NCBI GenBank assembly: GCA_032881465.1 | Contig: CP126168.1 | Location: 1,674,001-1,738,000 of the forward strand | Length of the DNA stretch: 64,000 bases | Direction: 5' to 3' | From: Parvibaculaceae bacterium PLY_AMNH_Bact1 | Lineage (GTDB): Bacteria; Pseudomonadota; Alphaproteobacteria; Parvibaculales; Parvibaculaceae | Shown here: piece by piece, positions 1-64,000 of the stretch | Numbering within the stretch: position 1 is the first letter of the stretch | Layout: every line of letters begins with the position of its first letter | Made by a program: the position numbers and the translations under genes | Notes under the pieces: model-generated | What the model saw: only the letters and a program-made list of their open reading frames with translations | The model's database searches: none | Told to the model about the DNA's origin: nothing

Positions 1-679
1 CAATCTCCGCAACCGCTTCCAAAAGCGTAAAAATGCCTTTGAGTTCGCGTACTTCACCTAGAAACAGAAAATCAGCCGGGTCCTTGATCGTGGCAATCGC
101 GTCAAACTCAGTTTGTGCCAGACCATTGTGAACCACCTTCGTGTTCGCTGGCAGGTTCCCAAAGCGCTCCGCAAAAACCTTACGTGCAAAATCAGATTCG
201 AAGATAAGGCCATCTGTGCGCCCAAGCATCAGCCTCTCAGCAAATTGAAACATCGCACCCATCAGGCTGTTCGGCGCATAATGAATGCTACCACCGTGAG
301 GCGTATAGATGCGTGCCAAAGGAACAGAACTTGCTGTGAATCTCGCCAACAGCCCGCCTTTTGCCCCATGCCCATGCAGCACATCCGGTGTTAGCTCACG
401 GAGCTTACGTGCGGTCGCCATCAAGGCTTTGACATCGCTGAATCCGGGCATCCTCCCCAGACCGACACGGGTTACACCAAGTTCGCAGTGTTTTTCGAGC
501 TCAGAGATGCGGTCTTGCGTCTGCTGATCATTTGGCGCATCAGCGCAAAGGACGCCAACAAAGTATCCGGCTTCTCTTTGTGCCTTGGCGAGATCGCAAA
601 CATGGCGGAAAAGTCCGCCGACCGGCGATCGCAGGCAGTGAATAACTCGAAGGGGTTGTGCTTGAACAAGGGGACTCAT
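1..679 (-). CDS. Glycosyltransferase family 4 (C-terminus beyond window)
   Basis: About 226 N-terminal residues are visible; the C-terminus lies off the left edge. The N-terminus has the GT4 pattern RVIHCLRSPVGGLFRHVCDLA, followed by HGHGAKGGLLAR and YTPHGG, typical of the donor/acceptor cleft of GT-B retaining glycosyltransferases that add sugars to lipid-linked exopolysaccharide in the cytoplasm. The ATG at 679 is preceded by TGAGG, whose TGA is the stop of the export lipoprotein gene 8 bases upstream, so the two are probably translationally linked. The sugar specificity cannot be read from the sequence. Confidence 0.88.
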   Translation of the reverse strand, partial: MSPLVQAQPLRVIHCLRSPVGGLFRHVCDLAKAQREAGYFVGVLCADAPNDQQTQDRISELEKHCELGVTRVGLGRMPGFSDVKALMATARKLRELTPDVLHGHGAKGGLLARFTASSVPLARIYTPHGGSIHYAPNSLMGAMFQFAERLMLGRTDGLIFESDFARKVFAERFGNLPANTKVVHNGLAQTEFDAIATIKDPADFLFLGEVRELKGIFTLLEAVAEI

Positions 680-687
680 GACAAACC

Positions 688-1242
688 TCAAAAATACCGC
701 TCGCCGATGAGGATGGTGTCACCTGGCCGGATTGCCGCAGTCGTCTCAACACCCAGCTCAACAATACGATCGCCAAGGTTCCGGGTTACGCGCGCAACAT
801 TTGTGTTCGCACGATGAGTATACCCACCAGCGATCGCCACAGCTGTGTTGACGGTCATGCCTGAGACGAATGGATATTGTCCGGCACTACTAACCTCTCC
901 AAGGATGAAGAAAGGTCTGAAATTCAAAACCTCCACGCTGACGCTTGGGTCACGCAGCAATGTTTGAGACAGCACGCTTACCAGAGAGATTTCCAGTTCG
1001 TCTGGTGTCAGCCCCCTCGCCTGCACAGCTTGGATGAGCGGCATCGAAATTTCGCCCGCGCCATCCACAGCATATTCACCTGTCAGATCTTCCTGCCCGA
1101 ATACGATGACCCGCAAACGGTCACCACTGTCTAACCGATAAGGCGCGTTCTGCCCTGCGACCGGCATTTCCGACAGGATGCCTGTGTTCGAACAAGCTCC
1201 TAACAGGCCAACAATCATTGCAATAATAAAAAACCGGCTCAT
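688..1242 (-). CDS. Polysaccharide export lipoprotein, short Wza type
   Basis: 184 residues. A lipoprotein signal peptide ends in LLGAC, with the lipidated Cys at 17; this fixes the start at 1242 rather than at an upstream in-frame ATG, and AAGAAAAAGG lies upstream as a ribosome site. A Poly_export domain (YRLDSGDRLRVIVFG) is followed by one SLBB-like segment (ILGEVSSAGQYPF to AGGYTHRA). Full Wza is about 380 residues with more SLBB domains, so this is the short single-SLBB form often found beside Wzz/BY-kinase genes. It likely forms the periplasmic/outer-membrane export channel for the polysaccharide made by this locus. Transcribed away from the Wzz-type gene, with a 238-base divergent gap between them. 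Confidence 0.9.
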   Translation of the reverse strand: MSRFFIIAMIVGLLGACSNTGILSEMPVAGQNAPYRLDSGDRLRVIVFGQEDLTGEYAVDGAGEISMPLIQAVQARGLTPDELEISLVSVLSQTLLRDPSVSVEVLNFRPFFILGEVSSAGQYPFVSGMTVNTAVAIAGGYTHRANTNVARVTRNLGDRIVELGVETTAAIRPGDTILIGERYF

Positions 1243-1480
1243 AGCGGGCCTTTTTCTTGATCCTGAGATTGTGTTCCACGCTAGACCGAATTCGTTAAGA
1301 CTTTCCGACCAGATGCCCTTCTTCACATCTTGCGTAAACCATCTAAACGTAGGAATTCATTGACGCTTGTGAGCTCTGTTAAGCATTCCGTTACCTAAAC
1401 ACCGTCTACTCAGGTTTCGTGAACAAGTCCGGGATTTCGGACCTGTCGACATCTGTGTGTGCGGGAAACAAAAATAGGTT

Positions 1481-3688
1481 ATGAGCGACACGTCAGCCAC
1501 ACCTCACGTGACCGGGTACGCGCCCTCCCAGGCGGCACCCCGCGCCGACGCGAATTTCGGCGACCGGCGTCGCGCACCTACAAGTACTGAAATCGATCCG
1601 TGGGATCTGCTGAGGGCCATATGGTCTCGCAAAGAACGTCTTCTGCTGCTCTTTGTTGTTTTTCTGACGGTCGGCGCATTTTGGGTTCTAACCATGCAAC
1701 CGACTTATGTTGCAGAATCACAGATCTCCATCAAACCGCGCTCAGGTGAGATTTCCCGCTTCGACACACCAGAACGACCCCAGCAGGCCGATCCGATTTC
1801 GATTGAAAGTGAGGTTCAGATACTGACCTCCGGCGCGCTTGTACCTGCTCTGGTTCGCAAGCTAAATCTACATCAGCTTCCAGAATTCAATCCAGCTCTG
1901 CGCAGTGGCGGACCTTTTTCCCAGCTACTCCAGATTTTCGGCGTGACATCAAAGCCAAAACGCGCATCCGTCGCGGCCATTACTGAGAATGTACTCAACA
2001 GCCTGTCCGTTTACCGACGAGGCGAGAGTCGCGTCATCGCGATCCGCTTTACGTCGAGCGATGCTAAGCGAGCAGCAGCTCTCGCCAATGCTTACGCAGA
2101 AATCTACATTGCCCAACAGGTAGCCGCTGGCAACGCTGTCAACGCAGAAGCGACTGCCTGGTTGAAAGAGCAAATCGAAAACCTCCGAGACGAGGTCGCA
2201 CTGTCTGAGGCAGCAGTTGAACAGTTTCGGGGACGCACTGGTTTGTTTCCTGCAAACAACACAACCCTGCCCCGCGAAGAGCTATCACAGCTCAGCGCTC
2301 AGTTAGTGCAGGCCCAGGCAGAACGCACTGCTGTCATGGCAAGGCTATCACTCGCTAAAGAGCTGGTTGACACCGAAGGCGCCATTGACACCACCGCCGA
2401 GGTGTTGGCGTCTCCGCTCATTCAAAATCTTCGACAGCAAGAGGTACAACTGCGAGCCCTGATTGCGGAATTGTCGGCAACGCTTCTTCCCTCCCATCCG
2501 CGCATGCGCACTTCTCAAGCGAACCTGCAGGATCTCAGGCTTCAGATTGGCCGTGAAGTAGCAAAACTCATCCGTAGCATGGAAAACGAAGCGCACATCT
2601 CCAATGAGCGCGTTCGTACACTGAGTGAACGTGTAGGACGATTGAAAGGTCGAATGGCGCGCCTTGGTCAGCAGGAGGTCGAACTTCGAGCGTTGGAAAG
2701 AGAAGCAGTAGCAAACCGCACATTGTTGGAACAATTCCTTGGGCGCTACGAAGCCGCCAGTGCAAGAGCATCTGCTGACGGTTCTGTTGCCAACGCAGCA
2801 ATTGTTTCCCGGGCACCAGTCCCGACAAGCCCCGCTGCGCCCAACCGAAAATCAGCGATGATCCTTGCAATCATCGGATCAGCTTTTGGAGCTGTCGCCC
2901 TTGTTTTCCTCATTGAAGCAATGGCGCCAGGCTTTCGGACCGCTGAACAGATCGAACGCCAGACAGGCATGCCCTTCCTGGGAACAATGCCTGCGATTAG
3001 CGGTGCAAAATCCTCAGCTGGCATTGCCGCCAACACTATCCGCAATCCCTACGGATACATCGCAGAGGCTCTGCGGCGCCTCCAGTCAAATCTTTTATTG
3101 GCCCGCATCAACGGAAAACCTGCCAGAACACTGCTCGTAACCTCAGCCGTCGACGGCGAGGCCAAAAGCGGTGTCGCAGGCGGTCTCGCACGTTTGATGG
3201 CACAGAGCGGCTACCGCGTCCTGCTTATTGACGCAGACCTGCGTCGTCCAGGTGTCAATCAAACACTCGGCCTGCATCCAACGTGGGGTCTATCAGAGGT
3301 TCTCAGCGGTCGTGTGGAGTTTGAGCGTGTGGTTGTCCGTGATCACGCATCGCCACTACATGTGTTGCAGGCAGGCAGTCAGGTGTCCAACCCGACATCC
3401 CTGCTTGGATCATCCCGAATGACATGGATGATGTATGCACTCGTGCAAAACTACGACTATGTGGTGATTGATGGCCCGCCGGTACACTCCGCATCTGAAG
3501 CACCCGTACTGTCCCAACTGACAGACGTAACTGTTATGTGCGTTAAGTGGGGAGCAACGAACCGACGGTCCGTTATGCGTGGCCTCAAAGTTCTTACAGC
3601 AGCCTCAACGCGCCGGGTTGGCGTATTCTTGACAGGTGTTGACCGGCGGCAATACCGCCGGCTCACCGATGATGCCGCCGACGTCTAA
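1481..3688 (+). CDS. Wzz-type chain-length protein fused to a BY-kinase-like domain
   Basis: 735 residues. Transmembrane segment 1 at about 53-72, a long periplasmic coiled-coil region, transmembrane segment 2 at about 457-480, then a cytoplasmic BY-kinase-like domain. Walker A' is VLLIDADLRRPG (about 580-591) and Walker B is YVVIDGPP (about 660-667). The P-loop reads SAVDGEAKSG, where the family usually has PGEGKS/T, so the glycine before the lysine is alanine. The C-terminus has a single tyrosine (RRQYRR) instead of the usual tyrosine cluster. By family knowledge it controls length and export of the exopolysaccharide. I infer that kinase activity may be weak or lost. Its neighbours are export and modification genes of the same locus. 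Confidence 0.9.
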   Translation: MSDTSATPHVTGYAPSQAAPRADANFGDRRRAPTSTEIDPWDLLRAIWSRKERLLLLFVVFLTVGAFWVLTMQPTYVAESQISIKPRSGEISRFDTPERPQQADPISIESEVQILTSGALVPALVRKLNLHQLPEFNPALRSGGPFSQLLQIFGVTSKPKRASVAAITENVLNSLSVYRRGESRVIAIRFTSSDAKRAAALANAYAEIYIAQQVAAGNAVNAEATAWLKEQIENLRDEVALSEAAVEQFRGRTGLFPANNTTLPREELSQLSAQLVQAQAERTAVMARLSLAKELVDTEGAIDTTAEVLASPLIQNLRQQEVQLRALIAELSATLLPSHPRMRTSQANLQDLRLQIGREVAKLIRSMENEAHISNERVRTLSERVGRLKGRMARLGQQEVELRALEREAVANRTLLEQFLGRYEAASARASADGSVANAAIVSRAPVPTSPAAPNRKSAMILAIIGSAFGAVALVFLIEAMAPGFRTAEQIERQTGMPFLGTMPAISGAKSSAGIAANTIRNPYGYIAEALRRLQSNLLLARINGKPARTLLVTSAVDGEAKSGVAGGLARLMAQSGYRVLLIDADLRRPGVNQTLGLHPTWGLSEVLSGRVEFERVVVRDHASPLHVLQAGSQVSNPTSLLGSSRMTWMMYALVQNYDYVVIDGPPVHSASEAPVLSQLTDVTVMCVKWGATNRRSVMRGLKVLTAASTRRVGVFLTGVDRRQYRRLTDDAADV

Positions 3689-3698
3689 AAACCGTCAA

Positions 3699-4910
3699 CT
3701 ACTTCGCTGCAAACTTCTCACGGAGTTTTGTGAAACTGTCCCAAAGAATTGGGGTCTGTTTGATCGTCCGTTTCGCTGCAAGCAGGACCTGCGTTTTGAT
3801 CAGTGCAGAACGTCCCTTAAGCGTTTCAGCTGACAAATGATCGTGGAGGTCAATCTTGGTCTCACACCATTCATGCTTGTACCGCTCATCACCGATGGTG
3901 AAGTCAAACGTATCAATTCCTCTACCAACAGCCCATTTCATCGTCTCCACGAGCGCCTGAACGCCAGGTGCGAGGCGGCCAAATTTGGGGCCATCGTAAC
4001 TTGCAAGCAGGTAGTAGAAACGCCCTTTGTGCACCAGGCCCCAATTGCCAGCGACATAATCGCCTTCCACTTCCATGTGCGACACATGAGCGATGCCTTC
4101 TGTGCCAGATTTCAGCGTCAGAGCCTTGTAAAAATCTGCGTAGCCTGGTTTTGCGAGAAAATCATTCGCGCCCATTGCTTTCAGCGCCGCTGATTTCAAC
4201 TCAACGAGTTTGTCAACGGAGGCTTCTATATCTTTCGTTGATGTCGGGTGCACATAGACAGTCTCGCCCATCGCTTCGAGCTTTTTCCGACGACTGCGGA
4301 AATGGCGTTTCGCTTTGGCAGTCCGCTTTTCGTCATAGTAGGCATCGAAATCGCCGCCCATAGAGGTCATATGCGCGCCACTTGCATTGAGTTTAGTGTC
4401 CAACTCAAGGAACGGGTTAGGCTGACCCTCAATCATGGCTGGCTGACGCATCAATTCCGCAATGTCATAGGCAGGCAGCACAGCCTGGATGTCTTCCCAT
4501 AGTTTCGAGAACTCTCCGGGCGCCACATGGTCAATGAAATTAGGGGCCAAAAGCGGTCCGTTATAATCGTTCAGATCACCACCAAGCCATGAGAGCTTGG
4601 TCAAAGAACCAGTCTGTTCGATCCCCAAGGGCAAAATCATCAACGGTTTAGCTTTGGAACCCCAGGCGACCACGATCTGCAGATCAACCCCAGCTTTCGA
4701 TCCGATATGCTCGTACCACGTCTCCAGGAAATCAAATGTCTGAAATGCGAAACCGTCAGCTACCTTTTCAAATCGGCGCCAAACGGTCTCGACAGATGAA
4801 AATTCATTGTGAACTGAGAGAAGAACGGACGGGCGCGCTCCACTCGCCATTTCATGGGCGGAGTCATCGACCAGGGCCGCGAATTTGATTTCCTGTGCAG
4901 AAAGGGACAT
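3699..4910 (-). CDS. CelD/BcsL-family GNAT acyltransferase, copy A
   Basis: 403 residues. The start at 4910 is chosen because AGGAAGA sits about 8 bases upstream; an upstream in-frame ATG would add 13 residues with no ribosome site. Family markers are FQTFDFLETWY, LMILPLGI, the basic RHFRSRRKKLEAMG stretch and FDFTIGDERYKHEWCE, as in the GNAT-fold proteins named after cellulose-synthesis CelD/BcsL. These are thought to acylate or aminoacylate sugars or lipids, but substrates are mostly unknown. The product is close in sequence and identical in length to the next gene (5069-6280), so the pair is a tandem duplication. It ends 10 bases from the Wzz-type gene, convergently. Confidence 0.85.
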   Translation of the reverse strand: MSLSAQEIKFAALVDDSAHEMASGARPSVLLSVHNEFSSVETVWRRFEKVADGFAFQTFDFLETWYEHIGSKAGVDLQIVVAWGSKAKPLMILPLGIEQTGSLTKLSWLGGDLNDYNGPLLAPNFIDHVAPGEFSKLWEDIQAVLPAYDIAELMRQPAMIEGQPNPFLELDTKLNASGAHMTSMGGDFDAYYDEKRTAKAKRHFRSRRKKLEAMGETVYVHPTSTKDIEASVDKLVELKSAALKAMGANDFLAKPGYADFYKALTLKSGTEGIAHVSHMEVEGDYVAGNWGLVHKGRFYYLLASYDGPKFGRLAPGVQALVETMKWAVGRGIDTFDFTIGDERYKHEWCETKIDLHDHLSAETLKGRSALIKTQVLLAAKRTIKQTPILWDSFTKLREKFAAK

Positions 4911-4981
4911 GGGGGTGTCTTCCTGATATCTTGTGTTTCGTTCTGGCACACTCTTGTGTTCCAGAAACCCCAGCTATTCTG

Positions 4982-5043
4982 TCTTTTCTCGATTCTAGAC
5001 AGCCAAACCGCGGTTCATGCCAAGAATTGCAAAAACCGTGCAC
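4982..5043. repeat. Duplicated upstream element, copy A
   Basis: This 62-base stretch upstream of acyltransferase copy A aligns without gaps to 6351-6412 upstream of copy B, with 45 of 62 identical positions by hand count. Best-preserved blocks are TCTTTTCTC, CATGCCAA and TTGCA. The tandem duplication therefore included regulatory DNA, and these blocks may be promoter or operator parts. No confident sigma-factor assignment was possible. Confidence 0.6.
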
Positions 5044-5068
5044 ACAATGACCACCATATCTGCCGGGG

Positions 5069-6280
5069 CTATCTAGCCAGAAACCGTGTCCGGAGTTTGG
5101 TGAACGTCTCCCACAGGACCGGCGTCTGCTTTATTTTACGTTTGATGAACAGAAACATCCGTGCTTTGAGCAGCGCAAGAGAACCACGAAAGGTCTTTGC
5201 ATCCAGATGGTTGTGCAGATCGATGTGAATTTCGCACCATTTACTTTTGTAGCTCTCATCACCAACAGTGAAATCGAAGGTCCCAATGCCTTGCTCTGTC
5301 GCCCAGCGCATGGTTTCGACGAGCGCCTGAACACCTGGCTTGTAGCGTCCATAGGTTGGTCCGTTATAACTGGCGAGCAAATAGTAAAACCGGTGCTTAT
5401 GCACCAATCCCCAGATGCCAGCGACATACTTGCCTCCGACCTCAAGATGGGAGACATGCACGCCTCCTGAATCGCTTAGTTTTGTGGCGAGCGATTTGTA
5501 AAAGTCCGCATACCCAGGTTGCATAAGGAAATTCTTGGCGCCCATGGCATTCAATGAAAGTGTCTTAAGATCAACGAGCTTTTCTATTGATAAAACGATG
5601 TCTTCTTCATTGTCAGGTCGCACAAAAACGGTTTCACCAAGTGCCTCAAGCTTCTTCCTGCGGTTGCGGAGATGACTTCGCGCTTTAGCGTTCCTCTTTG
5701 CTTTGTAGTAAGCGTCAAAATCAGCACTCAGCATCGTCATGTGTGCGCCGCTGGCATTGAGCTCTGTGGACAGCTCCATAAACGGGTTTGCTTGTCCCTC
5801 AATCACGGCTGGTTGACGTATAAGCTCAACCATATCGTGACCTGGCAGGGCGGATACGATGTCATCCCAAAGAAATGAAAATTCGCCCGGTGCGACACGC
5901 TCTGCAAATCCTTGGGTGAGAAGGGGTGCGTTATAGTCGTTAATGTCATTTCCCAACCAAGTCAGCGTGCGAGCAAACCTGCCTGTCTCAATCCCCAAAG
6001 GTAAAATCATGATCGGCTTTGCATGGGCATCCCAGGCAACCACGATCTGGATCTCTAAATCGTCCCGAACACCGATATGATCGTACCAGGTCTCCAAAAA
6101 GTCGAATGTTTGAAAAGCAAAGCAATCCGCAGTCTTTTCGAACTGCCGCCAGATTGCTTCAACCGTTGAGAATTCAGTGTGGACGGACAGGAGAACAGAT
6201 GGACGATCTTTCGGTGTTTGGCGACGGTCATTGCTCTCGCGCAATTTGTTAGGCGCCATTTCATCAAAACCAACCGACAT
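5069..6280 (-). CDS. CelD/BcsL-family GNAT acyltransferase, copy B
   Basis: 403 residues, starting at 6280 behind AAAGGAAA, 6 bases upstream. A further in-frame ATG at 6310 lacks a ribosome site. It shares with copy A (3699-4910) the blocks RPSVLLSVH, FAFQTFDFLETWY, MILPLGIE, RRKKLEA and RYKPGVQALVETMRWA, and ends in KRKIKQTPVLWETFTKLR like the other copy. Likely role is acylation or a similar modification of the exopolysaccharide or its lipid carrier, inferred from family and context. It faces the deacetylase gene divergently over 182 bases. Confidence 0.85.
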   Translation of the reverse strand: MSVGFDEMAPNKLRESNDRRQTPKDRPSVLLSVHTEFSTVEAIWRQFEKTADCFAFQTFDFLETWYDHIGVRDDLEIQIVVAWDAHAKPIMILPLGIETGRFARTLTWLGNDINDYNAPLLTQGFAERVAPGEFSFLWDDIVSALPGHDMVELIRQPAVIEGQANPFMELSTELNASGAHMTMLSADFDAYYKAKRNAKARSHLRNRRKKLEALGETVFVRPDNEEDIVLSIEKLVDLKTLSLNAMGAKNFLMQPGYADFYKSLATKLSDSGGVHVSHLEVGGKYVAGIWGLVHKHRFYYLLASYNGPTYGRYKPGVQALVETMRWATEQGIGTFDFTVGDESYKSKWCEIHIDLHNHLDAKTFRGSLALLKARMFLFIKRKIKQTPVLWETFTKLRTRFLAR

Positions 6281-6350
6281 CCACGTTTCCTTTAAGGGCA
6301 CGTGTCTCATTATGAAACGCGCTTACGTTTCACAAATCCACGTACTGCAA

Positions 6351-6412
6351 TCTTTTCTCAATTAAAGACAGTCAAACTGACGACCATGCCAACTGTTGCA
6401 AGGGGCATGCAC
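6351..6412. repeat. Duplicated upstream element, copy B
   Basis: Partner of 4982-5043: same length, no gaps, 45 of 62 identities. Here the element lies in the divergent region between copy B of the acyltransferase and the deacetylase gene, so it could influence both. Confidence 0.6.
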
Positions 6413-6462
6413 CATTGGGTGTATCGGACGTTGCACATTGATCGGATACCAACACAGACGCC

Positions 6463-7518
6463 ATGAGCCTGAAATCGACACTGTTCCGCTCAGCCTTGCT
6501 GACGCTGCACAAATCGAGACTCCATAGCCTGAGTCCGCGCCGCCTTTCCGGTGTTGGCATTGTATTCATGCTGCACAGGGTGCGACCTGCCCCAGAGACC
6601 AATGGATTTGCACCAAATGCGCTTCTCGAGATCACACCGGAATATCTCAATGCTGTTCTGACGACCGTCACCGCTCTAGGTTATGATCTTGTGAGCATGG
6701 ATGAGGCCCATCGACGCCTGCAACAGCGCCGCTTTGATCGGAAATTTGCCGTCTTTACTTTGGATGACGGATACAAAGACAATCTTGAAGTTGCAGCACC
6801 CATATTCGCGAAACACAAGGCGCCCTTCACTGTTTACCTGAGTTCAGGCATGCCAGACGGAACGCTTGATCTGTGGTGGGTGGGACTGGAAGCTGCTATC
6901 CGCGCCCAAGATACCTTGGAATGGACCTGGGCCGGCACTCGCTATGAATTCTCCATGGTGTCCGCAGAGCAAAAGCAGAATGCCTTTGAGACCCTCTATT
7001 GGCCTCTAAGGAACCTGCCGCAGTTAGATCAGCGGATCGCAATGCGGGACCTGGCAGGGCATTGCGGTGTTGATATGAGGCAGGTTACCCGAGAGTGCGC
7101 ACTCACCTGGGATGAGGCACGAGAGCTTTCAAAGCATGCCTATTGCAACCTGGGCGCCCATACAGTCGACCATTTTGCACTTTCCAAGCTCACTGAGACA
7201 GAAGCCCGCCGTGAACTGGTTGAGGGTGCCGAACGCATCAAGCAGGAAACCGGAGATTGGCCTCGCCACTTGGCTTTCCCCTACGGCGACGGAGGGTCCG
7301 CCGGACCCCGCGAGTATGAGCTGGCTCATTTTTTAGGGTTCGACACAGCTGTAACCACGCAAAAGGGCTTTCTGACAGAGACACATGGGGTCAATCCCTA
7401 TTCCATGCCAAGATTGTCGCTAAACGGTGACTATCAGGATCTGAGAATGCTGGAAGTACTGATGAGTGGCTTACCCTTTGCTCTGGCCAGCCTCCTACCG
7501 TCCGTCGAGACCGCCTGA
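6463..7518 (+). CDS. Polysaccharide deacetylase (NodB fold, carbohydrate esterase 4 type)
   Basis: 351 residues. Motif 1 is FTLDDG near residues 98-103 (family T-F-D-D-G: catalytic base and metal-binding Asp). Motif 2 is GAHTVDH near 232-238, the H-S/T-x2-H zinc pair. Motif 3 is FAFPYGD or close to it. These support a metal-dependent N-deacetylase acting on N-acetylated sugars. There is no clear signal peptide, so a cytoplasmic or membrane-associated place is possible; some relatives act on lipid-linked intermediates. Context is the exopolysaccharide locus. No strong ribosome site precedes the ATG. The last 24 bases overlap the end of a convergent small gene. Confidence 0.87.
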   Translation: MSLKSTLFRSALLTLHKSRLHSLSPRRLSGVGIVFMLHRVRPAPETNGFAPNALLEITPEYLNAVLTTVTALGYDLVSMDEAHRRLQQRRFDRKFAVFTLDDGYKDNLEVAAPIFAKHKAPFTVYLSSGMPDGTLDLWWVGLEAAIRAQDTLEWTWAGTRYEFSMVSAEQKQNAFETLYWPLRNLPQLDQRIAMRDLAGHCGVDMRQVTRECALTWDEARELSKHAYCNLGAHTVDHFALSKLTETEARRELVEGAERIKQETGDWPRHLAFPYGDGGSAGPREYELAHFLGFDTAVTTQKGFLTETHGVNPYSMPRLSLNGDYQDLRMLEVLMSGLPFALASLLPSVETA

Positions 7519-7812
7519 CCGCCGCTCCGCCCGTTTTCGCTGTCTGCGACGCCCGAGCCGCACCTCCAACTGACGTCGCCAACGGCGCACTGCATGCAGG
7601 TCCACCGATAAAAACAGGATGCCGAGCGGAATCATCCAGAATCCCAAAATCGGCAAAAAGCCCAAAACGCCCCCGATTACCAGAAGAACACCGGCACCCA
7701 TCCGAATCGGCGCGGAGCCAGGTAAAGGAATCTTCCGCCCATTGAACTTGATAAACGCCAAAAGTCTCTCCGAAACACGCGCTGGCAGGCCAACAACCCT
7801 CTCTAGAACCAC
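7495..7812 (-). CDS. Small membrane protein with glycine-rich hydrophobic core
   Basis: 105 residues from a GTG start. One or two hydrophobic segments (GAGVLLVIGGVLGFLPILGFW, then IPLGILFLSVDL) are followed by a very basic tail (RRWRRQLEVRLGRRRQRKR). This layout is common in short alphaproteobacterial inner-membrane proteins of the PGPGW kind. Function unknown. It overlaps the deacetylase 3' end by 24 bases, convergently. The start is uncertain because no ribosome site is obvious. Confidence 0.6.
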   Translation of the reverse strand: MVLERVVGLPARVSERLLAFIKFNGRKIPLPGSAPIRMGAGVLLVIGGVLGFLPILGFWMIPLGILFLSVDLHAVRRWRRQLEVRLGRRRQRKRAERRSGGLDGR

Positions 7813-7935
7813 CAGTTAGTCACGAAACGCCAAAACCACAAGAATTTTAGAGTTTTGGCGACAATTTCGGGCTAGTAAGGCGAGGTACGGTTTGCTATAT
7901 GCACCGCTCATTGACGGTACAATCCGCCAATCTGA

Positions 7936-8011
7936 TCCCCGGTAGCTCAGTTGGTAGAGCAGTCGGCTGTTAACCGACTTGTCGCTGGTTCGAGTCCGGC
8001 CCGGGGAGCCA
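7936..8011 (+). tRNA. tRNA-Asn (anticodon GTT)
   Basis: Full cloverleaf: acceptor TCCCCGG/CCGGGGA, D arm GCTC/GAGC, anticodon stem GTCGG/CCGAC around loop CTGTTAA, T arm GCTGG/CCGGC around TTCGAGT, discriminator G and encoded CCA. 76 bases. Followed within 6 bases by a strong terminator. Confidence 0.97.
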
Positions 8012-8016
8012 GTTTG

Positions 8017-8052
8017 AAACGGCCAGAACATCTGTTCTGGCCGTTTCCTTTT
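8017..8052 (+). terminator. Rho-independent terminator after tRNA-Asn
   Basis: Perfect 14-base stem AAACGGCCAGAACA / TGTTCTGGCCGTTT with a 2-base loop as written (8017-8030 with 8033-8046), followed by CCTTTT. It probably ends the tRNA-Asn transcript and may also stop the convergent gene at 8062. Confidence 0.85.
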
Positions 8053-8061
8053 GTCCCATCC

Positions 8062-8997
8062 CTACTGAGACTCCTTGACCCCCAGCAAAGCTGCCTGTGG
8101 AGCTCGGATAAAAGCGCCAGGCCGAAAGCCGCGTCCTCCTCCGACAACGACCAGGACCGCTGTTGCGCCGAGAAAAGCTATCTCACGCTTGATTGCGTTG
8201 AGATTGTTCCAGAGCGTCGTATCGACGCTAAATTTGCCCATGCAATACCAAGCAACAATCAAAAAGGCAGCAAGCGCGACAACTCTCACCAGATGTCCAC
8301 TGGCTAGCAGGAGTCCTACTAGGATCAAGAGACCTGGTATCGGTACAAACGACTTGATGTGACCGTAGCCCGCAAAAAAGCCGCCGACCAAAAACACCAC
8401 TGCAACAGAGAGCCGCAGCAACAATCCGTAGACGTCCCAGTCCGTTTGCGGCCGCGCTCCGCCGCGACCAAACAGCTTCCTGTCGAGCGACTGAGCACCC
8501 GATCCAAGATGAAAGAGAACAAGGAACATGCCCGACAACCCTACGTCACGTATCTGAACCAACAGCGCTGGGGAGAAATGAGAGGCTGTATCGGATGGAT
8601 AGCCCGTTGCTGTCACAACAGGTAACGCGATGACAAAGGACCACATGAGAAAGGCATAGAAGAAGCTAAGCGACCTCACAAAGAGACCAGCCATCAATGC
8701 CAACCCCGATATCAATTCAAAAGCAGATAAGACCGATAAAAAAACAAGCGGCGTCAGAAAATCGCTTAATCCACCCGCAAACAAGTATTGTTGAAAAAAG
8801 GTATTGATGTACCCATCAGCAGCCATATAGCGGCTAACCAGAGCATCGGAGTGTTCAGCGCTTAGAGCACGGGACAGTTTCCACCAGCCTCCGATAACAA
8901 AAACCGATCCGAGACTTAGACGCAGGACGAGCGCAATCATGTCCGCACGTGCAGACGAAACGTCAGAGGGGACGTCACCCAGAATTTTGGAAAACAA
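8062..8997 (-). CDS. DoxX/DoxD-like multi-pass membrane protein, internally duplicated
   Basis: About 311 residues using the TTG at 8997, which has GGAGAG at good spacing; a TTG at 9012 and an ATG at 8940 are alternatives. Two similar hydrophobic halves each begin with LRLSLGSVFVIGGWWK- or LRLSVAVVFLVGGFF-like segments, as in DoxX/DoxD-type proteins, which are four-helix membrane units. A linker with KLFGRGGARPQTDW separates the halves. DoxD is known from thiosulfate:quinone oxidoreductase, but many DoxX proteins have other or unknown roles, so no reaction is assigned. Downstream of, and probably cotranscribed with, 9055-9408. Confidence 0.65.
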   Translation of the reverse strand: MFSKILGDVPSDVSSARADMIALVLRLSLGSVFVIGGWWKLSRALSAEHSDALVSRYMAADGYINTFFQQYLFAGGLSDFLTPLVFLSVLSAFELISGLALMAGLFVRSLSFFYAFLMWSFVIALPVVTATGYPSDTASHFSPALLVQIRDVGLSGMFLVLFHLGSGAQSLDRKLFGRGGARPQTDWDVYGLLLRLSVAVVFLVGGFFAGYGHIKSFVPIPGLLILVGLLLASGHLVRVVALAAFLIVAWYCMGKFSVDTTLWNNLNAIKREIAFLGATAVLVVVGGGRGFRPGAFIRAPQAALLGVKESQ

Positions 8998-9054
8998 AAT
9001 TTCTCTCCACAAACAAATATAACGTATTGACGTGCCTTACGAATGAAGGCGGTT

Positions 9055-9408
9055 TCAAACGTCAATTCGTGGAGGGTCTGGGTCCGGTGCATTGCCTGCT
9101 GCACGCCCAGATTCAAGCATAAATGCATCGGGCAAATAGACTCTGCCGGAAGTGAGCGACGCAACGATAGAAGTGAGCCCGACGCTGCATAATCCTTCGT
9201 CGCAATCTGTTTTTTCTATCTCAGTGGGACACGGACATTTAGGCCCGGCATCCGCGTTGCTGATCTCTTCTGCTTCCTCCGAAACATAGGCAGTGTCAAC
9301 CTCTTCACCCTCCAGCACAATAGGGGCTGGTCGTGCAAAGTTCACGAATACGCCAATCGCGGTCAGCAAAACTGCAGCGGTGAAGAACTGTCTACGAAGG
9401 AACAACAT
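9055..9408 (-). CDS. Hypothetical membrane-anchored or secreted protein
   Basis: 117 residues. A hydrophobic N-terminal segment (FFTAAVLLTAIGVFVNFA) acts as anchor or signal peptide. An acidic stretch follows (EGEEVDTAYVSEEAEEIS), then a cysteine-containing stretch CPCPTEIEKTDCDEGLC. The CPC and nearby Cys residues could form disulfides or bind metal in the periplasm; this is inference. No family recognised. The gene lies 58 bases upstream of the DoxX-like gene, same strand, which suggests a two-gene operon. Confidence 0.6.
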   Translation of the reverse strand: MLFLRRQFFTAAVLLTAIGVFVNFARPAPIVLEGEEVDTAYVSEEAEEISNADAGPKCPCPTEIEKTDCDEGLCSVGLTSIVASLTSGRVYLPDAFMLESGRAAGNAPDPDPPRIDV

Positions 9409-9650
9409 CGTTGGATCTTAGAGGGCGGCCGACAAAGAGAACAACACACGATCACGTGTACGAGAGGGTCCGACAAAGGTCTATAGGACAAGATATTTGC
9501 GGGAGATTTGCTTCCTTTTTCATACATCCCTTGCCTCCCAACCTTAGCGCGCTATCATTTTTGCAAGCGGCGTTGAGCCAGCTTGTTTGGCACTGCCGCA
9601 TCCCAGTTATCGCACAATCTTTTTGTGCAGAGCCGCCCCGGAGTAGTGCA

Positions 9651-10916
9651 ATGGCAGAAGGTATGTCCGCCCCCCTTCAACGCAAAGTTGGAGCAACAAC
9701 ATTTGGTCAGCAACACCCCGCGCCCCAGGCCTCACTCAACGGCGTCCCCTGGCCGGCACGAAGTGTTTTGAAAGCAGCAAGTGCACTTGGTTTTGGTCGA
9801 CTCACAGTTCGTCTCCCAGATGGCCGGCATTTGGTCTTTCAAGGTGAAAAAGAAGGAACGGTCGCCAACATCGCGATCAACTCCTATAGATTTGCCTGGC
9901 CCATTGCGTTGAACGGCAGCATCGGAGCCGCGGAAGCTTTTCTTTCTGGTCACTGGGAGAGCGACGACATTGTCGCGGTTCTGGAACTCTTTGCCGAAAA
10001 CCGTAGCGTATTTACAGGTGCTCTCAACGGCCTGTCACTTCCGCTCCTTGTTGAACGCGCTGGCCACCTCCTCCGTCGGAACAGCAAGTCAGGCTCAAAA
10101 AAGAACATCCATTTTCACTACGATCTGGGCAACAATTTCTACAAGCGTTGGCTGGACCCAACGATGACCTATTCGTCAGCGCGTTTCCATCAACCGGGAG
10201 AAGACCTGAGCACCGCACAAAACAACAAATACCGTTCTCTCGCCGAAAACATGGAACTGGGACCTGACCACTCTGTTTTGGAGATTGGCTGCGGATGGGG
10301 TGGCTTTGCAGAATATGCAGCAGGTGAAATCGGTTGCAAGGTAACCGCGCTCACCATCTCAAGAGAGCAACTCGATTTTGCTCGAAAACGGATTTTCGAA
10401 AAAGGTCTTAATGAAAAAGTCGAAGTTCGCTATCAGGACTATCGCGACGTCGAAGAGAAATTTGATCGCATCGCCTCCATTGAAATGTTCGAGGCAGTCG
10501 GCGAGCAATATTGGCCGGCCTATTTTGCAAAAGTCCGCGATGCTTTGAAACCTGGTGGTCAAGCCGGGCTCCAGATTATCACGATTGATGACAACTCCTT
10601 TGAAACCTACCGACGGAGCGTCGACTTCATCCAGCGATACATTTTTCCAGGAGGCATGCTTCCCTCGCCGTCTGCACTCAAAACGCAGGTGACTGAGGCT
10701 GGCCTCGCTTGGAAGACTAGTACCGAATTCGGACTCGACTATGCCGAAACGCTCGCACGTTGGCGCGATCGCTTTCTTGTAGCCTGGCCTGAAATTCGAG
10801 AGCTTGGCTTTGACGAGCGTTTCCGGAGGATGTGGGAGTATTATCTGGCCTATTGCGAAGCCGGATTCCGGAGCGGCAATGTCGACGTAACCCAGCTTAC
10901 CCTGTCTCGTTCCTAG
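9651..10916 (+). CDS. Cyclopropane-fatty-acid-synthase-family methyltransferase
   Basis: 421 residues from the ATG at 9651 (CGGAG 9 bases upstream); the frame stays open for 240 bases further upstream but that part looks non-coding. Family marks: HYDLGNNFYKRWLD, TYSSARF, the SAM-binding LEIGCGWGGFAEYA, SIEMFEAVGEQYW (usually EHVG) and IFPGGMLPS. These enzymes add methylene or methyl groups from S-adenosylmethionine across unsaturated acyl chains of membrane phospholipids. The EA instead of EH in the EHVG motif suggests a variant subfamily, so the exact product (cyclopropane or methylated chain) is uncertain. Confidence 0.85.
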   Translation: MAEGMSAPLQRKVGATTFGQQHPAPQASLNGVPWPARSVLKAASALGFGRLTVRLPDGRHLVFQGEKEGTVANIAINSYRFAWPIALNGSIGAAEAFLSGHWESDDIVAVLELFAENRSVFTGALNGLSLPLLVERAGHLLRRNSKSGSKKNIHFHYDLGNNFYKRWLDPTMTYSSARFHQPGEDLSTAQNNKYRSLAENMELGPDHSVLEIGCGWGGFAEYAAGEIGCKVTALTISREQLDFARKRIFEKGLNEKVEVRYQDYRDVEEKFDRIASIEMFEAVGEQYWPAYFAKVRDALKPGGQAGLQIITIDDNSFETYRRSVDFIQRYIFPGGMLPSPSALKTQVTEAGLAWKTSTEFGLDYAETLARWRDRFLVAWPEIRELGFDERFRRMWEYYLAYCEAGFRSGNVDVTQLTLSRS

Positions 10917-10951
10917 TTTTCCTTGGATCAGGAGAAGATCTGAGTAGACTG

Positions 10952-10976
10952 CCCCTCCCAAATTCACGGAGGGGTC
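10952..10976 (+). promoter_or_regulatory. Hairpin covering the ribosome binding site of the Nudix gene
   Basis: CCCCTCC (10952-10958) is exactly complementary to GGAGGGG (10968-10974), with a 9-base loop. The right arm is the Shine-Dalgarno sequence, two bases before the ATG at 10977. There is no T-run, so it is more likely to affect translation than to terminate the upstream gene. Confidence 0.55.
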
Positions 10977-11591
10977 ATGACCTCGCGACTAACGCCCACG
11001 ACACGTAGTACAGACGACATTCAAATTCTCAAGAGAGATGTTATTGGCGAAGGCTGGGGTCAAATTGAGAGATATCACCTCAAACACAGACGGTTTGATG
11101 GGAGTTGGTCTGAGCCAATTGACCGCGACCTCTACACAATCGGCGAAGTTGCAGCAGTCCTGCTCTACGATCCCAAGCAAGACACTGTCCTTCTGACCGA
11201 ACAGTTTCGAACGTGCGGTCTCCGGTATGGTGAAGCCACCTGGCTCCTGGAGATTGTCGCTGGTCTCATTGATGGCAATGACGATCCAGAAGAAACCGCC
11301 CGCAGAGAAACGAAAGAGGAAGCCGGCTGCGATGTGACTGAGCTTGTTCACATATCAACCAACTACTCGTCGCCCGGCGGATATGGAGAGCGCATATATC
11401 TGTATGCAGCGTCAGTGGATCTGTCAGACGCCGGTGGATTTTTTGGATTGGCGCACGAACATGAGGACATTCGTGCAGTGGTTGTCCCTTTCACCGATGC
11501 CCTCGCCGCCTGCGACGACGGGAGGATAATCGATGGAAAGACTCTTATCGCTCTAAATTGGCTTGCCCGCCACAAGGCAAAGCTCAAATAG
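10977..11591 (+). CDS. Nudix hydrolase, ADP-ribose pyrophosphatase type
   Basis: 204 residues. The Nudix box is at about 102-124 (GLIDGNDDPEET then RRETKEEAG). The first box Glu is Asp here, while the metal-binding REx2EE core is intact. The N-terminal fold (ERYHLKHRRFDG, VLLYDPKQDTVLLTEQFR) resembles NudF-type enzymes that split ADP-ribose or other nucleoside diphosphate sugars. Soluble, cytoplasmic. It follows the fatty-acid methyltransferase by 60 bases and may share its transcript. A hairpin masks its ribosome site. Confidence 0.85.
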   Translation: MTSRLTPTTRSTDDIQILKRDVIGEGWGQIERYHLKHRRFDGSWSEPIDRDLYTIGEVAAVLLYDPKQDTVLLTEQFRTCGLRYGEATWLLEIVAGLIDGNDDPEETARRETKEEAGCDVTELVHISTNYSSPGGYGERIYLYAASVDLSDAGGFFGLAHEHEDIRAVVVPFTDALAACDDGRIIDGKTLIALNWLARHKAKLK

Positions 11592-11596
11592 AACCA

Positions 11597-12298
11597 CTAA
11601 TACTGATCGCGCCTTCGAACCCACTCCATCGGGTAAGAGAGTGCATCTTCATCGCGGCCTTTGGGAGTGGTATCAAGCAATCGATAGGTGCCATTTAGGT
11701 CCTCAAGACCGCGCGCAAAGACTGAATAGGTGTGATAAATCTCATCCTCATCATTCTTATAGAAGACACTGACCCCCGGCGCCTCTGATGCCGGAAACAC
11801 AGTGTCGTGGTAGTTGTAGTAGACCGGCTGATCAGGCGCTCTATCTGGGGCAAACGACACATCAAAATCAAAATTGAAATCGTTTGCTAAAGACGACGCC
11901 CACGGGAAGGACCAGCCGAGCCTGTCGCGATAATCCAACAGGGTTTGCAATGGAGCTCGAGAGACGGCCACGAAAGCAACATCTCTCGCAGCCAGATGGG
12001 GCACCGTCTGATTGAAATTATCCCCCCAGAATGAGCAGGACGGGCATCCCTCCTCCCAGTCCGGACCGAACATGAAGTGCTGAATGATGAGCTGACTTCG
12101 CCCATCAAAAAGGTCGCCGAGCGACTTGAGCCCCTGTTCCGTCTCGAATTCATACGTTTTATCGATCTTTGTCCATGGTAGCTCCCGACGTTTCGCCGCG
12201 AGCGCGTCACGTGCTTTGGAGAAGGATTTCTCCTCCTCCAAAAGCTCTTTACGTGCGGAGACCCATTCGTCTCGGCTTACAGCCTTATTGTGTGCCAT
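11597..12298 (-). CDS. DUF899 thioredoxin-like protein
   Basis: 233 residues. Marks of DUF899: RKELLEEEKSFSKARDALAAKRRELPW, HFMFGPDWEEGCPSCSFWGDN and AVSRAPL. The fold is thioredoxin-like, with a CPSC pair at the redox position. Function is not established; some relatives are called putative dithiol-disulfide oxidoreductases. It starts 14 bases after the GST gene (GGGGAGAA ribosome site), so the two form an operon, consistent with thiol chemistry. Confidence 0.88.
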   Translation of the reverse strand: MAHNKAVSRDEWVSARKELLEEEKSFSKARDALAAKRRELPWTKIDKTYEFETEQGLKSLGDLFDGRSQLIIQHFMFGPDWEEGCPSCSFWGDNFNQTVPHLAARDVAFVAVSRAPLQTLLDYRDRLGWSFPWASSLANDFNFDFDVSFAPDRAPDQPVYYNYHDTVFPASEAPGVSVFYKNDEDEIYHTYSVFARGLEDLNGTYRLLDTTPKGRDEDALSYPMEWVRRRDQY

Positions 12299-12312
12299 GA
12301 ATTTCTCCCCGG

Positions 12313-12999
12313 TTAGCTTGCGGCCGCAAGCTGTTGGTCGACCTCACGCCAATAGGTTGGATAGGTGACATCATACTCCGGCAGGCTCTGGACCTTCTCT
12401 CTCCAAGCTTGCAGCTTTGGATACCTGCTGGCAAAGCTATCGAAACCGAGGCCAAGCGAAAGAATGTCAGGCTTGGTCGCAAATCGAAGGACGGGTTCAA
12501 TCATCGTGTAAAGGGTGACATCAGCAGCACTGATATTGTCACCTACCATCCATCCAGATGCCTCAACACCTGCCTCGAGTTTGGCAAGTTCCTCATGGGC
12601 CACCTCAGCACCCTGCCGGAGAGCATCGGTTTCATTCGCTGCTCGGCCCTGCACAATGGGTGCGATCAGATTGGGGATGAAATCACCTGAAACATAGAGA
12701 TCAAAATCCAAACATTTCTGCCAAATCCGACCAGTTGCCTCCGGCGTCGTCCCAAACAACGGCCGCTCAGGGTGCTTGGCTTCCAGATAAGCCATAATCG
12801 CAAGCGACTCTGAAAGAGAAAACCCATCTGCTTCAATCGCTGGGACTTTTCCTCGAGGGCTCAGCTTCAGAAAGGCTTCTGATTTGAGCTTCTGCGGTGT
12901 CGGCTGCATGTAGGCGGGGTCATAGGGAATCCCTTTGAGCTCGCAAACCAGCTGTATCCGCCAGGCGAACCCACTTCCGCTAAACATATGGATCTTCAT
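12313..12999 (-). CDS. Glutathione S-transferase family protein
   Basis: 228 residues. The N-terminal thioredoxin-like domain starts MKIHMFSGSGFAWRIQLVCELKGIPYD; SPRGKVPAIEADG and LSESLAIMAYLE match the cis-Pro and Glu-Ser glutathione-binding motifs. The C-terminal helical domain has GDNISAADVTLYTMIEP. The subclass (zeta-like or other) is not clear. AAGGAGAG precedes the start by 6 bases. First gene of an operon with DUF899 and divergent from the cysteine-synthase gene across an AT-rich 193-base gap. Confidence 0.88.
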   Translation of the reverse strand: MKIHMFSGSGFAWRIQLVCELKGIPYDPAYMQPTPQKLKSEAFLKLSPRGKVPAIEADGFSLSESLAIMAYLEAKHPERPLFGTTPEATGRIWQKCLDFDLYVSGDFIPNLIAPIVQGRAANETDALRQGAEVAHEELAKLEAGVEASGWMVGDNISAADVTLYTMIEPVLRFATKPDILSLGLGFDSFASRYPKLQAWREKVQSLPEYDVTYPTYWREVDQQLAAAS

Positions 13000-13192
13000 A
13001 TCAGTCTCTCCTTAATTAATGAAACAATTAAATAATAAGACACACCTCCGACACAAGAGGCCTCCTCAATTTTTTTTGTTTTACAGCTTGGGACAAATCC
13101 CTGGATGCCCATCTTTGCTATAAGCAGACACAGTTCGATTCCGGGCGCCCAGCCCCAAGAAACGGCCAACAAAAAGAACCAGGACTCTTCTC

Positions 13193-14191
13193 ATGGACAT
13201 TAAAAGCGGCCTCGTAGACGCCATCGGAAACACACCCATGATCCGCCTCAAAAAGGCGTCCGAAGAAACAGGGTGTGAGATCCTGGGCAAATGCGAGTTC
13301 TTAAACCCCGGTCAGTCGGTGAAAGACCGCGCGGCGCTGTACATCATCAAGGACGCTGTTGCGAAAGGTGATCTGACGCCAGGTGGTGTGATTGTAGAGG
13401 GCACCGCTGGCAACACCGGCATTGGCCTGGCACTCGTTGGGAATGCCCTGGGTTTTAGGTCAGTCATCGTTATCCCAGAGACACAGTCTCAGGAGAAAAA
13501 AGACATGCTGCGCCTTTGCGGTGCAGAGCTCATTGAAGTTCCAGCAGTCCCCTACAAAGACCCAAACAATTACGTCAAATATTCAGGACGTCTTGCTGAA
13601 GAACTTGCTGCCAAAGAACCTAATGGCGCCATCTGGGCCAACCAGTTTGACAATGTTGCCAATCGTCTCGCGCATATCGAAACAACAGGCCCTGAAATCT
13701 GGAACCAGACAGATGGCAAAGTCGATGGATTCATTTGTGCTGTCGGCACCGGCGGTACCCTGGCCGGGACGGGCATGGCGCTAAAAGAAAAGAACAAAGA
13801 CATCCAGATCGGCCTGGCCGACCCGATGGGTGCTGCCCTCTTCAATTTCTACAAGAACGGAGAGCTCAAAGCGGAAGGCAGTTCGATAACCGAAGGCATT
13901 GGCCAGGGACGCATTACCGCAAACCTTGAAGACGCTCCGATCGACCATCCATTCCAGATCCCGGATTCCGAAGCCCTGCCCATCTGTTTCGATCTGCTCA
14001 GCGATGAAGGCTTATGCCTCGGTGGCTCAAGCGGCATCAATATCGCCGGCGCGATGAGACTGGCAAAAGAGATGGGCCCAGGACATACGATTGTGACGAT
14101 CCTCTGCGACTATGGCACACGTTATCAAAGCAAGATGTTCAACCCTGCCTTCCTGAAGGAACAGGGTCTGCCCGTCCCCTCTTGGCTTTGA
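13193..14191 (+). CDS. cysK: Cysteine synthase-type PLP enzyme
   Basis: 332 residues. PLP lysine K44 in NPGQSVKDR; substrate loop EGTAGNTGIG (TAGNTG in place of the commoner TSGNTG); phosphate loop GTGGTLAGTG; serine loop GGSSGINIAG. Makes cysteine from O-acetylserine and sulfide, or an equivalent beta-replacement. Homologues of this length and loop are annotated as cysteine synthase A, while a cystathionine beta-synthase-like role is a less likely alternative. First of a cysK-sseA-GNAT run with short gaps, which joins cysteine synthesis and sulfur transfer. Confidence 0.85.
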   Translation: MDIKSGLVDAIGNTPMIRLKKASEETGCEILGKCEFLNPGQSVKDRAALYIIKDAVAKGDLTPGGVIVEGTAGNTGIGLALVGNALGFRSVIVIPETQSQEKKDMLRLCGAELIEVPAVPYKDPNNYVKYSGRLAEELAAKEPNGAIWANQFDNVANRLAHIETTGPEIWNQTDGKVDGFICAVGTGGTLAGTGMALKEKNKDIQIGLADPMGAALFNFYKNGELKAEGSSITEGIGQGRITANLEDAPIDHPFQIPDSEALPICFDLLSDEGLCLGGSSGINIAGAMRLAKEMGPGHTIVTILCDYGTRYQSKMFNPAFLKEQGLPVPSWL

Positions 14192-14203
14192 GGTCTAAAG
14201 GAT

Positions 14204-15052
14204 ATGTCATCTTCAGTCCCACCACTTGTGACAGTTGATTGGCTGACCGACCATCTGACAGCACCAGACATCAGAGTTCTCGACGGGTCCTGGTACTTGC
14301 CCCAAATGGAGCGTGACGCCGAACAGGAATATGCCGAAAGCCATATTCCCGGCGCAGTGTTCATCGACCTTGATGAGATCAGTGATACCACCAGCACGTT
14401 CCCACACATGCTGCCATCGCCAGACAAGTTTTCCTCACGTATGAAGCAACTGGGGATCGGCGACGGACATCACGTCATTGTCTATGACGGCGCTGGCCTT
14501 TTCAGTGCAGCCCGCTTCTGGTGGATGTTTAAGACCATGGGCCACGACAATGTCTCCGTCCTTGACGGTGGCCTCCCGAAATGGATCGCATCTGGGCTTG
14601 GAACAGAGGCAGGCAAGAGCATGCACTCAGTACGACATCACTCCGTCCGTCCCGACAACACCATTCGCCGTGATATCAACGACATGAGGCGTAACCTTGA
14701 AACCCGTCGCGAACAGGTGGTTGATGCGCGCAGCCCGGGCCGCTTCGCTGGCACTGATCCAGAACCCCGCCCTGAGCTCTCCTCCGGCCACATGCCAGGA
14801 AGCCTGTCCCTCCCCTTCAACACTCTCCTAAACAAGGACGGCACGCTCAAGCCAAAACCGGAGTTAACCCTTGTATTCGAGAGCGCTGGTGTCGACCTGA
14901 CGGAGCCAATCATCACCACATGCGGGTCAGGTGTCACAGCGGCTATCCCCTACCTTGCGCTCACAGTGCTAGGTCATCCAGAAATTGCGCTCTATGATGG
15001 GTCCTGGTCTGAATGGGCGGCCACAGAAGGTGCACCCATCGAAAAGAACTGA
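14204..15052 (+). CDS. sseA: 3-mercaptopyruvate sulfurtransferase
   Basis: 282 residues in two rhodanese domains; the second carries the catalytic loop CGSGVTA with Cys at about 240. CGSG(V/I)TA is the mercaptopyruvate type (thiosulfate sulfurtransferases usually have CRxGxR). N-terminal PDIRVLDGSWYLP and HIPGAVFIDLDEI are typical. Transfers sulfur from 3-mercaptopyruvate to thiols or cyanide. It follows cysK by 12 bases and the ribosome site AAAGGA sits close to the ATG, which suggests one cysteine-sulfur transcript. Confidence 0.9.
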   Translation: MSSSVPPLVTVDWLTDHLTAPDIRVLDGSWYLPQMERDAEQEYAESHIPGAVFIDLDEISDTTSTFPHMLPSPDKFSSRMKQLGIGDGHHVIVYDGAGLFSAARFWWMFKTMGHDNVSVLDGGLPKWIASGLGTEAGKSMHSVRHHSVRPDNTIRRDINDMRRNLETRREQVVDARSPGRFAGTDPEPRPELSSGHMPGSLSLPFNTLLNKDGTLKPKPELTLVFESAGVDLTEPIITTCGSGVTAAIPYLALTVLGHPEIALYDGSWSEWAATEGAPIEKN

Positions 15053-15079
15053 TCACGCGGGACAGAGGAGCGCGATGGC

Positions 15080-15598
15080 ATGGGGTTGAAGAAAACGACG
15101 ACGGTCACGCACCTTGAAATGCTGCGGGAACCAAGTCTGAGTTGTCCCTCCCCTCGCGGAAAATTCGCGCTGATGAGAGCGGAAAATCCCCCTATCCACC
15201 TTTATCGATATCTCTATGACATGGTCGGCAGGGACTACTTCTGGGTCAATCGAAAGGCACTGAGCGATAAGGAACTCGCTGAGATCATCCACGATGACCG
15301 CGTACACATTTTCATTCTCTACCTGAATGGATGCCCGGCAGGATTCTCTGAACTCGATCTCCGTCAGATGCCAACAGCAGAGCTTTCATTCCTGGGAATT
15401 TTACCGGAGTTTTTGAGCTTAGGCCTTGGGCGATTTTTACTTTGCGAAACCATCGAAATGGCCTGGATGCATCATCCGCAAAAGCTAACGGTCCAAACCT
15501 GCACACTCGATCATCCAAATGCGCTTCCGCTCTATCAACGCAATGGTTTCGCCCCCTGCGGCCAACAGGAAATCGTGCTTGAAGCGCCCGACGACTAG
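15080..15598 (+). CDS. GNAT N-acetyltransferase
   Basis: 172 residues. The acetyl-CoA-binding motif A region is [19 protein letters not shown] (V/I-x-PxxxxxGxG pattern) and the C-terminal motif is LPLYQRNGF. Substrate unknown. It starts 27 bases after sseA with GAGGAG upstream and probably ends that operon. Its TAG shares CTAG with the stop of the convergent ABC ATPase gene, a 4-base overlap. Confidence 0.82.
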
Positions 15599-16344
15599 TC
15601 TTCGAGGATTTGGGAGAGGAACAGTTTCGTTCGCTCATGTTCCGGATTTTCAAAGAAATCCTGAGGCGATTTGATCTCAATAATCTCCCCTTCATCCATA
15701 AAGATCACACGATCCGCGACCCGGCGGGCAAAGCCCATCTCGTGGGTAACACAGATCATCGTCATGCCACCTTCAGCTAGGTCCACCATGACATCCAGCA
15801 CTTCCTTGATCATCTCTGGATCAAGCGCGGAAGTTGGTTCATCAAACAACATGATCTTCGGGTTCATACAGAGGGCCCGTGCTATAGCGACCCGTTGCTG
15901 CTGACCCCCGCTGAGCTGCCCAGGAAATTTTAGTGCCTGTTCGGGAATACGCACCCGCTCAAGATAAGACATGGCAAGCTCTTCTGCTTCCTTTTGCGGC
16001 AGGTTTCGAACCCAGATGGGTGCCAACGTGCAATTTTCCAGCACGGTCATATGGGGAAACAGATTGAACTGCTGAAACACCATGCCCACCTCGCGGCGAA
16101 CTTCGTCGATGCGTTTCAAATCTTCAGTGAGCTCAATACCATCAACCACAATCCGTCCCTGATTGTGCGCCTCCAACCGATTGATGCAGCGAATGAGTGT
16201 TGACTTGCCGGACCCAGAGGGACCAACAACAACGATCCGCTCTCCTTCGCGAACCGTAAGCGACACATCCTTCAGCACATGGAAGTCACCGAACCATTTG
16301 TCGATCTTATCGATTTCAATGATGGCCTTAGTCGGGGCTGTCAT
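15595..16344 (-). CDS. aapP: General L-amino acid ABC transporter, ATP-binding subunit
   Basis: 249 residues. Walker [10 protein letters not shown], signature [15 protein letters not shown], Walker [13 protein letters not shown], switch His in VTHEMGFA. Belongs to the polar-amino-acid ATPase family and is the last gene of a four-gene set (binding protein, two permeases, ATPase) in the same order as rhizobial aapJQMP, which imports a broad range of L-amino acids. 8 bases after aapM. The 3' end overlaps the convergent GNAT gene by 4 bases. Confidence 0.92.
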
Positions 16345-16352
16345 AAGATATC

Positions 16353-17474
16353 CTATCGTTGCTCACCGGCATCAAGGCGACGTTCCATAAAGACAGAATA
16401 TCGCGACATGCCGAAGCAGAAAATCCAGAAAACAAAGGCCGCAAAGACATAGCCCGTTGTGGCAGTTTGGGGGGATGACCAGGTCGGATCTGTGAAGTTG
16501 GACTGCACAATGCCCAAGAGGTCAAACAATCCAATAATTAGAACCAGGGTGGTGTCTTTGAAGAGACCAATGAAATTGTTGACGATCCCGGGAATAACGG
16601 TCTTCAGCGCCTGAGGCAGCACAATCCGCCCCATGGATTGCCAATAGGTCAGCCCAAGTGCTTTGGCCGCCTCATATTGTCCCGCAGGAACAGCAGCGAG
16701 ACCGCCGCGGACGACTTCAGCCATATAGGCTGATGAAAAGAGCGCAACGCCAATCAATGCCCGCAGCAATTTATCGAAACTCATGCCCTCAGGAAGAAAC
16801 AGGGGCAGCATGACGCTCGACATAAAAAGAACCGTGATAAGCGGGACACCGCGCCAGAACTCAATGAACATCACACAGAGTATCCGGACAACCGGCATGT
16901 CTGACTGTCTGCCCAATGCCAGAAGAACACCGAGTGGAAGAGACGCTGCGATGCCTGTGAGCGCGACCACCAGCGTGACCATCAACCCACCCCAGTCGCT
17001 AGTCTCCACTTTTTCAAGTCCAAACAGACCACCCGACAGGAAAACAAAAGCAAGAACCGGAAAAGGAACCAGCAGATACGCAACAAACCATTTCTTGGGA
17101 AACTGGCTTGGAATGAGCAGCGGCGCCAATCCAGCTACACCGAGAAACAACGTCAGGAGCACCCGCCATCTCTCTTCTGCGGGATATCGCCCAAACAGAA
17201 ACTGTCCAAATTTGGCTTCAACAAAAGCCCAACAAGCCCCGGCGCCATCCACCCGACAGGCGGCCCCATCTTTCCCAGAAAACACCGCACTAAAGACCGC
17301 CCAATCGAGAAGTCGTGGAACGGTGATTAGAAGAAGACCGACCGCAAGAATGGTCAAAACCGCGTTGAACCAGGATGAGAAGAGGTTCTCTCGCATCCAG
17401 CGGACAAGGCCTATCTGGCTGTCCGGCGGCATTCTCTCAGGCGCGTGATGGGTACGAACAAAAGTTTCGCTCAT
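16353..17474 (-). CDS. aapM: General L-amino acid ABC transporter permease, M subunit
   Basis: 373 residues. Multiple membrane segments; the C-terminal permease domain carries the EAA-like loop [25 protein letters not shown]. The long N-terminal part with a periplasmic segment ([18 protein letters not shown]) is typical of AapM compared with shorter HisM-type permeases. Pairs with AapQ to form the channel. Three bases separate it from aapQ. Confidence 0.92.
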
Positions 17475-17477
17475 GAT

Positions 17478-18662
17478 CTATCGCTCCACCAGAGCCATAT
17501 GGCGGTTGTACCAATTCATAACCAAAGAAGTGAACAGGCTAAGGCTCAGGTAGATGGTCATGGTAATCGCGATCACCTCAACGGCCTGCCCTGTTTGATT
17601 GAGCACTGTCCCGGAGAAAACCGACACCAGATCCGGATAGGCAATCGCCACGGCGAGCGACGAGTTCTTCGTGAGATTGAGATATTGGCTGGTAAGCGGA
17701 GGTATGATGACCCGCAGAGCTTGAGGAATAATCACCAGCCTCAAGATGGGGGTCGGCTTCAGCCCCAAAGCACGCGCAGCTTCGGTCTGGCCTTTCGACA
17801 CTGCCAGGATGCCCGAGCGAACATTCTCCGCAATAAAAGCGGCCGTATAGAAAGAGAGCGCAAGCAGAAGCGACACAAATTCCGGAATGAGAGACCAACC
17901 GCCTTTGAACCCGAACCCCTGTAGAGTGGGGATTTCAGCTTTCAGCCCCATGCCAAGCACCAGAAACGCCAAAACGGGAAGCGCAATGACGAGCAATGGT
18001 GCAAACGCCGCCCCTTTTACGCTGTCGCCGGATTGCAGCCGCTTATGTTTGGCATGCCGGGCGACCAGCCAGGCGGAGATTGCACCGACGAGCGCCGACA
18101 GACCAAGGACCAGGCCGTTCCCCTCCAGCAAAAGAGCTGGCACGTAGATCCCGCGATTATTGAGAAACGCGATCTCTAAGAGAGACAGGCTCTCCCGAGG
18201 TAAGGGAAGCGCCCTCAAGACTGCGAAGTACCAGAAAAACAGCTGCAGCAGCAGCGGTACATTTCTAACCAGCTCGATATAAACCGTGGCAATCTTTGCA
18301 ACGAGCCAATTGGAAGACAGGCGCGCGATACCCAGCGTAAAGCCAAGTATCGTGGCAACGAAAATTCCGATCACAGCAACGAGCAGCGTGTTCAAAAACC
18401 CAATCAGCAGCGCCCGCCCGTAGCTCGACTGCTCTGTATACTCAACCAATGTGAGTGCGATACCAAAGCCAGCGGGATTTTCAAGAAACCCAAATCCCGA
18501 CGCGATGTTTTGGCGTTGCAGATTGGTGATTGTATTATCGACTACGATCCACACAAAGGAACCCACGACAAACAGAACCGCAAGCTGAATAGCGAAGGCG
18601 CGTAGCTTGGGGTTGTTCCAGGGCTGAGGGCTACTGGACATCGTATCTTTGCGGGCTGTCAC
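17478..18662 (-). CDS. aapQ: General L-amino acid ABC transporter permease, Q subunit
   Basis: 394 residues from a GTG at 18662; an ATG at 18641 (MSSSPQPWNNPKLR) is a possible alternative. Permease loop: ALGLKPTPILRLVIIPQALRVIIPPL. Early NTITNLQRQNIASGFGFLENPAGF is a hallmark of AapQ. The long insert with LLLEGNGLVLGLSALVGA agrees with the family's large size. 10 bases after aapJ. Confidence 0.92.
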   Translation of the reverse strand: MTARKDTMSSSPQPWNNPKLRAFAIQLAVLFVVGSFVWIVVDNTITNLQRQNIASGFGFLENPAGFGIALTLVEYTEQSSYGRALLIGFLNTLLVAVIGIFVATILGFTLGIARLSSNWLVAKIATVYIELVRNVPLLLQLFFWYFAVLRALPLPRESLSLLEIAFLNNRGIYVPALLLEGNGLVLGLSALVGAISAWLVARHAKHKRLQSGDSVKGAAFAPLLVIALPVLAFLVLGMGLKAEIPTLQGFGFKGGWSLIPEFVSLLLALSFYTAAFIAENVRSGILAVSKGQTEAARALGLKPTPILRLVIIPQALRVIIPPLTSQYLNLTKNSSLAVAIAYPDLVSVFSGTVLNQTGQAVEVIAITMTIYLSLSLFTSLVMNWYNRHMALVER

Positions 18663-18672
18663 CTACTCTGTT

Positions 18673-19794
18673 TCAGCGTATTGGTGGCGAATATTGCAAT
18701 CCGCCATCTTTCCAAAGAGCGTTGAGTCCGCGCGGAATGCCAAGAGGCGTGTTCTCGCCGACGCCCCGTTCAAAGGATTCGCCGTAATTTCCAACTTCCG
18801 TGATGATCTTGTACGCCCAATCATTGGGAATCCCGAGATTTTGGCCGAAAGCGCCTTCAGTCCCCAGCAGACGACGAATAGCTGGGTTTTGCGTATTGCG
18901 CATTTCACCAGCATTCTTTGACGTGACGCCAAGCTCTTCTGCTTCAACCATAGCGAAGAGCGACCAGCGAACGATGTCGGCCCATTGATCATCCCCCTGG
19001 CGCACAGCAGGTCCAAGAGGCTCCTTGGAAATGATTTCGGGCAATACCACGTGATCATTAAGATCAGCCAACTTCAGTCGTTCCGAATAAAGACCGGATG
19101 CGTCCGTCGTGAAGGCATCACAACGCCCGGCATCATAGGCGGCAACCACCTCGTCTGATTTTTCAAAAGCAACGATTGAGTACGCCAATCCATTAGTGCG
19201 AAAAAAGTCAGCGACATTGAGCTCGGTCGTGGTGCCCGTATTGGTACAGACAACCGCACCATCCAGCTCCATAACACTCTTCACACCGAGTTCCTTGCGA
19301 ACCATAAAACCCTGGCCGTCATAGTAATTGACCCCGACAAAATCCAGACCGAGTGCGGTATCCCGGGTCAGTGACCAGGTTGTATTCCGGGTCAGCACAT
19401 CAATCTCACCAGATTGCAGTGCGGTAAATCGCTCCTTCGCAGACAGGGGTGTATAGCGGGATTTATCCGCGTCCCCAAAAACAGCAGCGGCAACAGCACG
19501 ACAGACGTCGACATCAATACCGCTCCAGTCACCTGAGTCATTTGGATTGGAAAATCCAGGTAGGCCCTGACTCACACCGCAGCGCACATAGCCCCGTGCA
19601 CGCACCAGGTCGAGGGTCGACCGGTTCTCCACCACGGGAAGCGGTTCAGGTTCGGCGTTCGGATCTGCGTCATCGCTCGCTGCAACAGCCGGTGCAGTCT
19701 CCTCACCGCCACCTGCAAACATCGGATACAGCAGAAAGCCCGCCACAAGCCCAACAACCAGGGCCAAAACCGCTGGCAAAAGCCGATTGTTCAT
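18673..19794 (-). CDS. aapJ: General L-amino acid ABC transporter, periplasmic binding protein
   Basis: 373 residues; the start at 19794 is preferred because GAGGGGAGA lies just upstream. Signal/anchor PAVLALVVGLVAGFLL, then a low-complexity acidic linker (DDADPNAEPEPLP), which is longer than usual for AapJ. The SBP_bac_3 core follows: VRCGVSQGLPGFS, GDWSGIDVDVCRAVAAAVFGD, and at the end VGNYGESFERGVG. Captures amino acids in the periplasm for AapQMP. First gene of the operon; divergent from metC. Confidence 0.92.
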   Translation of the reverse strand: MNNRLLPAVLALVVGLVAGFLLYPMFAGGGEETAPAVAASDDADPNAEPEPLPVVENRSTLDLVRARGYVRCGVSQGLPGFSNPNDSGDWSGIDVDVCRAVAAAVFGDADKSRYTPLSAKERFTALQSGEIDVLTRNTTWSLTRDTALGLDFVGVNYYDGQGFMVRKELGVKSVMELDGAVVCTNTGTTTELNVADFFRTNGLAYSIVAFEKSDEVVAAYDAGRCDAFTTDASGLYSERLKLADLNDHVVLPEIISKEPLGPAVRQGDDQWADIVRWSLFAMVEAEELGVTSKNAGEMRNTQNPAIRRLLGTEGAFGQNLGIPNDWAYKIITEVGNYGESFERGVGENTPLGIPRGLNALWKDGGLQYSPPIR

Positions 19795-19942
19795 GAAATC
19801 TCCCCTCAAACGCGCCTAACTCAGTATTGAACTCTGACTTTGGCTCTATAGCTCTTTTGCTACAGCCCGCCACCCCCTATTCTTACAACGAAGTCGGCTG
19901 CGACACTAGAAGCGGTCGCCATAAGTCTATGAGTGGCGGAAA

Positions 19943-21109
19943 ATGACCAAAAAAAAGCATCAAGACACGACAATCGTCACAACAGGCAGAGATCCCCATA
20001 ATAATCACGGGGTCATCAATCCACCTGTCTATCACGCGTCGACCATCCTATATCCCAGCGTCGAGGCCCTGCATGCACGAGATGCAAAAGTAACCTATGG
20101 CCGACGTGGCACACCGACGACCTTTGCGTTTCAGGATGCCGTTGCGGAACTGGAAGGTGGATATCGGACCTTAGTGACGCCTTCAGGGCTGTCGGCCTGT
20201 TCGATCGCACTCCTGGCACACTTGAAAGCCGGCGATCACGTTCTTGTCACCGACAGTGTTTATGGACCAACGCGCACTTTTTGCGACATTGTTCTCAAAA
20301 GGTATGGCATTGATGTTGAGTATTACGATCCCGTGATCGGTGCGGGCATCGCCAAGCTGCTCAGGTCTGAGACCACCGTCGTTTATACCGAGGCACCAGG
20401 ATCGCAGACATTTGAAATGCAGGACATCCCGGCAATCGCCAAGGCGGCACATGATGCGGGCGTACTTGTCATGATGGACAATACATGGGCCTCACCCCTC
20501 TTCTGCAATCCCTTCGCCCTTGGTGCAGACGTCTCTATTCAGGCGGCAACGAAATATATTGTCGGCCATTCGGACGTGATGATGGGAACCATCACGACAA
20601 ATGAGAGTGCCTGGCGCGCAACGATCAAAAACCATGGTGCAATTGGCATCACAGCGGGACCTGATGACATTTATCTCGCGCTCCGGGGCTTAAGGACTCT
20701 CTCCGTCCGGTTACACCGGCATATGGAGACAGGCATCCTTCTTGCGAAATGGCTTGAAGACAGACCGGAAGTGTCGCGCGTGCTGCACCCGGCACTGCCG
20801 ACCGACCCAGGCCATGAAATCTGGAAGAGAGACTTTAGCGGCGCCTGCGGCTTGTTTGGCGTTGTCTTGAAACCAACGAGTGACAAGGCGGTCGCTGCCA
20901 TGCTCGACCACTTAGAGCTGTTCGGGATGGGATATTCCTGGGGCGGATATGAAAGCCTGATCATCCCTGCAGACCCTGCCAGCAACCGAACGGCCACGAA
21001 ATGGGCGCCGGAAGGCCCCCTGATCCGCATCCATGCAGGTCTTGAAGATCCTCAGGACTTGATCGCGGACCTAGAGGCAGGGTTCGAAAGGCTGGCAAAG
21101 AACCCATGA
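19943..21109 (+). CDS. metC: Cystathionine beta-lyase
   Basis: 388 residues, Cys/Met-metabolism PLP family. Marks: NPPVYHASTILYPSV, YGRRGTPTTFAFQDAVAELEGG (beta-lyase type), the PLP lysine in AATKYIVGHSD near residue 204, and GYSWGGYESLI. Cleaves cystathionine to homocysteine in methionine synthesis, possibly with cysteine-desulfhydrase side activity. No SAM-responsive leader was recognised upstream. Its last bases overlap the modA start (ATGA), which couples sulfur metabolism to molybdate import. Confidence 0.9.
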   Translation: MTKKKHQDTTIVTTGRDPHNNHGVINPPVYHASTILYPSVEALHARDAKVTYGRRGTPTTFAFQDAVAELEGGYRTLVTPSGLSACSIALLAHLKAGDHVLVTDSVYGPTRTFCDIVLKRYGIDVEYYDPVIGAGIAKLLRSETTVVYTEAPGSQTFEMQDIPAIAKAAHDAGVLVMMDNTWASPLFCNPFALGADVSIQAATKYIVGHSDVMMGTITTNESAWRATIKNHGAIGITAGPDDIYLALRGLRTLSVRLHRHMETGILLAKWLEDRPEVSRVLHPALPTDPGHEIWKRDFSGACGLFGVVLKPTSDKAVAAMLDHLELFGMGYSWGGYESLIIPADPASNRTATKWAPEGPLIRIHAGLEDPQDLIADLEAGFERLAKNP

Positions 21110-21888
21110 GAGCAACTCTCTTTGTCGCATGCGTTAGCCTGGTTTATTTTTCCCTTCCAGCCTATGGGGACGGAGCTGCTTGTGAACCAATCACCATCTT
21201 CGCCGCCGCAAGCACGACGGATGTCCTAGAGGAAATTGCATCAGAATATGAAAAGGAAACCGCCTGCTCTGTTAGCACAGTATTTGCTGGGTCCGGCACA
21301 TTAGCACGGCAGATAGAAGCAGGCGCCCCAGCCGACCTTTTTCTCTCTGCAAATGCGGATTGGGCGAAATGGATCGCGAATGCGGGTCTTATCCGTCCAG
21401 AAAACAAAGTTGACCTACTCACCAACCAGCTTGTGTTTATTGTCTCGGCGCGAGACCCAGACGCACGTCTCAATATTCAGCAAGCAGAACGCCTGCGGAA
21501 TTATCTAAGTAATGGCAAGTTGGCAATTGGCGACCCAAACACGGTACCAGCTGGACGGTATGCGCAGGCTGTGTTGCGCCATTTCGGTCTAGGAGGCCTT
21601 GGGGATGGACAGGTTGTGCGTGCGTCATCCGTCCGGTCCGCCGTTACGTGGGTTGCTCGAGGTGAAGCCAGGGCTGGCATCGTTTATAGAACGGATGCAG
21701 CGATTGAGGGTGAGGTGAGGATCGCCGGCTCAATTCCCTCGGTTGATGGTATCGACATTACCTACCCACTTGCCCTTGTCGGTAGAACGCCCAACAACGC
21801 AGCTGTTGGCTTCTTCAGATACCTGCAATCCTATGATGCGGCAGCCGTCTTCGCTGACCATGGTTTCAGCCGGATATCTGCGCGGTGA
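21106..21888 (+). CDS. modA: Molybdate ABC transporter, periplasmic binding protein
   Basis: 260 residues. Signal peptide LFVACVSLVYFSLPAYG; then the ModA start ITIFAAASTTDVLEEIASEYE, FAGSGTLARQIEAGAPADLFLSAN, and GDPNTVPAGRYAQ for oxyanion binding. Captures molybdate (or tungstate) in the periplasm. Overlaps metC by 4 bases and modB by 1-4 bases. No molybdate-responsive ModE operator was seen. Confidence 0.93.
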   Translation: MRATLFVACVSLVYFSLPAYGDGAACEPITIFAAASTTDVLEEIASEYEKETACSVSTVFAGSGTLARQIEAGAPADLFLSANADWAKWIANAGLIRPENKVDLLTNQLVFIVSARDPDARLNIQQAERLRNYLSNGKLAIGDPNTVPAGRYAQAVLRHFGLGGLGDGQVVRASSVRSAVTWVARGEARAGIVYRTDAAIEGEVRIAGSIPSVDGIDITYPLALVGRTPNNAAVGFFRYLQSYDAAAVFADHGFSRISAR

Positions 21889-22586
21889 TGTTGGAACTGA
21901 CAAATGCAGAGTGGGTAGCGCTCTCCCTCTCCCTGAAGGTAGCCCTCACAGGCGTCATCGTCTCACTGCCTCTCGGCTTCGTCGTTGCTTGGGTCCTTGC
22001 ACGCAAAAATTTTCCCGGAAAAATCATCTTAGACGGCCTCGTTCACCTACCGCTCGTCGTGCCGCCTGTCGCCACAGGCTATCTCTTGTTAGTTTTGCTC
22101 GGCATCAATGGCCCTTTTGGCGCGTGGCTGAATGATCAGTTCGGACTGCGTCTTGTATTTACCTGGCAGGGCGCAGCCATTGTCGCTGCAGTGATGGGCT
22201 TTCCCCTGCTTGTAAGAGCCCTGCGTCTCTCTATTGAAGCCATCGACACGGGGCTCATTCATGCAGCGCGAACGTTAGGCGCGTCTCCTTCACGTGTTTT
22301 CGTGACTATCATTCTACCCCTGGTCTCCCCGGGCCTGATCGCTGGCTCTCTCCTCGCGTTCTCTCGCGCATTAGGCGAGTTTGGTGCCACCATTGCATTC
22401 GTGGGAAACATTCCCGGCGAAACGCAAACCCTACCTCTTGCTCTCTACAGCGCGCTCCAGTCCCCAGGCGGAGAAGAGATGGGCTATCGATTGGTCGCAC
22501 TCTCAATTGTGCTTGCTGTTGTCACCCTTGCAGCGTCTGAACTCCTTGGGCGCGCGGTGCGCAAGCGTCTGACGGGAGATGCTTGA
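21888..22586 (+). CDS. modB: Molybdate ABC transporter permease
   Basis: 232 residues from the ATG at 21888; a GTG at 21885 is equally possible. Membrane segments in the ModB pattern: LSLKVALTGVIVSLPLGFVVAWVLARK, PLVVPPVATGYLLL, and the permease loop ARTLGASPSRVFVTIILPLVSPGLIAGSLLAFSRALGEFGAT. Forms the inner-membrane pore for molybdate. Translationally coupled on both sides. Confidence 0.93.
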   Translation: MLELTNAEWVALSLSLKVALTGVIVSLPLGFVVAWVLARKNFPGKIILDGLVHLPLVVPPVATGYLLLVLLGINGPFGAWLNDQFGLRLVFTWQGAAIVAAVMGFPLLVRALRLSIEAIDTGLIHAARTLGASPSRVFVTIILPLVSPGLIAGSLLAFSRALGEFGATIAFVGNIPGETQTLPLALYSALQSPGGEEMGYRLVALSIVLAVVTLAASELLGRAVRKRLTGDA

Positions 22587-23713
22587 TGAGCAGCGTTCTT
22601 TCTATCTCGGTGCAGAAGCAAGAAGGAACGTTTGCTCTCGACGCTAACCTCGAAGCATCGGCGGGAGTAACCGCCATTATCGGTCCATCGGGCGCTGGCA
22701 AAAGCATGCTCCTCTCAACCATTGCTGGTTTGGCTGATCCCGACAAAGGGTACATACGGTTAGATGAGCAAGCTCTCTTTGACGCTGCGCTAAACGTCAA
22801 CCTGTCTCCGGAACACAGGGAGCTAGGGATGGTCTTCCAAGACGCACGCCTCTTTCCCCATATGACGGTGAAATCCAACCTGACCTTTTCTCGAAGGCAG
22901 ACTCGCGCCGCCCTCAGCACGTTGGAGGAGATCGTTGATCTTATGGACATCGGTAGTCTTCTTCCACGCCGTCCACATCACTTGTCTGGTGGCGAAAAAC
23001 AGCGAGTTGCCATCGGACGTGCGCTTCTCTCTGCACCGGCTGCTCTTTTGATGGACGAGCCCCTCGCCAGTCTTGATCTGGCGCGTCGACGTGAGATCAT
23101 GCCGTTTCTAGAGCGTTTGCGGCATCGCTTTGATTTGCCGATTCTCTATGTCAGCCACAATTTGGATGAGACCCTGAGGCTTGCTGACAGCGTTATTGTG
23201 ATAGATCAGGGGAAAATCCTTGCGCGCGGCAGCGTCGAAGAAACCTTGAGCCGGATCGATGTTCAGTCATTAATCCTCGGCGGCGCAAAAACAAACGACC
23301 ATCCAGAACCCGTGACGATTGTAGCTGCCACCATAGGAAAACGATCTGAAGACGGCTTGTTCTCCATCGAGACACCATGGGGGGTGCTGACCGCCCCAAA
23401 TATCACCGGGCGTTACGGCGACCAGGTAAGGCTTCGTATTCGCGCCCGAGACATCGTCCTTTCAACGGCTGAACCAACAGGCCTATCAATCCGCAATGTC
23501 ATCGCAGGACAGGTCGGCACAATGACTGAAGCCGGAAACGCTCAGGTAGATGTTCTTGTGCGACCATCACACGATAGTAACGCTCAGCCCGTCTGGGCGC
23601 GGATCACGAGACGCGCAGCCACAGAATTGGATCTGCAACCTGGTCGCCCGATCTGGGCACTCCTGAAGGCTGTTGTTCTTACATCTGATATTGAGCTGGA
23701 AGCCCTTCGATGA
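22586..23713 (+). CDS. modC: Molybdate ABC transporter ATP-binding protein
   Basis: 375 residues from the ATG at 22586, overlapping the modB stop by one base. Walker A GPSGAGKSM, the ModC hallmark LGMVFQDARLFPHMTVKSNL, signature LSGGEKQRVAIGRALL, Walker B ALLMDEPLASLD. C-terminal region from about 290 carries a TOBE/Mop-like oxyanion-binding domain (RARDIVLSTAEPTGLSIRNVI). Supplies molybdate for the molybdenum hydroxylase encoded at 44-47 kb. Confidence 0.94.
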   Translation: MSSVLSISVQKQEGTFALDANLEASAGVTAIIGPSGAGKSMLLSTIAGLADPDKGYIRLDEQALFDAALNVNLSPEHRELGMVFQDARLFPHMTVKSNLTFSRRQTRAALSTLEEIVDLMDIGSLLPRRPHHLSGGEKQRVAIGRALLSAPAALLMDEPLASLDLARRREIMPFLERLRHRFDLPILYVSHNLDETLRLADSVIVIDQGKILARGSVEETLSRIDVQSLILGGAKTNDHPEPVTIVAATIGKRSEDGLFSIETPWGVLTAPNITGRYGDQVRLRIRARDIVLSTAEPTGLSIRNVIAGQVGTMTEAGNAQVDVLVRPSHDSNAQPVWARITRRAATELDLQPGRPIWALLKAVVLTSDIELEALR

Positions 23714-23769
23714 CAGAAGCGTCTCGTGATAGACTAGATAAAACAAATTAAAACGAGCGGGAGGCCACC

Positions 23770-23994
23770 GTGGCACAAGTTGAAGTGAAAAGTGAGATCA
23801 CGGGCAAAGTCTGGAAGATTGAGACAAAAGCTGGAGACAAGCTAGAGGAGGATGATCCCATCCTGATCTTAGAGTCCATGAAGATGGAAATTCCGATCAT
23901 GGCGCCAGCCGATGGAACCCTTGTTGAAATTCTGGTGTCAGAAGAAGACGCCATCGAAGAAGGTCAGACAGTGGCCTTGTTCGACGAAGACTAA
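23770..23994 (+). CDS. Biotinyl/lipoyl carrier domain protein
   Basis: 74 residues from a GTG start with GGGAGG 7 bases upstream. The whole protein is one biotinyl domain: VKSEITGKVWKIETKAGDK, then the biotin-lysine motif ESMKMEIPI, then PADGTLVEILVSE. Single-domain relatives act as carboxyl carriers for acyl-CoA or other carboxylases. No carboxylase subunit is in this window, so the partner is unknown. Its stop abuts the convergent flavoprotein gene at 23995. Confidence 0.85.
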   Translation: MAQVEVKSEITGKVWKIETKAGDKLEEDDPILILESMKMEIPIMAPADGTLVEILVSEEDAIEEGQTVALFDED

Positions 23995-25302
23995 TCAGGA
24001 AACCCCAAATATCTTCCGAAGAAATGGGTTCAGCATTTTGGCCTCTGGGTCCAAGCGGTTCCGGACAGAACAGAAATCAGCCCATTTCGGGTAGAGCGCC
24101 TGCAAGTCCCCCGCAGCCAACGTGTGCAATTTACCCCAATGCGGCCGACCATCATATTTTCGAAATATCTGCTCAACACCTCTGAAGAGCTTCGCATACG
24201 CCTGTTTGTGGTATTGGTGAATTGAGATCGTGACAGAATCCTGTTCGAAGAAGGGACTGAGCCACGCATCATCCGCAGCCACATAGCGGTACTCAATCGG
24301 AAATAGAAAATTCTCACCGCAAGACCGCATATGCTCAGCGACCTCCCGAACACAATCAGGTCCACGCTCCGCGGGGACAGCATATTCCATCTCATTGAAG
24401 CGCACATTTCTGTCGCTGGGAAAAGCATCATGTGACCACCGGGAGCGCCCGGGAGCGTCACCGGCGTAGCGAGAACCACCCTGTTCTGTCATCTGTCGCT
24501 GAAACCGTCTACGCAGGAAGGGAGCAAACCTACTGATCTCGCAAAGTTTTCTGAACGCAATATCCGCCGGACCGTCTTGTCCATCAGGTGCCCTTTTGCG
24601 CGGTTTTGGTTGAACATCAGAGATATTGAGTGTCTTCACCAGAACTTCGTCAGCAAACGGAAACCAGAAAAACTCAAAATGCCGATTGTCATCGCGGAGG
24701 CCATCAAGTGTGTCGAAGAGATCCGCGACGGACAGTCGTCCTCCTCGCTCTTCCAGCGCATAGGCTGGTGCGCATTGCAGGTCGATCTCTGACATGATCC
24801 CAAGACTGCCCATGGAAACCCGACCCGCGTCAAAAACATCTGAGTTTTCCACTGTCGAGCAGTTGATGATCTCTCCACTGGGTGTCACGAGCCGAAAACC
24901 AACAACCGCGGCAGAAACGCTTTTTAGTGATTTCCCGGTACCATGGGTGCCCGTGCCAACAGCGCCTGCAATCGCCTGCCGGTCAATGTCACCCTGATTG
25001 ATCAGACCTAAACCCTGTTCAGACAACAAGGGACCAAGATCTCTAATCGTCGAACCAGCAAAAACTCGGGCAGTATGGGATGCTTCACTCGATGAAATCA
25101 GTCCGCTCATTTTCTCGAGCGAGAAGAGCGTCTCGTTGCTTTCACAGATAGGCGTAAAAGAATGTCCTGAACCAGCCACTCGAATAGGGCCACTGGCCCC
25201 GGCGACAAGCCCCGCAAGTTCGGATTCGGTTTCCGGTTTATAGAAGGTGTGGGGGTGCGCCTTCACCCATCCAGACCAATTCTGCCATTTGGTTTGCGAC
25301 AT
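23995..25302 (-). CDS. FAD-binding sugar-lactone oxidase family protein
   Basis: 435 residues. N-terminal FAD_binding_4 domain with PIRVAGSGHSFTPICES; the GSGHSF His is where related aldonolactone and alditol oxidases bind flavin covalently. GQGDIDRQAIAGAVGTGTHGTG is the flavin loop. The C-terminal ALO domain ends PKWADFCSVRNRLDPEAKMLNPF, typical of D-arabinono-1,4-lactone / L-gulonolactone oxidases. No signal peptide is clear. Substrate cannot be settled. GGGGAAGGG precedes the ATG. Confidence 0.85.
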   Translation of the reverse strand: MSQTKWQNWSGWVKAHPHTFYKPETESELAGLVAGASGPIRVAGSGHSFTPICESNETLFSLEKMSGLISSSEASHTARVFAGSTIRDLGPLLSEQGLGLINQGDIDRQAIAGAVGTGTHGTGKSLKSVSAAVVGFRLVTPSGEIINCSTVENSDVFDAGRVSMGSLGIMSEIDLQCAPAYALEERGGRLSVADLFDTLDGLRDDNRHFEFFWFPFADEVLVKTLNISDVQPKPRKRAPDGQDGPADIAFRKLCEISRFAPFLRRRFQRQMTEQGGSRYAGDAPGRSRWSHDAFPSDRNVRFNEMEYAVPAERGPDCVREVAEHMRSCGENFLFPIEYRYVAADDAWLSPFFEQDSVTISIHQYHKQAYAKLFRGVEQIFRKYDGRPHWGKLHTLAAGDLQALYPKWADFCSVRNRLDPEAKMLNPFLRKIFGVS

Positions 25303-25336
25303 GCCCTTCCCCCCAACTTCCTAAGGATCGAGCATA

Positions 25337-25369
25337 CAAAAGGCGGGCGCATACACAATGCACCCGCCT
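25337..25369 (-). terminator. Rho-independent terminator for the DUF1329 gene
   Basis: Arms 25341-25352 and 25358-25369 pair over 12 positions (one G-U), loop 5 bases, and the minus strand continues TTTTG. It sits 24 bases after the DUF1329 stop and before the flavoprotein gene, which therefore probably has its own promoter. Confidence 0.75.
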
Positions 25370-25392
25370 CTCAATTTAGACAGAAATCTGGA

Positions 25393-26787
25393 TCAGCGGC
25401 TGGCCGCAGCCCGCACACCTGATGGAGTGAACTGGCTCTCGTCCAGCTCATCCGCAAAGAAGTTGATCATGGGTTCCTGGTTTTTCAGGCCCTGAACAAC
25501 ATACCGGCCTACGATCAGGTCATACACAATTTCTGATCCATTGAAGCAGGTCGGAACATCGTAATATTGGACGATGTGGGCTTCCTGCGTCCGCCACAAC
25601 TCACCGCGACCGTCATAAAGCTCTGCGGCCGCCATGGTCCAGCTATCCTCGTCCATATACTTTACGCGGCGCGTATAAATATGGCGCTGACCTTCATTCA
25701 GCTTGCCTTCGACTGCCCATACACGGTGCAGTTCATAGCGAAGCAAGTCCTGGTCGACATGTCGATCCTCCGCGATCTGTTCATAAGTCAGAGCATCGGA
25801 GCCGATCTTATAGCTGTTATAGGCAATGTACTTTTCCTGTTTGCCCAGAAGCTCCCACTGATATCGATCCGGCGACCCATTGAAGAGGTCAAAATTGTCT
25901 GCAGTTTGCAGACCGTCCGAATAGGACTGAGGATTGTCATAGGCAATCGTTGGAGCTCGACGCACACGGCGGGTACCTGGGCTGTAAGACCACGCGTTAC
26001 GAGGCCCGGCAACCTGATTGATCGTGTCATGTACAAGAATGATCTCACCGGCACGACGTGCTGGAGAAACGACCGTCTGCATATACTTCAACGAAATGTT
26101 GTTAAGGTCGGCAAATTTCTCCGTTGTCGGATCAGCATAGGTGAAAATAACCTGATCGCGAACCACGATGGGTGTGAACCCTCCACCAAATGACGGTGAG
26201 AAGGCGGAAAACTGCCGAGTGAGCTTATGACCACGGTAGCGCAAGTTGTGGTTCCAGACCACCTCAACGCCTTCTTGTGGGATCGGGAAAGGCGTGCCCA
26301 ACAGTGCGCCATCAACCCCATTACCGTCGGCAACAAGCGTTGCATTTACCGCATTTGCTCGGTTGGCTGCGTAAACTGCCTCTGGGAACGCACATGAACG
26401 CCGTGTCGGATATACGTTCATTTTGTACGTATCATAGGCATTCAAAATGGCCAGATGCCCAGGCGTCAGCTTGTCTGAATGTTCCGCAGCATTCTCTGGC
26501 GTGATTGTGAAAAGAACTTCGTCATCCGCGAAAGGATCGGGATGGTGATCACCAATTGTATAGGTGACACCAGCTGGCGGGCTCGAAATACCACCCGTCC
26601 ACGCAGGGATCGTGCCGCCGGCATTGCCTGCGCGCTCGGCGCCCATGGGAGTCAGGTCACCGTCAAGACGAGCTGCCTCGCTTTCGCTTACGCCAGCCAT
26701 TGCCGGGAAAGCCATTCCAAGACCCACACCGGCAACCAGCGACACCGCCAGCAGCTTGTTGGAGCCCTTCGTAGTTACAAATTTCAT
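25393..26787 (-). CDS. DUF1329 secreted protein
   Basis: 464 residues. Signal peptide LLAVSLVAGVGLGMAFPAMA, cleaved near residue 31. DUF1329 marks: EAARLDGDLTPMGAERAGNAGGTIPAWTGG and WELLGKQEKYIAYNSYK. DUF1329 proteins have a LolB-like fold and often sit near hydrocarbon, steroid or lipid genes, but their function is not established. It likely works in the periplasm or at the outer membrane. AGGAGAGG lies before the start. The terminator at 25337 ends the gene. Confidence 0.9.
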   Translation of the reverse strand: MKFVTTKGSNKLLAVSLVAGVGLGMAFPAMAGVSESEAARLDGDLTPMGAERAGNAGGTIPAWTGGISSPPAGVTYTIGDHHPDPFADDEVLFTITPENAAEHSDKLTPGHLAILNAYDTYKMNVYPTRRSCAFPEAVYAANRANAVNATLVADGNGVDGALLGTPFPIPQEGVEVVWNHNLRYRGHKLTRQFSAFSPSFGGGFTPIVVRDQVIFTYADPTTEKFADLNNISLKYMQTVVSPARRAGEIILVHDTINQVAGPRNAWSYSPGTRRVRRAPTIAYDNPQSYSDGLQTADNFDLFNGSPDRYQWELLGKQEKYIAYNSYKIGSDALTYEQIAEDRHVDQDLLRYELHRVWAVEGKLNEGQRHIYTRRVKYMDEDSWTMAAAELYDGRGELWRTQEAHIVQYYDVPTCFNGSEIVYDLIVGRYVVQGLKNQEPMINFFADELDESQFTPSGVRAAASR

Positions 26788-26956
26788 GAGACATCCCTCT
26801 CCTGAGAGTCAAACGTTTCAAAACGACGCCCAGACATCAGCCAGCGAATATTGTTTTTGTTTTTTGTCGCTGCGTTAGATCGCGCGCAATACACCCAAAG
26901 ATTAGCAGAAAACTAGGGCTTTACCAATGCGTCATTATCGACCGCTATGAGACAGC

Positions 26957-27682
26957 TCAGCTATCGCGCTCATCGGTCTCTTCATCCAACGGTTTGAATT
27001 CCCGAGCCATAAGGGTCGCTTCTTTGATTTGCTCTGCTGTCATTGTTCGGGAGACATTTTCCAGTTCAGTGGTCGCGAAGTGCGGGAAGCCTCCCTGCAC
27101 CGCCAGCAGGTAATACATGTAGGCCTTCTCAATGTCTTTTTCGACGCCCGTGCCTGTCTCATACATTGTAGCAATGTTGTATTGGGAGACCGCACTGCCG
27201 CGTTTGGCTGCTTCCAAATACCAGTAGGCTGCTTTGTCGACATCAGCCGTCACACCCCAACCATTGTCGTACATTGTCGCGAGGTCCTGCTGCGCCCGGT
27301 CATCGCCACCTTCAGCTCCAAGCGTCAGATATTTGACGGCCGTTGCCACATCGCGTTTCACAACCTTAGCGTCAAAATACTCTTCGCCGAGACGAAACGC
27401 AGCGCCCGCGTCACCATTCTCATCGGCAGCCTTGGTCCACTCCACGATCGCCTCTTCGTAGTATCCCCGCCGATATAGATCGTGACCGGTTGCCTCACTC
27501 GCGGCAGCCGGAGATTCCGCAACAGGTTCCGCAGCACCACTTTGAGAGATCATCGCGCCAACCGCTGCGACAGCCAGCAGAAGCGCTGCAAGCGTACCGA
27601 CCATAAGTCGCTGCATATGCCCTTTGTCATCAGAAAGAACAGCTGCTTTGGCTCGATTTCGAGGCGCGCGATGGTTTGTCAT
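26957..27682 (-). CDS. Sel1-repeat (TPR-like) membrane-anchored protein
   Basis: 241 residues. One N-terminal membrane segment (MVGTLAALLLAVAAVGAM), then Sel1 repeats: AAFRLGEEYFDAKVVKRD, AQQDLATMYDNGWGVTAD, AAYWYLEAAKRG, AQYNIATMYETGTGVEKD. Sel1 repeats mediate protein contacts in the envelope. Partner unknown. A start at 27616 (MQRLM) is an alternative, since neither start has a strong ribosome site. Confidence 0.82.
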   Translation of the reverse strand: MTNHRAPRNRAKAAVLSDDKGHMQRLMVGTLAALLLAVAAVGAMISQSGAAEPVAESPAAASEATGHDLYRRGYYEEAIVEWTKAADENGDAGAAFRLGEEYFDAKVVKRDVATAVKYLTLGAEGGDDRAQQDLATMYDNGWGVTADVDKAAYWYLEAAKRGSAVSQYNIATMYETGTGVEKDIEKAYMYYLLAVQGGFPHFATTELENVSRTMTAEQIKEATLMAREFKPLDEETDERDS

Positions 27683-27797
27683 GGTCGTTTACCCAATTCT
27701 CTAGATTCAACGGTAAGCTTACATCCAACTATAGTCTCACTTGAAGATCATTGGCGAGGAATCGCCCTAATCCAAGTTAACGATTGGTCACAAATCG

Positions 27798-28445
27798 ATG
27801 TCACTGATGGCAGAAAAACTGGCAGAATTCGGCGTGCTTCGTCCCGATTGGGACGGCCTGCTTCTGCTGGCCAGCGTCATGCTCATCTTCATCATTCTCT
27901 CAGCATTTGTCGCCAGCCATTTCAAGGGCCGCAGCTTCCTCATCTGGCTCGGTATTTCAGCAGTGGCTCAAACACTGGCCATAGCAGTGCCGTTGGTCAT
28001 AGCGGCACTTACCGGAATTGTGGACCCCGCCGACCTACAATCAACAGGGGCAGCAATCGACTTCACCACCTTCCGGCTCTTTGCAGAAATGTCCGTCGTT
28101 GTCGGGATCACCACACTCTTCGTCCTGAGTCTTCTCACCCAGACGAAGTGGAAAACTTGCGCGGCCTGCTCAGCCCGCGCCCCTTGGCGCGCTAAGACCT
28201 GTCCGGCGTGCGCCAGTCTGCTGCCTTCGGGCATCCAAACAACGGACAGACGAGAGCCGGGCGCGCAACCTCGTTTGCGCGCGAGGACCATCCATCTTCC
28301 CCCTGAACTAGACGCAAAGCTCCTGCATCTGGCTTCACCCAAAGGCGCGCGGAGCAAAAACACTGACGACGCAGCAGTATCAAAATACATCCGCCAACTG
28401 CTGGCTCAGTTTGAGGCCGAAGCCAAACGCACTGAGAACGAGTAA
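27798..28445 (+). CDS. Membrane protein with zinc-ribbon-like motif
   Basis: 215 residues. Two or three membrane segments (LLLLASVMLIFIILSAFV, FLIWLGISAVAQTLAIAVPLV, AEMSVVVGITTLFVLSLL) are followed by a cytoplasmic C-terminus with CAACSARAPWRAKTCPAC (C-x2-C-x9-C-x2-C, a zinc-ribbon pattern). The tail is helical and basic. No family recognised. An ATG at 27807 is another possible start. Divergent from the Sel1 gene over 115 bases. Confidence 0.65.
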   Translation: MSLMAEKLAEFGVLRPDWDGLLLLASVMLIFIILSAFVASHFKGRSFLIWLGISAVAQTLAIAVPLVIAALTGIVDPADLQSTGAAIDFTTFRLFAEMSVVVGITTLFVLSLLTQTKWKTCAACSARAPWRAKTCPACASLLPSGIQTTDRREPGAQPRLRARTIHLPPELDAKLLHLASPKGARSKNTDDAAVSKYIRQLLAQFEAEAKRTENE

Positions 28446-28568
28446 TTTCCTTCGAGGCCCAATGGCATCTGCTGCCAACATGGTGTCAGGAGACCTACTG
28501 CCAGGAGGCTGTCAGCAATGCCTTGGTAGACGTCCCCGACAACAACAGCAGTTTTCCAAGAGGGTCAA

Positions 28569-29165
28569 ATGAAACACTATTACAATCCCATGAGCCGCGC
28601 GATGACCACACTGTGGATGTTTGCAGAGCTGGATGTTGAACCTGAGCAAGCTCTCGTCGATATTCAATCTGGTGAAACAGCGACACCGGAATTTCGCGCG
28701 ATCAATCCTATGGGGAAAATACCCACCTTGGTTGACGAAGGTGTCGTCATCACAGAGGTAGCAGCAATTTGTGCGTACCTTGCCGACAAATTTCCCGAAA
28801 AGGGCCTGGCGCCCAAACCAGGCACACCCCTGCGGGGTCAATATTACCGCTACATGTTTGTTCCGGGAACAACATTGGAGCCAATGCTCACAGTCAAATC
28901 GATGAATGTCGGGGACTATTCAGCAATGTCAGCTGGTTTTGGCGATATGGAGCGATGCCTCACAACCATTGATGCAATGACACCTGAGACAGACTGGGCG
29001 CTAGGTGACAACTTCACAGCAGCCGACATTGTTTTCGGAGGAACATTGGACTTCTTCGTCCAAACGGGGGGAATAGATGAACCGACCAGCAAACTAAGGG
29101 CATATGTAAGGCGCCTCAAAGACAGACCGGCCTATCAGGCGACACACGATCCCAGCTGGTTCTGA
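28569..29165 (+). CDS. Glutathione S-transferase family protein
   Basis: 198 residues, AGAGGG upstream. N-terminal MKHYYNPMSRAMTTLWMFAELDVEPEQ, NPMGKIPTLVDEGVVITEVAAICAYLADKFP, and the C-terminal GDNFTAADIVFGG. Unlike the GST at 12313, the N-terminus has the tyrosine/serine cluster of beta-like bacterial GSTs. Substrate unknown. It stands alone on its strand. Confidence 0.87.
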   Translation: MKHYYNPMSRAMTTLWMFAELDVEPEQALVDIQSGETATPEFRAINPMGKIPTLVDEGVVITEVAAICAYLADKFPEKGLAPKPGTPLRGQYYRYMFVPGTTLEPMLTVKSMNVGDYSAMSAGFGDMERCLTTIDAMTPETDWALGDNFTAADIVFGGTLDFFVQTGGIDEPTSKLRAYVRRLKDRPAYQATHDPSWF

Positions 29166-29195
29166 TGCGCCAAGGCGTCTCCGTGGTATCGCGCC

Positions 29196-29885
29196 CTATT
29201 CCAGGCTTCCGACAATCGAGGCACGCTGAGAGAGCTCGATCCAATTTCCGTCCGGGTCGCGGACCATGGAAATGCGCGCTGTCTTGCCAAGCGTCACCGG
29301 CGCCAACGCTTCTCCGCCACCGGCCTCAAGAACGCGTTTATGTTCGTCATCCACCTTGAAGACCTGGAACGTGATGTAGCGCCATCCTTTGCCGCGGAAC
29401 TCTGCATCGCTCGGCGCTTGGACGTCTTCCTCAAGCAGGATCAGTCCCTCGCCAGCCTGAAAAGCCAGCCCCTTATCGTAAGGCCGCTCGGGAAAACCGA
29501 AAGCCTCAGAATAAAAGCGCTTGTGCGCGTCCAGGTCCCGCACACCCATCCGGACAGCAATCTGCGAAATGCCGTCAGCGCCGGGTTGAACAAGCGACAC
29601 GGCGTTCCCATCAGGATCGGTCAGCCGCCGCGCAGGCTTATCACTGGCCACCAGCAGTTCCAAATAGCCTGCCGGCGGTGTATCGGGCACCGCCTCTTCA
29701 AAATGATTGATTTTCAGGACTGAGCCCATCAGGTCATGACGGTGTTGGTTCTGCCCACGCCGGACTTTCAGCACATGATCAAAAGGCACACCCACATCGG
29801 TCTGCCAGAAATCGAGCATGCCTTGAAGGTTATTGGTCGCCAGACCAATGTCGAACCGCGGCTTGGCAAGTTTCATTTCAGACAT
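29196..29885 (-). CDS. Two-domain VOC (glyoxalase/dioxygenase-like) protein
   Basis: 229 residues with two VOC units: the first from FDIGLATNNLQGMLDFWQ to YLELLVAS, the second from IAVRMGVRDLDAHKRFYSEAFGFPE to MVRDPDGNWIELSQ. Two-domain VOC proteins include extradiol dioxygenases and glyoxalase-like enzymes; the second domain has the usual D-P-D-G-N-W-I-E pattern with its metal Glu, but the first metal His positions are unclear, so no reaction is assigned. Convergent with the GST gene, 30 bases apart. Confidence 0.8.
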   Translation of the reverse strand: MSEMKLAKPRFDIGLATNNLQGMLDFWQTDVGVPFDHVLKVRRGQNQHRHDLMGSVLKINHFEEAVPDTPPAGYLELLVASDKPARRLTDPDGNAVSLVQPGADGISQIAVRMGVRDLDAHKRFYSEAFGFPERPYDKGLAFQAGEGLILLEEDVQAPSDAEFRGKGWRYITFQVFKVDDEHKRVLEAGGGEALAPVTLGKTARISMVRDPDGNWIELSQRASIVGSLE

Positions 29886-29930
29886 CGTGACGTGGACCCT
29901 TTTAGGTGGCGAAGGCGCCTAACGTGTATA

Positions 29931-30007
29931 TGGCGATCCCGGCAGGACTCGAACCTGCAACATCCTGCTTAGAAGGCAGGTGCTCTATCCAGTTGAGCTA
30001 CGGGACC
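29931..30007 (-). tRNA. tRNA-Arg (anticodon TCT)
   Basis: 77 bases, encoded CCA. Acceptor GGTCCCG/CGGGATC (one G-T pair), anticodon stem CCTGC/GCAGG around CTTCTAA, T arm GCAGG/CCTGC. Located between the VOC and NDUFS4-like genes. Confidence 0.96.
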
Positions 30008-30039
30008 TAACCAAGACGATAAGCCAACCCAGAGGCCGC

Positions 30040-30345
30040 TTAGTGAGTCCACTGGCCGATGCGGCCAAATTTGAAATTATCGGAATAAGCCTTGATCGAC
30101 CTTTTACCACTTTTCGGCTCAATCACCTGGTAGGCAATGCCATGTTTTTCTGCGTGGGCAATGGCTTGCTCTTTGGTTTCAAAACTCATCTTCACCTGAG
30201 AATTCATATCCGAGGAGCTCGTATAGCCCATGAGAGGGTCGATGGAGCGTGCCTGCTCAGCTTCAAATTCCAAGACCCATTTACGCGTCCGAGCAGTGCC
30301 AGACTGCATGGCTGTTTTCGCAGGCTTATAGATGCGTGCAAGCAT
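30040..30345 (-). CDS. NDUFS4-like accessory subunit of respiratory complex I
   Basis: 101 residues from 30345 (TTGAGGAAAA upstream). Marks: ARIYKPAKTAMQSGTARTRKWVLEFE, DPLMGYTSSSDMNSQVKMSF and AYQVIEPKSGKRSIKAYSDNF, matching the ETC_C1_NDUFS4 family. Alphaproteobacteria carry this supernumerary complex I subunit, which helps stabilise the enzyme's peripheral arm. Encoded alone, apart from the nuo genes, as is usual. Confidence 0.92.
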   Translation of the reverse strand: MLARIYKPAKTAMQSGTARTRKWVLEFEAEQARSIDPLMGYTSSSDMNSQVKMSFETKEQAIAHAEKHGIAYQVIEPKSGKRSIKAYSDNFKFGRIGQWTH

Positions 30346-30569
30346 GGAATTTTCCTCAAGACTCAAAATCCGTTTGGTGTCCCTTGTATCGCCTGATTTA
30401 CGTCCAAAAACAAGAGCTTGGCGCCAAGCTTATGGCCCAATTTCGTCACCAAACCATCGCAGACGAGACAAATATCGGTCATAACGCGCCTATAGCTAAA
30501 GCCTCATCAAAGGCGACGAACCTGCCGCTATCCCCCGTCGTCACCCTGTGCGTTATTGAGAGGCCAATC

Positions 30570-30794
30570 ATGACAAACACCCCAGAAAAGACAATCACCG
30601 CCGCTGAAACAGCCCGCAAACTCAATAGGCTGGGTTTCAACTGGCTTGATGTTGAATTCATCCTGGAATTCGCCCCACACTACTTGGAAAGCGGCCATAT
30701 GCACTACCCAACAAGGGACCTGCAACGCTTTGTGAAAAGAGCATTCTGGCTGAACGACATCCCGATCGATTTCGCCCTGCCCACAGCAGCGTAA
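30570..30794 (+). CDS. Hypothetical small protein
   Basis: 74 residues from the ATG at 30570 (GAGAGG upstream); the frame is open further upstream but that part lacks coding character. Reads as a small soluble helical protein with NRLGFNWLDVEFILEFAPHYLE and PTRDLQRFVKRAFW. No family recognised. The frame ends 13 bases before the upstream open part of the aminotransferase gene. Moderate confidence that it is real. Confidence 0.5.
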   Translation: MTNTPEKTITAAETARKLNRLGFNWLDVEFILEFAPHYLESGHMHYPTRDLQRFVKRAFWLNDIPIDFALPTAA

Positions 30795-30894
30795 TTCTGC
30801 ACACTGCGTGTCTGAACCACAGGTCAGCTGCCGCACTTTAACCGTATTTCTCATCACCATCGCCCTTTTGCACAAGCAAACTCAAGGGCATGGG

Positions 30895-32064
30895 ATGCGG
30901 AGCCGTCTAAATTTCGATATTGGCTGGAGAGCCTTGCTACAAGCTGCATTTGGCGCGCCACAGACAGAAGAGCCAGCCGCACTCCGGTCCTCCTTCCTCA
31001 GTAGAGTTAGAACCGACTGCGCTGCCGTGCAGGCACTCTCTGTCAGAACATTGTTTGACGCCATATTGACCGAGCTGGCGCTCCCAAAGGGTGGGAAAGT
31101 TCTGATGTCGGCGATCAATGTGGAAAACATGGCGGACATCGTCCAGGCACATGGGCTTGAGGTTGTCGCCGTCGACGTCGATGCGGCTACTTTGTTGCCG
31201 CCCCCAGGTGCCTTTTTGAAGGCGCAGGCTGCGACCGGCGCGGAGCTATGTGCCGCCGCGCAACTTTTTGGCGCTGTCAGCGAAATTGCTGATGCGGAAG
31301 CGCTGCAAAAACGTGGGGTCATCGTGATTGAGGATGCTGCGCAGGCTTTTGCCGGGAAGTTTCATGCAGGCGATCCACAGGCGGATATATCTCTTTTCAG
31401 TTCTGGACCAATTAAAAGGGTAACAGCACTTGGCGGTGCAATCGGCCTGTTTCGAGATGGCCAGCCCGCTGCTCGCATAGAGACCAGGCTTTCTACCTAT
31501 CCTCAGCGAAGCGACTTTTGGTTTCGCCAACGTGCTCTGAAATATCTCGGCCTGAAACTCTTTAGCCTGCCCTTGCCCTACTGGGTGATCATCAAGACAC
31601 TAACTATCCTGGGCAAAGATCCCGACATCACCATAGGCAGCGTCGCCCGCAGCTTCTCTGGCCAAACGCTTCTACAGGCCATTCGCTGGCAACCACCTTT
31701 TCGGATGCGCCTGCTCATCAATGCGCAGACGTCACAACCTCAAGATTACCAGACACGACACCGGACATGTCGTAATTTCGCAGGACGCTTGCCGCCTGCG
31801 GTCGTCGAGCTCGGCCAGAAGGCGCGAGATCACGCATTCTGGCTCTTTCCAATACTTGCCCCCAATCCTGAGGTTCTTATTTCCCATCTGCGAGCAAATG
31901 GCTTCGACGCTACCCGTGGTGCAACGAGCATGCGCGTACTGCAGCCAGAGAAGACACCCCACGCCACAGCTCTAATCGAAAAAATAGTCTACCTACCCAA
32001 CCCTGCTGACCTGCCACGTCGGCACCAAGACAGGCTGTACAAATATCTGACTGATGTCCTGTAG
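30895..32064 (+). CDS. DegT/DnrJ/EryC1/StrS-type aminotransferase homologue
   Basis: 389 residues from 30895 (AAGGG upstream), rather than the longer in-frame start at 30808. Fold type I PLP pattern: VIVIEDAAQAFAGK with the PLP-N1 Asp at 147, and the Schiff-base lysine region ISLFSSGPIKRVTALGGAIG with K174. The usual G-E/D-G-G after the Lys is shortened here to ALGGA. Family members aminate keto-sugars for surface polysaccharides. This one lies 24 kb from the polysaccharide locus and beside unrelated genes, so its substrate is open. Confidence 0.72.
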   Translation: MRSRLNFDIGWRALLQAAFGAPQTEEPAALRSSFLSRVRTDCAAVQALSVRTLFDAILTELALPKGGKVLMSAINVENMADIVQAHGLEVVAVDVDAATLLPPPGAFLKAQAATGAELCAAAQLFGAVSEIADAEALQKRGVIVIEDAAQAFAGKFHAGDPQADISLFSSGPIKRVTALGGAIGLFRDGQPAARIETRLSTYPQRSDFWFRQRALKYLGLKLFSLPLPYWVIIKTLTILGKDPDITIGSVARSFSGQTLLQAIRWQPPFRMRLLINAQTSQPQDYQTRHRTCRNFAGRLPPAVVELGQKARDHAFWLFPILAPNPEVLISHLRANGFDATRGATSMRVLQPEKTPHATALIEKIVYLPNPADLPRRHQDRLYKYLTDVL

Positions 32065-32091
32065 TTTCGACGATCCATGGGGCAGCCGGAT

Positions 32092-32991
32092 TTATCCACC
32101 CGTCGGGTGATGGATCGCTAGGAAGGCAAGCATGGCCGCCGCAATTTCCTCAGGCTGCTCAGGAAAGAGCGCATGCCCCGCATTCTCAATCTCTGCAACG
32201 GTCACACGGTCTCCAAATTCTTCCTTCAGCAGAACGGCGGTATGCTCCGGCGGCGCAATCGTGTCATCCATAGCTTGGACCACCAGCATCGGTGCGCTGC
32301 CTCCTCCCCAAAAGTCTTCACTAGGCGTGCTCCGGGTCGTGTAGCCCTGGAGCTGCGCCGTGCCCGTGGACCAGCCCCCCATCCAATAATCCGGAATGGG
32401 ATTGTCACCGCTGAAGAACGCGTAACGCACTTTGGGACGTCGCCACCAATCCGGCATAAAGGTCAAAAAGCTGGACCTCAGCGCTTCAGATGCTTTGGGA
32501 TCAATGGCCACTTTACCGCCTGCCGCCGCTAAGATGGTCGCCGAGACCCGCTCGGGATAGTCAGCAGCATAGGTCCGCGCAATCCGGTTCCCAAATGCGT
32601 GGCCCAGAACCGTGATCTTCTCACCAGCCGGCACTTCCTTTTCGACGATTTCATGGACGCCGCGCGCCAGGTCATGGCCGGTCATACCCTCCTTGTCCAT
32701 CAGCGTGCTTTGGCCGGTGCCAGGCGGGTCTATCGCAATCGTTCGATAACCTGATCCATTAAGGGTGGCGACCAACTCAATGAAATCACTTGCAGCCCGC
32801 CCTGCACTCGCCAGCAGAACAATCGAAGGACCGGCTCCCGAGACATAATAGCCTCGGATCTCGTCACCGCTAATGAGCGTTGTTGCAACACCAATAGAGG
32901 GCCTTGGCGGCACATTAGACCGCCACAGGTAAACGCCACCTACAACACCAATCACCACCAGGCTCAAAAGCCCCGTCATCCACCAGCTCAT
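32092..32991 (-). CDS. Alpha/beta-hydrolase fold protein lacking the nucleophilic Ser
   Basis: 299 residues. N-terminal membrane anchor TGLLSLVVIGVVGGVYLW; alpha/beta hydrolase core with TIAIDPPGTGQST and the elbow LGHAFGNRIAR at 130-140. The elbow residue is Ala132 where the family has Ser in G-x-S-x-G. Acid and histidine candidates remain (MDDTIAPPEHT; NAGHALFPEQ). It could be a non-hydrolytic binding protein or use another chemistry, which is inference. Three bases or so separate neither gene: the haloalkane dehalogenase lies 28 bases upstream on the same strand. Confidence 0.8.
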   Translation of the reverse strand: MSWWMTGLLSLVVIGVVGGVYLWRSNVPPRPSIGVATTLISGDEIRGYYVSGAGPSIVLLASAGRAASDFIELVATLNGSGYRTIAIDPPGTGQSTLMDKEGMTGHDLARGVHEIVEKEVPAGEKITVLGHAFGNRIARTYAADYPERVSATILAAAGGKVAIDPKASEALRSSFLTFMPDWWRRPKVRYAFFSGDNPIPDYWMGGWSTGTAQLQGYTTRSTPSEDFWGGGSAPMLVVQAMDDTIAPPEHTAVLLKEEFGDRVTVAEIENAGHALFPEQPEEIAAAMLAFLAIHHPTGG

Positions 32992-33019
32992 AGCGATCCC
33001 CTCAAATCAGACCGGCAGC

Positions 33020-34021
33020 TTATGGGTTCGCTTCTATGAAATCCATGATGACCGTTGCTAGGACGTCGGGTTGATCATGCTGAAGGAAGTGTCCGGCCGT
33101 CTTGATTGTTGTATGAGGCTGTCCATTGGCACCGGGCACTTCCTCCTGGAATCGCTTCTCACCGCCAGCGGTGACCGGGTCCATATCACTGAAGGCTGTG
33201 AGAAACGGCTTTTCCCACTTGTGGAAGACGTCCCACGCGGCCTTGTTTGCCGGGATCGCTGGATTGTCGGGGATAATAGGTACCAAAGACGGGAATTTGC
33301 GGGCGCCAGCCATATAGTCATCACTGGGGAATGGCGCGTCAAAAGCTGCGGCTTCTTCATCAGAAATCCCGACAGGTGAGCTGTTCTTCACCATATTTGA
33401 GACAACAAAATCAGTAGCTTCAGCAGCAAACTTCACCCAATGCAGGAAGCCCATCCCATTCGTGTTTTCGACAAAATGGGTGCCAAGGTTCTCCGCAGTC
33501 GGCACCTCTATGCTCTCATAATAAGCATGCATCTTCGGCGCGAGTTCCAAAGGAACGCCCTTGGCATCCGGCAGACCGGTATTGCCGATACAAACCCGCG
33601 CAAACCGGGCTTCATTTTCAGCGACCACGCGCAGTCCAATCAGCCCGCCCCAGTCCTGTCCAAAGAAGGTCACGTTCTGCAGGTCCAGTTGCGTCACCAG
33701 TGAGGCGACCCAGCCGACATGCCGGGCGTAGGTGTAGTCATCTGTGCTGGTTGGTTTGTCCGAGCGCCCAAAACCAATGAGATCAGGGCAAATGACCCGG
33801 TAGCCTTTGGCCACAAAGAGCGGGATCATCTTGCGATAGAGATAGGACCAGACCGGCTGTCCATGCATGGCAAGGACCAGAGGACCATCTTTCGGCCCTT
33901 CATCCACATAGTGCATCCGCACCTTATGACCTTCCCCATCATCAACGTCGCAATAATGCGGCTCAAACGGATAGAGAGGCAGGTTTTCAAAGCGCTCGTC
34001 GGGGGTGCGTAGAACTTCCAT
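33020..34021 (-). CDS. Haloalkane dehalogenase, HLD-I-like
   Basis: 333 residues. HGQPVWSYLYRKMIP at 53-67, then CPDLIGFGRSDKP; nucleophile elbow GQDWGG with Asp123 and halide-stabilising Trp124; acid candidate Asp279 or Asp281 in FSDMDPVT; base His311 in AGHFLQHDQP. This is the Asp-Asp-His triad and Trp pattern of haloalkane dehalogenases, which hydrolyse C-Cl or C-Br bonds to alcohols. GGAGA lies 6 bases before the ATG. Soluble. A plain epoxide hydrolase is a less likely alternative, given DWGG with the intact HGxPxWSY box and no clear epoxide-hydrolase lid Tyr pair. Confidence 0.85.
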   Translation of the reverse strand: MEVLRTPDERFENLPLYPFEPHYCDVDDGEGHKVRMHYVDEGPKDGPLVLAMHGQPVWSYLYRKMIPLFVAKGYRVICPDLIGFGRSDKPTSTDDYTYARHVGWVASLVTQLDLQNVTFFGQDWGGLIGLRVVAENEARFARVCIGNTGLPDAKGVPLELAPKMHAYYESIEVPTAENLGTHFVENTNGMGFLHWVKFAAEATDFVVSNMVKNSSPVGISDEEAAAFDAPFPSDDYMAGARKFPSLVPIIPDNPAIPANKAAWDVFHKWEKPFLTAFSDMDPVTAGGEKRFQEEVPGANGQPHTTIKTAGHFLQHDQPDVLATVIMDFIEANP

Positions 34022-34136
34022 GGACGTCTCCTGTTATTGGTTGCATCCATAGTAATTTATGGCACGATCCATGTCAATTGACATCGACGTGATGCACAAG
34101 GGTGTTTGACCGTTCAAAGATAGATTTTGGGAAAAC

Positions 34137-34213
34137 TGGTCGGGGCAGCAAGATTCGAACTTGCGACCCCCTGGTCCCAAACCAGGTGCGCTACCAGACT
34201 GCGCCATGCCCCG
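34137..34213 (-). tRNA. tRNA-Pro (anticodon TGG)
   Basis: 77 bases with encoded CCA. Acceptor CGGGGCA/TGCCCCG, anticodon stem CCTGG/CCAGG around TTTGGGA, T arm GCAAG/CTTGC, discriminator A. Confidence 0.96.
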
Positions 34214-34288
34214 ACGGCGCCTTGTTAGCGCTCCTTTGCTTTTGGTGCAATGCCCAAATCGCGAAAACTGGCCAAAACTTGGCCAAAA

Positions 34289-34762
34289 CTACGAAGGAAT
34301 CGCATCCTTTTCCTTATGACGCTGCATTAATTTGAAAACGCCGGTGGCGCGGAGCACAGAACGGCTCCCCACATAGAGTTCTGCTTCACAAAATGCGACT
34401 GAGGACGTGGCGCGCGTTACACGTGCAGTCCCCTCCAGCCACTCGCCCGGACGGGCTGAAGATAGAAAGTCCGAATTCATGCGGGCGGTGAGCGCCACCG
34501 TCTTGGTTTCCAGATAGACCGCTGTTCCAAGAAGCCCGTCAGCAAACGCCATCAGCATGCCGCCGTGGGTGATCCCCTTGGAGTTGCAGTGGCGCCGCTG
34601 TACCCGGACCCCGTGCCAGAAGCCTTCATCGGTTGTTTTGTGAAAAAACGGCCCGTTATGGCTGGTGTAAGGGCCGCGGGTGGTGGATTCCTGAAACCCC
34701 TTAGGTGGGTTCCATGGAAATTCATCTTCACCACTTTCAGTGTGTTTCTGAGAATTTGACAT
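34289..34762 (-). CDS. PaaI-like hotdog thioesterase
   Basis: 157 residues. The hotdog motif GITHGGMLMAFADGLLGTAV, with HGG and the catalytic Asp position, marks the PaaI/YbgC-type acyl-CoA thioesterases. Substrate unknown, probably a short or aromatic acyl-CoA. Sits between tRNA-Pro and the cold-shock gene. Confidence 0.87.
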   Translation of the reverse strand: MSNSQKHTESGEDEFPWNPPKGFQESTTRGPYTSHNGPFFHKTTDEGFWHGVRVQRRHCNSKGITHGGMLMAFADGLLGTAVYLETKTVALTARMNSDFLSSARPGEWLEGTARVTRATSSVAFCEAELYVGSRSVLRATGVFKLMQRHKEKDAIPS

Positions 34763-34819
34763 GGCCCTGCATAGACCACGCCTACAAAAATTGCACCAGC
34801 GCTGTGCCTAGATCGCAGA

Positions 34820-35386
34820 CTAGTGAGTATCCTCAGACGGCTCGTCGGAAGCCTCATTGGCCGAAATCTCAGCGACCATGAGGCCCTTTGGTCCCTCACC
34901 GAACCGCACACTCACTTCCTGGCCCGGCACCAGCTCCCTTACGCCAAATCGGCGCAGCGTCTCCATATGAACGAAGATATCTGGCGTTCCGTCCCCGCGC
35001 GTCACAAACCCGTAACCACGCGCTCGGTTGAACCATTTGACAACAGCAACCTCAAAATCGCCCACCGGCACAACCGCCGTTTCCGGGTTTTTGTCGGACG
35101 GCCGAATCGGAGCTGTCTGCACCGCCGTGCTATCGTCTATTTCGAGTATTTTGGAGGCCTGCATACCCTTCGGCCGCTTAACAGCCTCACAGGTAATCGT
35201 GGCTCCCTCTTCCAGAGTATCTCGGCCAAACTGCCGCAAACATGATGAGTGCACCAAAACGTCCGCAGCACCATCATCTGGCACCAAGAAACCGTACCCC
35301 TTTACCGAATCAAACCACTTAACAACGCCGTGTATCTCTACAGTCGTTTCGGGTGATTCACCGGTGGATTCGAATTGTTCTTCCAT
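34820..35386 (-). CDS. Double cold-shock-domain protein
   Basis: 188 residues from the ATG at 35386. Two cold-shock domains: the first with [18 protein letters not shown] and [13 protein letters not shown], the second with [18 protein letters not shown] and [13 protein letters not shown]. Both keep RNP1-like K/RGYGF and RNP2-like D-V/I-L/F-VH motifs for single-stranded nucleic-acid binding. Such tandem proteins are common in Alphaproteobacteria and act as RNA chaperones. A perfect palindrome surrounds a candidate promoter upstream. Confidence 0.92.
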
Positions 35387-35479
35387 CCCCACCCCGAAAT
35401 CAGACCGGAAGTCCTACCGCTATTCAAACCTTTTTGTCCGCGGTAGCCCGGCCGTCTTTGATCTTCAGTGTGCCCCCCC

Positions 35480-35518
35480 CAAGAGGCAATGGTTAATTAT
35501 ACAGATTTTTGCCTCTTG
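35480..35518 (-). promoter_or_regulatory. Palindrome flanking a -10 box of the cold-shock gene
   Basis: CAAGAGGCAA (35480-35489) and TTGCCTCTTG (35509-35518) are perfect 10-base inverted repeats 19 bases apart. On the minus strand the spacer holds TATAAT at 35501-35496, about 110 bases before the cold-shock start. No good -35 was found at 16-18 bases. The layout suits a repressor operator around the promoter; an RNA stem in the cold-shock leader is an alternative. Confidence 0.5.
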
Positions 35519-35616
35519 TTGAAACCCGCTAACGCAGGTTTTGCAATTGGCCACCGTCAATGCCAACACGCCTTGCAGGCTTAACGATGAGCGATTAAGA
35601 AAAGGGATGAACTGTT

Positions 35617-35662
35617 CGAGGTAAGCACGTGAAAAGTGACACCTCGTCAGCTCGTTTCGAGG
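35617..35662 (+). promoter_or_regulatory. Imperfect hairpins upstream of the mrp operon
   Basis: CGAGGT (35617-35622) pairs with ACCTCG (35641-35646), with an inner CAC/GTG pair; just downstream CTCG-TTT-CGAG forms a second small palindrome. 55-100 bases before the first antiporter gene. Possible operator or leader structure; no function is known. Confidence 0.35.
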
Positions 35663-35716
35663 ATCAGCGCAGCTAATACAAAAAACAATGTGCGCTATTA
35701 ATCCGAAAGCAGGGGA

Positions 35717-36196
35717 ATGATTCACGCCGTCACTATGGGCCTTGGCCTTTTTGGACTCTGGCTTCTTCTATCAGGGTTTCTAGACAACACGCTTCTATTG
35801 GGGCTTGGAGTCGCCTCATGCGTCGCCAGTGTTTATATCGCGGCGCGGATGGAGGTCGTCGACCATGAATCGGTCCCGCTCCAACTGAAGTTTGGTGTAT
35901 TTGGATACCTTTTTTGGCTTTCCGCAGAAATCGGCAAAGCAAACTGGGCGGTCACCAAGGTTATTCTTTCACCGCGCATGCGTCTCAATCAACGGATCAT
36001 CACTGTACCAGCAAGCCAGACCACCGATGTTGGCCGCGTCACTTTCGCCAATTCCATCACGCTCACGCCAGGCACCATCACGGTTGAGACCGAGAACCAG
36101 TCATTCCTGGTCCATGCTTTGACCGATGAGGCCGCAGATTTAGAAGCGCTCGCCGACATGGGCACCCGAGTGTCCGCAGTGGAGAACCGCACCTGA
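35717..36196 (+). CDS. mrpE: Mrp-type cation/proton antiporter subunit E
   Basis: 159 residues. N-terminal hydrophobic segments (GLGLFGLWLLLSGFL, LLLGLGVASCVASVYIAARM), then SAEIGKANWAVTKVILSPRMRLNQRIITVPASQTTDVGRV, typical of MnhE/MrpE. Accessory subunit of the Mrp complex, which exports Na+ in exchange for protons in the cytoplasmic membrane. AGGGGA lies very close to the ATG; an ATG at 35735 is an alternative. First gene of a ten-gene operon; its stop overlaps mrpF by one base. Confidence 0.9.
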   Translation: MIHAVTMGLGLFGLWLLLSGFLDNTLLLGLGVASCVASVYIAARMEVVDHESVPLQLKFGVFGYLFWLSAEIGKANWAVTKVILSPRMRLNQRIITVPASQTTDVGRVTFANSITLTPGTITVETENQSFLVHALTDEAADLEALADMGTRVSAVENRT

Positions 36197-36498
36197 TGTT
36201 TACCGCTGCAACCATGGCCGTGTCCGTAACCATGGCGCTCATTCTAATCCGGGCTTTCCTGGGACCAACAGTTTATGATCGCGTATTGGCTGTAAACGCC
36301 TTTGGGACCGTGACCGTCTTGATTATCGGGCTCATCGGTTTCCTGACCGAACGGCCAGAATTTCTCGACATTGCCCTCCTCTACGCACTGATCAATTTCG
36401 TCGGAACAATCGCGATCCTCAAGTTCTTCAGGTATCGGGCTCTCGGCCGAACCTCCGACACCAACGGTCAGACAAACAATGGGGGTGCAGCAGAGTGA
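36196..36498 (+). CDS. mrpF: Mrp-type antiporter subunit F
   Basis: 100 residues, three membrane segments. The family core RAFLGPTVYDRVLAVNAFGTVTVLIIGL keeps the conserved membrane Asp of MrpF, thought to be on the ion path. Overlaps mrpE by 1 and mrpG by 4 bases. Confidence 0.92.
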   Translation: MFTAATMAVSVTMALILIRAFLGPTVYDRVLAVNAFGTVTVLIIGLIGFLTERPEFLDIALLYALINFVGTIAILKFFRYRALGRTSDTNGQTNNGGAAE

Positions 36499-36842
36499 TC
36501 GACCTTGCTCTCGACATCGCCAGCTGGATCTCATTTGCCCTTGGCGGTTTCTTCCTCATTGTTGGCGCCATCGGAATGATCCGTCTGCCCGACTTTTGGT
36601 CACGGCTCCACGGCGCCGGTGTCATTGATACTGCTGGAGCAGAACTCATCCTGCTCGGCATGATGTTCCAAGCTGGCCTCACCCAAGTCACCGTCAAACT
36701 CATTTTGATCGGTCTGTTTGTCTTCTTTACAAGCCCGACAGGCACACATGCCGTCGCGAACGCGGCCTATGTTGCTGGGATCCGGCCTCTTAGTGAAGTC
36801 AAAAATGATGACGACAAAGACTCGAAAGGGACCAAGTCATAG
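36495..36842 (+). CDS. mrpG: Mrp-type antiporter subunit G
   Basis: 115 residues from a GTG start overlapping mrpF by 4 bases. GAIGMIRLPDFWSRLHGAGVIDTAGAELILLGMM is the MrpG core. Three membrane segments and a short charged tail (EVKNDDDKDSKGTKS). Its TAG stop lies within the ATAGAA that begins the next gene. Confidence 0.92.
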   Translation: MIDLALDIASWISFALGGFFLIVGAIGMIRLPDFWSRLHGAGVIDTAGAELILLGMMFQAGLTQVTVKLILIGLFVFFTSPTGTHAVANAAYVAGIRPLSEVKNDDDKDSKGTKS

Positions 36843-37399
36843 AAGCCTATATTGACATTATCCTTTTCGGATTTCTGATCATCACCTCGTTCGCGATCAT
36901 GAGGCTGCGGAACCTGTTTGCGGTCGTCATGTTGTCGGGCGTCTTTAGCCTACTGTCCGCCGGCCTGTTCGTCGCAATGGACGCCGTCGATGTTGCCTTT
37001 ACAGAAGCAGCGGTAGGGGCAGGCATCTCGACAGTCCTGATGCTGGGAACATTGGCACTCACGCATCAGGAAGAAAAACCTGCACAACATTCAAGAGCCC
37101 TCCCGCTTCTCGTGGTGTTTGTTACAGGCGCTGCCCTTCTTTATGGCACCGCCGATCTTCCACCTTTCGGGTCTGCAGACACACCCGTCCAGCAACACGT
37201 TGCCCCTGAATATATTGAGCGCACACCGGAAGAGATTGATGTTCCAAACATCGTGACCGCTGTCCTCGCATCCTATCGAGGCTACGACACGCTCGGCGAA
37301 ACAGTTGTCATCTTCACTGCCGGCATAGCTGTCATTGTCCTGCTACATAGCTCAACCCGCCGCCGGCGCCGCGAAGATGGTAAGGAGGCAGACACCTAA
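36839..37399 (+). CDS. DUF4040/MrpB'-type subunit (MbhD-MbhE-like)
   Basis: 186 residues if it starts at the ATA at 36839, which follows AAAGGGA by 8 bases; the first ATG (36899) would lose the first membrane helix (EAYIDIILFGFLIITSF). The first half is a DUF4040 domain (AAVGAGISTVLMLGTLALTH), the second an MrpB N-terminal/MbhE-like domain (PNIVTAVLASYRGYDTLGETVVIF). In classical Mrp these parts are fused to the C-terminus of MrpA; here they form a free-standing protein, as in archaeal Mbh. The unusual start codon is discussed in the findings. Confidence 0.75.
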   Translation: MEAYIDIILFGFLIITSFAIMRLRNLFAVVMLSGVFSLLSAGLFVAMDAVDVAFTEAAVGAGISTVLMLGTLALTHQEEKPAQHSRALPLLVVFVTGAALLYGTADLPPFGSADTPVQQHVAPEYIERTPEEIDVPNIVTAVLASYRGYDTLGETVVIFTAGIAVIVLLHSSTRRRRREDGKEADT

Positions 37400-37842
37400 T
37401 GGACCATCATTTCATTCTACGCGTCGTCTCAAAGATGCTCATCCCACCTATTTTGCTCTACGCACTTTATGTGCAATTTCATGGAGACTTCGGGCCAGGT
37501 GGCGGTTTTCAGGCGGGTGTCATCTTTGCTGTTGCTTTCATCCTGTATGGCCTGGTCTATGGGCTCGATCATTTGCGTCGCGTGGCACCACCATCGATGG
37601 TGCGCGCAGGCATTGCCTTGGGCGTTCTGCTGTATGCCGGGACAGGTGCTTTCAGCCTCTTCAAAGGCAAAAACTATCTCGACTATGCAGCGCTGGCAGA
37701 TGCCGAGCATGCAGTAGGCGGACAGCATTTGGGCATTCTGCTCGTCGAAGCTGGCGTGGGCCTGACCGTCGCCAGCGTTATGATCGCGGTATTCATAGCA
37801 TTCGCGTCGCGTGCGCCGGAGATCAAGGACACTGACTGGTGA
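37399..37842 (+). CDS. mrpB: Mrp-type antiporter subunit B
   Basis: 147 residues. FILRVVSKMLIPPILLYALYVQFHGDFGPGGGFQAGVI is the MnhB signature with its GPGGGFQ loop. Four membrane segments. Overlaps the preceding stop by one base and the mrpC start by four. Confidence 0.92.
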   Translation: MDHHFILRVVSKMLIPPILLYALYVQFHGDFGPGGGFQAGVIFAVAFILYGLVYGLDHLRRVAPPSMVRAGIALGVLLYAGTGAFSLFKGKNYLDYAALADAEHAVGGQHLGILLVEAGVGLTVASVMIAVFIAFASRAPEIKDTDW

Positions 37843-38252
37843 TTTGGGACGAACTAACAGCCGAATTTTTCGTCGGCCATTACAATTATTGGATGACCAT
37901 CGTCTTGATGATGATCGGTCTCTATGTCGTCGTGAGCCGAGGCAACCTCGTTAAAAAGATCGTGGGACTGAACCTCTTTCAGACCTCAGTCTTCATGCTC
38001 TACATCTCCATGGCGAAGATATTTGGCGGCACTGCACCGATTCTCACCGACAATCCGGACGAAGTTTATTCTAACCCGCTTCCTCATGTTCTCATCCTGA
38101 CGGCCATTGTCGTCGGCGTTGCGACTACCGCTCTGGGCCTCGCACTTATCATTCGCATCCGTGAGAGCTTTGACACAATCGAAGAAGACGAAATCTTCGA
38201 CATTGAACAACAGATGGCGAAGAACGCCACATCGACCGGCGGAGAGCGCTAA
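37839..38252 (+). CDS. mrpC: Mrp-type antiporter subunit C (NuoK-like)
   Basis: 137 residues from a GTG start. NuoK/MrpC pattern: GLYVVVSRGNLVKKIVGLNLFQTSVFMLYISM and PHVLILTAIVVGVATTALGLAL. Three helices in the membrane; counterpart of complex I NuoK, which takes part in proton coupling. Confidence 0.92.
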   Translation: MIWDELTAEFFVGHYNYWMTIVLMMIGLYVVVSRGNLVKKIVGLNLFQTSVFMLYISMAKIFGGTAPILTDNPDEVYSNPLPHVLILTAIVVGVATTALGLALIIRIRESFDTIEEDEIFDIEQQMAKNATSTGGER

Positions 38253-38255
38253 GAA

Positions 38256-39809
38256 ATGTTGAGCAGTCTTACGCCTCACCTACCAGCACTGCAGGTAGTC
38301 ATTCCACTTATCGCTGCACCGCTATGCGCTCTTTTCATGAACCGGCACTTGGCCTGGACAATCGCGTTCGTTGCGTCTGTTGCAGCGTTCCTGGTGTCCG
38401 CGTTGCTTTTAGCTTCTGTGCTGGATGGCTCAGTCATCTCGTACCAATTGGGCGGCTGGGCACCGCCTTGGGGGATTGAATATCGCATCGATGCAGCAAA
38501 CGCCTTTGTGCTGTTTATCGTCTCTCTGATTGGTGCTCTTGTTTTACCCTATGCGCGCCAAAGCATTGAGCGCGAGTTCGATACCTCAACCCATACCTAC
38601 TTCTACACCTGCTACCTACTGTGCCTCACCGGGTTGCTGGGTGTGGCGGCCACAGGCGATGCCTTCAACGTCTTCGTATTCCTGGAGATTTCGTCTCTCT
38701 CCACCTATGCGCTTGTAGCCTTTGGCGCGAAGCGCGACCGACGAGCCCTGACCGCTGCTTATAACTATCTGATCATGGGCACGATCGGAGCGACCTTCTT
38801 CGTGATCGGCCTGGGTTTCCTGTATATGGTCACGGGCACGCTCAACATGGTCGACCTCGCCGTCCGCCTGGCGGAGGTCGGAGACACGCGTGTGACGCGC
38901 GTTGCGTTCGTCTTCATTCTGGTGGGTATGGGGCTGAAGCTTGCCATGTTCCCTCTCCACCTCTGGCTGCCGAACGCTTATAATTACGCACCTCCAGCGG
39001 TAACCGCCTTCCTGGCGGCGACGGCCACAAAAGTGGCGCTTTATGTTCTGCTGCGTTTCATGTTCACCATCTTCCAGTTCGATCACCCCATTCAAGGGCT
39101 GACCTTCGAATATGTTGTGATGCCACTCGCCATTGTCGCCATGTTCGCCGCCTCAATTGCCGCTGTGTTCCAGGAAGATGTGAAACGCCTGCTCGCCTAT
39201 TCAAGCATCGCCCAGGTTGGATACATGCTGCTTGGTGTCGCGCTCCTCACGGAAGCAGGTCTCACCGCTGGCATTATTCATCTCTTCAACCATGCGGTGA
39301 CCAAGGGCGCGCTCTTTTTGGCAGTCGGGTGTTTTGTCTACCAGGTTGGATCAAGCCGTCTGGGCGATCTCAAAGGCATCGGCAAAACAATGCCATGGAC
39401 GACTGCAGCCTTGACCGCTGGAGGTCTAAGCCTCATCGGCGTGCCGCTCACCGTCGGCTTTATATCCAAATGGTATCTGATCCAAGCCTCACTCGAGACG
39501 GGCTCCCTGCTCATTGCAGGTCTGATCGTTGCGTCCTCACTGATAGCCGTTGTCTATGTCTGGCGGATCGTTGAAGTCGCTTATCTGGCACCTGCGCCTG
39601 AAGGGCGCGAAGCCAAAGAAGCGCCGCTCTCCATGATCTTGCCCACTTACGCTTTGGTGGCCGCGAGCCTCTATTTCGGGATCAATAGCGAGCTAACAAG
39701 CAGCGCAGCGTCGCAAGCAGCGAACGCCCTCTTTTCCGTGACAGACCTTGCAGCTCCACCAATGCACCTAACCCCAATCGACCTGCCGAGCGAAGGAGCC
39801 AGCCAATGA
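38256..39809 (+). CDS. mrpD: Mrp-type antiporter-like subunit D, first copy
   Basis: 517 residues, about 14 membrane helices of the proton-pumping transporter fold (ND2/ND4/ND5). Key Glu in FVFLEISSLSTYALV (helix 5), Lys in MGLKLAMFPLHLWLPNAY (helix 7), and a further Lys in ATATKVALYVL (helix 8). These form the ion path of Mrp and complex I antiporter-like subunits. The gene order places it as the true MrpD/MbhH. Confidence 0.92.
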   Translation: MLSSLTPHLPALQVVIPLIAAPLCALFMNRHLAWTIAFVASVAAFLVSALLLASVLDGSVISYQLGGWAPPWGIEYRIDAANAFVLFIVSLIGALVLPYARQSIEREFDTSTHTYFYTCYLLCLTGLLGVAATGDAFNVFVFLEISSLSTYALVAFGAKRDRRALTAAYNYLIMGTIGATFFVIGLGFLYMVTGTLNMVDLAVRLAEVGDTRVTRVAFVFILVGMGLKLAMFPLHLWLPNAYNYAPPAVTAFLAATATKVALYVLLRFMFTIFQFDHPIQGLTFEYVVMPLAIVAMFAASIAAVFQEDVKRLLAYSSIAQVGYMLLGVALLTEAGLTAGIIHLFNHAVTKGALFLAVGCFVYQVGSSRLGDLKGIGKTMPWTTAALTAGGLSLIGVPLTVGFISKWYLIQASLETGSLLIAGLIVASSLIAVVYVWRIVEVAYLAPAPEGREAKEAPLSMILPTYALVAASLYFGINSELTSSAASQAANALFSVTDLAAPPMHLTPIDLPSEGASQ

Positions 39810-41314
39810 GCCCCGAACTCGCAATCACTCTGACGATCCTGCTGCCTGCCGCCGCAACCCTCTTGCTGGCTATGCTGGACAAACAGCCGAACCTCCGCGA
39901 AGCCGTGAGCCTGCTTACAGCTGGAGCGCTATTCGTCATTGTTCTGGGATTACTGCAAACCGTCCTTGACGGTGCACAACCAACAGCGCACTGGTTTGAC
40001 GTTCTGCCAGGTCTGTCTCTTGCCTTTGAGATCGAGCCACTGGGCATGCTGTTTGGTGTCGTCGCCGCAGGGCTCTGGATTGTTACCGCGCTCTATTCCA
40101 TTGGCTATATGCGCGGCAACAATGAGACAAAGCAGACGCGGTTCTATATCTGCTTTGCGATCGCCATTTCGGCCGCCATGGGCATCGCCTTCGCAGCCAA
40201 CATGTTCACCCTCTTCATCTTCTATGAAGTGCTGACGCTCTCCACCTATCCTTTGGTGGCACACAAAGAAACAGACGTCGCCCGTAAAGGCGCCCGCACC
40301 TATCTTGGCATCCTGATAACCACATCAATTGGGTTTCAGCTGGTCGCCATTGTGTGGACTTGGGTTGTTGCAGGAACCCTCGACTTCGAGCAGGGCGGCA
40401 TCCTGGCAGACAAGATCGACCCAACACTTCTGCCTTTCCTACTCGCCCTCTATGCCTTCGGCATCGGCAAGGCAGCACTTATGCCCTTCCACAGGTGGTT
40501 GCCAGCCGCCATGGTGGCGCCGACGCCTGTGAGCGCCCTGCTCCACGCAGTTGCGGTTGTGAAGGCCGGTGTCTTCACCATGCTCAAGGTAGGCGTTTAC
40601 ATATTCGGGATCGACCTGTTGGCGACGACGGGCGCCGCAGACTGGCTCATGTGGCTCGCCGCCTTCTCCATCTTGGCGGCCTCAATCGTCGCCATGACGA
40701 AAGACAACCTGAAAGCGCGTCTCGCCTACTCCACAATCAGTCAGCTGTCTTACATCACCCTTGGCATGGCACTCGCCACATCGTTGGGCGTCATGGGCGG
40801 CGCCATGCACATCGCGATGCATGCCATGGGCAAAATCACGCTCTTCATGTGCGCAGGCGCGATTTATGTTGCGACCCATAAGACAGAGATCAGCGATATG
40901 GATGGCCTCGGCCGGGTGATGCCGTTTACCTATGCCGCGTTCTTTATAGGTGCGCTCTCCATCATCGGGCTGCCACCTCTCGGCGGAGCTTGGTCTAAAT
41001 GGTACTTGATGCTGGGCGCCGCAGACGCAGGCCAGATCATCATGATGGGCGTCTTCCTGGTGAGCTCGCTCCTCAACATCGCCTATCTTCTGCCCGTCGT
41101 GGCCCGCGGCTTCTTTTTAGGGAACACCGGACCCGCGGCGCATTCGCTGGGTGCTGCCGCTGTTCCAGGTAAAGGCATTCAAGAAGCACCATTCTGGTGT
41201 GTTGTTCCTCCCTGCCTTACAGCCATTGGCTGCCTGTTGCTCTTCTTCTACGCAGGCGACATTTACACGCTGATTGAGCCTGTCGCCTTCCCGGAAGGGA
41301 CACCCCAGCCATGA
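39806..41314 (+). CDS. Mrp-type antiporter-like subunit D, second copy
   Basis: 502 residues; starts in the ATGA overlap with the previous gene. ND-fold: LFIFYEVLTLSTYPLVAHKE carries the helix-5 Glu and IGKAALMPFHRWLPAAMVAPTPVSALLHAVAVVKAG carries helix-7 and helix-8 Lys residues. A second full antiporter-like subunit, diverged from the first (the HRWLP and PTPVSALLHA motifs are nearer to NuoM/NuoL-type). Joins the same complex or replaces the ND5-like part of MrpA; inference. Confidence 0.9.
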   Translation: MSPELAITLTILLPAAATLLLAMLDKQPNLREAVSLLTAGALFVIVLGLLQTVLDGAQPTAHWFDVLPGLSLAFEIEPLGMLFGVVAAGLWIVTALYSIGYMRGNNETKQTRFYICFAIAISAAMGIAFAANMFTLFIFYEVLTLSTYPLVAHKETDVARKGARTYLGILITTSIGFQLVAIVWTWVVAGTLDFEQGGILADKIDPTLLPFLLALYAFGIGKAALMPFHRWLPAAMVAPTPVSALLHAVAVVKAGVFTMLKVGVYIFGIDLLATTGAADWLMWLAAFSILAASIVAMTKDNLKARLAYSTISQLSYITLGMALATSLGVMGGAMHIAMHAMGKITLFMCAGAIYVATHKTEISDMDGLGRVMPFTYAAFFIGALSIIGLPPLGGAWSKWYLMLGAADAGQIIMMGVFLVSSLLNIAYLLPVVARGFFLGNTGPAAHSLGAAAVPGKGIQEAPFWCVVPPCLTAIGCLLLFFYAGDIYTLIEPVAFPEGTPQP

Positions 41315-41667
41315 GTAATGAGATGAAGACACCTGAAACAGATCCGTCGAAACTCCCCTGGCTCGGGCGCAAACTACTTTGGCTCGACAATATGAAGAAT
41401 GTGGACCGCATCGTTTATGCGCTTTTCGTGGTCTGCGCCGGTCTGGTTGCAGCGGACTTCATGTATCACAAGCACAGCTATCTCGGCATTGAGGACATTC
41501 CAGGCTTCTACGCGGCTTATGGCTTCTTCATGTGCGCAGCGCTCGTAATCTGCGCACGCGCCATGCGCGTAATCCTGAAACGCGATGAGGACTATTATTC
41601 ACCAAAAGATGTGGAGTCTGAGCCCTATCCGGAAGACCAGCTGAGCCGGGAGACGATCAATGATTGA
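41311..41667 (+). CDS. Small two-helix membrane protein of the antiporter operon
   Basis: 118 residues. Two hydrophobic segments (IVYALFVVCAGLVAADFMY, YAAYGFFMCAALVICARAM) between charged ends. No family recognised, but its place, overlapping both neighbours by 4 and 8 bases, points to an accessory subunit or assembly partner of this antiporter complex. Confidence 0.8.
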   Translation: MSNEMKTPETDPSKLPWLGRKLLWLDNMKNVDRIVYALFVVCAGLVAADFMYHKHSYLGIEDIPGFYAAYGFFMCAALVICARAMRVILKRDEDYYSPKDVESEPYPEDQLSRETIND

Positions 41668-43354
41668 CCTTTTCCCGCCCTTCCTCCTGTTCGTTGCAGG
41701 CGCAGCGCTACTGCCCTTCATTCCAAATGGCCATCCCCGCGCCCTCGCAGCAGTGATTGTCCCTGTCATCAGCGCCTATTTTATCTGGACGATCCCCGAA
41801 GGCATGCACGGTCAGTTCACGCTGGTCGGCCAGGAGCTCACGCTCTTAAGAGTAGACAAGCTATCAACGATCTTCGGCCTTATTTTCTCCCTCGCCGCTT
41901 TCCTGGCGCTGATCTATGCCTGGCACGTGCGCGACACCATACAGCAGACAATGTCGCTGCTTTATGCAGGAGCTGCCATCGGCGCCGTCTTTGCAGGTGA
42001 TCTCGTCTCGCTTTTCATCTTTTGGGAAGGCACCGCCATTGCGTCGGTCTTCCTCATATGGGCGAGACGCACCGAAGGCGCTTATTGGACAGGCCTGCGC
42101 TATCTCATCGTCCAGGTGGGGTCCGGCGTCATCCTGCTCGCCGGGGTTGTGCTCCAATACCACGACACAGGATCCATTGCCTTCGAGGCGATGACACTTG
42201 GCAGCCCAGCCACCTGGTTCATCTTCATCGCGTTTGGGGTCAAGTGCGCGTTTCCGCTGCTGCACAACTGGCTCCAGGATGCTTATCCGGCCGCCACTGT
42301 CACGGGGACCGTGGTCCTTTCTGCCTTCACGACCAAGCTTGCCGTCTACGCCCTGGCGCGTGGCTTTGCCGGCACAGAAATCCTGATCTATATCGGCGCC
42401 ACCATGACGCTCTTCCCGATCTTCTATGCGGTGATCGAGAATGATCTGCGTCGGGTGCTGGCCTACAGCCTCAACAATCAGCTGGGCTTTATGGTCGTCG
42501 GCGTCGGTGTGGGAACGGAGCTGGCCCTGAACGGCACCGCGGCCCATGCATTTGCACACATCCTCTATAAGGCACTTCTCTTCATGAGCATCGGCGCAGT
42601 GCTTTTTCGGACAGGCACAGCCAAGGGCTCAGAGCTGGGCGGTCTCTATAAGACCATGCCGCTGACAATGATTTTCTGCGTTGTGGGCGCCGCATCCATC
42701 TCCGCCTTCCCACTCTTCTCCGGCTTTGTGACCAAGTCACTGATCCTGTCGGCATCCGTGCACGAAGGTCATTACATCGTCTGGGGCATATTGCTCTTTG
42801 CTTCAGCCGGGGTGTTCCACCACTCAGGCATCAAGATCCCTTATTTCGCCTTCTTTGCCCATGACAGCGGTTTGCGTCCAAAGGAAGCGCCCTGGAACAT
42901 GTTGCTGGCCATGGGAATTACCGCTTTCCTCTGCATCGCGATCGGTGTCTACCCAGATCCGCTCTATGCTCTTTTGCCTTACGAAGTTGTCTATGTGCCC
43001 TATACCACCACCCACGTGGTAACCCAGTTGCAGCTGCTCTTTTTCTCGGCGCTGGCATTTACAGTGCTCATGAGAACCGGCATCTATCCACCAGAGTTAA
43101 AATCGGTAAACCTTGATTTCGATTGGACCTACCGAAAGCTGGGACCCGTACTCATCAAGGGGATACGCTCGCTCATCAGTGCAGTTTGGGGAACCTTGAT
43201 CGGTGCTGGCCTGCGCAGCGTGAATTTTGGTATTGCCGCTCTGGAGCGCGCCCATGGTGCTGAAGGCGTTCTTGCCCGCGCGTGGCCAACCGGATCAATG
43301 GTGCTTTGGATCGCTGTGCTGCTTGGCGCAACGCTTCTGCTAAACTATATGTGA
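41660..43354 (+). CDS. Mrp-type antiporter-like subunit, third copy
   Basis: 564 residues, ND-fold. Glu in LFIFWEGTAIASVFLIW, Lys in FGVKCAFPLLHNWLQDAYPAATVTG and in STFTTK-like TFTTKLAVYAL (reads AFTTKLAVYAL), and RRVLAYSLNNQLGFMVVGVG. Hydrophobic over nearly its full length, with a longer C-terminal tail (SVNFGIAALERAHGAEGVLARAWPTG) than MrpD. It may take the place of the N-terminal part of MrpA. Last gene of the operon by overlap; coxG begins 41 bases later. Confidence 0.88.
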   Translation: MIDLFPPFLLFVAGAALLPFIPNGHPRALAAVIVPVISAYFIWTIPEGMHGQFTLVGQELTLLRVDKLSTIFGLIFSLAAFLALIYAWHVRDTIQQTMSLLYAGAAIGAVFAGDLVSLFIFWEGTAIASVFLIWARRTEGAYWTGLRYLIVQVGSGVILLAGVVLQYHDTGSIAFEAMTLGSPATWFIFIAFGVKCAFPLLHNWLQDAYPAATVTGTVVLSAFTTKLAVYALARGFAGTEILIYIGATMTLFPIFYAVIENDLRRVLAYSLNNQLGFMVVGVGVGTELALNGTAAHAFAHILYKALLFMSIGAVLFRTGTAKGSELGGLYKTMPLTMIFCVVGAASISAFPLFSGFVTKSLILSASVHEGHYIVWGILLFASAGVFHHSGIKIPYFAFFAHDSGLRPKEAPWNMLLAMGITAFLCIAIGVYPDPLYALLPYEVVYVPYTTTHVVTQLQLLFFSALAFTVLMRTGIYPPELKSVNLDFDWTYRKLGPVLIKGIRSLISAVWGTLIGAGLRSVNFGIAALERAHGAEGVLARAWPTGSMVLWIAVLLGATLLLNYM

Positions 43355-43395
43355 CAGATCACACATTCCGTTCTTGAGCAAAAAGGTCACCTGAC

Positions 43396-43980
43396 ATGGA
43401 AATGACTGGCGAATTCCGTATTCCAGCCCCTCAAGCCGACGTTTGGGCCGCGCTGAATGACCCCGAGGTGCTTCAACAGTCCATTCCTGGCGCTGAGAGC
43501 GTTGAAAAAACCAGCGACACGGAGTTCGCAGCTGTTGCAAAAGCGAAGGTCGGGCCTGTCAGCGCCAAATTCAAAGGCAGTGTGACACTCTCAGACATAG
43601 ACGCTCCCAACGGGTACAAAATCAGCGGCGAAGGGTCAGGCGGCGCAGCAGGCTTTGCCAAAGGCTCGGCTATCGTGAAACTTACACCAGACGGCGACGG
43701 CACTCTTCTGAGCTATGAGGTCCAGGCGACGGTTGGCGGCAAGCTCGCGCAAGTTGGGCAGCGATTTATTGACTCGACAGCCAAGAAAATGGCGGATGAG
43801 TTCTTCACATCTTTTGCGGCGATTACAGGCGGCACCACGGAAGAAGAAGTTGATGCTATTGCACCAACCCATGTGCCCCTCGTGCCTGATGAAGAAGCAG
43901 GTCTCGGATTGGCCCCCTGGATGTGGGGCACACTTGTGATCGCTGGCGCATTGATTGCGATCTACGTCGTTACTATGTAA
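43396..43980 (+). CDS. coxG: CoxG-family protein (SRPBCC fold, membrane tail)
   Basis: 194 residues. FRIPAPQADVWAALNDPEVLQQSIPGAESVEK marks the CoxG/SRPBCC family; C-terminal APWMWGTLVIAGALIAIYVV is a single membrane helix. CoxG is thought to anchor or recruit the molybdenum hydroxylase to the membrane. Lies 41 bases after the antiporter operon and 143 bases before coxS, so it could be transcribed with the antiporter genes. Confidence 0.9.
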   Translation: MEMTGEFRIPAPQADVWAALNDPEVLQQSIPGAESVEKTSDTEFAAVAKAKVGPVSAKFKGSVTLSDIDAPNGYKISGEGSGGAAGFAKGSAIVKLTPDGDGTLLSYEVQATVGGKLAQVGQRFIDSTAKKMADEFFTSFAAITGGTTEEEVDAIAPTHVPLVPDEEAGLGLAPWMWGTLVIAGALIAIYVVTM

Positions 43981-44057
43981 CGCCCAGCCAGTGCTTAGCG
44001 TCGCGCGGCTTGACGGCGACCGACCAAGCGCAGACACTTATTCCAAAGAAACCCAAA

Positions 44058-44077
44058 AGGACGTCTGCGAACGTCCT
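44058..44077 (+). promoter_or_regulatory. Short palindrome upstream of coxS
   Basis: AGGACG (44058-44063) and CGTCCT (44072-44077) form an inverted repeat with an 8-base spacer, about 50 bases before coxS. A TTGACG about 50 bases further up could be a -35. It may be an operator; weak evidence. Confidence 0.3.
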
Positions 44078-44123
44078 GACGGCTCAAGAAAATGCCGTCG
44101 CCTAACTTCGGGAGGAACCGCCC

Positions 44124-44591
44124 ATGGCTCTCGTCTCTATGACAGTCAACGGCAAACCAGTATCGGGTGAAGTCGAAGGCCGCACTCTATTGGTCCAATT
44201 CATACGTGAAAACCTCAGCCTCACCGGCACACATGTCGGTTGCGACACAAGCCAATGCGGTGCCTGTGTCATCCACATGGATGGCAAAGCGGTGAAGGCT
44301 TGTACGATGCTCGCACTGCAAGCGGAAGGCAGCACCATCACAACCATTGAAGGGTTGGCAAAGGGTGATGATCTCCACCCCGTCCAAAAGGCATTCAAAG
44401 AAAACCATGGGCTCCAGTGTGGTTTCTGCACACCGGGCATGATCATGACGGCTGTTGATATGATCGACCGGATTCCAAACCTGGATGAGAAAACAGTCCG
44501 CGCGGAACTTGAAGGTAATATCTGCCGCTGTACCGGCTACCAAAACATTGTGAAATCTATTCTGGACGCTGCTGAAACCGCACACGCCTGA
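44124..44591 (+). CDS. coxS: Molybdenum hydroxylase small subunit, [2Fe-2S] protein
   Basis: 155 residues; GGGAGG before the ATG. Plant-type cluster [21 protein letters not shown] and the second cluster [10 protein letters not shown]...CRCTGYQNI, the usual two [2Fe-2S] sites of the xanthine-oxidase family. Passes electrons from the molybdenum centre to FAD. First gene of the coxSLMDE run. Confidence 0.95.
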
Positions 44592-44617
44592 CAATCAAGA
44601 TCTCCGGGGAGGAGTTC

Positions 44618-46978
44618 ATGAGCACAACAGGAATTGGACAAGCCATCCGCCGTAAGGAAGACAAACGGTTCATCACAGGTGCCGGTCGATATACCGACGA
44701 TCTGAACCGCCCCGGCCAAACCTATGCCTACTTTCTGCGAAGCCCTCATGCACATGCCAAAATCAATGGCATTGATCTGACAGAGGCAGTTGCGGCACCC
44801 GGTGTCGTGAGTATTTTCACTGGGTCTGACGTGGCTGCCGATGGCCTCGGTGGACTGATCTGCGGCTGGACCGTCCATTCAAAAGACGGCACTGAAATGA
44901 AGGCGGGAGCGCATCCGATCCTGGCCGAAGACACAGTGCGGTATGTGGGCGATCACGTTGCCATGGTTGTGGCAGAAACCTACAGCCAAGCAAAATCAGC
45001 CGCGGAACTTATCGCAGTCGACTATGATATTCTGGATGCTGCAGCCGACGTCGGCACGGCACAAGACGGGTCCGCACCACAGGTCCACGTCGAAGCACCT
45101 AACAATACGAGCTTCGACTGGGAGCTTGGGAACAAGCCGGAAACAGAGGCAGCTTTTGAAAAAGCTGCACACATTGTCAAACTGGACATCACCAACAACC
45201 GGCTGATCCCCAATGCCATGGAACCCCGCGCGGCCCTTGCGGACTACGATAGCGGCACCGATGAATACACGCTTTGGACGACAAGCCAGAACCCCCATGT
45301 CGCACGTCTCGTGCTATCCGCCTTTGTTGGGGTGGCGCCAGAACACAAATTGCGGGTCATTGCGCCCGACGTGGGTGGCGGTTTTGGATCCAAGATTTTT
45401 ATCTACGCAGAAGAAACCGCGTGCGCCTGGGCATCTGCCAAGATCAAACGTCCTATCAAGTGGACAGCGGAACGCAGCGAGTCCTTTTTGTCAGACGCTC
45501 ATGGACGAGATCATGTAAGCCACGCCGAACTGGCCGTCGCCGACGACGGCACCTTTCTGGGACTACGTGTCCAAACCAAAGCCAATCTGGGAGCCTACCT
45601 GTCGACATTCGCATCCTCCGTCCCAACATATCTCTATGGCACTCTGCTTTCGGGGCAGTACGCCCTGCCCGCCGTCTATGTTGAAGTGGACGGTGTCTTT
45701 ACCCACACCGCCCCCGTAGACGCCTACCGTGGAGCTGGACGCCCTGAAGCAACTTATTTGATTGAACGGATCGTTGAGACTGCAGCGCGTGAGTTGGGTT
45801 TCGATCCAGCCGACCTCCGTCGCAAGAATTTCATTCGCACATTCCCGCATCAAACGCCCGTCATTATGAACTATGACATTGGTGATTACGACGCATGTCT
45901 CGACAAAGCACTGGCGCTGATCGACTATGATACCTTTTCCGCCCGGAAAGCAGACGCAGAGAGCCGAGGCAAAAAGCGGGGCATTGGCTTTTCTACCTAT
46001 ATTGAAGCTTGTGGCCTCGCTCCCTCCGCCGCCGTGGGCTCCCTCGGCGCAGGCGTCGGGCTTTGGGAAAGCGCTGAGGTACAGGTTGCACCGACAGGCA
46101 AGATCGAAGTCTTTACCGGCGCGCACAGCCACGGCCAGGGCCATGAAACAACCTTCGCCCAGCTTGTCTGCGAACGGATCGGCGTCCCCATTGAAGATGT
46201 CGAAATCGTTCATGGAGACACAGGCCGCGTGCAATTCGGCATGGGGACCTATGGGTCGAGATCCGGCTCCGTCGGCATGAGCGCATTGGCAAATGCGCTC
46301 GACAAGATTGAAGCGAAAGCCAAAAAGATTGCCGCACACCTGATGGAAGCAGATGCAGGTGACATAGAGCTAAAAGATGGTGTCTTTACCGTTGCCGGAA
46401 CCGACAAAGAGCTCGCCTGGGCAGAACTCGCGCTTGGCGCCTATACCGCACACGGGTTCCCCACAGCTGAGATAGAACCGGGTCTGAAGGAAAACGCATT
46501 CTACGACCCGCTGAATTTCACCTTCCCGTCCGGCTGTCATATCTGCGAAGTCGAAATTGATCCAGATACGGGCGTGACGCAGATCGCCAATTTTGTCGCC
46601 GTGGATGATTTTGGCGTGATCGTGAATCCAATGATTGTGGAAGGTCAGGTTCAGGGCGGCATCGCCCAGGGCATCGGACAGGCGCTCTTTGAAGCCGCCC
46701 ACTATGATGAAACGGGCCAGCTGATAACCGGCTCATTCATGGACTATTGCATGCCACGCGCCGATGACCTGCCCGACTTCAATTTGGGCTTTACCCAAAC
46801 AGATTGTCCCTCAAACCCCATGGGAATGAAGGGCTGTGGCGAGGCCGGTGCAATCGCATCCCCCCCCGCCGTTATCAACGCCATCACAGACGCCCTGGGC
46901 GTCAGAGAAATTGAAATGCCAGCAACCCCCGCACGTGTGTGGGCGGCACTCGCCGCGCCAACACTCGCCGCTGATTGA
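44618..46978 (+). CDS. coxL: Molybdenum hydroxylase large subunit, Form II CoxL-like
   Basis: 786 residues. The active-site loop is AYRGAGR at 369-375; true (Form I) CO dehydrogenases have AYxCSFR there. Catalytic Glu at 742 in [14 protein letters not shown]. Binds molybdopterin cytosine dinucleotide. Form II enzymes oxidise mostly unidentified substrates, such as aldehydes or N-heterocycles, and their CO activity is disputed. Cytoplasmic or membrane-attached via CoxG. Maturation factors follow. Confidence 0.93.
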
Positions 46979-46987
46979 GGAACGCCC

Positions 46988-47785
46988 ATGTATCAGTTTG
47001 ACTATCATCGCGCCGAGAGCGTCGCAGAAGCCGCAGAGCTTCTCTCCGCAAACGACGAAAACACACTGCTCGCGGGGGGACAAACCTTGATCCCGACGCT
47101 TAAGCAGCGCCTGGCCATGCCAGCAACGCTGGTCGATATAGGCAACATCGCCGACCTTAACTTCATCAAAGCCGAAGGGGATGCGATCACCATTGGTGCC
47201 GCCACCAAACATGCAGACGTCGCCTCCTCTCCAGAGGTCGCCAAGCATCTTCCTTCCCTCGCTCACTTGGCAGCCCATATAGGTGATCCGGCGGTGCGCA
47301 ATCGCGGTACCATTGGCGGATCGCTCGCAAACAATGACCCCGCCGCAGACTATCCAGCGGCCGCTCTCGGCCTTGACGCGAAAATCCACACCAACAAGCG
47401 CCTCATCGATGCTGATCCCTATTTCACGGGCATGTTCGAAACCGCCTTGGAAGAAGATGAGATTATTACAGAGGTCACCTTTCCCCATCCGGAGAAAGCC
47501 GCTTACGTCAAATTCCCCAACCCAGCGTCCCGCTATGCCATGGTGGGCGTATTCGTCGCCAAAACGGCCATCGATATTCGGGTCGCTGTGACGGGTGCCG
47601 GCGCAGACGGTGTCTTCCGTATGAAAGAAATGGAAGACGCACTCGGCAGCAACTGGTCGCCCGACGCTGTTACGGGGATCAAGGTGCCAGAGGACGGTCT
47701 TCTCTCTGACCTCCATGGTGCCGCCGATTATCGCAGCCACCTTATCTCTGTGATGGCGGGACGTGCCGTCGCAGCCACCATGTGA
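46988..47785 (+). CDS. coxM: Molybdenum hydroxylase medium subunit, FAD protein
   Basis: 265 residues. FAD-binding motifs AGGQTLIPTLKQRLA and TIGGSLANNDPAADYPAA match CoxM/CutM. Collects electrons from CoxS and passes them to quinone or another acceptor. Starts 9 bases after coxL. Confidence 0.95.
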   Translation: MYQFDYHRAESVAEAAELLSANDENTLLAGGQTLIPTLKQRLAMPATLVDIGNIADLNFIKAEGDAITIGAATKHADVASSPEVAKHLPSLAHLAAHIGDPAVRNRGTIGGSLANNDPAADYPAAALGLDAKIHTNKRLIDADPYFTGMFETALEEDEIITEVTFPHPEKAAYVKFPNPASRYAMVGVFVAKTAIDIRVAVTGAGADGVFRMKEMEDALGSNWSPDAVTGIKVPEDGLLSDLHGAADYRSHLISVMAGRAVAATM

Positions 47786-47816
47786 CCTGCCTCACCAATC
47801 GCGATAGTCTGAACAT

Positions 47817-48725
47817 ATGACCATTTCTCTTCCTGGCTCAATCGATGAGACAGCGGCTCTGCTGTCGAGTGGTGCCTATGTGGCAGACCGATCCCTCGCG
47901 ACGGTCCTCTTTCTGGCACTTAAAATGGGGCGTCCGCTATTCCTGGAAGGCGAAGCTGGCGTCGGCAAGACAGAGATCGCAAAGGTGCTCGCAAGTGCAC
48001 TCGGTCGGAAGCTCATCCGCCTGCAATGCTATGAGGGTCTCGACACCGCTGCGGCGGTCTATGAATGGAACTATCAGGCGCAGATGATTGAGATCCGCCT
48101 GGCCGAAGCGCAAGGTGTTGAAGACCGAGGCGCGCTCGCAAAAGACGTGTTTGATGACCGGTTTCTGATCCGGCGTCCCCTCTTACAGGCGCTACAGCCA
48201 GACGTGAACGGCCCACCGGTGCTGCTCATCGATGAACTCGACAGAACCGACGAACCGTTCGAAGCATACCTGCTGGAGGTACTCTCAGATTTCCAGATCA
48301 CCATTCCGGAAATCGGAACCATCAAAGCAGCAGAACCGCCAATCGTGATCGTAACGTCCAATCGCACCCGCGAGATCCACGATGCACTGAAGCGCCGCTG
48401 CCTCTACCATTGGGTCGACTATCCAGACGCGGAAAGAGAGCTGGAGATTGTGCGCCTGAAAGCACCCGATGCTGCCGACGACCTGTCTCAGCAAATTGTC
48501 GCTTTTGTTCAGGCCTTGCGTGAGCGTGATCTCTATAAGCAGCCCGGCATTGCCGAAACGCTTGATTGGGCGAATGCGCTAACCCAGCTAAATGCCGTCT
48601 CACTGAGCGAGAGCAATATCAATGACACGCTTGGCACTCTTCTCAAGTATCAGGATGACATCGCCCAGGTACGCGGGTCCGACGCCGCACAAATTCTGGA
48701 TGAACTGAAAACCGCGGCCGAATGA
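47817..48725 (+). CDS. coxD: MoxR-type AAA+ ATPase
   Basis: 302 residues. Walker A EGEAGVGKTEIAK, Walker B VLLIDELDRTD, sensor region VTSNRTREIHDALKRRCLYHW. CoxD is needed for active-site assembly (sulfur or copper insertion) of CO dehydrogenase; here it likely serves the Form II enzyme. Its stop overlaps coxE by 4 bases. Confidence 0.93.
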   Translation: MTISLPGSIDETAALLSSGAYVADRSLATVLFLALKMGRPLFLEGEAGVGKTEIAKVLASALGRKLIRLQCYEGLDTAAAVYEWNYQAQMIEIRLAEAQGVEDRGALAKDVFDDRFLIRRPLLQALQPDVNGPPVLLIDELDRTDEPFEAYLLEVLSDFQITIPEIGTIKAAEPPIVIVTSNRTREIHDALKRRCLYHWVDYPDAERELEIVRLKAPDAADDLSQQIVAFVQALRERDLYKQPGIAETLDWANALTQLNAVSLSESNINDTLGTLLKYQDDIAQVRGSDAAQILDELKTAAE

Positions 48726-49903
48726 CAGACAGCCCGGGCCACATTGCCGAGAATATTGCACATTTCGCACGTGTGCTCCGTCGCGCTGGCGTGCCAGTCG
48801 GACCCCGTCAGGTGATTGATGCCATTGAGGCGGTACAGATGGCAGGCATCACATCAGAGAGTGATCTCTACTGGGCCCTTCACACGACGCTGATCCATAG
48901 CCAAGACATGCGGGACATATTCAATCAGGCATTCCATGTTTTTTGGCGCGATCCCAGAATGCTCGAGCGCATGATGGCGATGATGCTTCCAGAACTCGCA
49001 ACCCTACCAGAGGAACCAGAAGAGCGAACGAGCCGCAGGCTCGCAGAAGCATTGCTCAGTCAAGAATCCACGCCACTCCAGGACCCAGAACCAGACATCG
49101 AAATTGATGCCAGGGAAACCATGTCGGCCGCAGAGATCCTGCGTACAAAGGACTTCGAACAGATGAGCGCCGCTGAAATTGCTGACGCGCGGAAAGCCCT
49201 CTCACAGCTGCACCTGCGCCATGACAGTGTCCTCACCCGCAGGACACGTCCCTCCTCAAGCGGCGCACTTATTGACATGCGTTCGTCCCTGCGCGCCTCG
49301 CTGCGAGGTGGTGACATAATTCCACTTAAGCGACGCGAACGCAGGCACCGTCCGCCACCGCTTGTTGTCCTCTGCGATATTTCCGGTTCCATGAGTGTCT
49401 ATGCCAGAACATTTCTTCACTTCCTCCACGCCCTCACCAATGACAGAGACCGAGTCCACACATTCTTGTTTGGCACACGTCTAACTCATGTTTCACGCCA
49501 ACTTCGCCACAAAGACATCGACGAAGCCCTGTCTGCTGTTTCGAACACCGTCGAAGACTGGGATGGAGGGACGCGTGTCGGCGAAACACTCAGACGTTTT
49601 AATGTGGATTGGGCGCGAAGGGTACTGGGCCAGGGAGCGACGGTACTCCTCGTCACAGACGGTCTGGACAGAGACGGTGCCGAGGGCCTGGAGCCTGAAA
49701 TCGCCCGCCTTCATCGCGCCAGCCGCAGGTTAATATGGCTTAATCCGCTACTCCGCTATGATGCATTTGAACCCAAAGCCCTTGGTATCCGAACCATGCT
49801 ACCCCATGTGGATGAATTCAGACCCGTCCACAACCTGGCGTCTCTGCAACACCTTGTGGCATCCTTGAGTGCCCCCAATCGAATCTGGCCGACAGCAGCA
49901 TGA
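48722..49903 (+). CDS. coxE: VWA-domain maturation protein
   Basis: 393 residues. VWA domain with MIDAS DISGSMSVYART and the later DGLDRDGAEG loop. Partner of the MoxR ATPase CoxD, with which VWA proteins commonly work in metal-cofactor insertion. Overlaps coxD and the next gene by 4 bases each. Confidence 0.92.
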   Translation: MTDSPGHIAENIAHFARVLRRAGVPVGPRQVIDAIEAVQMAGITSESDLYWALHTTLIHSQDMRDIFNQAFHVFWRDPRMLERMMAMMLPELATLPEEPEERTSRRLAEALLSQESTPLQDPEPDIEIDARETMSAAEILRTKDFEQMSAAEIADARKALSQLHLRHDSVLTRRTRPSSSGALIDMRSSLRASLRGGDIIPLKRRERRHRPPPLVVLCDISGSMSVYARTFLHFLHALTNDRDRVHTFLFGTRLTHVSRQLRHKDIDEALSAVSNTVEDWDGGTRVGETLRRFNVDWARRVLGQGATVLLVTDGLDRDGAEGLEPEIARLHRASRRLIWLNPLLRYDAFEPKALGIRTMLPHVDEFRPVHNLASLQHLVASLSAPNRIWPTAA

Positions 49904-50259
49904 CCGATAGGACAACACATTTAGACACCATGATGCTCGCAGACGATAACGTGCTGGCACAAGCAGCAGCCTGGGTGGATGCAGGATGTAAAGTGGCAAT
50001 TGCCACCGTCATCGAAACTTGGGGCTCTGCACCACGTCCTGTCGGCAGTCAACTTGCCGTTCGTGAGGACTCTACCTTCGTAGGCTCCGTATCTGGCGGA
50101 TGCATTGAAGGCGACGTCGTCACACGGGCCTTGGACGCCATTCAAAATGAAACATCCGAAGTTCTGGAATATGGAGTCGCCGACGCCATGGCGTGGGAGG
50201 TGGGGCTTGCATGCGGCGGTAAGATAAAAATCTATCTCGAACCACTCACGGGCACCTGA
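49900..50259 (+). CDS. XdhC/CoxI N-terminal domain protein
   Basis: 119 residues. Matches the N-terminal half of XdhC (TVIETWGSAPRPVGSQLAV and GSVSGGCIEGDVV). XdhC binds molybdenum cofactor and promotes its insertion and sulfuration. The C-terminal Rossmann half is encoded separately next door; the split is intact on both sides (clean start and stop), so it is not an obvious frameshift. Confidence 0.9.
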   Translation: MTDRTTHLDTMMLADDNVLAQAAAWVDAGCKVAIATVIETWGSAPRPVGSQLAVREDSTFVGSVSGGCIEGDVVTRALDAIQNETSEVLEYGVADAMAWEVGLACGGKIKIYLEPLTGT

Positions 50260-50262
50260 GGC

Positions 50263-50952
50263 ATGAAGCAGGAAACCCTGAAGCATATATTGAGCGCCCA
50301 GGCTGCGAAACAACCCATCGTGCTGGCATCAAACCTTGAGACGAATGAACAGCTGACACTCGCACCAACTACGAAAGGTCAGCCAGACTGGATGATCGCA
50401 GCCGTCGAAACGGCCGTTAGATCCGACAAGAGCCGCGTTATAGAAGCCCCAGATGGATCGGTCTGGTTTTTCAATGTCTTCAACCCATCCCTCCGCCTCA
50501 TCATCGTCGGTGCCGTTCATATCGCGCAACCGCTTGCGCGCATGGGGCTGGAGGCCAGTTATGATGTGAGCGTTGTTGACCCGAGAGAAGCCTTCGCCTC
50601 CGCCGACCGATTTCCGAATGTTACGTTGGTCAGCGAATGGCCCGATAAGGCGCTTCAAAACCTAGAGTTGGATGCTCGGACCGCTGTCGTGACCCTCACG
50701 CACGACCCAAAATTGGATGACCCTGCCCTTCATGTCGCGTTGAAATCGACCGCTTTCTACATCGGTGCCCTTGGCAGCAAGAAGACGCAAGCGGCACGGC
50801 AACAACGCCTTACGGACACGGGCTTTGCCGAAACAGAAATCGCTCGCATCTGTGGACCAGTCGGCCTCAACATTGGCGCCAAAAGTCCAGCTGAAATCGC
50901 CATATCTATCCTTGCTGAAATAACGCTGACACTTCGCCAGGAGCGTTCATGA
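50263..50952 (+). CDS. XdhC Rossmann-domain protein
   Basis: 229 residues. RLIIVGAVHIAQPLARMGLEASYDVSVVDPRE is the Rossmann motif of the XdhC C-terminal domain (usual GAGHIA reads GAVHIA), and CGPVGLNIGAKSPAEIAISILAEI is its signature. Works with the preceding 119-residue protein. Overlaps the fusion gene downstream by 4 bases. Confidence 0.9.
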   Translation: MKQETLKHILSAQAAKQPIVLASNLETNEQLTLAPTTKGQPDWMIAAVETAVRSDKSRVIEAPDGSVWFFNVFNPSLRLIIVGAVHIAQPLARMGLEASYDVSVVDPREAFASADRFPNVTLVSEWPDKALQNLELDARTAVVTLTHDPKLDDPALHVALKSTAFYIGALGSKKTQAARQQRLTDTGFAETEIARICGPVGLNIGAKSPAEIAISILAEITLTLRQERS

Positions 50953-52568
50953 AATTCGGCTCCTTATCCGTGGCAAAGGCAGAAGGCGTGGTGCTCGCGC
51001 ATTCTGTGCGTGCTGGCGACAAGACCCTGAAAAAGGGTCTTGTTCTGAGCGGTGAAGACATTGAAACGCTCTCAAGCGCAGGCATCGCAACGATCTACGC
51101 GGCTGAGTTGGAACCAGACGACATACCAGAAGACGAAGCAGCCGCGACGATTGCAGCCGCACTCACGGGCCCCCACACGCGCACGGACATAGCCTTCACA
51201 GGACGCGCCAATCTCTATGCAACCGCGTCAGGTGTCCTCTGTCTGAATGAAGCGACCATCAACGAAATCAATAGCCTGGATGAATCCATCACGGTCGCAA
51301 CACTCGCAAATTTCGAGGCGGCAGCCGAAGGGCAAATGTTGGCTACTGTAAAAATCATTCCCTATGCCGCACCAAAGAAACTGGTCGATCAGGCAGTCAC
51401 TTTGGCGTCTGATACTTCGCCCGCGCTGGAGCTGCAGCCTTTTAAGTTCAAAAGAGCGGCTCTCATCCTCACAAGCGTCGATGGGACCAAACAGTCTGTT
51501 CTGACCAAATCAGAAACCGTTATCCGGTCAAGACTTGAGAGCCTCGGTGTTACGTTGGACAACGTGCAGACGTGCCAACATAACGAAACATCACTTATGG
51601 CTACGCTTCAAGAGGTGCCGACCAACGTTGAGATGATCCTGGTCCTTGGTGCATCAGCAACCGGTGACCGGCACGATGTCGTTCCAGCGTCCATCAAAAA
51701 ATCCGGGGGGGTAGTCAAATATTTTGGCATGCCGGTTGATCCAGGAAATCTGTTGCTCCTGGCTGAGCTGAACAATAGGCCCGTGATTGGGCTCCCCGGC
51801 TGCGCAAGGTCCCCCAAACTAAATGGCGCCGATTGGGTGTTGCAGCGCCTGGTTGCCGGACTGAGAGTGGAACCTCGAGATATTCAATCGATGGGCGTCG
51901 GAGGTCTGTTGAAAGAAATTCCTTCCCGACCACAACCCCGCGATGCCAAACACGCCAAGGAACACTCACCTCGTGTCGCAGCAATCATTCTTGGCGGTGG
52001 CCGCTCCACCCGTATGGGACCAACCAATAAACTCACAAGCAGCTTTGAGGGCAAACCGTTGATTGCCCATGTAGCCGATGCCGCTCTGGCATCAAACGCC
52101 GATGGTATCATCCTTGTGACAGGCCATGAAAAAGATGAGGTGCTGAAAGCCCTTGCAGGTCGGCCCATGTCATATGCTCACAACCCCGATTATGCGGACG
52201 GATTGAGCACCTCCATCAAAGCGGGCATCAAAGCGGCCACAGAGCTTGACCCGCCGGTAGACGCGGCAGTGATCCTCCTCGGTGATATGCCGCTTATCAA
52301 CGCAGATCTCATCAACCGCTTGATCGTTGAGCACGCTCCTGCAGACGATAAGTTCATTTGCGTCCCCGTCGTAGGCAAAAAGCGAGGGAACCCCGTTTTG
52401 TGGGACGCCTCCTTCTTCAACGACCTTCTCAACTTAAGTGGAGACGTTGGGGCAAAGGCACTGATGGCACAGAATGCAGACCTTGTGTCCGAGGTACCCT
52501 TCGACGACGATGCTCCCCTCACTGATTTCGATACACCCGAGGCGTTGCGGCAACATCGAGCTGATTAG
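50949..52568 (+). CDS. Molybdopterin-binding / MocA-like cytidylyltransferase fusion
   Basis: 539 residues. Residues about 1-330 resemble a molybdopterin-binding domain (MoCF-biosynthesis/MoeA-MogA type, with GLPGCARSPKLNGADWV). Residues from about 343 are a MocA-like nucleotidyltransferase: AAIILGGGRSTRMGPTNKL. NKL after RMGxx is the CTP-using MocA pattern (GTP-using MobA has DKxL), which fits a CoxL-type enzyme needing molybdopterin cytosine dinucleotide. One protein may thus bind molybdopterin and attach CMP. Shares a 4-base convergent overlap with the GH13 gene. Confidence 0.87.
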   Translation: MKFGSLSVAKAEGVVLAHSVRAGDKTLKKGLVLSGEDIETLSSAGIATIYAAELEPDDIPEDEAAATIAAALTGPHTRTDIAFTGRANLYATASGVLCLNEATINEINSLDESITVATLANFEAAAEGQMLATVKIIPYAAPKKLVDQAVTLASDTSPALELQPFKFKRAALILTSVDGTKQSVLTKSETVIRSRLESLGVTLDNVQTCQHNETSLMATLQEVPTNVEMILVLGASATGDRHDVVPASIKKSGGVVKYFGMPVDPGNLLLLAELNNRPVIGLPGCARSPKLNGADWVLQRLVAGLRVEPRDIQSMGVGGLLKEIPSRPQPRDAKHAKEHSPRVAAIILGGGRSTRMGPTNKLTSSFEGKPLIAHVADAALASNADGIILVTGHEKDEVLKALAGRPMSYAHNPDYADGLSTSIKAGIKAATELDPPVDAAVILLGDMPLINADLINRLIVEHAPADDKFICVPVVGKKRGNPVLWDASFFNDLLNLSGDVGAKALMAQNADLVSEVPFDDDAPLTDFDTPEALRQHRAD

Positions 52569-54202
52569 GACCCACTGAAAAAAGCCGCGCTTCGAGGACC
52601 ACAAATAACTTCTGCTCCGACAATCGACGCATCGCCCGTTCCAAAATCCAGTCTATCGGCACCCTTCAAAACGATTTCTGAGGCCGCACTGCCATGCCAG
52701 ACAGAAGCTTCGTCACTTGCGTTGAAGACACAAGTCAGTCTTTCATCCCCAAACTCGCGCCGAAATGCCAGAATGGGCCCACTGCTCTCAAGAAACGTAA
52801 TGTCACCAGTCGATAGACAAGCGTGTTCCTTCCGGAAGCGGATGGCCTCTCGCGCGAACTTCAAGACCGTATCATTCATAGCTTCCTGAATATCAACAGC
52901 TCGCTCTGAGTGTGCCTCCGGGATTGGCAGCCAGGGGTCTCCACTGCTGAACGCTGCATTAGGCGCACGACCGATCCATGGCATAGGTGTCCTGCATCCA
53001 TCACGGCCCTTGCCGAAGGGAAAATAGAGATCGCCCACTGGGTCCTGAATCCTGTCGCGATCTATGTCGACATCAGGAAGTCCAAGCTCCTCTCCTTGAT
53101 AGAGAAGCACGGTTCCTCTAAGCGCCAAAAGAAGCGCCAATCCGAACTTAGCCAAAGCATCATCGCCAGCTCTTCCCCCACCCCATCTTGTCACCGGGCG
53201 CGTGAGATCATGATTGGAGAAAGTCACACAAGGCCAGGGATCGCCGTTCTTCTTCAGCGTCTCCTGGTAGTAGTTCTGAAAGACCTCAGGTGCGAGAGAT
53301 CTGTCTTCCAGAAAATCAAATGTATACGCCGTATGCAGCAGATCAGGTTCCCCAACATAGGCCCCGATCATTTCCGGTGTCTCAGCAAATTCCCCAAAAG
53401 CGAGCCGGTCCTCATATTCGTCAAGAACCGACCGCACAGCCCGCATGGCAATCTGGTTTTCAGACAAACCGCTGTCATGCACATGTTGCTGGAGCCGCGG
53501 AGCATGAGACCAATTCAGACTGGTCCGTTCGTCCAGTGGGACGGCCGGGTTATCAGCGAGCGTGGCGTCATGGTAGTAGGCATGTGCCACATCCAACCGG
53601 AACCCATCCACGCCGCGCTCCAGCCAGAAGCGCAAAACATTCATCAGGGCTTTTACCGCTTCTGGTTCATGGAAGTTCAGTTTCGGCTGCTGACGCAGAA
53701 ATTTGTGGTGGTAATACTGCCGCCGCACTGGGTGCCATGACCAGGCAGGCCCGCCAAAAGCCGACATCCAATTGTTGGGCGGCGTGCCATCTTCTTTGGC
53801 ATCTGCCCAGACGTACCAGTTAGCCCTGTCACTCTCCCGAGAAAGAAGGCTCTCCTGAAACCATTCATGCTGGTCAGAGCTGTGAGCAAGCACCTGGTCC
53901 AGTATGAGTTTCATCCCCCGTTCGTGGGTCGCCTCCAACAGAGCGTCAAACCCGTCGAGCGTGCCCATCTCGGGCGCGATATTGCAATAGTCTGCAACGT
54001 CATAGCCAAAATCTTTGTTCGGGCTTGGATAGATAGGAGACAGCCAAATAGCATCAACACCAAGAGACGCCACATAATCCAGCTTTCGCTTGATACCTTC
54101 CAGATCGCCGACGCCTGAGCCGGTCGTATCCGCATAGCTCCTTGGGTAAATCTGATAGACAATCGCCCCTTTCCACCAAGGCGTCTTCGCTGAACCACTC
54201 AT
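52565..54202 (-). CDS. GH13 alpha-glucosidase/oligo-1,6-glucosidase-like enzyme
   Basis: 545 residues from 54202 (AGGGG 6 bases upstream; the ATG at 54208 lacks spacing). TIM-barrel marks: VYQIYPRSYADTTGSGVGDLEGI, DGFRLDVAHAYYHD with the nucleophile Asp, AFGEFAET with the acid/base Glu, TFSNHDLTR with the third Asp. No signal peptide, so intracellular cleavage of alpha-1,4 or 1,6-linked glucosides, sucrose or trehalose-type sugars. Exact linkage cannot be read. Divergent from the halohydrin dehalogenase gene. Confidence 0.9.
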   Translation of the reverse strand: MSGSAKTPWWKGAIVYQIYPRSYADTTGSGVGDLEGIKRKLDYVASLGVDAIWLSPIYPSPNKDFGYDVADYCNIAPEMGTLDGFDALLEATHERGMKLILDQVLAHSSDQHEWFQESLLSRESDRANWYVWADAKEDGTPPNNWMSAFGGPAWSWHPVRRQYYHHKFLRQQPKLNFHEPEAVKALMNVLRFWLERGVDGFRLDVAHAYYHDATLADNPAVPLDERTSLNWSHAPRLQQHVHDSGLSENQIAMRAVRSVLDEYEDRLAFGEFAETPEMIGAYVGEPDLLHTAYTFDFLEDRSLAPEVFQNYYQETLKKNGDPWPCVTFSNHDLTRPVTRWGGGRAGDDALAKFGLALLLALRGTVLLYQGEELGLPDVDIDRDRIQDPVGDLYFPFGKGRDGCRTPMPWIGRAPNAAFSSGDPWLPIPEAHSERAVDIQEAMNDTVLKFAREAIRFRKEHACLSTGDITFLESSGPILAFRREFGDERLTCVFNASDEASVWHGSAASEIVLKGADRLDFGTGDASIVGAEVICGPRSAAFFSGS

Positions 54203-54281
54203 CCACATCCCCTAATACATCGCGTTCTACACGCGTAAATGCTACATGAGGATGCAGCACATGAACATGTTGGAGAGAGCT

Positions 54282-55028
54282 ATGAGCGAGCTAACAGGCA
54301 CGATTGTTCTAATCACGGATATTGAACATTTCATCGGACGGCCTGCAGCAAAGGCGCTTATTGAAGCCGGTGCCACGGTCTACGGAACCGACCACGCTTT
54401 TTCAGACAAGGCCGCCTGCAAAGCTGCGGAACAAGCACTACCCGGGCTCAAGGCTGTCGGTGGCGCAGACCCCGTCGTCGCCGCGGGGCGAGTATTGGAG
54501 GAAACTGGGCGCATTGACCTCCTGGTTAATAACGATGCCTTCCCAGCATTGCGGGCGTCGCTGGACACGGCGAAAGATGAAGATCTTGAAGCAACGTATA
54601 ATGCTCTTGTCTTCAAACCCTTCCGTGTTAGCCGCGCTGTCGTCCCATCCATGAAGTCATCAGGCGGCGGAAAAGTACTGTTCCTCACCTCAGCAGCGCC
54701 ACTCAACGGCCTCGCTAACTACTCCATGTATGCCTCTGCGCGGGGAGCGGCCAATTCACTCGTTCTGTCTCTCGCTCGTGAACTCGCCCCGAAAAACATT
54801 CAGGTCAACGCACTAGCACCAAACTATGTGGAGAGTGCGGATTACTTTCCGCCTGCGCTGATGGAGAATGAAGACACCAAGGCCAAGATCCTGAAAAACA
54901 TTCCACTCGGTCGATTGGGGAAACCCGAAGAAGCCGCCGCCCTCATCACCTTTCTCGCAGGGCCTCTATCTGGTTTCATCACTGGCCAGGTCATTCCCTT
55001 TGCAGGTGGCTGGGCGAACGCGCGGTAA
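54282..55028 (+). CDS. Halohydrin dehalogenase (SDR-derived)
   Basis: 248 residues from the ATG at 54282 with GGAGAGAG upstream. SDR fold, but the NAD-binding TGxxxGxG is replaced by TDIEHFIG (T12, F17, G19: the T-x4-F-x-G of halohydrin dehalogenases) and the catalytic residues are S137, Y150 and R154, giving S-x12-Y-x3-R instead of S-Y-K. The halide-pocket segment is APNYV. Length and block pattern match HheC-type enzymes. These split vicinal haloalcohols to epoxides, and open epoxides with azide, cyanide or nitrite. It is not a normal NAD(P)-dependent SDR. Confidence 0.9.
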   Translation: MSELTGTIVLITDIEHFIGRPAAKALIEAGATVYGTDHAFSDKAACKAAEQALPGLKAVGGADPVVAAGRVLEETGRIDLLVNNDAFPALRASLDTAKDEDLEATYNALVFKPFRVSRAVVPSMKSSGGGKVLFLTSAAPLNGLANYSMYASARGAANSLVLSLARELAPKNIQVNALAPNYVESADYFPPALMENEDTKAKILKNIPLGRLGKPEEAAALITFLAGPLSGFITGQVIPFAGGWANAR

Positions 55029-55036
55029 GCTGGAAC

Positions 55037-55777
55037 TCAATTGAGCTGAACAATCGGCGCCAAAGTCGGCCCAATCTCTTCGTGCACCACAAGGTCCGCA
55101 AGCCCATCCAGCTCTGTTTCCTCGCGATTCAAAATTACCAGCTTCGCGCCGTTCTTTTTCGCCATGATCGGGAAACCTGCAGCGGGATAGACTTGCAATG
55201 ACGAGCCAATCGCGATGAAGAGATCACACTCTAAAGTCGCCTCTGTCGCCCGCTCCATTTCTGCTTCCGGCATTGCCTGTCCGAAGGAGATCGTCGCAGA
55301 CTTCAGGATGCCACTGCAAAACTGGCAATCCTGTGGCTTACCATTCTCCTCATAGTGAGACCGGATTTCCGCCAGCTCATACCGCGCACCGCAATTCAGG
55401 CACGTGGCATAAGTACTGTTCCCGTGGAGCTCAATCACCTTGTCCGTCGGCACCCCTGAGTTCTGGTGAAGGTTATCGACATTTTGGGTAATGACGTGAG
55501 TGACCTTGCCTGTGTCCACCAGCTTGGCGACCGCCATATGACCCTTGTTGGGCTCAGCTGCCGCGAAGCTCCCGTCCATCGCGAATTTGCGCCGCCACGC
55601 CTCAACCCGCATCTCTTCAGAAGCCATAAAGTCCCGAAAATCAATCGGGGCCATTTTGGTCCACAGACCACCGGGACTGCGAAAATCAGGAATGCCGGAT
55701 TCTGTGCTGATCCCCGCTCCTGTGAAGACAACGGCCCGGCGACTGCTCTCGATAAGCGCCTTCAGTTCCCCCGACAT
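55037..55777 (-). CDS. cobB: Sir2-family NAD-dependent protein deacylase
   Basis: 246 residues. GAGISTESGIPDFRSPGGLW (NAD binding), TQNVDNLHQNSG, catalytic His in IELHGN, and zinc Cys pairs CLNCG and CQFCSG. Removes acetyl or other acyl groups from protein lysines. The Tyr/Arg pair of desuccinylating sirtuins is not obvious in VEAWRRKFAM (Glu where Tyr would be), so deacetylase activity is favoured. Convergent with the halohydrin dehalogenase, 8 bases apart. Confidence 0.93.
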   Translation of the reverse strand: MSGELKALIESSRRAVVFTGAGISTESGIPDFRSPGGLWTKMAPIDFRDFMASEEMRVEAWRRKFAMDGSFAAAEPNKGHMAVAKLVDTGKVTHVITQNVDNLHQNSGVPTDKVIELHGNSTYATCLNCGARYELAEIRSHYEENGKPQDCQFCSGILKSATISFGQAMPEAEMERATEATLECDLFIAIGSSLQVYPAAGFPIMAKKNGAKLVILNREETELDGLADLVVHEEIGPTLAPIVQLN

Positions 55778-55865
55778 ATTTCACTCCCCACAGTTCTCTT
55801 TGACCTTCTGGCCTGTTCCGGAAATGATACGCAAAACGAACCCCAGAAGGATAGGCAAACCACGC

Positions 55866-56285
55866 ATGCGATACTTGCACACCATGGTCCGCGTGACCGA
55901 TCTTGACGCGTCTCTAGAGTTCTACTGCACCCATTTGGGCCTAAAAAACGTCGGTCGATTTGACGTAGAAGAAGGCCGTTTTACCCTCGTCTTCCTGGCC
56001 CCAGAAGGCCAGGAGGAGGCGCAGATTGAGCTGACCTATAATTGGGACCCAGAAGAGCTCGATGAGGGCCGGAACTTCGGTCATCTTGCCTACCGCGTCG
56101 ATAACATTTACGCGACTTGCCAGAAACTAGCCGACGCGGGAATCACCATCAACCGACCACCCCGTGACGGCCGAATGGCATTTGTCCGCTCTCCAGACAA
56201 CATTTCCATTGAACTTCTCCAGGAAGGCCAGCCCCTCCCTGCTCAGGAGCCTTGGGCATCCATGGAGAATAACGGCCACTGGTAG
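55866..56285 (+). CDS. gloA: Glyoxalase I (lactoylglutathione lyase)
   Basis: 139 residues from the ATG at 55866. Metal ligands in the E. coli GloA pattern: His5 in MRYLHTMVRV, Glu in QIELTYN, His in GHLAYRV and Glu in ISIELLQ. FYCTHLGLKNVGRFD is the VOC core. Converts the methylglyoxal-glutathione adduct to lactoylglutathione. The frame is open upstream through the divergent sirtuin gene, but the native start is clearly at 55866. Confidence 0.92.
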   Translation: MRYLHTMVRVTDLDASLEFYCTHLGLKNVGRFDVEEGRFTLVFLAPEGQEEAQIELTYNWDPEELDEGRNFGHLAYRVDNIYATCQKLADAGITINRPPRDGRMAFVRSPDNISIELLQEGQPLPAQEPWASMENNGHW

Positions 56286-56335
56286 GTCGAACCTGAACAG
56301 ACTGTTCATCCAGCGTTCAAACCCTGAAGATCACT

Positions 56336-56392
56336 TTCTCCCATGAGGATGTGACGCCGGCCAATTGCAGGCCGGCCCAAGGATTGGGAGAA
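56336..56392 (+). promoter_or_regulatory. Two-tier stem masking the ribosome site of the His-rich gene
   Basis: Outer arms TTCTCCCA (56336-56343) and TGGGAGAA (56385-56392) are perfectly complementary; inside them GCCGGCC (56356-56362) pairs with GGCCGGC (56370-56376) around a 7-base loop. The right outer arm contains the Shine-Dalgarno sequence GGGAGAAGG before the ATG at 56397. This would hide the ribosome site until opened, as in RNA thermometers or protein-bound leaders. Confidence 0.55.
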
Positions 56393-56396
56393 GGAA

Positions 56397-56993
56397 ATGA
56401 TACTCGCAAGATTGGCACTCAGTGCCTGTCTGGTTGTCGGGTCTATGGCCAGCCTGTCCGCTCCAGCAGCGGCGGCAGGACCTGTAGGACTGGGCAACCT
56501 GACACCAAACAGCAACCTGCACCACATACGCGACAGACGGGGACATCATGGTCGCGGTCATGGTCGTCACTATCGCGGTGGACGCCACCACGGTGGGCAT
56601 CATGGCGGACACAGACGTCACCGCGGAGACCGGGGAGGCGCTTTTATCGCCGGTGCCATTGTTGGCGGTCTGATCGGCTGGAGCAGCGGCTACGGCTACC
56701 CCCGCGCCCACCATCAACGCTATCGTCAGCACCATAGGCCCTACCACGCACCTCGTCGCCACCACAGAAATGACTATTATGGTGGCCACTCTCGTCGGCA
56801 TTACAGCTATTCCGATGGCGGCTACAACAACCGCCACAGTTACCGCCATACCAACAGCAGAGCATGCCACCCCGTCTACAAACGGGGTCATTGGCATGGG
56901 CGTCCGGCGAAGGTCGGCGGGACCATGTGCTACAATCGTTATGGTGAAGGATATGTTGTGTCCGGCAGCCGGTATCTGATCCACTACCGCTGA
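56397..56993 (+). CDS. Histidine-rich secreted protein
   Basis: 198 residues. Signal peptide LARLALSACLVVGSMASLSAPAAAAG, then a His/Arg/Gly-rich region (such as HHIRDRRGHHGRGHGRHY and GHHGGHRRHRG), a glycine-zipper-like hydrophobic segment AFIAGAIVGGLIGWSSG, a second His/Tyr-rich region, and a C-terminal part with two Cys (ACHPVYKRGHWHG and GTMCYNRYG). The His content suggests binding of metal (Ni, Zn, Cu) or of polyanions in the periplasm. No family function known. A structured leader precedes it. Confidence 0.85.
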   Translation: MILARLALSACLVVGSMASLSAPAAAAGPVGLGNLTPNSNLHHIRDRRGHHGRGHGRHYRGGRHHGGHHGGHRRHRGDRGGAFIAGAIVGGLIGWSSGYGYPRAHHQRYRQHHRPYHAPRRHHRNDYYGGHSRRHYSYSDGGYNNRHSYRHTNSRACHPVYKRGHWHGRPAKVGGTMCYNRYGEGYVVSGSRYLIHYR

Positions 56994-57048
56994 ATTTCGG
57001 TCAGCACGAACAATTGAAACAATTACGCGGTCAGGATACGGTTTTCCC

Positions 57049-57711
57049 ATGAAAACTTATGCCCAGGCCGCGTTTTGCCTTTGTCTATCCACTCTCTTGT
57101 TCACGGGTGCTCTGATGATCCACGCACCCCTCGCCAACAGTCAGGAAGACCCGCGGACATCACCGCACTATGATGTTCGAGAGCGCTACAACTACGAAGA
57201 CCCACAGGCTGCCTATTGGGAAGGCTTTGAGCTCAAAAACGAAGGCGACTGCGAAGCAGCAATCGAACGTCTGCGGCCGCTTGCGCGCAACGGTCGAGGA
57301 TTTGAGTCAGCTCAGCATGCCTACGGACTCTGCCTTATGTCACTAGGCGGCTTACCGACAGAGAGCGGAGCACACTTCGACGTGGAGCAAGTGCGCAATA
57401 ATGAGAAATTCCAAGACGGACGCACCTGGGTAATCAGAGCTGCAAACGCGGGACATTTCCAGGCGCAACGCACTTTGCTGGCGCTCTATGCCGCCAATAT
57501 CGGACCGGACAATAGCCCAATTGAAATCGGGAAATGGCTGCGGCTATACGACGTCAACCCGCTTCGCTTAACGCTTGGTGCGGTAGATCAGAATGATGGA
57601 CTTAGATCCCATCTCCAAAAATCGATCGACAGGTCAGACTATCTTGAGGGTAAGGAATTGGCCCGTAACTGGATTCCCACCTACTGGGCACCGCCCGGCG
57701 TTCGCAATTAG
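57049..57711 (+). CDS. Secreted Sel1/TPR-like protein
   Basis: 220 residues. Signal peptide FCLCLSTLLFTGALMIHAPLANS; then YWEGFELKNEGDCEAAIERLRPLARNGRG and SAQHAYGLCLMSLGG, resembling Sel1/TPR helices, and AANAGHFQAQRTLLALYAANIG. Role unknown; probably periplasmic. Lies 15 bases before cytochrome b561. Confidence 0.72.
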   Translation: MKTYAQAAFCLCLSTLLFTGALMIHAPLANSQEDPRTSPHYDVRERYNYEDPQAAYWEGFELKNEGDCEAAIERLRPLARNGRGFESAQHAYGLCLMSLGGLPTESGAHFDVEQVRNNEKFQDGRTWVIRAANAGHFQAQRTLLALYAANIGPDNSPIEIGKWLRLYDVNPLRLTLGAVDQNDGLRSHLQKSIDRSDYLEGKELARNWIPTYWAPPGVRN

Positions 57712-57725
57712 GAACGGGGCCAGCG

Positions 57726-58298
57726 ATGCAATGGAAAAATAATGCAACACGCTACGGAATGATCGCCGCCGGGTTGCACTGGTTTGTCGCGCTATTCTTC
57801 TTAGGTAATCTGGGGCTCGGATTTTACATGAGCGACCTGGAGCTCTCTGATCCCAATCTTTTCCCTCTGTATCAACTCCACAAATCCTTCGGCATTTGCA
57901 TCTTTCTCATCGTGATGGTGCGCCTCTGCTGGCGGTTTATCGATACGCCTCCGGCCTTACCTGAAGGCATGGCCTGGTGGGAGCAAATGGCAGCCTTCCT
58001 CACCCATCTAGGTCTTTACGCCGTGCTCGTGGCAATGCCACTGACCGGCTGGATTATAGTGTCGGCCTCACCAATCAACATTCCGACCCTGGTTTTTGAC
58101 ACGGTCCCCATTCCTCATATTGGTTTCATCGCAACCGATCCAGATAAGGATCAGTGGTTGGCAATCGGTGAATGGGGACATTGGCTTCTCGCCTGGTCTG
58201 CGGGCGCAGCTGTGCTTCTCCACGCTGCTGCAGCCTTGCGGCATCACTTCATTTTGAGGGATGGCATCTTGCGTCGAATGCTTCCATGGAGTTCTTAG
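57726..58298 (+). CDS. Cytochrome b561-type membrane protein
   Basis: 190 residues, four membrane helices with heme-ligand histidines: GLHWFVALFF, YQLHKSFGICIF, THLGLYAVLVAMPLTGW and LLHAAAALRHHF. Moves electrons from quinol or another donor across the inner membrane. It precedes a YceI gene, the usual pairing for this family. Confidence 0.9.
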   Translation: MQWKNNATRYGMIAAGLHWFVALFFLGNLGLGFYMSDLELSDPNLFPLYQLHKSFGICIFLIVMVRLCWRFIDTPPALPEGMAWWEQMAAFLTHLGLYAVLVAMPLTGWIIVSASPINIPTLVFDTVPIPHIGFIATDPDKDQWLAIGEWGHWLLAWSAGAAVLLHAAAALRHHFILRDGILRRMLPWSS

Positions 58299-58349
58299 TC
58301 GGGAGCCCCTAAGCCCACACATCACCTCATTGACGCCAAAGGATAGTCC

Positions 58350-58886
58350 ATGGTTTTTCGTAGTCTCGCCATTCTGCTTCTATTTACGGTAAATGCTTTT
58401 GCCTCTGATTGGGAGATCGTTGCAGAACGAAGCAAATTGACGTTCGAAGGCACACAGGCGGGCGCCCCTTTTCAAGGCTCGTTCAAAGACTTCACAACAG
58501 AAATCAGTTTGGACCCCACCAATTTGCAAAATGCATCCATCCACGTTGATATCACAACCGCCAGTGCAAACAGCGGATCATCAGAGAGGGACAGCGCCCT
58601 GCCTGGTGCAGATTGGTTCGATGTCGAAAACCATCCAACCGCGAGCTTCACCTCATCAGCTGTCAGCAAAACAGATGTGGGATATCAGGCGGAGGGAACC
58701 CTAACAATCAAGGGATCGACCCTTCCCGTAACGCTTCCCTTCAGTCTCAGCATTGAGGGCGACGAAGCCGCAGCGGCGGGCAGTCTTACCATCGATCGAA
58801 ACGATTTCGGTGTCGGAACCGGTCCCCTCAGCCCCATGGTGGGGAACGAGGTGGCAATCTCATTTGATTTGGTCGCCACCCGTTAA
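58350..58886 (+). CDS. YceI-family periplasmic lipid-binding protein
   Basis: 178 residues. Signal peptide SLAILLLFTVNAFA, then WEIVAERSKLTFEGTQAGAPFQGSF, VDITTASANSGSSERDSALPGADWFDVENHPTASFTS and TLPFSLSIEG. YceI proteins bind isoprenoids or other amphiphiles in a lipocalin-like barrel. Grouped with cytochrome b561 upstream (52 bases), suggesting a role with quinone or isoprenoid substrates. Confidence 0.92.
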   Translation: MVFRSLAILLLFTVNAFASDWEIVAERSKLTFEGTQAGAPFQGSFKDFTTEISLDPTNLQNASIHVDITTASANSGSSERDSALPGADWFDVENHPTASFTSSAVSKTDVGYQAEGTLTIKGSTLPVTLPFSLSIEGDEAAAAGSLTIDRNDFGVGTGPLSPMVGNEVAISFDLVATR

Positions 58887-58907
58887 ACTCAGAACCAGGT
58901 CTGCCCT

Positions 58908-59315
58908 CTAGCCCGGCAGCTTATCGAACGAAGCAACACCTTCAGGAATCATGTGGAAGTCCTGAGCATCACAGGTGTAAATCGCAACCTGAGGGCCTTC
59001 AAACTGTTTGGGGTCATCCATCGACCCAACTTTCAGCAAGACAAGCCCTGGAGCGCCCGGTGCTCGCGACAGGATGCTCGTACCACAATTGCCACAAAAC
59101 TCACGCGTAACAGCAGGATCGATATCGGTCCGCTTGAAAACGTTCGGTTCGCCCTTGGTGTACTTAAACGTGCCTTCAGGCATGCCCATGGTCACGTTGG
59201 GAGAGCCGCCTGAAATATACTGGCATTCCCGGCAGTGGCATTGAGCCTTGAAGAGAGCATCTCCTTCCACCTCATAGCGCAACGCGCCGCAATAACATCC
59301 ACCTTCAACCTTCAT
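58908..59315 (-). CDS. GFA-family (glutathione-dependent formaldehyde-activating-like) zinc protein
   Basis: 135 residues from 59315, where GGGAGAAG is the ribosome site (a longer in-frame start lacks one). Zinc Cys sets: GGCYCGALRYEV, CHCRECQYISGG and FCGNCGTSI. Named after formaldehyde-activating enzyme, but most members are uncharacterised. Convergent with the YceI gene. Confidence 0.9.
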   Translation of the reverse strand: MKVEGGCYCGALRYEVEGDALFKAQCHCRECQYISGGSPNVTMGMPEGTFKYTKGEPNVFKRTDIDPAVTREFCGNCGTSILSRAPGAPGLVLLKVGSMDDPKQFEGPQVAIYTCDAQDFHMIPEGVASFDKLPG

Positions 59316-59404
59316 GACACTTCTCCCATTGGTTTTATGAAGCAAGTGTCGCAGATCAGGCGGCGCCCGACCAGTCACAGGATGTCAATGTGGGAGAGGA
59401 TTAC

Positions 59405-59479
59405 TGGTACGCCCTAGGGGAATCGAACCCCTCTTTCCAGGTTGAAAACCTGGCGTCCTAACCGATAGACGAAGGGCGC
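59405..59479 (-). tRNA. tRNA-Glu (anticodon TTC)
   Basis: 75 bases with encoded CCA. Acceptor GCGCCCT/AGGGCGT (terminal G-T wobble), anticodon stem CCAGG/CCTGG around TTTTCAA, T arm with GAGGG/CCCCT-like pairing (one G-T), discriminator A. Confidence 0.95.
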
Positions 59480-59564
59480 GCAGTGCGGCTTTAATAATGG
59501 GTCACATTCGGGAATGCAAGTGCCTAATCCCCTGATTTTTGTAGATTTTCTGGGGTTTTTGAGA

Positions 59565-61364
59565 TCAGAGCCGGGCAGCGTCATCAATTTGCAACTGGAC
59601 ACCTCTTCGTCCCTGCCAATCGTCCGCCCGAAGCCGTCCTGCGACATGGAAAACAGCGCCACCACCATTCAAAAGGCTCTCTCCAAGCTCTGAGTCGGCC
59701 GCTCTAAAGGCAATTCCCTTCAATCGACCGCCCTCGTCGCCTGCCAGGATGCAGCGCACATGATTCTGCCCGACCCGGTCTGCCCGCACAATTCGCACCC
59801 TCGGCACCGCAAACCGCGGTTCCGGGTTCCCTGCGCCATAAGGCCCAGCCTTCTCCAGCATTTCAAACATTTCGCGAGACGCCGCATCTGTTGTCAACGC
59901 CCCATCCAGTTTGAGCTGCCTTTCTTCGCCAGCAGCCATCACATCCGCTGCGATGCGGCTATTCAAAAACTCATGAAGCTCCTCCAGCTTGCCTTCTCGC
60001 ACCGTGAGGCCAGCAGCCATGGCATGCCCGCCCCCATTGACCAGAAGGCCCGCCTCAAGAGCCGCAGTCACCGCGCGTCCAAGGTCGACACCGGGAACGG
60101 ACCTGCCTGAGCCTTTGCCCTCTCCCTTACTATCAATCGCGACAACAAAGGTGGGGCGGTCGTACTTGTCTTTTATGCGGCTCGCCACGATCCCAATGAC
60201 GCCTGGGTGCCAACCTGCGCCTGATGCGATGATAAGCGGCGGAGGCTGATTGGCGCGGGTATGCGCCAGGGTTGCGTCAACCTGCTCAATCGCTTGTTCG
60301 AGAACCATGGCTTCGATCGCCTGGCGTTCCCGATTGTAGGTATCAAGAGCAATCGCAATTTCATGCGCTTCAGCCCCGTCATGTGTGGTGAGCAGCCGCG
60401 CGCCCAGGTCAGCACGGCCAACACGCCCGCCTGCATTCACACGGGGCCCAAGCAGAAAGCCGGCGTGATAAGTGCCAGGCGCCCCTTGCATCTTTGCCAC
60501 ATCCCCCAGGGCCGCGAGCCCCTTGTTCTTGCGCGACCCCATAACTTTCAGGCCTTGCGTTACAATCGCACGGTTGAGGCCCGTCAACGGCACCACGTCA
60601 CAGACAGTGCCAAGTGCCGCTATGTCGAGCATGTCCAGCAGGTTGGGTTCTTCGCGATCTCCCTCAAACCATCCTGCAGACCGCAGGGTCCGGTTAAGAG
60701 CAATCAAAAGCAGAAACGTCACACCAACAGCTGCCAGTTGTCCGAGGCCGCTCGTGTCATCCAGACGATTGGGGTTCACTACCGCGACAGCCGGCGGCAA
60801 CAAGGGTTCAGCCTGATGATGGTCAACAACAACCACATCCAACCCGCGCTCTTTTGCAATCCCGAGCGGCTTGTGCGCCATGGTGCCACAATCAACAGTA
60901 ATGATGAGCGAGACGCCTAGGTCTTTTAGCTTGAGAAACGCCGGCGCATTTGGGCCATAGCCTTCTTTGATGCGGTCAGGGATATAAATCCGCAGCGGCG
61001 CACCAATTGCTTCAAAATAAAGTTTCAGAAGGGCTGATGACGTGGCGCCATCCACGTCATAGTCGCCGAAGACAGCAACCTGCTCTTCATCAACGATAGC
61101 TTTGGTGATGCGCTCTGCAGCCTTATCCATGTCTTCCACAGTGGATGGGTCCGGCAGGAATGAGCGCAATGTGGGATTAAGGTGCTGCTCGCAAGCCTCT
61201 GCAGTGACACCACGGGCCGCCAGCACACGAGCAAGGAGTTCTGGAACATCTGCTTGCTGAGCAAGCTGTAGGGCAAGCCGATCATTTTCAAGTCGAGGGA
61301 TCCAGCGACGACTAGTCAAAGACCTGCCGACACCCAAAAATCCACTATCCGGCTCGTACTCCAA
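59565..61364 (-). CDS. recJ: Single-stranded-DNA-specific exonuclease RecJ
   Basis: 599 residues from a TTG start; AGGAGGC sits right upstream. DHH-family motifs VFGDYDVDGATSSALL, VVDHHQAEP, and later the DHHA1-like GGGHAMAAGLTV with HxxGG character. 5'-to-3' exonuclease acting in recombination and repair. Last gene of the hom-glpX-recJ run, 39 bases after glpX. Confidence 0.93.
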   Translation of the reverse strand: MEYEPDSGFLGVGRSLTSRRWIPRLENDRLALQLAQQADVPELLARVLAARGVTAEACEQHLNPTLRSFLPDPSTVEDMDKAAERITKAIVDEEQVAVFGDYDVDGATSSALLKLYFEAIGAPLRIYIPDRIKEGYGPNAPAFLKLKDLGVSLIITVDCGTMAHKPLGIAKERGLDVVVVDHHQAEPLLPPAVAVVNPNRLDDTSGLGQLAAVGVTFLLLIALNRTLRSAGWFEGDREEPNLLDMLDIAALGTVCDVVPLTGLNRAIVTQGLKVMGSRKNKGLAALGDVAKMQGAPGTYHAGFLLGPRVNAGGRVGRADLGARLLTTHDGAEAHEIAIALDTYNRERQAIEAMVLEQAIEQVDATLAHTRANQPPPLIIASGAGWHPGVIGIVASRIKDKYDRPTFVVAIDSKGEGKGSGRSVPGVDLGRAVTAALEAGLLVNGGGHAMAAGLTVREGKLEELHEFLNSRIAADVMAAGEERQLKLDGALTTDAASREMFEMLEKAGPYGAGNPEPRFAVPRVRIVRADRVGQNHVRCILAGDEGGRLKGIAFRAADSELGESLLNGGGAVFHVAGRLRADDWQGRRGVQLQIDDAARL

Positions 61365-61403
61365 TCAGCCTCCTAAAGCGCCCCAAGATCACCAAGTTCG
61401 CAC

Positions 61404-62390
61404 TCAGTCGTTTTCAAACTTTGAATCTGCTCTATGGAAGGCGCGAATGCGGCGGACGGTACCCGTTGATGATCGCATCACGATTGTATGGGTCGATACG
61501 CCTTCTTTTGTCACTTTGATCCCATCAAGCATCGACCCGTCAGTGACACCCGTCGCTGCAAAAATCACATCGCCGCTTGCCATTTCCATCATGGAATATT
61601 TGGCGTCAAAGTCTTTGACGCCCATCTTTGCAGCCCGCGCCTTTTGTTCTTCATTGTTGGTGACAAGGCGGCCCTGCATCTGTCCACCAATGCACCGAAG
61701 CGCCGCTGCCGCGAGCACACCTTCTGGGGCTCCACCGACCCCCATATAGATGTCGATGCCTGTCGTGGCATCGGTCGTCGCGATCACACCGGCAATATCA
61801 CCATCCGAGATCAAGGACACACGTGCGCCGACTTCCCGAATTTCCGAGATAAGGTTCGCATGCCGCGGACGGTCAAGAACACAGGCCGTAATCTCGCTGA
61901 CATCCACACCTTTTGCCTGGGCCAGCGCCTTAATGTTGTCACCAGCGGGCGCATCTAGATCAACAATGCCATCGGGATAGCCGCCGCCGATCGCAATCTT
62001 GTCCATGTAGACGTCAGGCGCATGCAACAAGGTCCCGCCCTCCGCCATGGCGACAACAGCCAGTGCATTCTCCATGTTCTTAGCGGTAAGCGTGGTGCCT
62101 TCCAGCGGATCAAGCGCAATGTCGACCTTTGGCCCGCCAGTGCCGACTTCCTCACCGATATAAAGCATCGGTGCCTCGTCGCGCTCTCCCTCGCCAATTA
62201 CGATCGTGCCATCAATTGGCAGTGCATTCAGCTCCTGGCGCATGGCGTCGACCGCAGCCTGATCAGCTTCTTTTTCATCGCCCCGACCTGACAGCCTGGA
62301 CGCGGCCACCGCTGCACGCTCAGTCACACGCGCGAGCTCAAGAGCCAGAGTACGGCTCAAACCCTGATTGGCGGCTTTTTTGGAAGTCAT
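61404..62390 (-). CDS. glpX: Class II fructose-1,6-bisphosphatase
   Basis: 328 residues from 62390 (GGGGATAAGA upstream; a longer in-frame ATG has no site). Metal and phosphate motifs IGEGERDEAPMLYIGEEVG and DPLEGTTL, with GVGGAPEGVLAAAAL later. Hydrolyses fructose 1,6-bisphosphate in gluconeogenesis, possibly sedoheptulose bisphosphate too. Confidence 0.94.
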   Translation of the reverse strand: MTSKKAANQGLSRTLALELARVTERAAVAASRLSGRGDEKEADQAAVDAMRQELNALPIDGTIVIGEGERDEAPMLYIGEEVGTGGPKVDIALDPLEGTTLTAKNMENALAVVAMAEGGTLLHAPDVYMDKIAIGGGYPDGIVDLDAPAGDNIKALAQAKGVDVSEITACVLDRPRHANLISEIREVGARVSLISDGDIAGVIATTDATTGIDIYMGVGGAPEGVLAAAALRCIGGQMQGRLVTNNEEQKARAAKMGVKDFDAKYSMMEMASGDVIFAATGVTDGSMLDGIKVTKEGVSTHTIVMRSSTGTVRRIRAFHRADSKFEND

Positions 62391-62436
62391 TCTTATCCCC
62401 GTTGGTTCACGTGTGTTTCTTGTGCCGACTTTTAGA

Positions 62437-62480
62437 GCATTTTCAACCAAAGTTGCAGACTTTTGTGGTTCGAAAATGCG
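62437..62480. repeat. REP-like palindromic unit, part 1
   Basis: GCATTTTC (62437-62444) pairs with GAAAATGC (62472-62479); pairing extends inward with small bulges (AACCA and AAGT against ACTTT and GGTT). With the start TAGAGCATTTTC and the end AAAATGCGACAAAAA it resembles palindromic intergenic units scattered in Rhizobiales-type genomes. Lies just upstream of glpX. Confidence 0.5.
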
Positions 62481-62499
62481 ACAAAAATGAGAGATTGAA

Positions 62500-62524
62500 G
62501 CGGTTCTCGATAACTTAGAACCGC
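62500..62524 (-). terminator. Stem after hom, possibly part 2 of the REP-like unit
   Basis: GCGGTTCT (62500-62507) and AGAACCGC (62517-62524) form a perfect 8-base stem with a 9-base loop, one base after the hom stop codon. No strong T-run follows on the minus strand, so it may stabilise the mRNA end or be part of a repeated element rather than terminate. Confidence 0.5.
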
Positions 62525-62525
62525 G

Positions 62526-63827
62526 CTATGAGCCTTGGATGCGGATCACAACCGGCGTGCTCACCACATCTGCATGTTCTGAAAGAAGCGCCAGTGCCCG
62601 TTGCATCGTCGCCTCGCGGGTCTCATGGGTAATCAGGACCACCGGAAGCCATTCGCCATCTTGCCCGTGGTCAGCACGCTGGACAATCCGCTCAATGGAG
62701 ACATCTGCCTCCGCAAGGGCCTTTGTCACTTCAGCCATGCTTCCGGCCCGGTCAGCGGCCTCTAGCCTTAAGTAGTACGCGCCTGAATAGTCGCCCATTT
62801 CCACAGTTTCAGCAGGCTGGAGCTCCGATTGTGGAAGAATAAATGGCGGGAAAGCGATGCCGCGAGCAATATCCACAATGTCGGCCACCACTGCCGAAGC
62901 AGTTGGCCCCTCTCCCGCGCCAGGGCCCGTCAGAACAACATTGCCGACATATCCCCCATCGACAGAAACCGCATTGGTGACCCCTGAAACACTCGCCAAT
63001 GGCGCGCTATGGGCCACCAGCGCCGGATGAACCCGCTGTTCGATGGCACCTTGTTCATTGCGCACAGCCGTGCCCAGAAGCTTGATCCGGTATCCAAACT
63101 CAGCAGCAAACTTGATATCAGCAGCAGATACCGCCTCAATGCCTTCCACATAGACTGAGGAAAAGTCGACTGCCGTACCAAAGGAAAGACTGGCGAGGAT
63201 CGCCAGCTTGTGGGCCGCATCAGTTCCCCCAACGTCAAAGCTAGGGTCTGCTTCGGCGTAACCAAGCTTCTGCGCATCGGCGAGCACATCGGCGAAGTCA
63301 GCCCCAGTTTCTTCCATTTCAGTCAGGATGTAGTTGCAAGTCCCGTTCAAAATCCCAGAAACCTGCGAAATCCGGTTTGCCAACAGGCCTTCCCTCATCG
63401 CCTTGATGATCGGAATGCCGCCCGCCACTGCCGCTTCGAAGTTAAGCGCGGCCTCACCTTTCTCCGCAAGTGCTGCCAGCGCAGCACCATGATGCGCCAC
63501 AAGAGCCTTGTTGGCTGTCACCACATGCTTGCCAGAAGAAAGAGCCGCCTCAACCGCGCTTTTCGCCGAACCGTCTGATCCACCGATCAGTTCGACAAAC
63601 ACGTCAATATCGGCGTTCTTCGCCATATCGACCGGATCGTCAAACCAGCTCGCCCCGGAAACATCAAAACCCCGGTCTTTGGACCTGTCACGGGCACAAA
63701 TGGCTGTAATAACAATCTCCCGGCCAGAGATCGCCGCCAGGCGGGGACCCTCAGCTTCCAATTGTTTGCCGACGCCACCGCCGACCGTGCCTAGTCCCGC
63801 CAGGCCAATTCGCAGCGGTGTTGTCAT
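62526..63827 (-). CDS. hom: Homoserine dehydrogenase
   Basis: 433 residues. NAD(P) motif GLAGLGTVGGGVGKQLE, NGTCNYILTEMEETGADFADVLADAQ (the family signature), and a C-terminal ACT domain (YYLRLEAADRAGSMAEVTKALAEADVSIERIVQ) for feedback control by threonine. Makes homoserine for threonine and methionine synthesis. Starts 3 bases after the aminotransferase gene. Confidence 0.95.
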   Translation of the reverse strand: MTTPLRIGLAGLGTVGGGVGKQLEAEGPRLAAISGREIVITAICARDRSKDRGFDVSGASWFDDPVDMAKNADIDVFVELIGGSDGSAKSAVEAALSSGKHVVTANKALVAHHGAALAALAEKGEAALNFEAAVAGGIPIIKAMREGLLANRISQVSGILNGTCNYILTEMEETGADFADVLADAQKLGYAEADPSFDVGGTDAAHKLAILASLSFGTAVDFSSVYVEGIEAVSAADIKFAAEFGYRIKLLGTAVRNEQGAIEQRVHPALVAHSAPLASVSGVTNAVSVDGGYVGNVVLTGPGAGEGPTASAVVADIVDIARGIAFPPFILPQSELQPAETVEMGDYSGAYYLRLEAADRAGSMAEVTKALAEADVSIERIVQRADHGQDGEWLPVVLITHETREATMQRALALLSEHADVVSTPVVIRIQGS

Positions 63828-63830
63828 TTT

Positions 63831-64000
63831 TTACGCTTTCTGCCCCGGATACTGCACCACGGTGCCCCCTGAAGGGTCATAGTCCGCGAGGATTTTGTCT
63901 GCATTTTCCAGGAATTTTTTCACATTCCGCGCCGCCTGACGGATGCGTTGTTCGTTTTCAACCAGCCCGATACGCACATGCCCATCGCCATATTCGCCAA
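63831..64000 (-). CDS. Class I/II aminotransferase, C-terminal part
   Basis: Only the last 55 or so residues lie in the window; the gene continues past the right edge. YGDGHVRIGLVENEQRIRQAARNVKKFL is the closing stretch of AlaC/LL-diaminopimelate-type aminotransferases, ending TVVQYPGQKA. Located just before hom, so an amino-acid biosynthetic role (glutamate-pyruvate or aspartate transaminase) is likely. Confidence 0.85.
   Translation of the reverse strand, partial: GEYGDGHVRIGLVENEQRIRQAARNVKKFLENADKILADYDPSGGTVVQYPGQKA

Follow-up and report, generated by a model that had tools for sequence, protein, structure and literature searches.

A probable A-type halohydrin dehalogenase gene and its kept setting in the family around Parvibaculum

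Halohydrin dehalogenases (HHDHs) are wanted as biocatalysts. The stretch of 64,000 nucleotides analysed here (the window), from Parvibaculaceae bacterium PLY_AMNH_Bact1, holds a gene that a sequence-only reading had taken for an HHDH hidden among SDR-like sequences. Is it one, of which subtype, and what might it do in nature? With a probability of about 0.93, the gene encodes a cofactor-independent HHDH of the A type, the catalysis being assigned by homology. This is a known kind of enzyme, soundly identified; beyond that, its interest lies in a kept and apparently ancestral setting, and the keeping of an HHDH at one genomic place hints at an unfamiliar natural job.

The gene and its two signatures

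The open reading frame at 54282-55028 on the plus strand translates into 248 residues and a stop, and its coordinates, strand, frame and length had thus been read correctly from the letters. In-frame ATG codons occur upstream of 54282, one at 54246 and others in the sequence. The likely start codon is nonetheless the ATG at 54282; a Shine-Dalgarno-like GGAG precedes it, and an ATG stands at the equivalent position in all four genus relatives inspected. The features of the gene are as follows.

54272-54275, plus strand: GGAG, Shine-Dalgarno-like, six bases 5' of the ATG at 54282 (read from the sequence)
54282-55028, plus strand: predicted halohydrin dehalogenase gene, A-type (ORF translation, motifs, structure-database sequence search, tree)
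54315-54338, plus strand: signature 1, T12-x4-F17-x-G19 (TDIEHFIG; translation, motif search)
54528-54536, plus strand: N83-N84-D85 (NND; translation)
54690-54743, plus strand: signature 2, catalytic S137-x12-Y150-x3-R154 (SAAPLNGLANYSMYASAR; translation, motif search)
54816-54830, plus strand: APNYV loop, A179-P180-N181-Y182-V183 (translation)

Translation and motif search place T12, F17 and G19 as well as S137, Y150 and R154 at the very numbers first ascribed to them, and bear out the APNYV segment. T12, G19, S137, Y150 and R154 are invariant in 11 aligned sequences, the window protein included, and F17 gives way to W in three of the 11. By homology with HheC, the APNYV loop (179-183) would line the halide site. 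Pattern searches of the protein found neither form of the Gly-rich dinucleotide loop (T-G/A-x3-G/A-x-G or G-x3-G-x-G), nor the SDR pattern S-x10-14-Y-x3-K; where SDRs carry NNAG, the window protein has NND (83-85).

Both signatures at suitable spacing occur once among all window ORFs of at least 80 residues. The genome, 3,741,076 bases in one contig, yields 39 SDR-like matches to the protein at E <= 1e-3; all 39 were examined, and the signature pair is found in the window gene only. The other 38 comprise 28 with both the Gly-rich loop and S-Y-K, 35 with at least one of these and three with neither as judged by the search patterns; one of the 38 (L102) matches the signature 2 pattern by chance and has Gly-rich loop and S-Y-K. 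Across the family, both signatures are present in 26 of 28 matches, the remaining two being incomplete sequences. PMC4989007 reports confirmed activity for a selection of 19 proteins identified by this two-motif rule, and the present case shows the published rule working on raw sequence.

Relatives, tree position and subtype

A PDB sequence search put 6a41 on top (7e-65), with HheC and HheA chains (1.2e-36 to 1.2e-34), HheD2 (7b73, 2.1e-34) and 8xxb (2.9e-31) behind it, the last carrying an SDR label but belonging to the HheB/HheD kind. The first plain reductase was 7krk (7e-27); 7wkq, its chain named halohydrin dehalogenase and taken by us for a G-like HHDH, came in at 5.4e-25. The Pfam matches of the window protein are to SDR models only, and the best 25 of 201 NCBIfam matches are all SDR models as well, each under its own cut-off. 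On the strength of those 25, model-based naming would call the protein an SDR, which makes it plausible that such enzymes are often misannotated, as had been asserted; some HHDHs do bear the right name in public records, L048 being an example.

Fold comparison was tried as a means of telling HHDHs from SDRs and rejected. The AlphaFold model (mean pLDDT 79.1, pTM 0.81) is weak at residues 138-145 and 208-210 and at the C terminus, and pLDDT under 50 in the two internal stretches is too low for pocket geometry to be judged. Foldseek ranked 6a41 first, HheA (4z9f) second and a FabG third; VIA-align gave its best Z to 6a41 (28.5) with a FabG nearly level (27.3, second), and HheC and HheA (26.6 to 25.9) tied with many reductases. 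Since the fold is common to HHDHs and SDRs, it proves nothing by itself for the window protein.

FabG and other SDRs have the fold and the catalytic Ser and Tyr in common with the window protein, but they carry a Gly-rich NAD(P) loop and a Lys, both of which it is without. HheB (4zd6) and HheD2 (7b73) are halohydrin dehalogenases with S-Y-R, as in the window protein. HheA2 (1zmo) and HheC (1pwx) bear both signatures at about 34% identity, on long branches in the A/C-like part of the tree, HheC chains having 254 residues and matching only to 243. The 6a41 protein (a 'Dehalogenation enzyme' in the PDB) is 46% identical by Foldseek, matches at full length with both signatures, and belongs to another branch of the A/C-like part, together with f66 genomes.

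A further relative is L027, from genome G012 and a genus other than that of the window: it is 62% identical to the window protein, lies at the same locus, and alone among 16 SDR-like G012 matches at E <= 1e-14 has both motifs. We infer that L027 is probably HheA3 (HHDH-PL) of Parvibaculum lavamentivorans DS-1, which PMC4989007 gives as a characterised HHDH; a near relative of the window protein has thus probably been assayed.

Two trees were built, a quick one of 95 rows and a careful one of 78 (65 HHDH-like and 13 SDRs), for which 17 near-identical or long-branch rows of the former were dropped. The outgroup offered was 20 of the 38 SDRs of the genome itself and two from other loci, 13 of which are in the careful tree. 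Neither tree was given the fragments L169 and L175, nor eight of the 28 family matches (L029, L030, L033, L034, L040, L042, L045 and L047). In the careful tree the 65 HHDH-like rows, among them the window protein, HheA2, HheC, HheB, HheD2 and 6a41, are split from the 13 SDRs at 100/100, types E, F and G being outside the tree; the quick tree likewise separates HHDH-like rows from ordinary SDRs (SH-aLRT 100). The window protein did not, then, group with NAD-dependent SDRs in the phylogenetic check that had been proposed. Sequence search, motif census and the probably assayed relative all agree and support the HHDH reading first proposed, as does the tree.

Within the careful tree, HheB and HheD2 form a separate clade with four other rows (100/100), and the window protein falls in the A/C-like part (96/82) with 6a41, HheA2 and HheC. 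Its subtype had been said to be beyond telling by eye; from this position, within the A/C-like part and away from B and D in a tree without types E, F and G, it can be named as A with fair confidence. Of the 17 rows in its clade (94/98), its own family supplies 15 and family f121 two. The genus of the window makes a clade of its own at 100/100, and the branch joining it to the g4 group of L027 is weak (89/20). The protein of G011 (L036) groups with the two f121 rows at 99/93; the history of the 17-row clade is therefore not purely vertical, and transfer between lineages occurs.

An AU test on the quick tree, with the SDRs and the clade of the window's genus held together, did not reject that arrangement (p 0.789), whose tree outscored the quick one by 21.66 log units. 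As the same arrangement also arises with the SDR root on the genus-clade branch, the result is read as one about the root and not about membership: the quick tree is not the best, and the root inside the HHDHs is unsure. As a membership test, run on the quick tree only, it was rejected as badly posed because of the root.

Locus, distribution and selection

The neighbours of the gene in the window are listed here.

52565-54208, minus strand: alpha-amylase-family (GH13) enzyme, divergent neighbour (Pfam PF00128, 3.6e-109; conserved neighbour)
55037-55777, minus strand: Sir2-family protein, convergent neighbour (Pfam PF02146, 7.5e-46; conserved neighbour)
55866-56285, plus strand: glyoxalase-family protein, next along, start read as MRYLHTMV (Pfam PF00903, 1.4e-19 on the longer ORF 55545-56285; conserved neighbour)

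Divergent from GH13 and convergent with Sir2, the HHDH gene stands alone, and an operon reading was rejected on this ground. A Pfam scan of 14 window neighbours revealed no mobile-element protein among them, nor any neighbour that hints at a substrate. A molybdenum hydroxylase cluster occupies 44124-52568, parts of it conserved beside the HHDH locus; it includes a 2Fe-2S protein, a MoCo-binding large subunit, an AAA ATPase, a CoxE-like VWA protein, XdhC/CoxI pieces and a fused protein with an NTP-transferase domain.

The locus was compared over 17 regions (the window and L049-L064). In 14 of these the HHDH survived automatic ORF calling; it was left out in L050, L054 and L064, L050 nonetheless holding the protein. 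GH13 directly adjoins the HHDH in divergent orientation in 11 of the 14 (all save L057, L058 and L061; in L058 one ORF separates the two genes), and in 10 the other flank has a Sir2 or glyoxalase gene within three ORFs (all save L056, L057, L058 and L062). The HHDH thus occupies one shared place in four genera, g1 and three others. In G011 the ORFs between HHDH and Sir2 (L058:8703-11062) look like a restriction-modification or repair island, presumably a DNA methyltransferase and a repair endonuclease; an island beside the gene and the grouping with f121 suggest a possible exchange between lineages.

Matches at E <= 1e-30 are found in 27 of the 40 family genomes, an order-level search covering the same 40. 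The gene of the window itself (at least 55% identity over the matched part) is present in 24 of them: 7/7 in g1, 0/2 in g2, 1/2 in g3, 14/27 in g4 and 2/2 in g5. Among the 24, the match in G016 begins only at residue 132, and G034 has the gene as two pieces on two contigs; of the family genomes that gave no match, several are incomplete. Class-wide, the count of genomes with a match at E <= 1e-33 is 46 of 385. The 45 class matches outside the family divide into 32 with both signatures in full, three with Trp for Phe/Tyr in signature 1 and 10 that depart otherwise or are incomplete; adding five inside the family, both signatures occur in 37 matches across the 385 class genomes, about one genome in ten. 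Such enzymes had been called rare, a description that these counts of matching genomes and full signatures do not bear out.

The gene is missing from 13 of the 27 g4 genomes, seven of which have GH13 and Sir2 on one contig. In six, the gap between the aligned ends of the two genes holds no HHDH match and measures about 11 (G035), 47 (G030), 227 (G017), 235 (G023), 585 (G013) or 1320 (G036) bases; in G020, three short HHDH remnants lie between GH13 and Sir2. The locus is apparently ancestral, with what would be more than one loss in g4. Shared locus, empty sites and remnant make up a comparative set for asking what an HHDH does in nature.

Where it could be measured, against G006, dN/dS (Nei-Gojobori) is 0.020 for the HHDH gene, 0.024 for Sir2 and 0.045 for GH13, values that are rough because dS is near 1; in several more distant pairs dS is beyond estimation. 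In this pair the HHDH gene is under strong purifying selection.

Three g4 genomes without the gene of the window hold a second HHDH clade (L043, L044 and L046), 36-39% identical, with both signatures and CTGG in place of NND; in two of them GH13 and Sir2 adjoin without an HHDH. That the two genes exclude each other was considered and set aside, the second being present in 3 of the 13 g4 genomes without the first and in 0 of the 14 that have it, which is too few.

Proposed chemistry, natural role and variant proteins

The roles proposed for the residues derive from the chemistry of HheC, as PMC4989007 and PMC11976700 present it; there, signature 1 walls the nucleophile pocket and replaces the Gly-rich loop that binds NAD. 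On the model of the homologues HheC and HheA, Ser137 and Tyr150 would hold the hydroxyl of a vicinal haloalcohol, Arg154 would lower the pKa of Tyr150, and Tyr150 would act as the base that takes the proton. The alkoxide would displace the neighbouring halide and the epoxide close, the halide departing to a pocket that the T12/F17/G19 loop would form with the loop around 179-190, at the position of the NAD(P) site of an SDR. In reverse, epoxides could be opened with halide, azide, cyanide or nitrite. The natural substrate is guessed to be a haloalcohol or epoxide met in the habitat, and the product epoxide might, again as a guess, be handed on to epoxide hydrolases whose genes lie elsewhere. 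Far from the HHDH gene, the genome codes for two EHN-type epoxide hydrolases and one LEH-type protein; in the family, EHN occurs in 39 of 40 genomes and LEH in 33 of 40, with or without an HHDH. Co-occurrence is uninformative for that reason, and it was rejected as a functional link.

That the protein might after all be an ordinary NAD(P)-dependent SDR with HHDH-like motifs by chance is hardly credible. Its fold is indeed that of an SDR, and both Pfam and the best 25 NCBIfam matches name SDR models only; those matches all fall below their cut-offs, however, the Gly-rich loop and S-Y-K are both wanting, a 100/100 branch of the tree lies between it and the 13 SDRs, and the recurrence of both signatures in nearly all family matches speaks against chance. 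Only slightly less improbable is a recently acquired gene for xenobiotic degradation, like the plasmid-borne HHDH of Microbacterium sp. J1-1. On that plasmid (NZ_CP089591.1; L048:1841-5483) three consecutive genes code for epoxide hydrolase, haloalcohol dehalogenase and glycerol kinase, with an IS1634 transposase about 1.5 kb away, and the grouping of the G011 protein with two f121 proteins indicates that transfer between lineages does occur. Against this stand the same place of the gene in g1 and three other genera, the cohesion of the window's genus at 100/100 and the lack of mobile-element proteins among the 14 scanned neighbours. A plasmid search returned 101 records at E <= 1e-20, none at 60% identity or above; of the 40 matches listed, one is annotated as haloalcohol dehalogenase (H11) and the rest are SDR-type or unannotated.

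The enzyme likely has a natural role and not a xenobiotic one. From the shared locus in four genera and the strong purifying selection where measured comes the reading, to which we give even odds, that this HHDH has long belonged to the family around Parvibaculum, does a natural job unrelated to xenobiotics, and has apparently been lost on more than one occasion within a single genus. The same two observations would also suit an HHDH descendant whose native reaction is other cofactor-free epoxide chemistry, such as the opening or detoxifying of a metabolic epoxide with an anion, dehalogenation being a side reaction. The wide occurrence of EHN-type epoxide hydrolases in the family fits with this, and according to PMC4989007 only two known HHDH genes adjoin an epoxide hydrolase gene and other functions are possible; yet those hydrolases are there irrespective of the HHDH, and no scanned window neighbour points to a substrate. 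We hold this version to be possible, if rather doubtful. The genome paper of Ca. Phaeomarinobacter ectocarpi, searched for six halogen-related or strain terms, contains none of them.

Variant HHDH-like proteins were seen elsewhere. Genomes of family f97, genus g101, have in three cases out of four a head-to-tail pair of HHDH-like genes, always in the same order (L165:5780-7258, L167:4860-6346 and L168:5638-7137). The downstream copy has Tyr in signature 1 and S-Y-R, one example having Ile for Thr; in the upstream copy the aromatic residue is replaced (S, G or P), S-Y-R has become S-Y-Q and the pocket Asn is lost. The two copies are sister clades in the careful tree (100/97), for which the simplest origin is duplication. 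By its residues the pair looks like an inactive and an active subunit, and the upstream copy is guessed to be a catalytically dead partner in a mixed tetramer; among the papers searched, none links 'halohydrin dehalogenase' with 'heterotetrameric'.

Another clade (L014, L015, L016, L017, L146, L148 and L151, of which L015 and L148 are identical proteins) has T-x4-W-x-G with an intact S-Y-R; with Trp for Phe/Tyr in signature 1, it would be missed by the published motif search. Finally, L173, L174 and L176 show T-x4-Y-x-G and keep the Arg, with Pro or Ala at the position of the catalytic Tyr.
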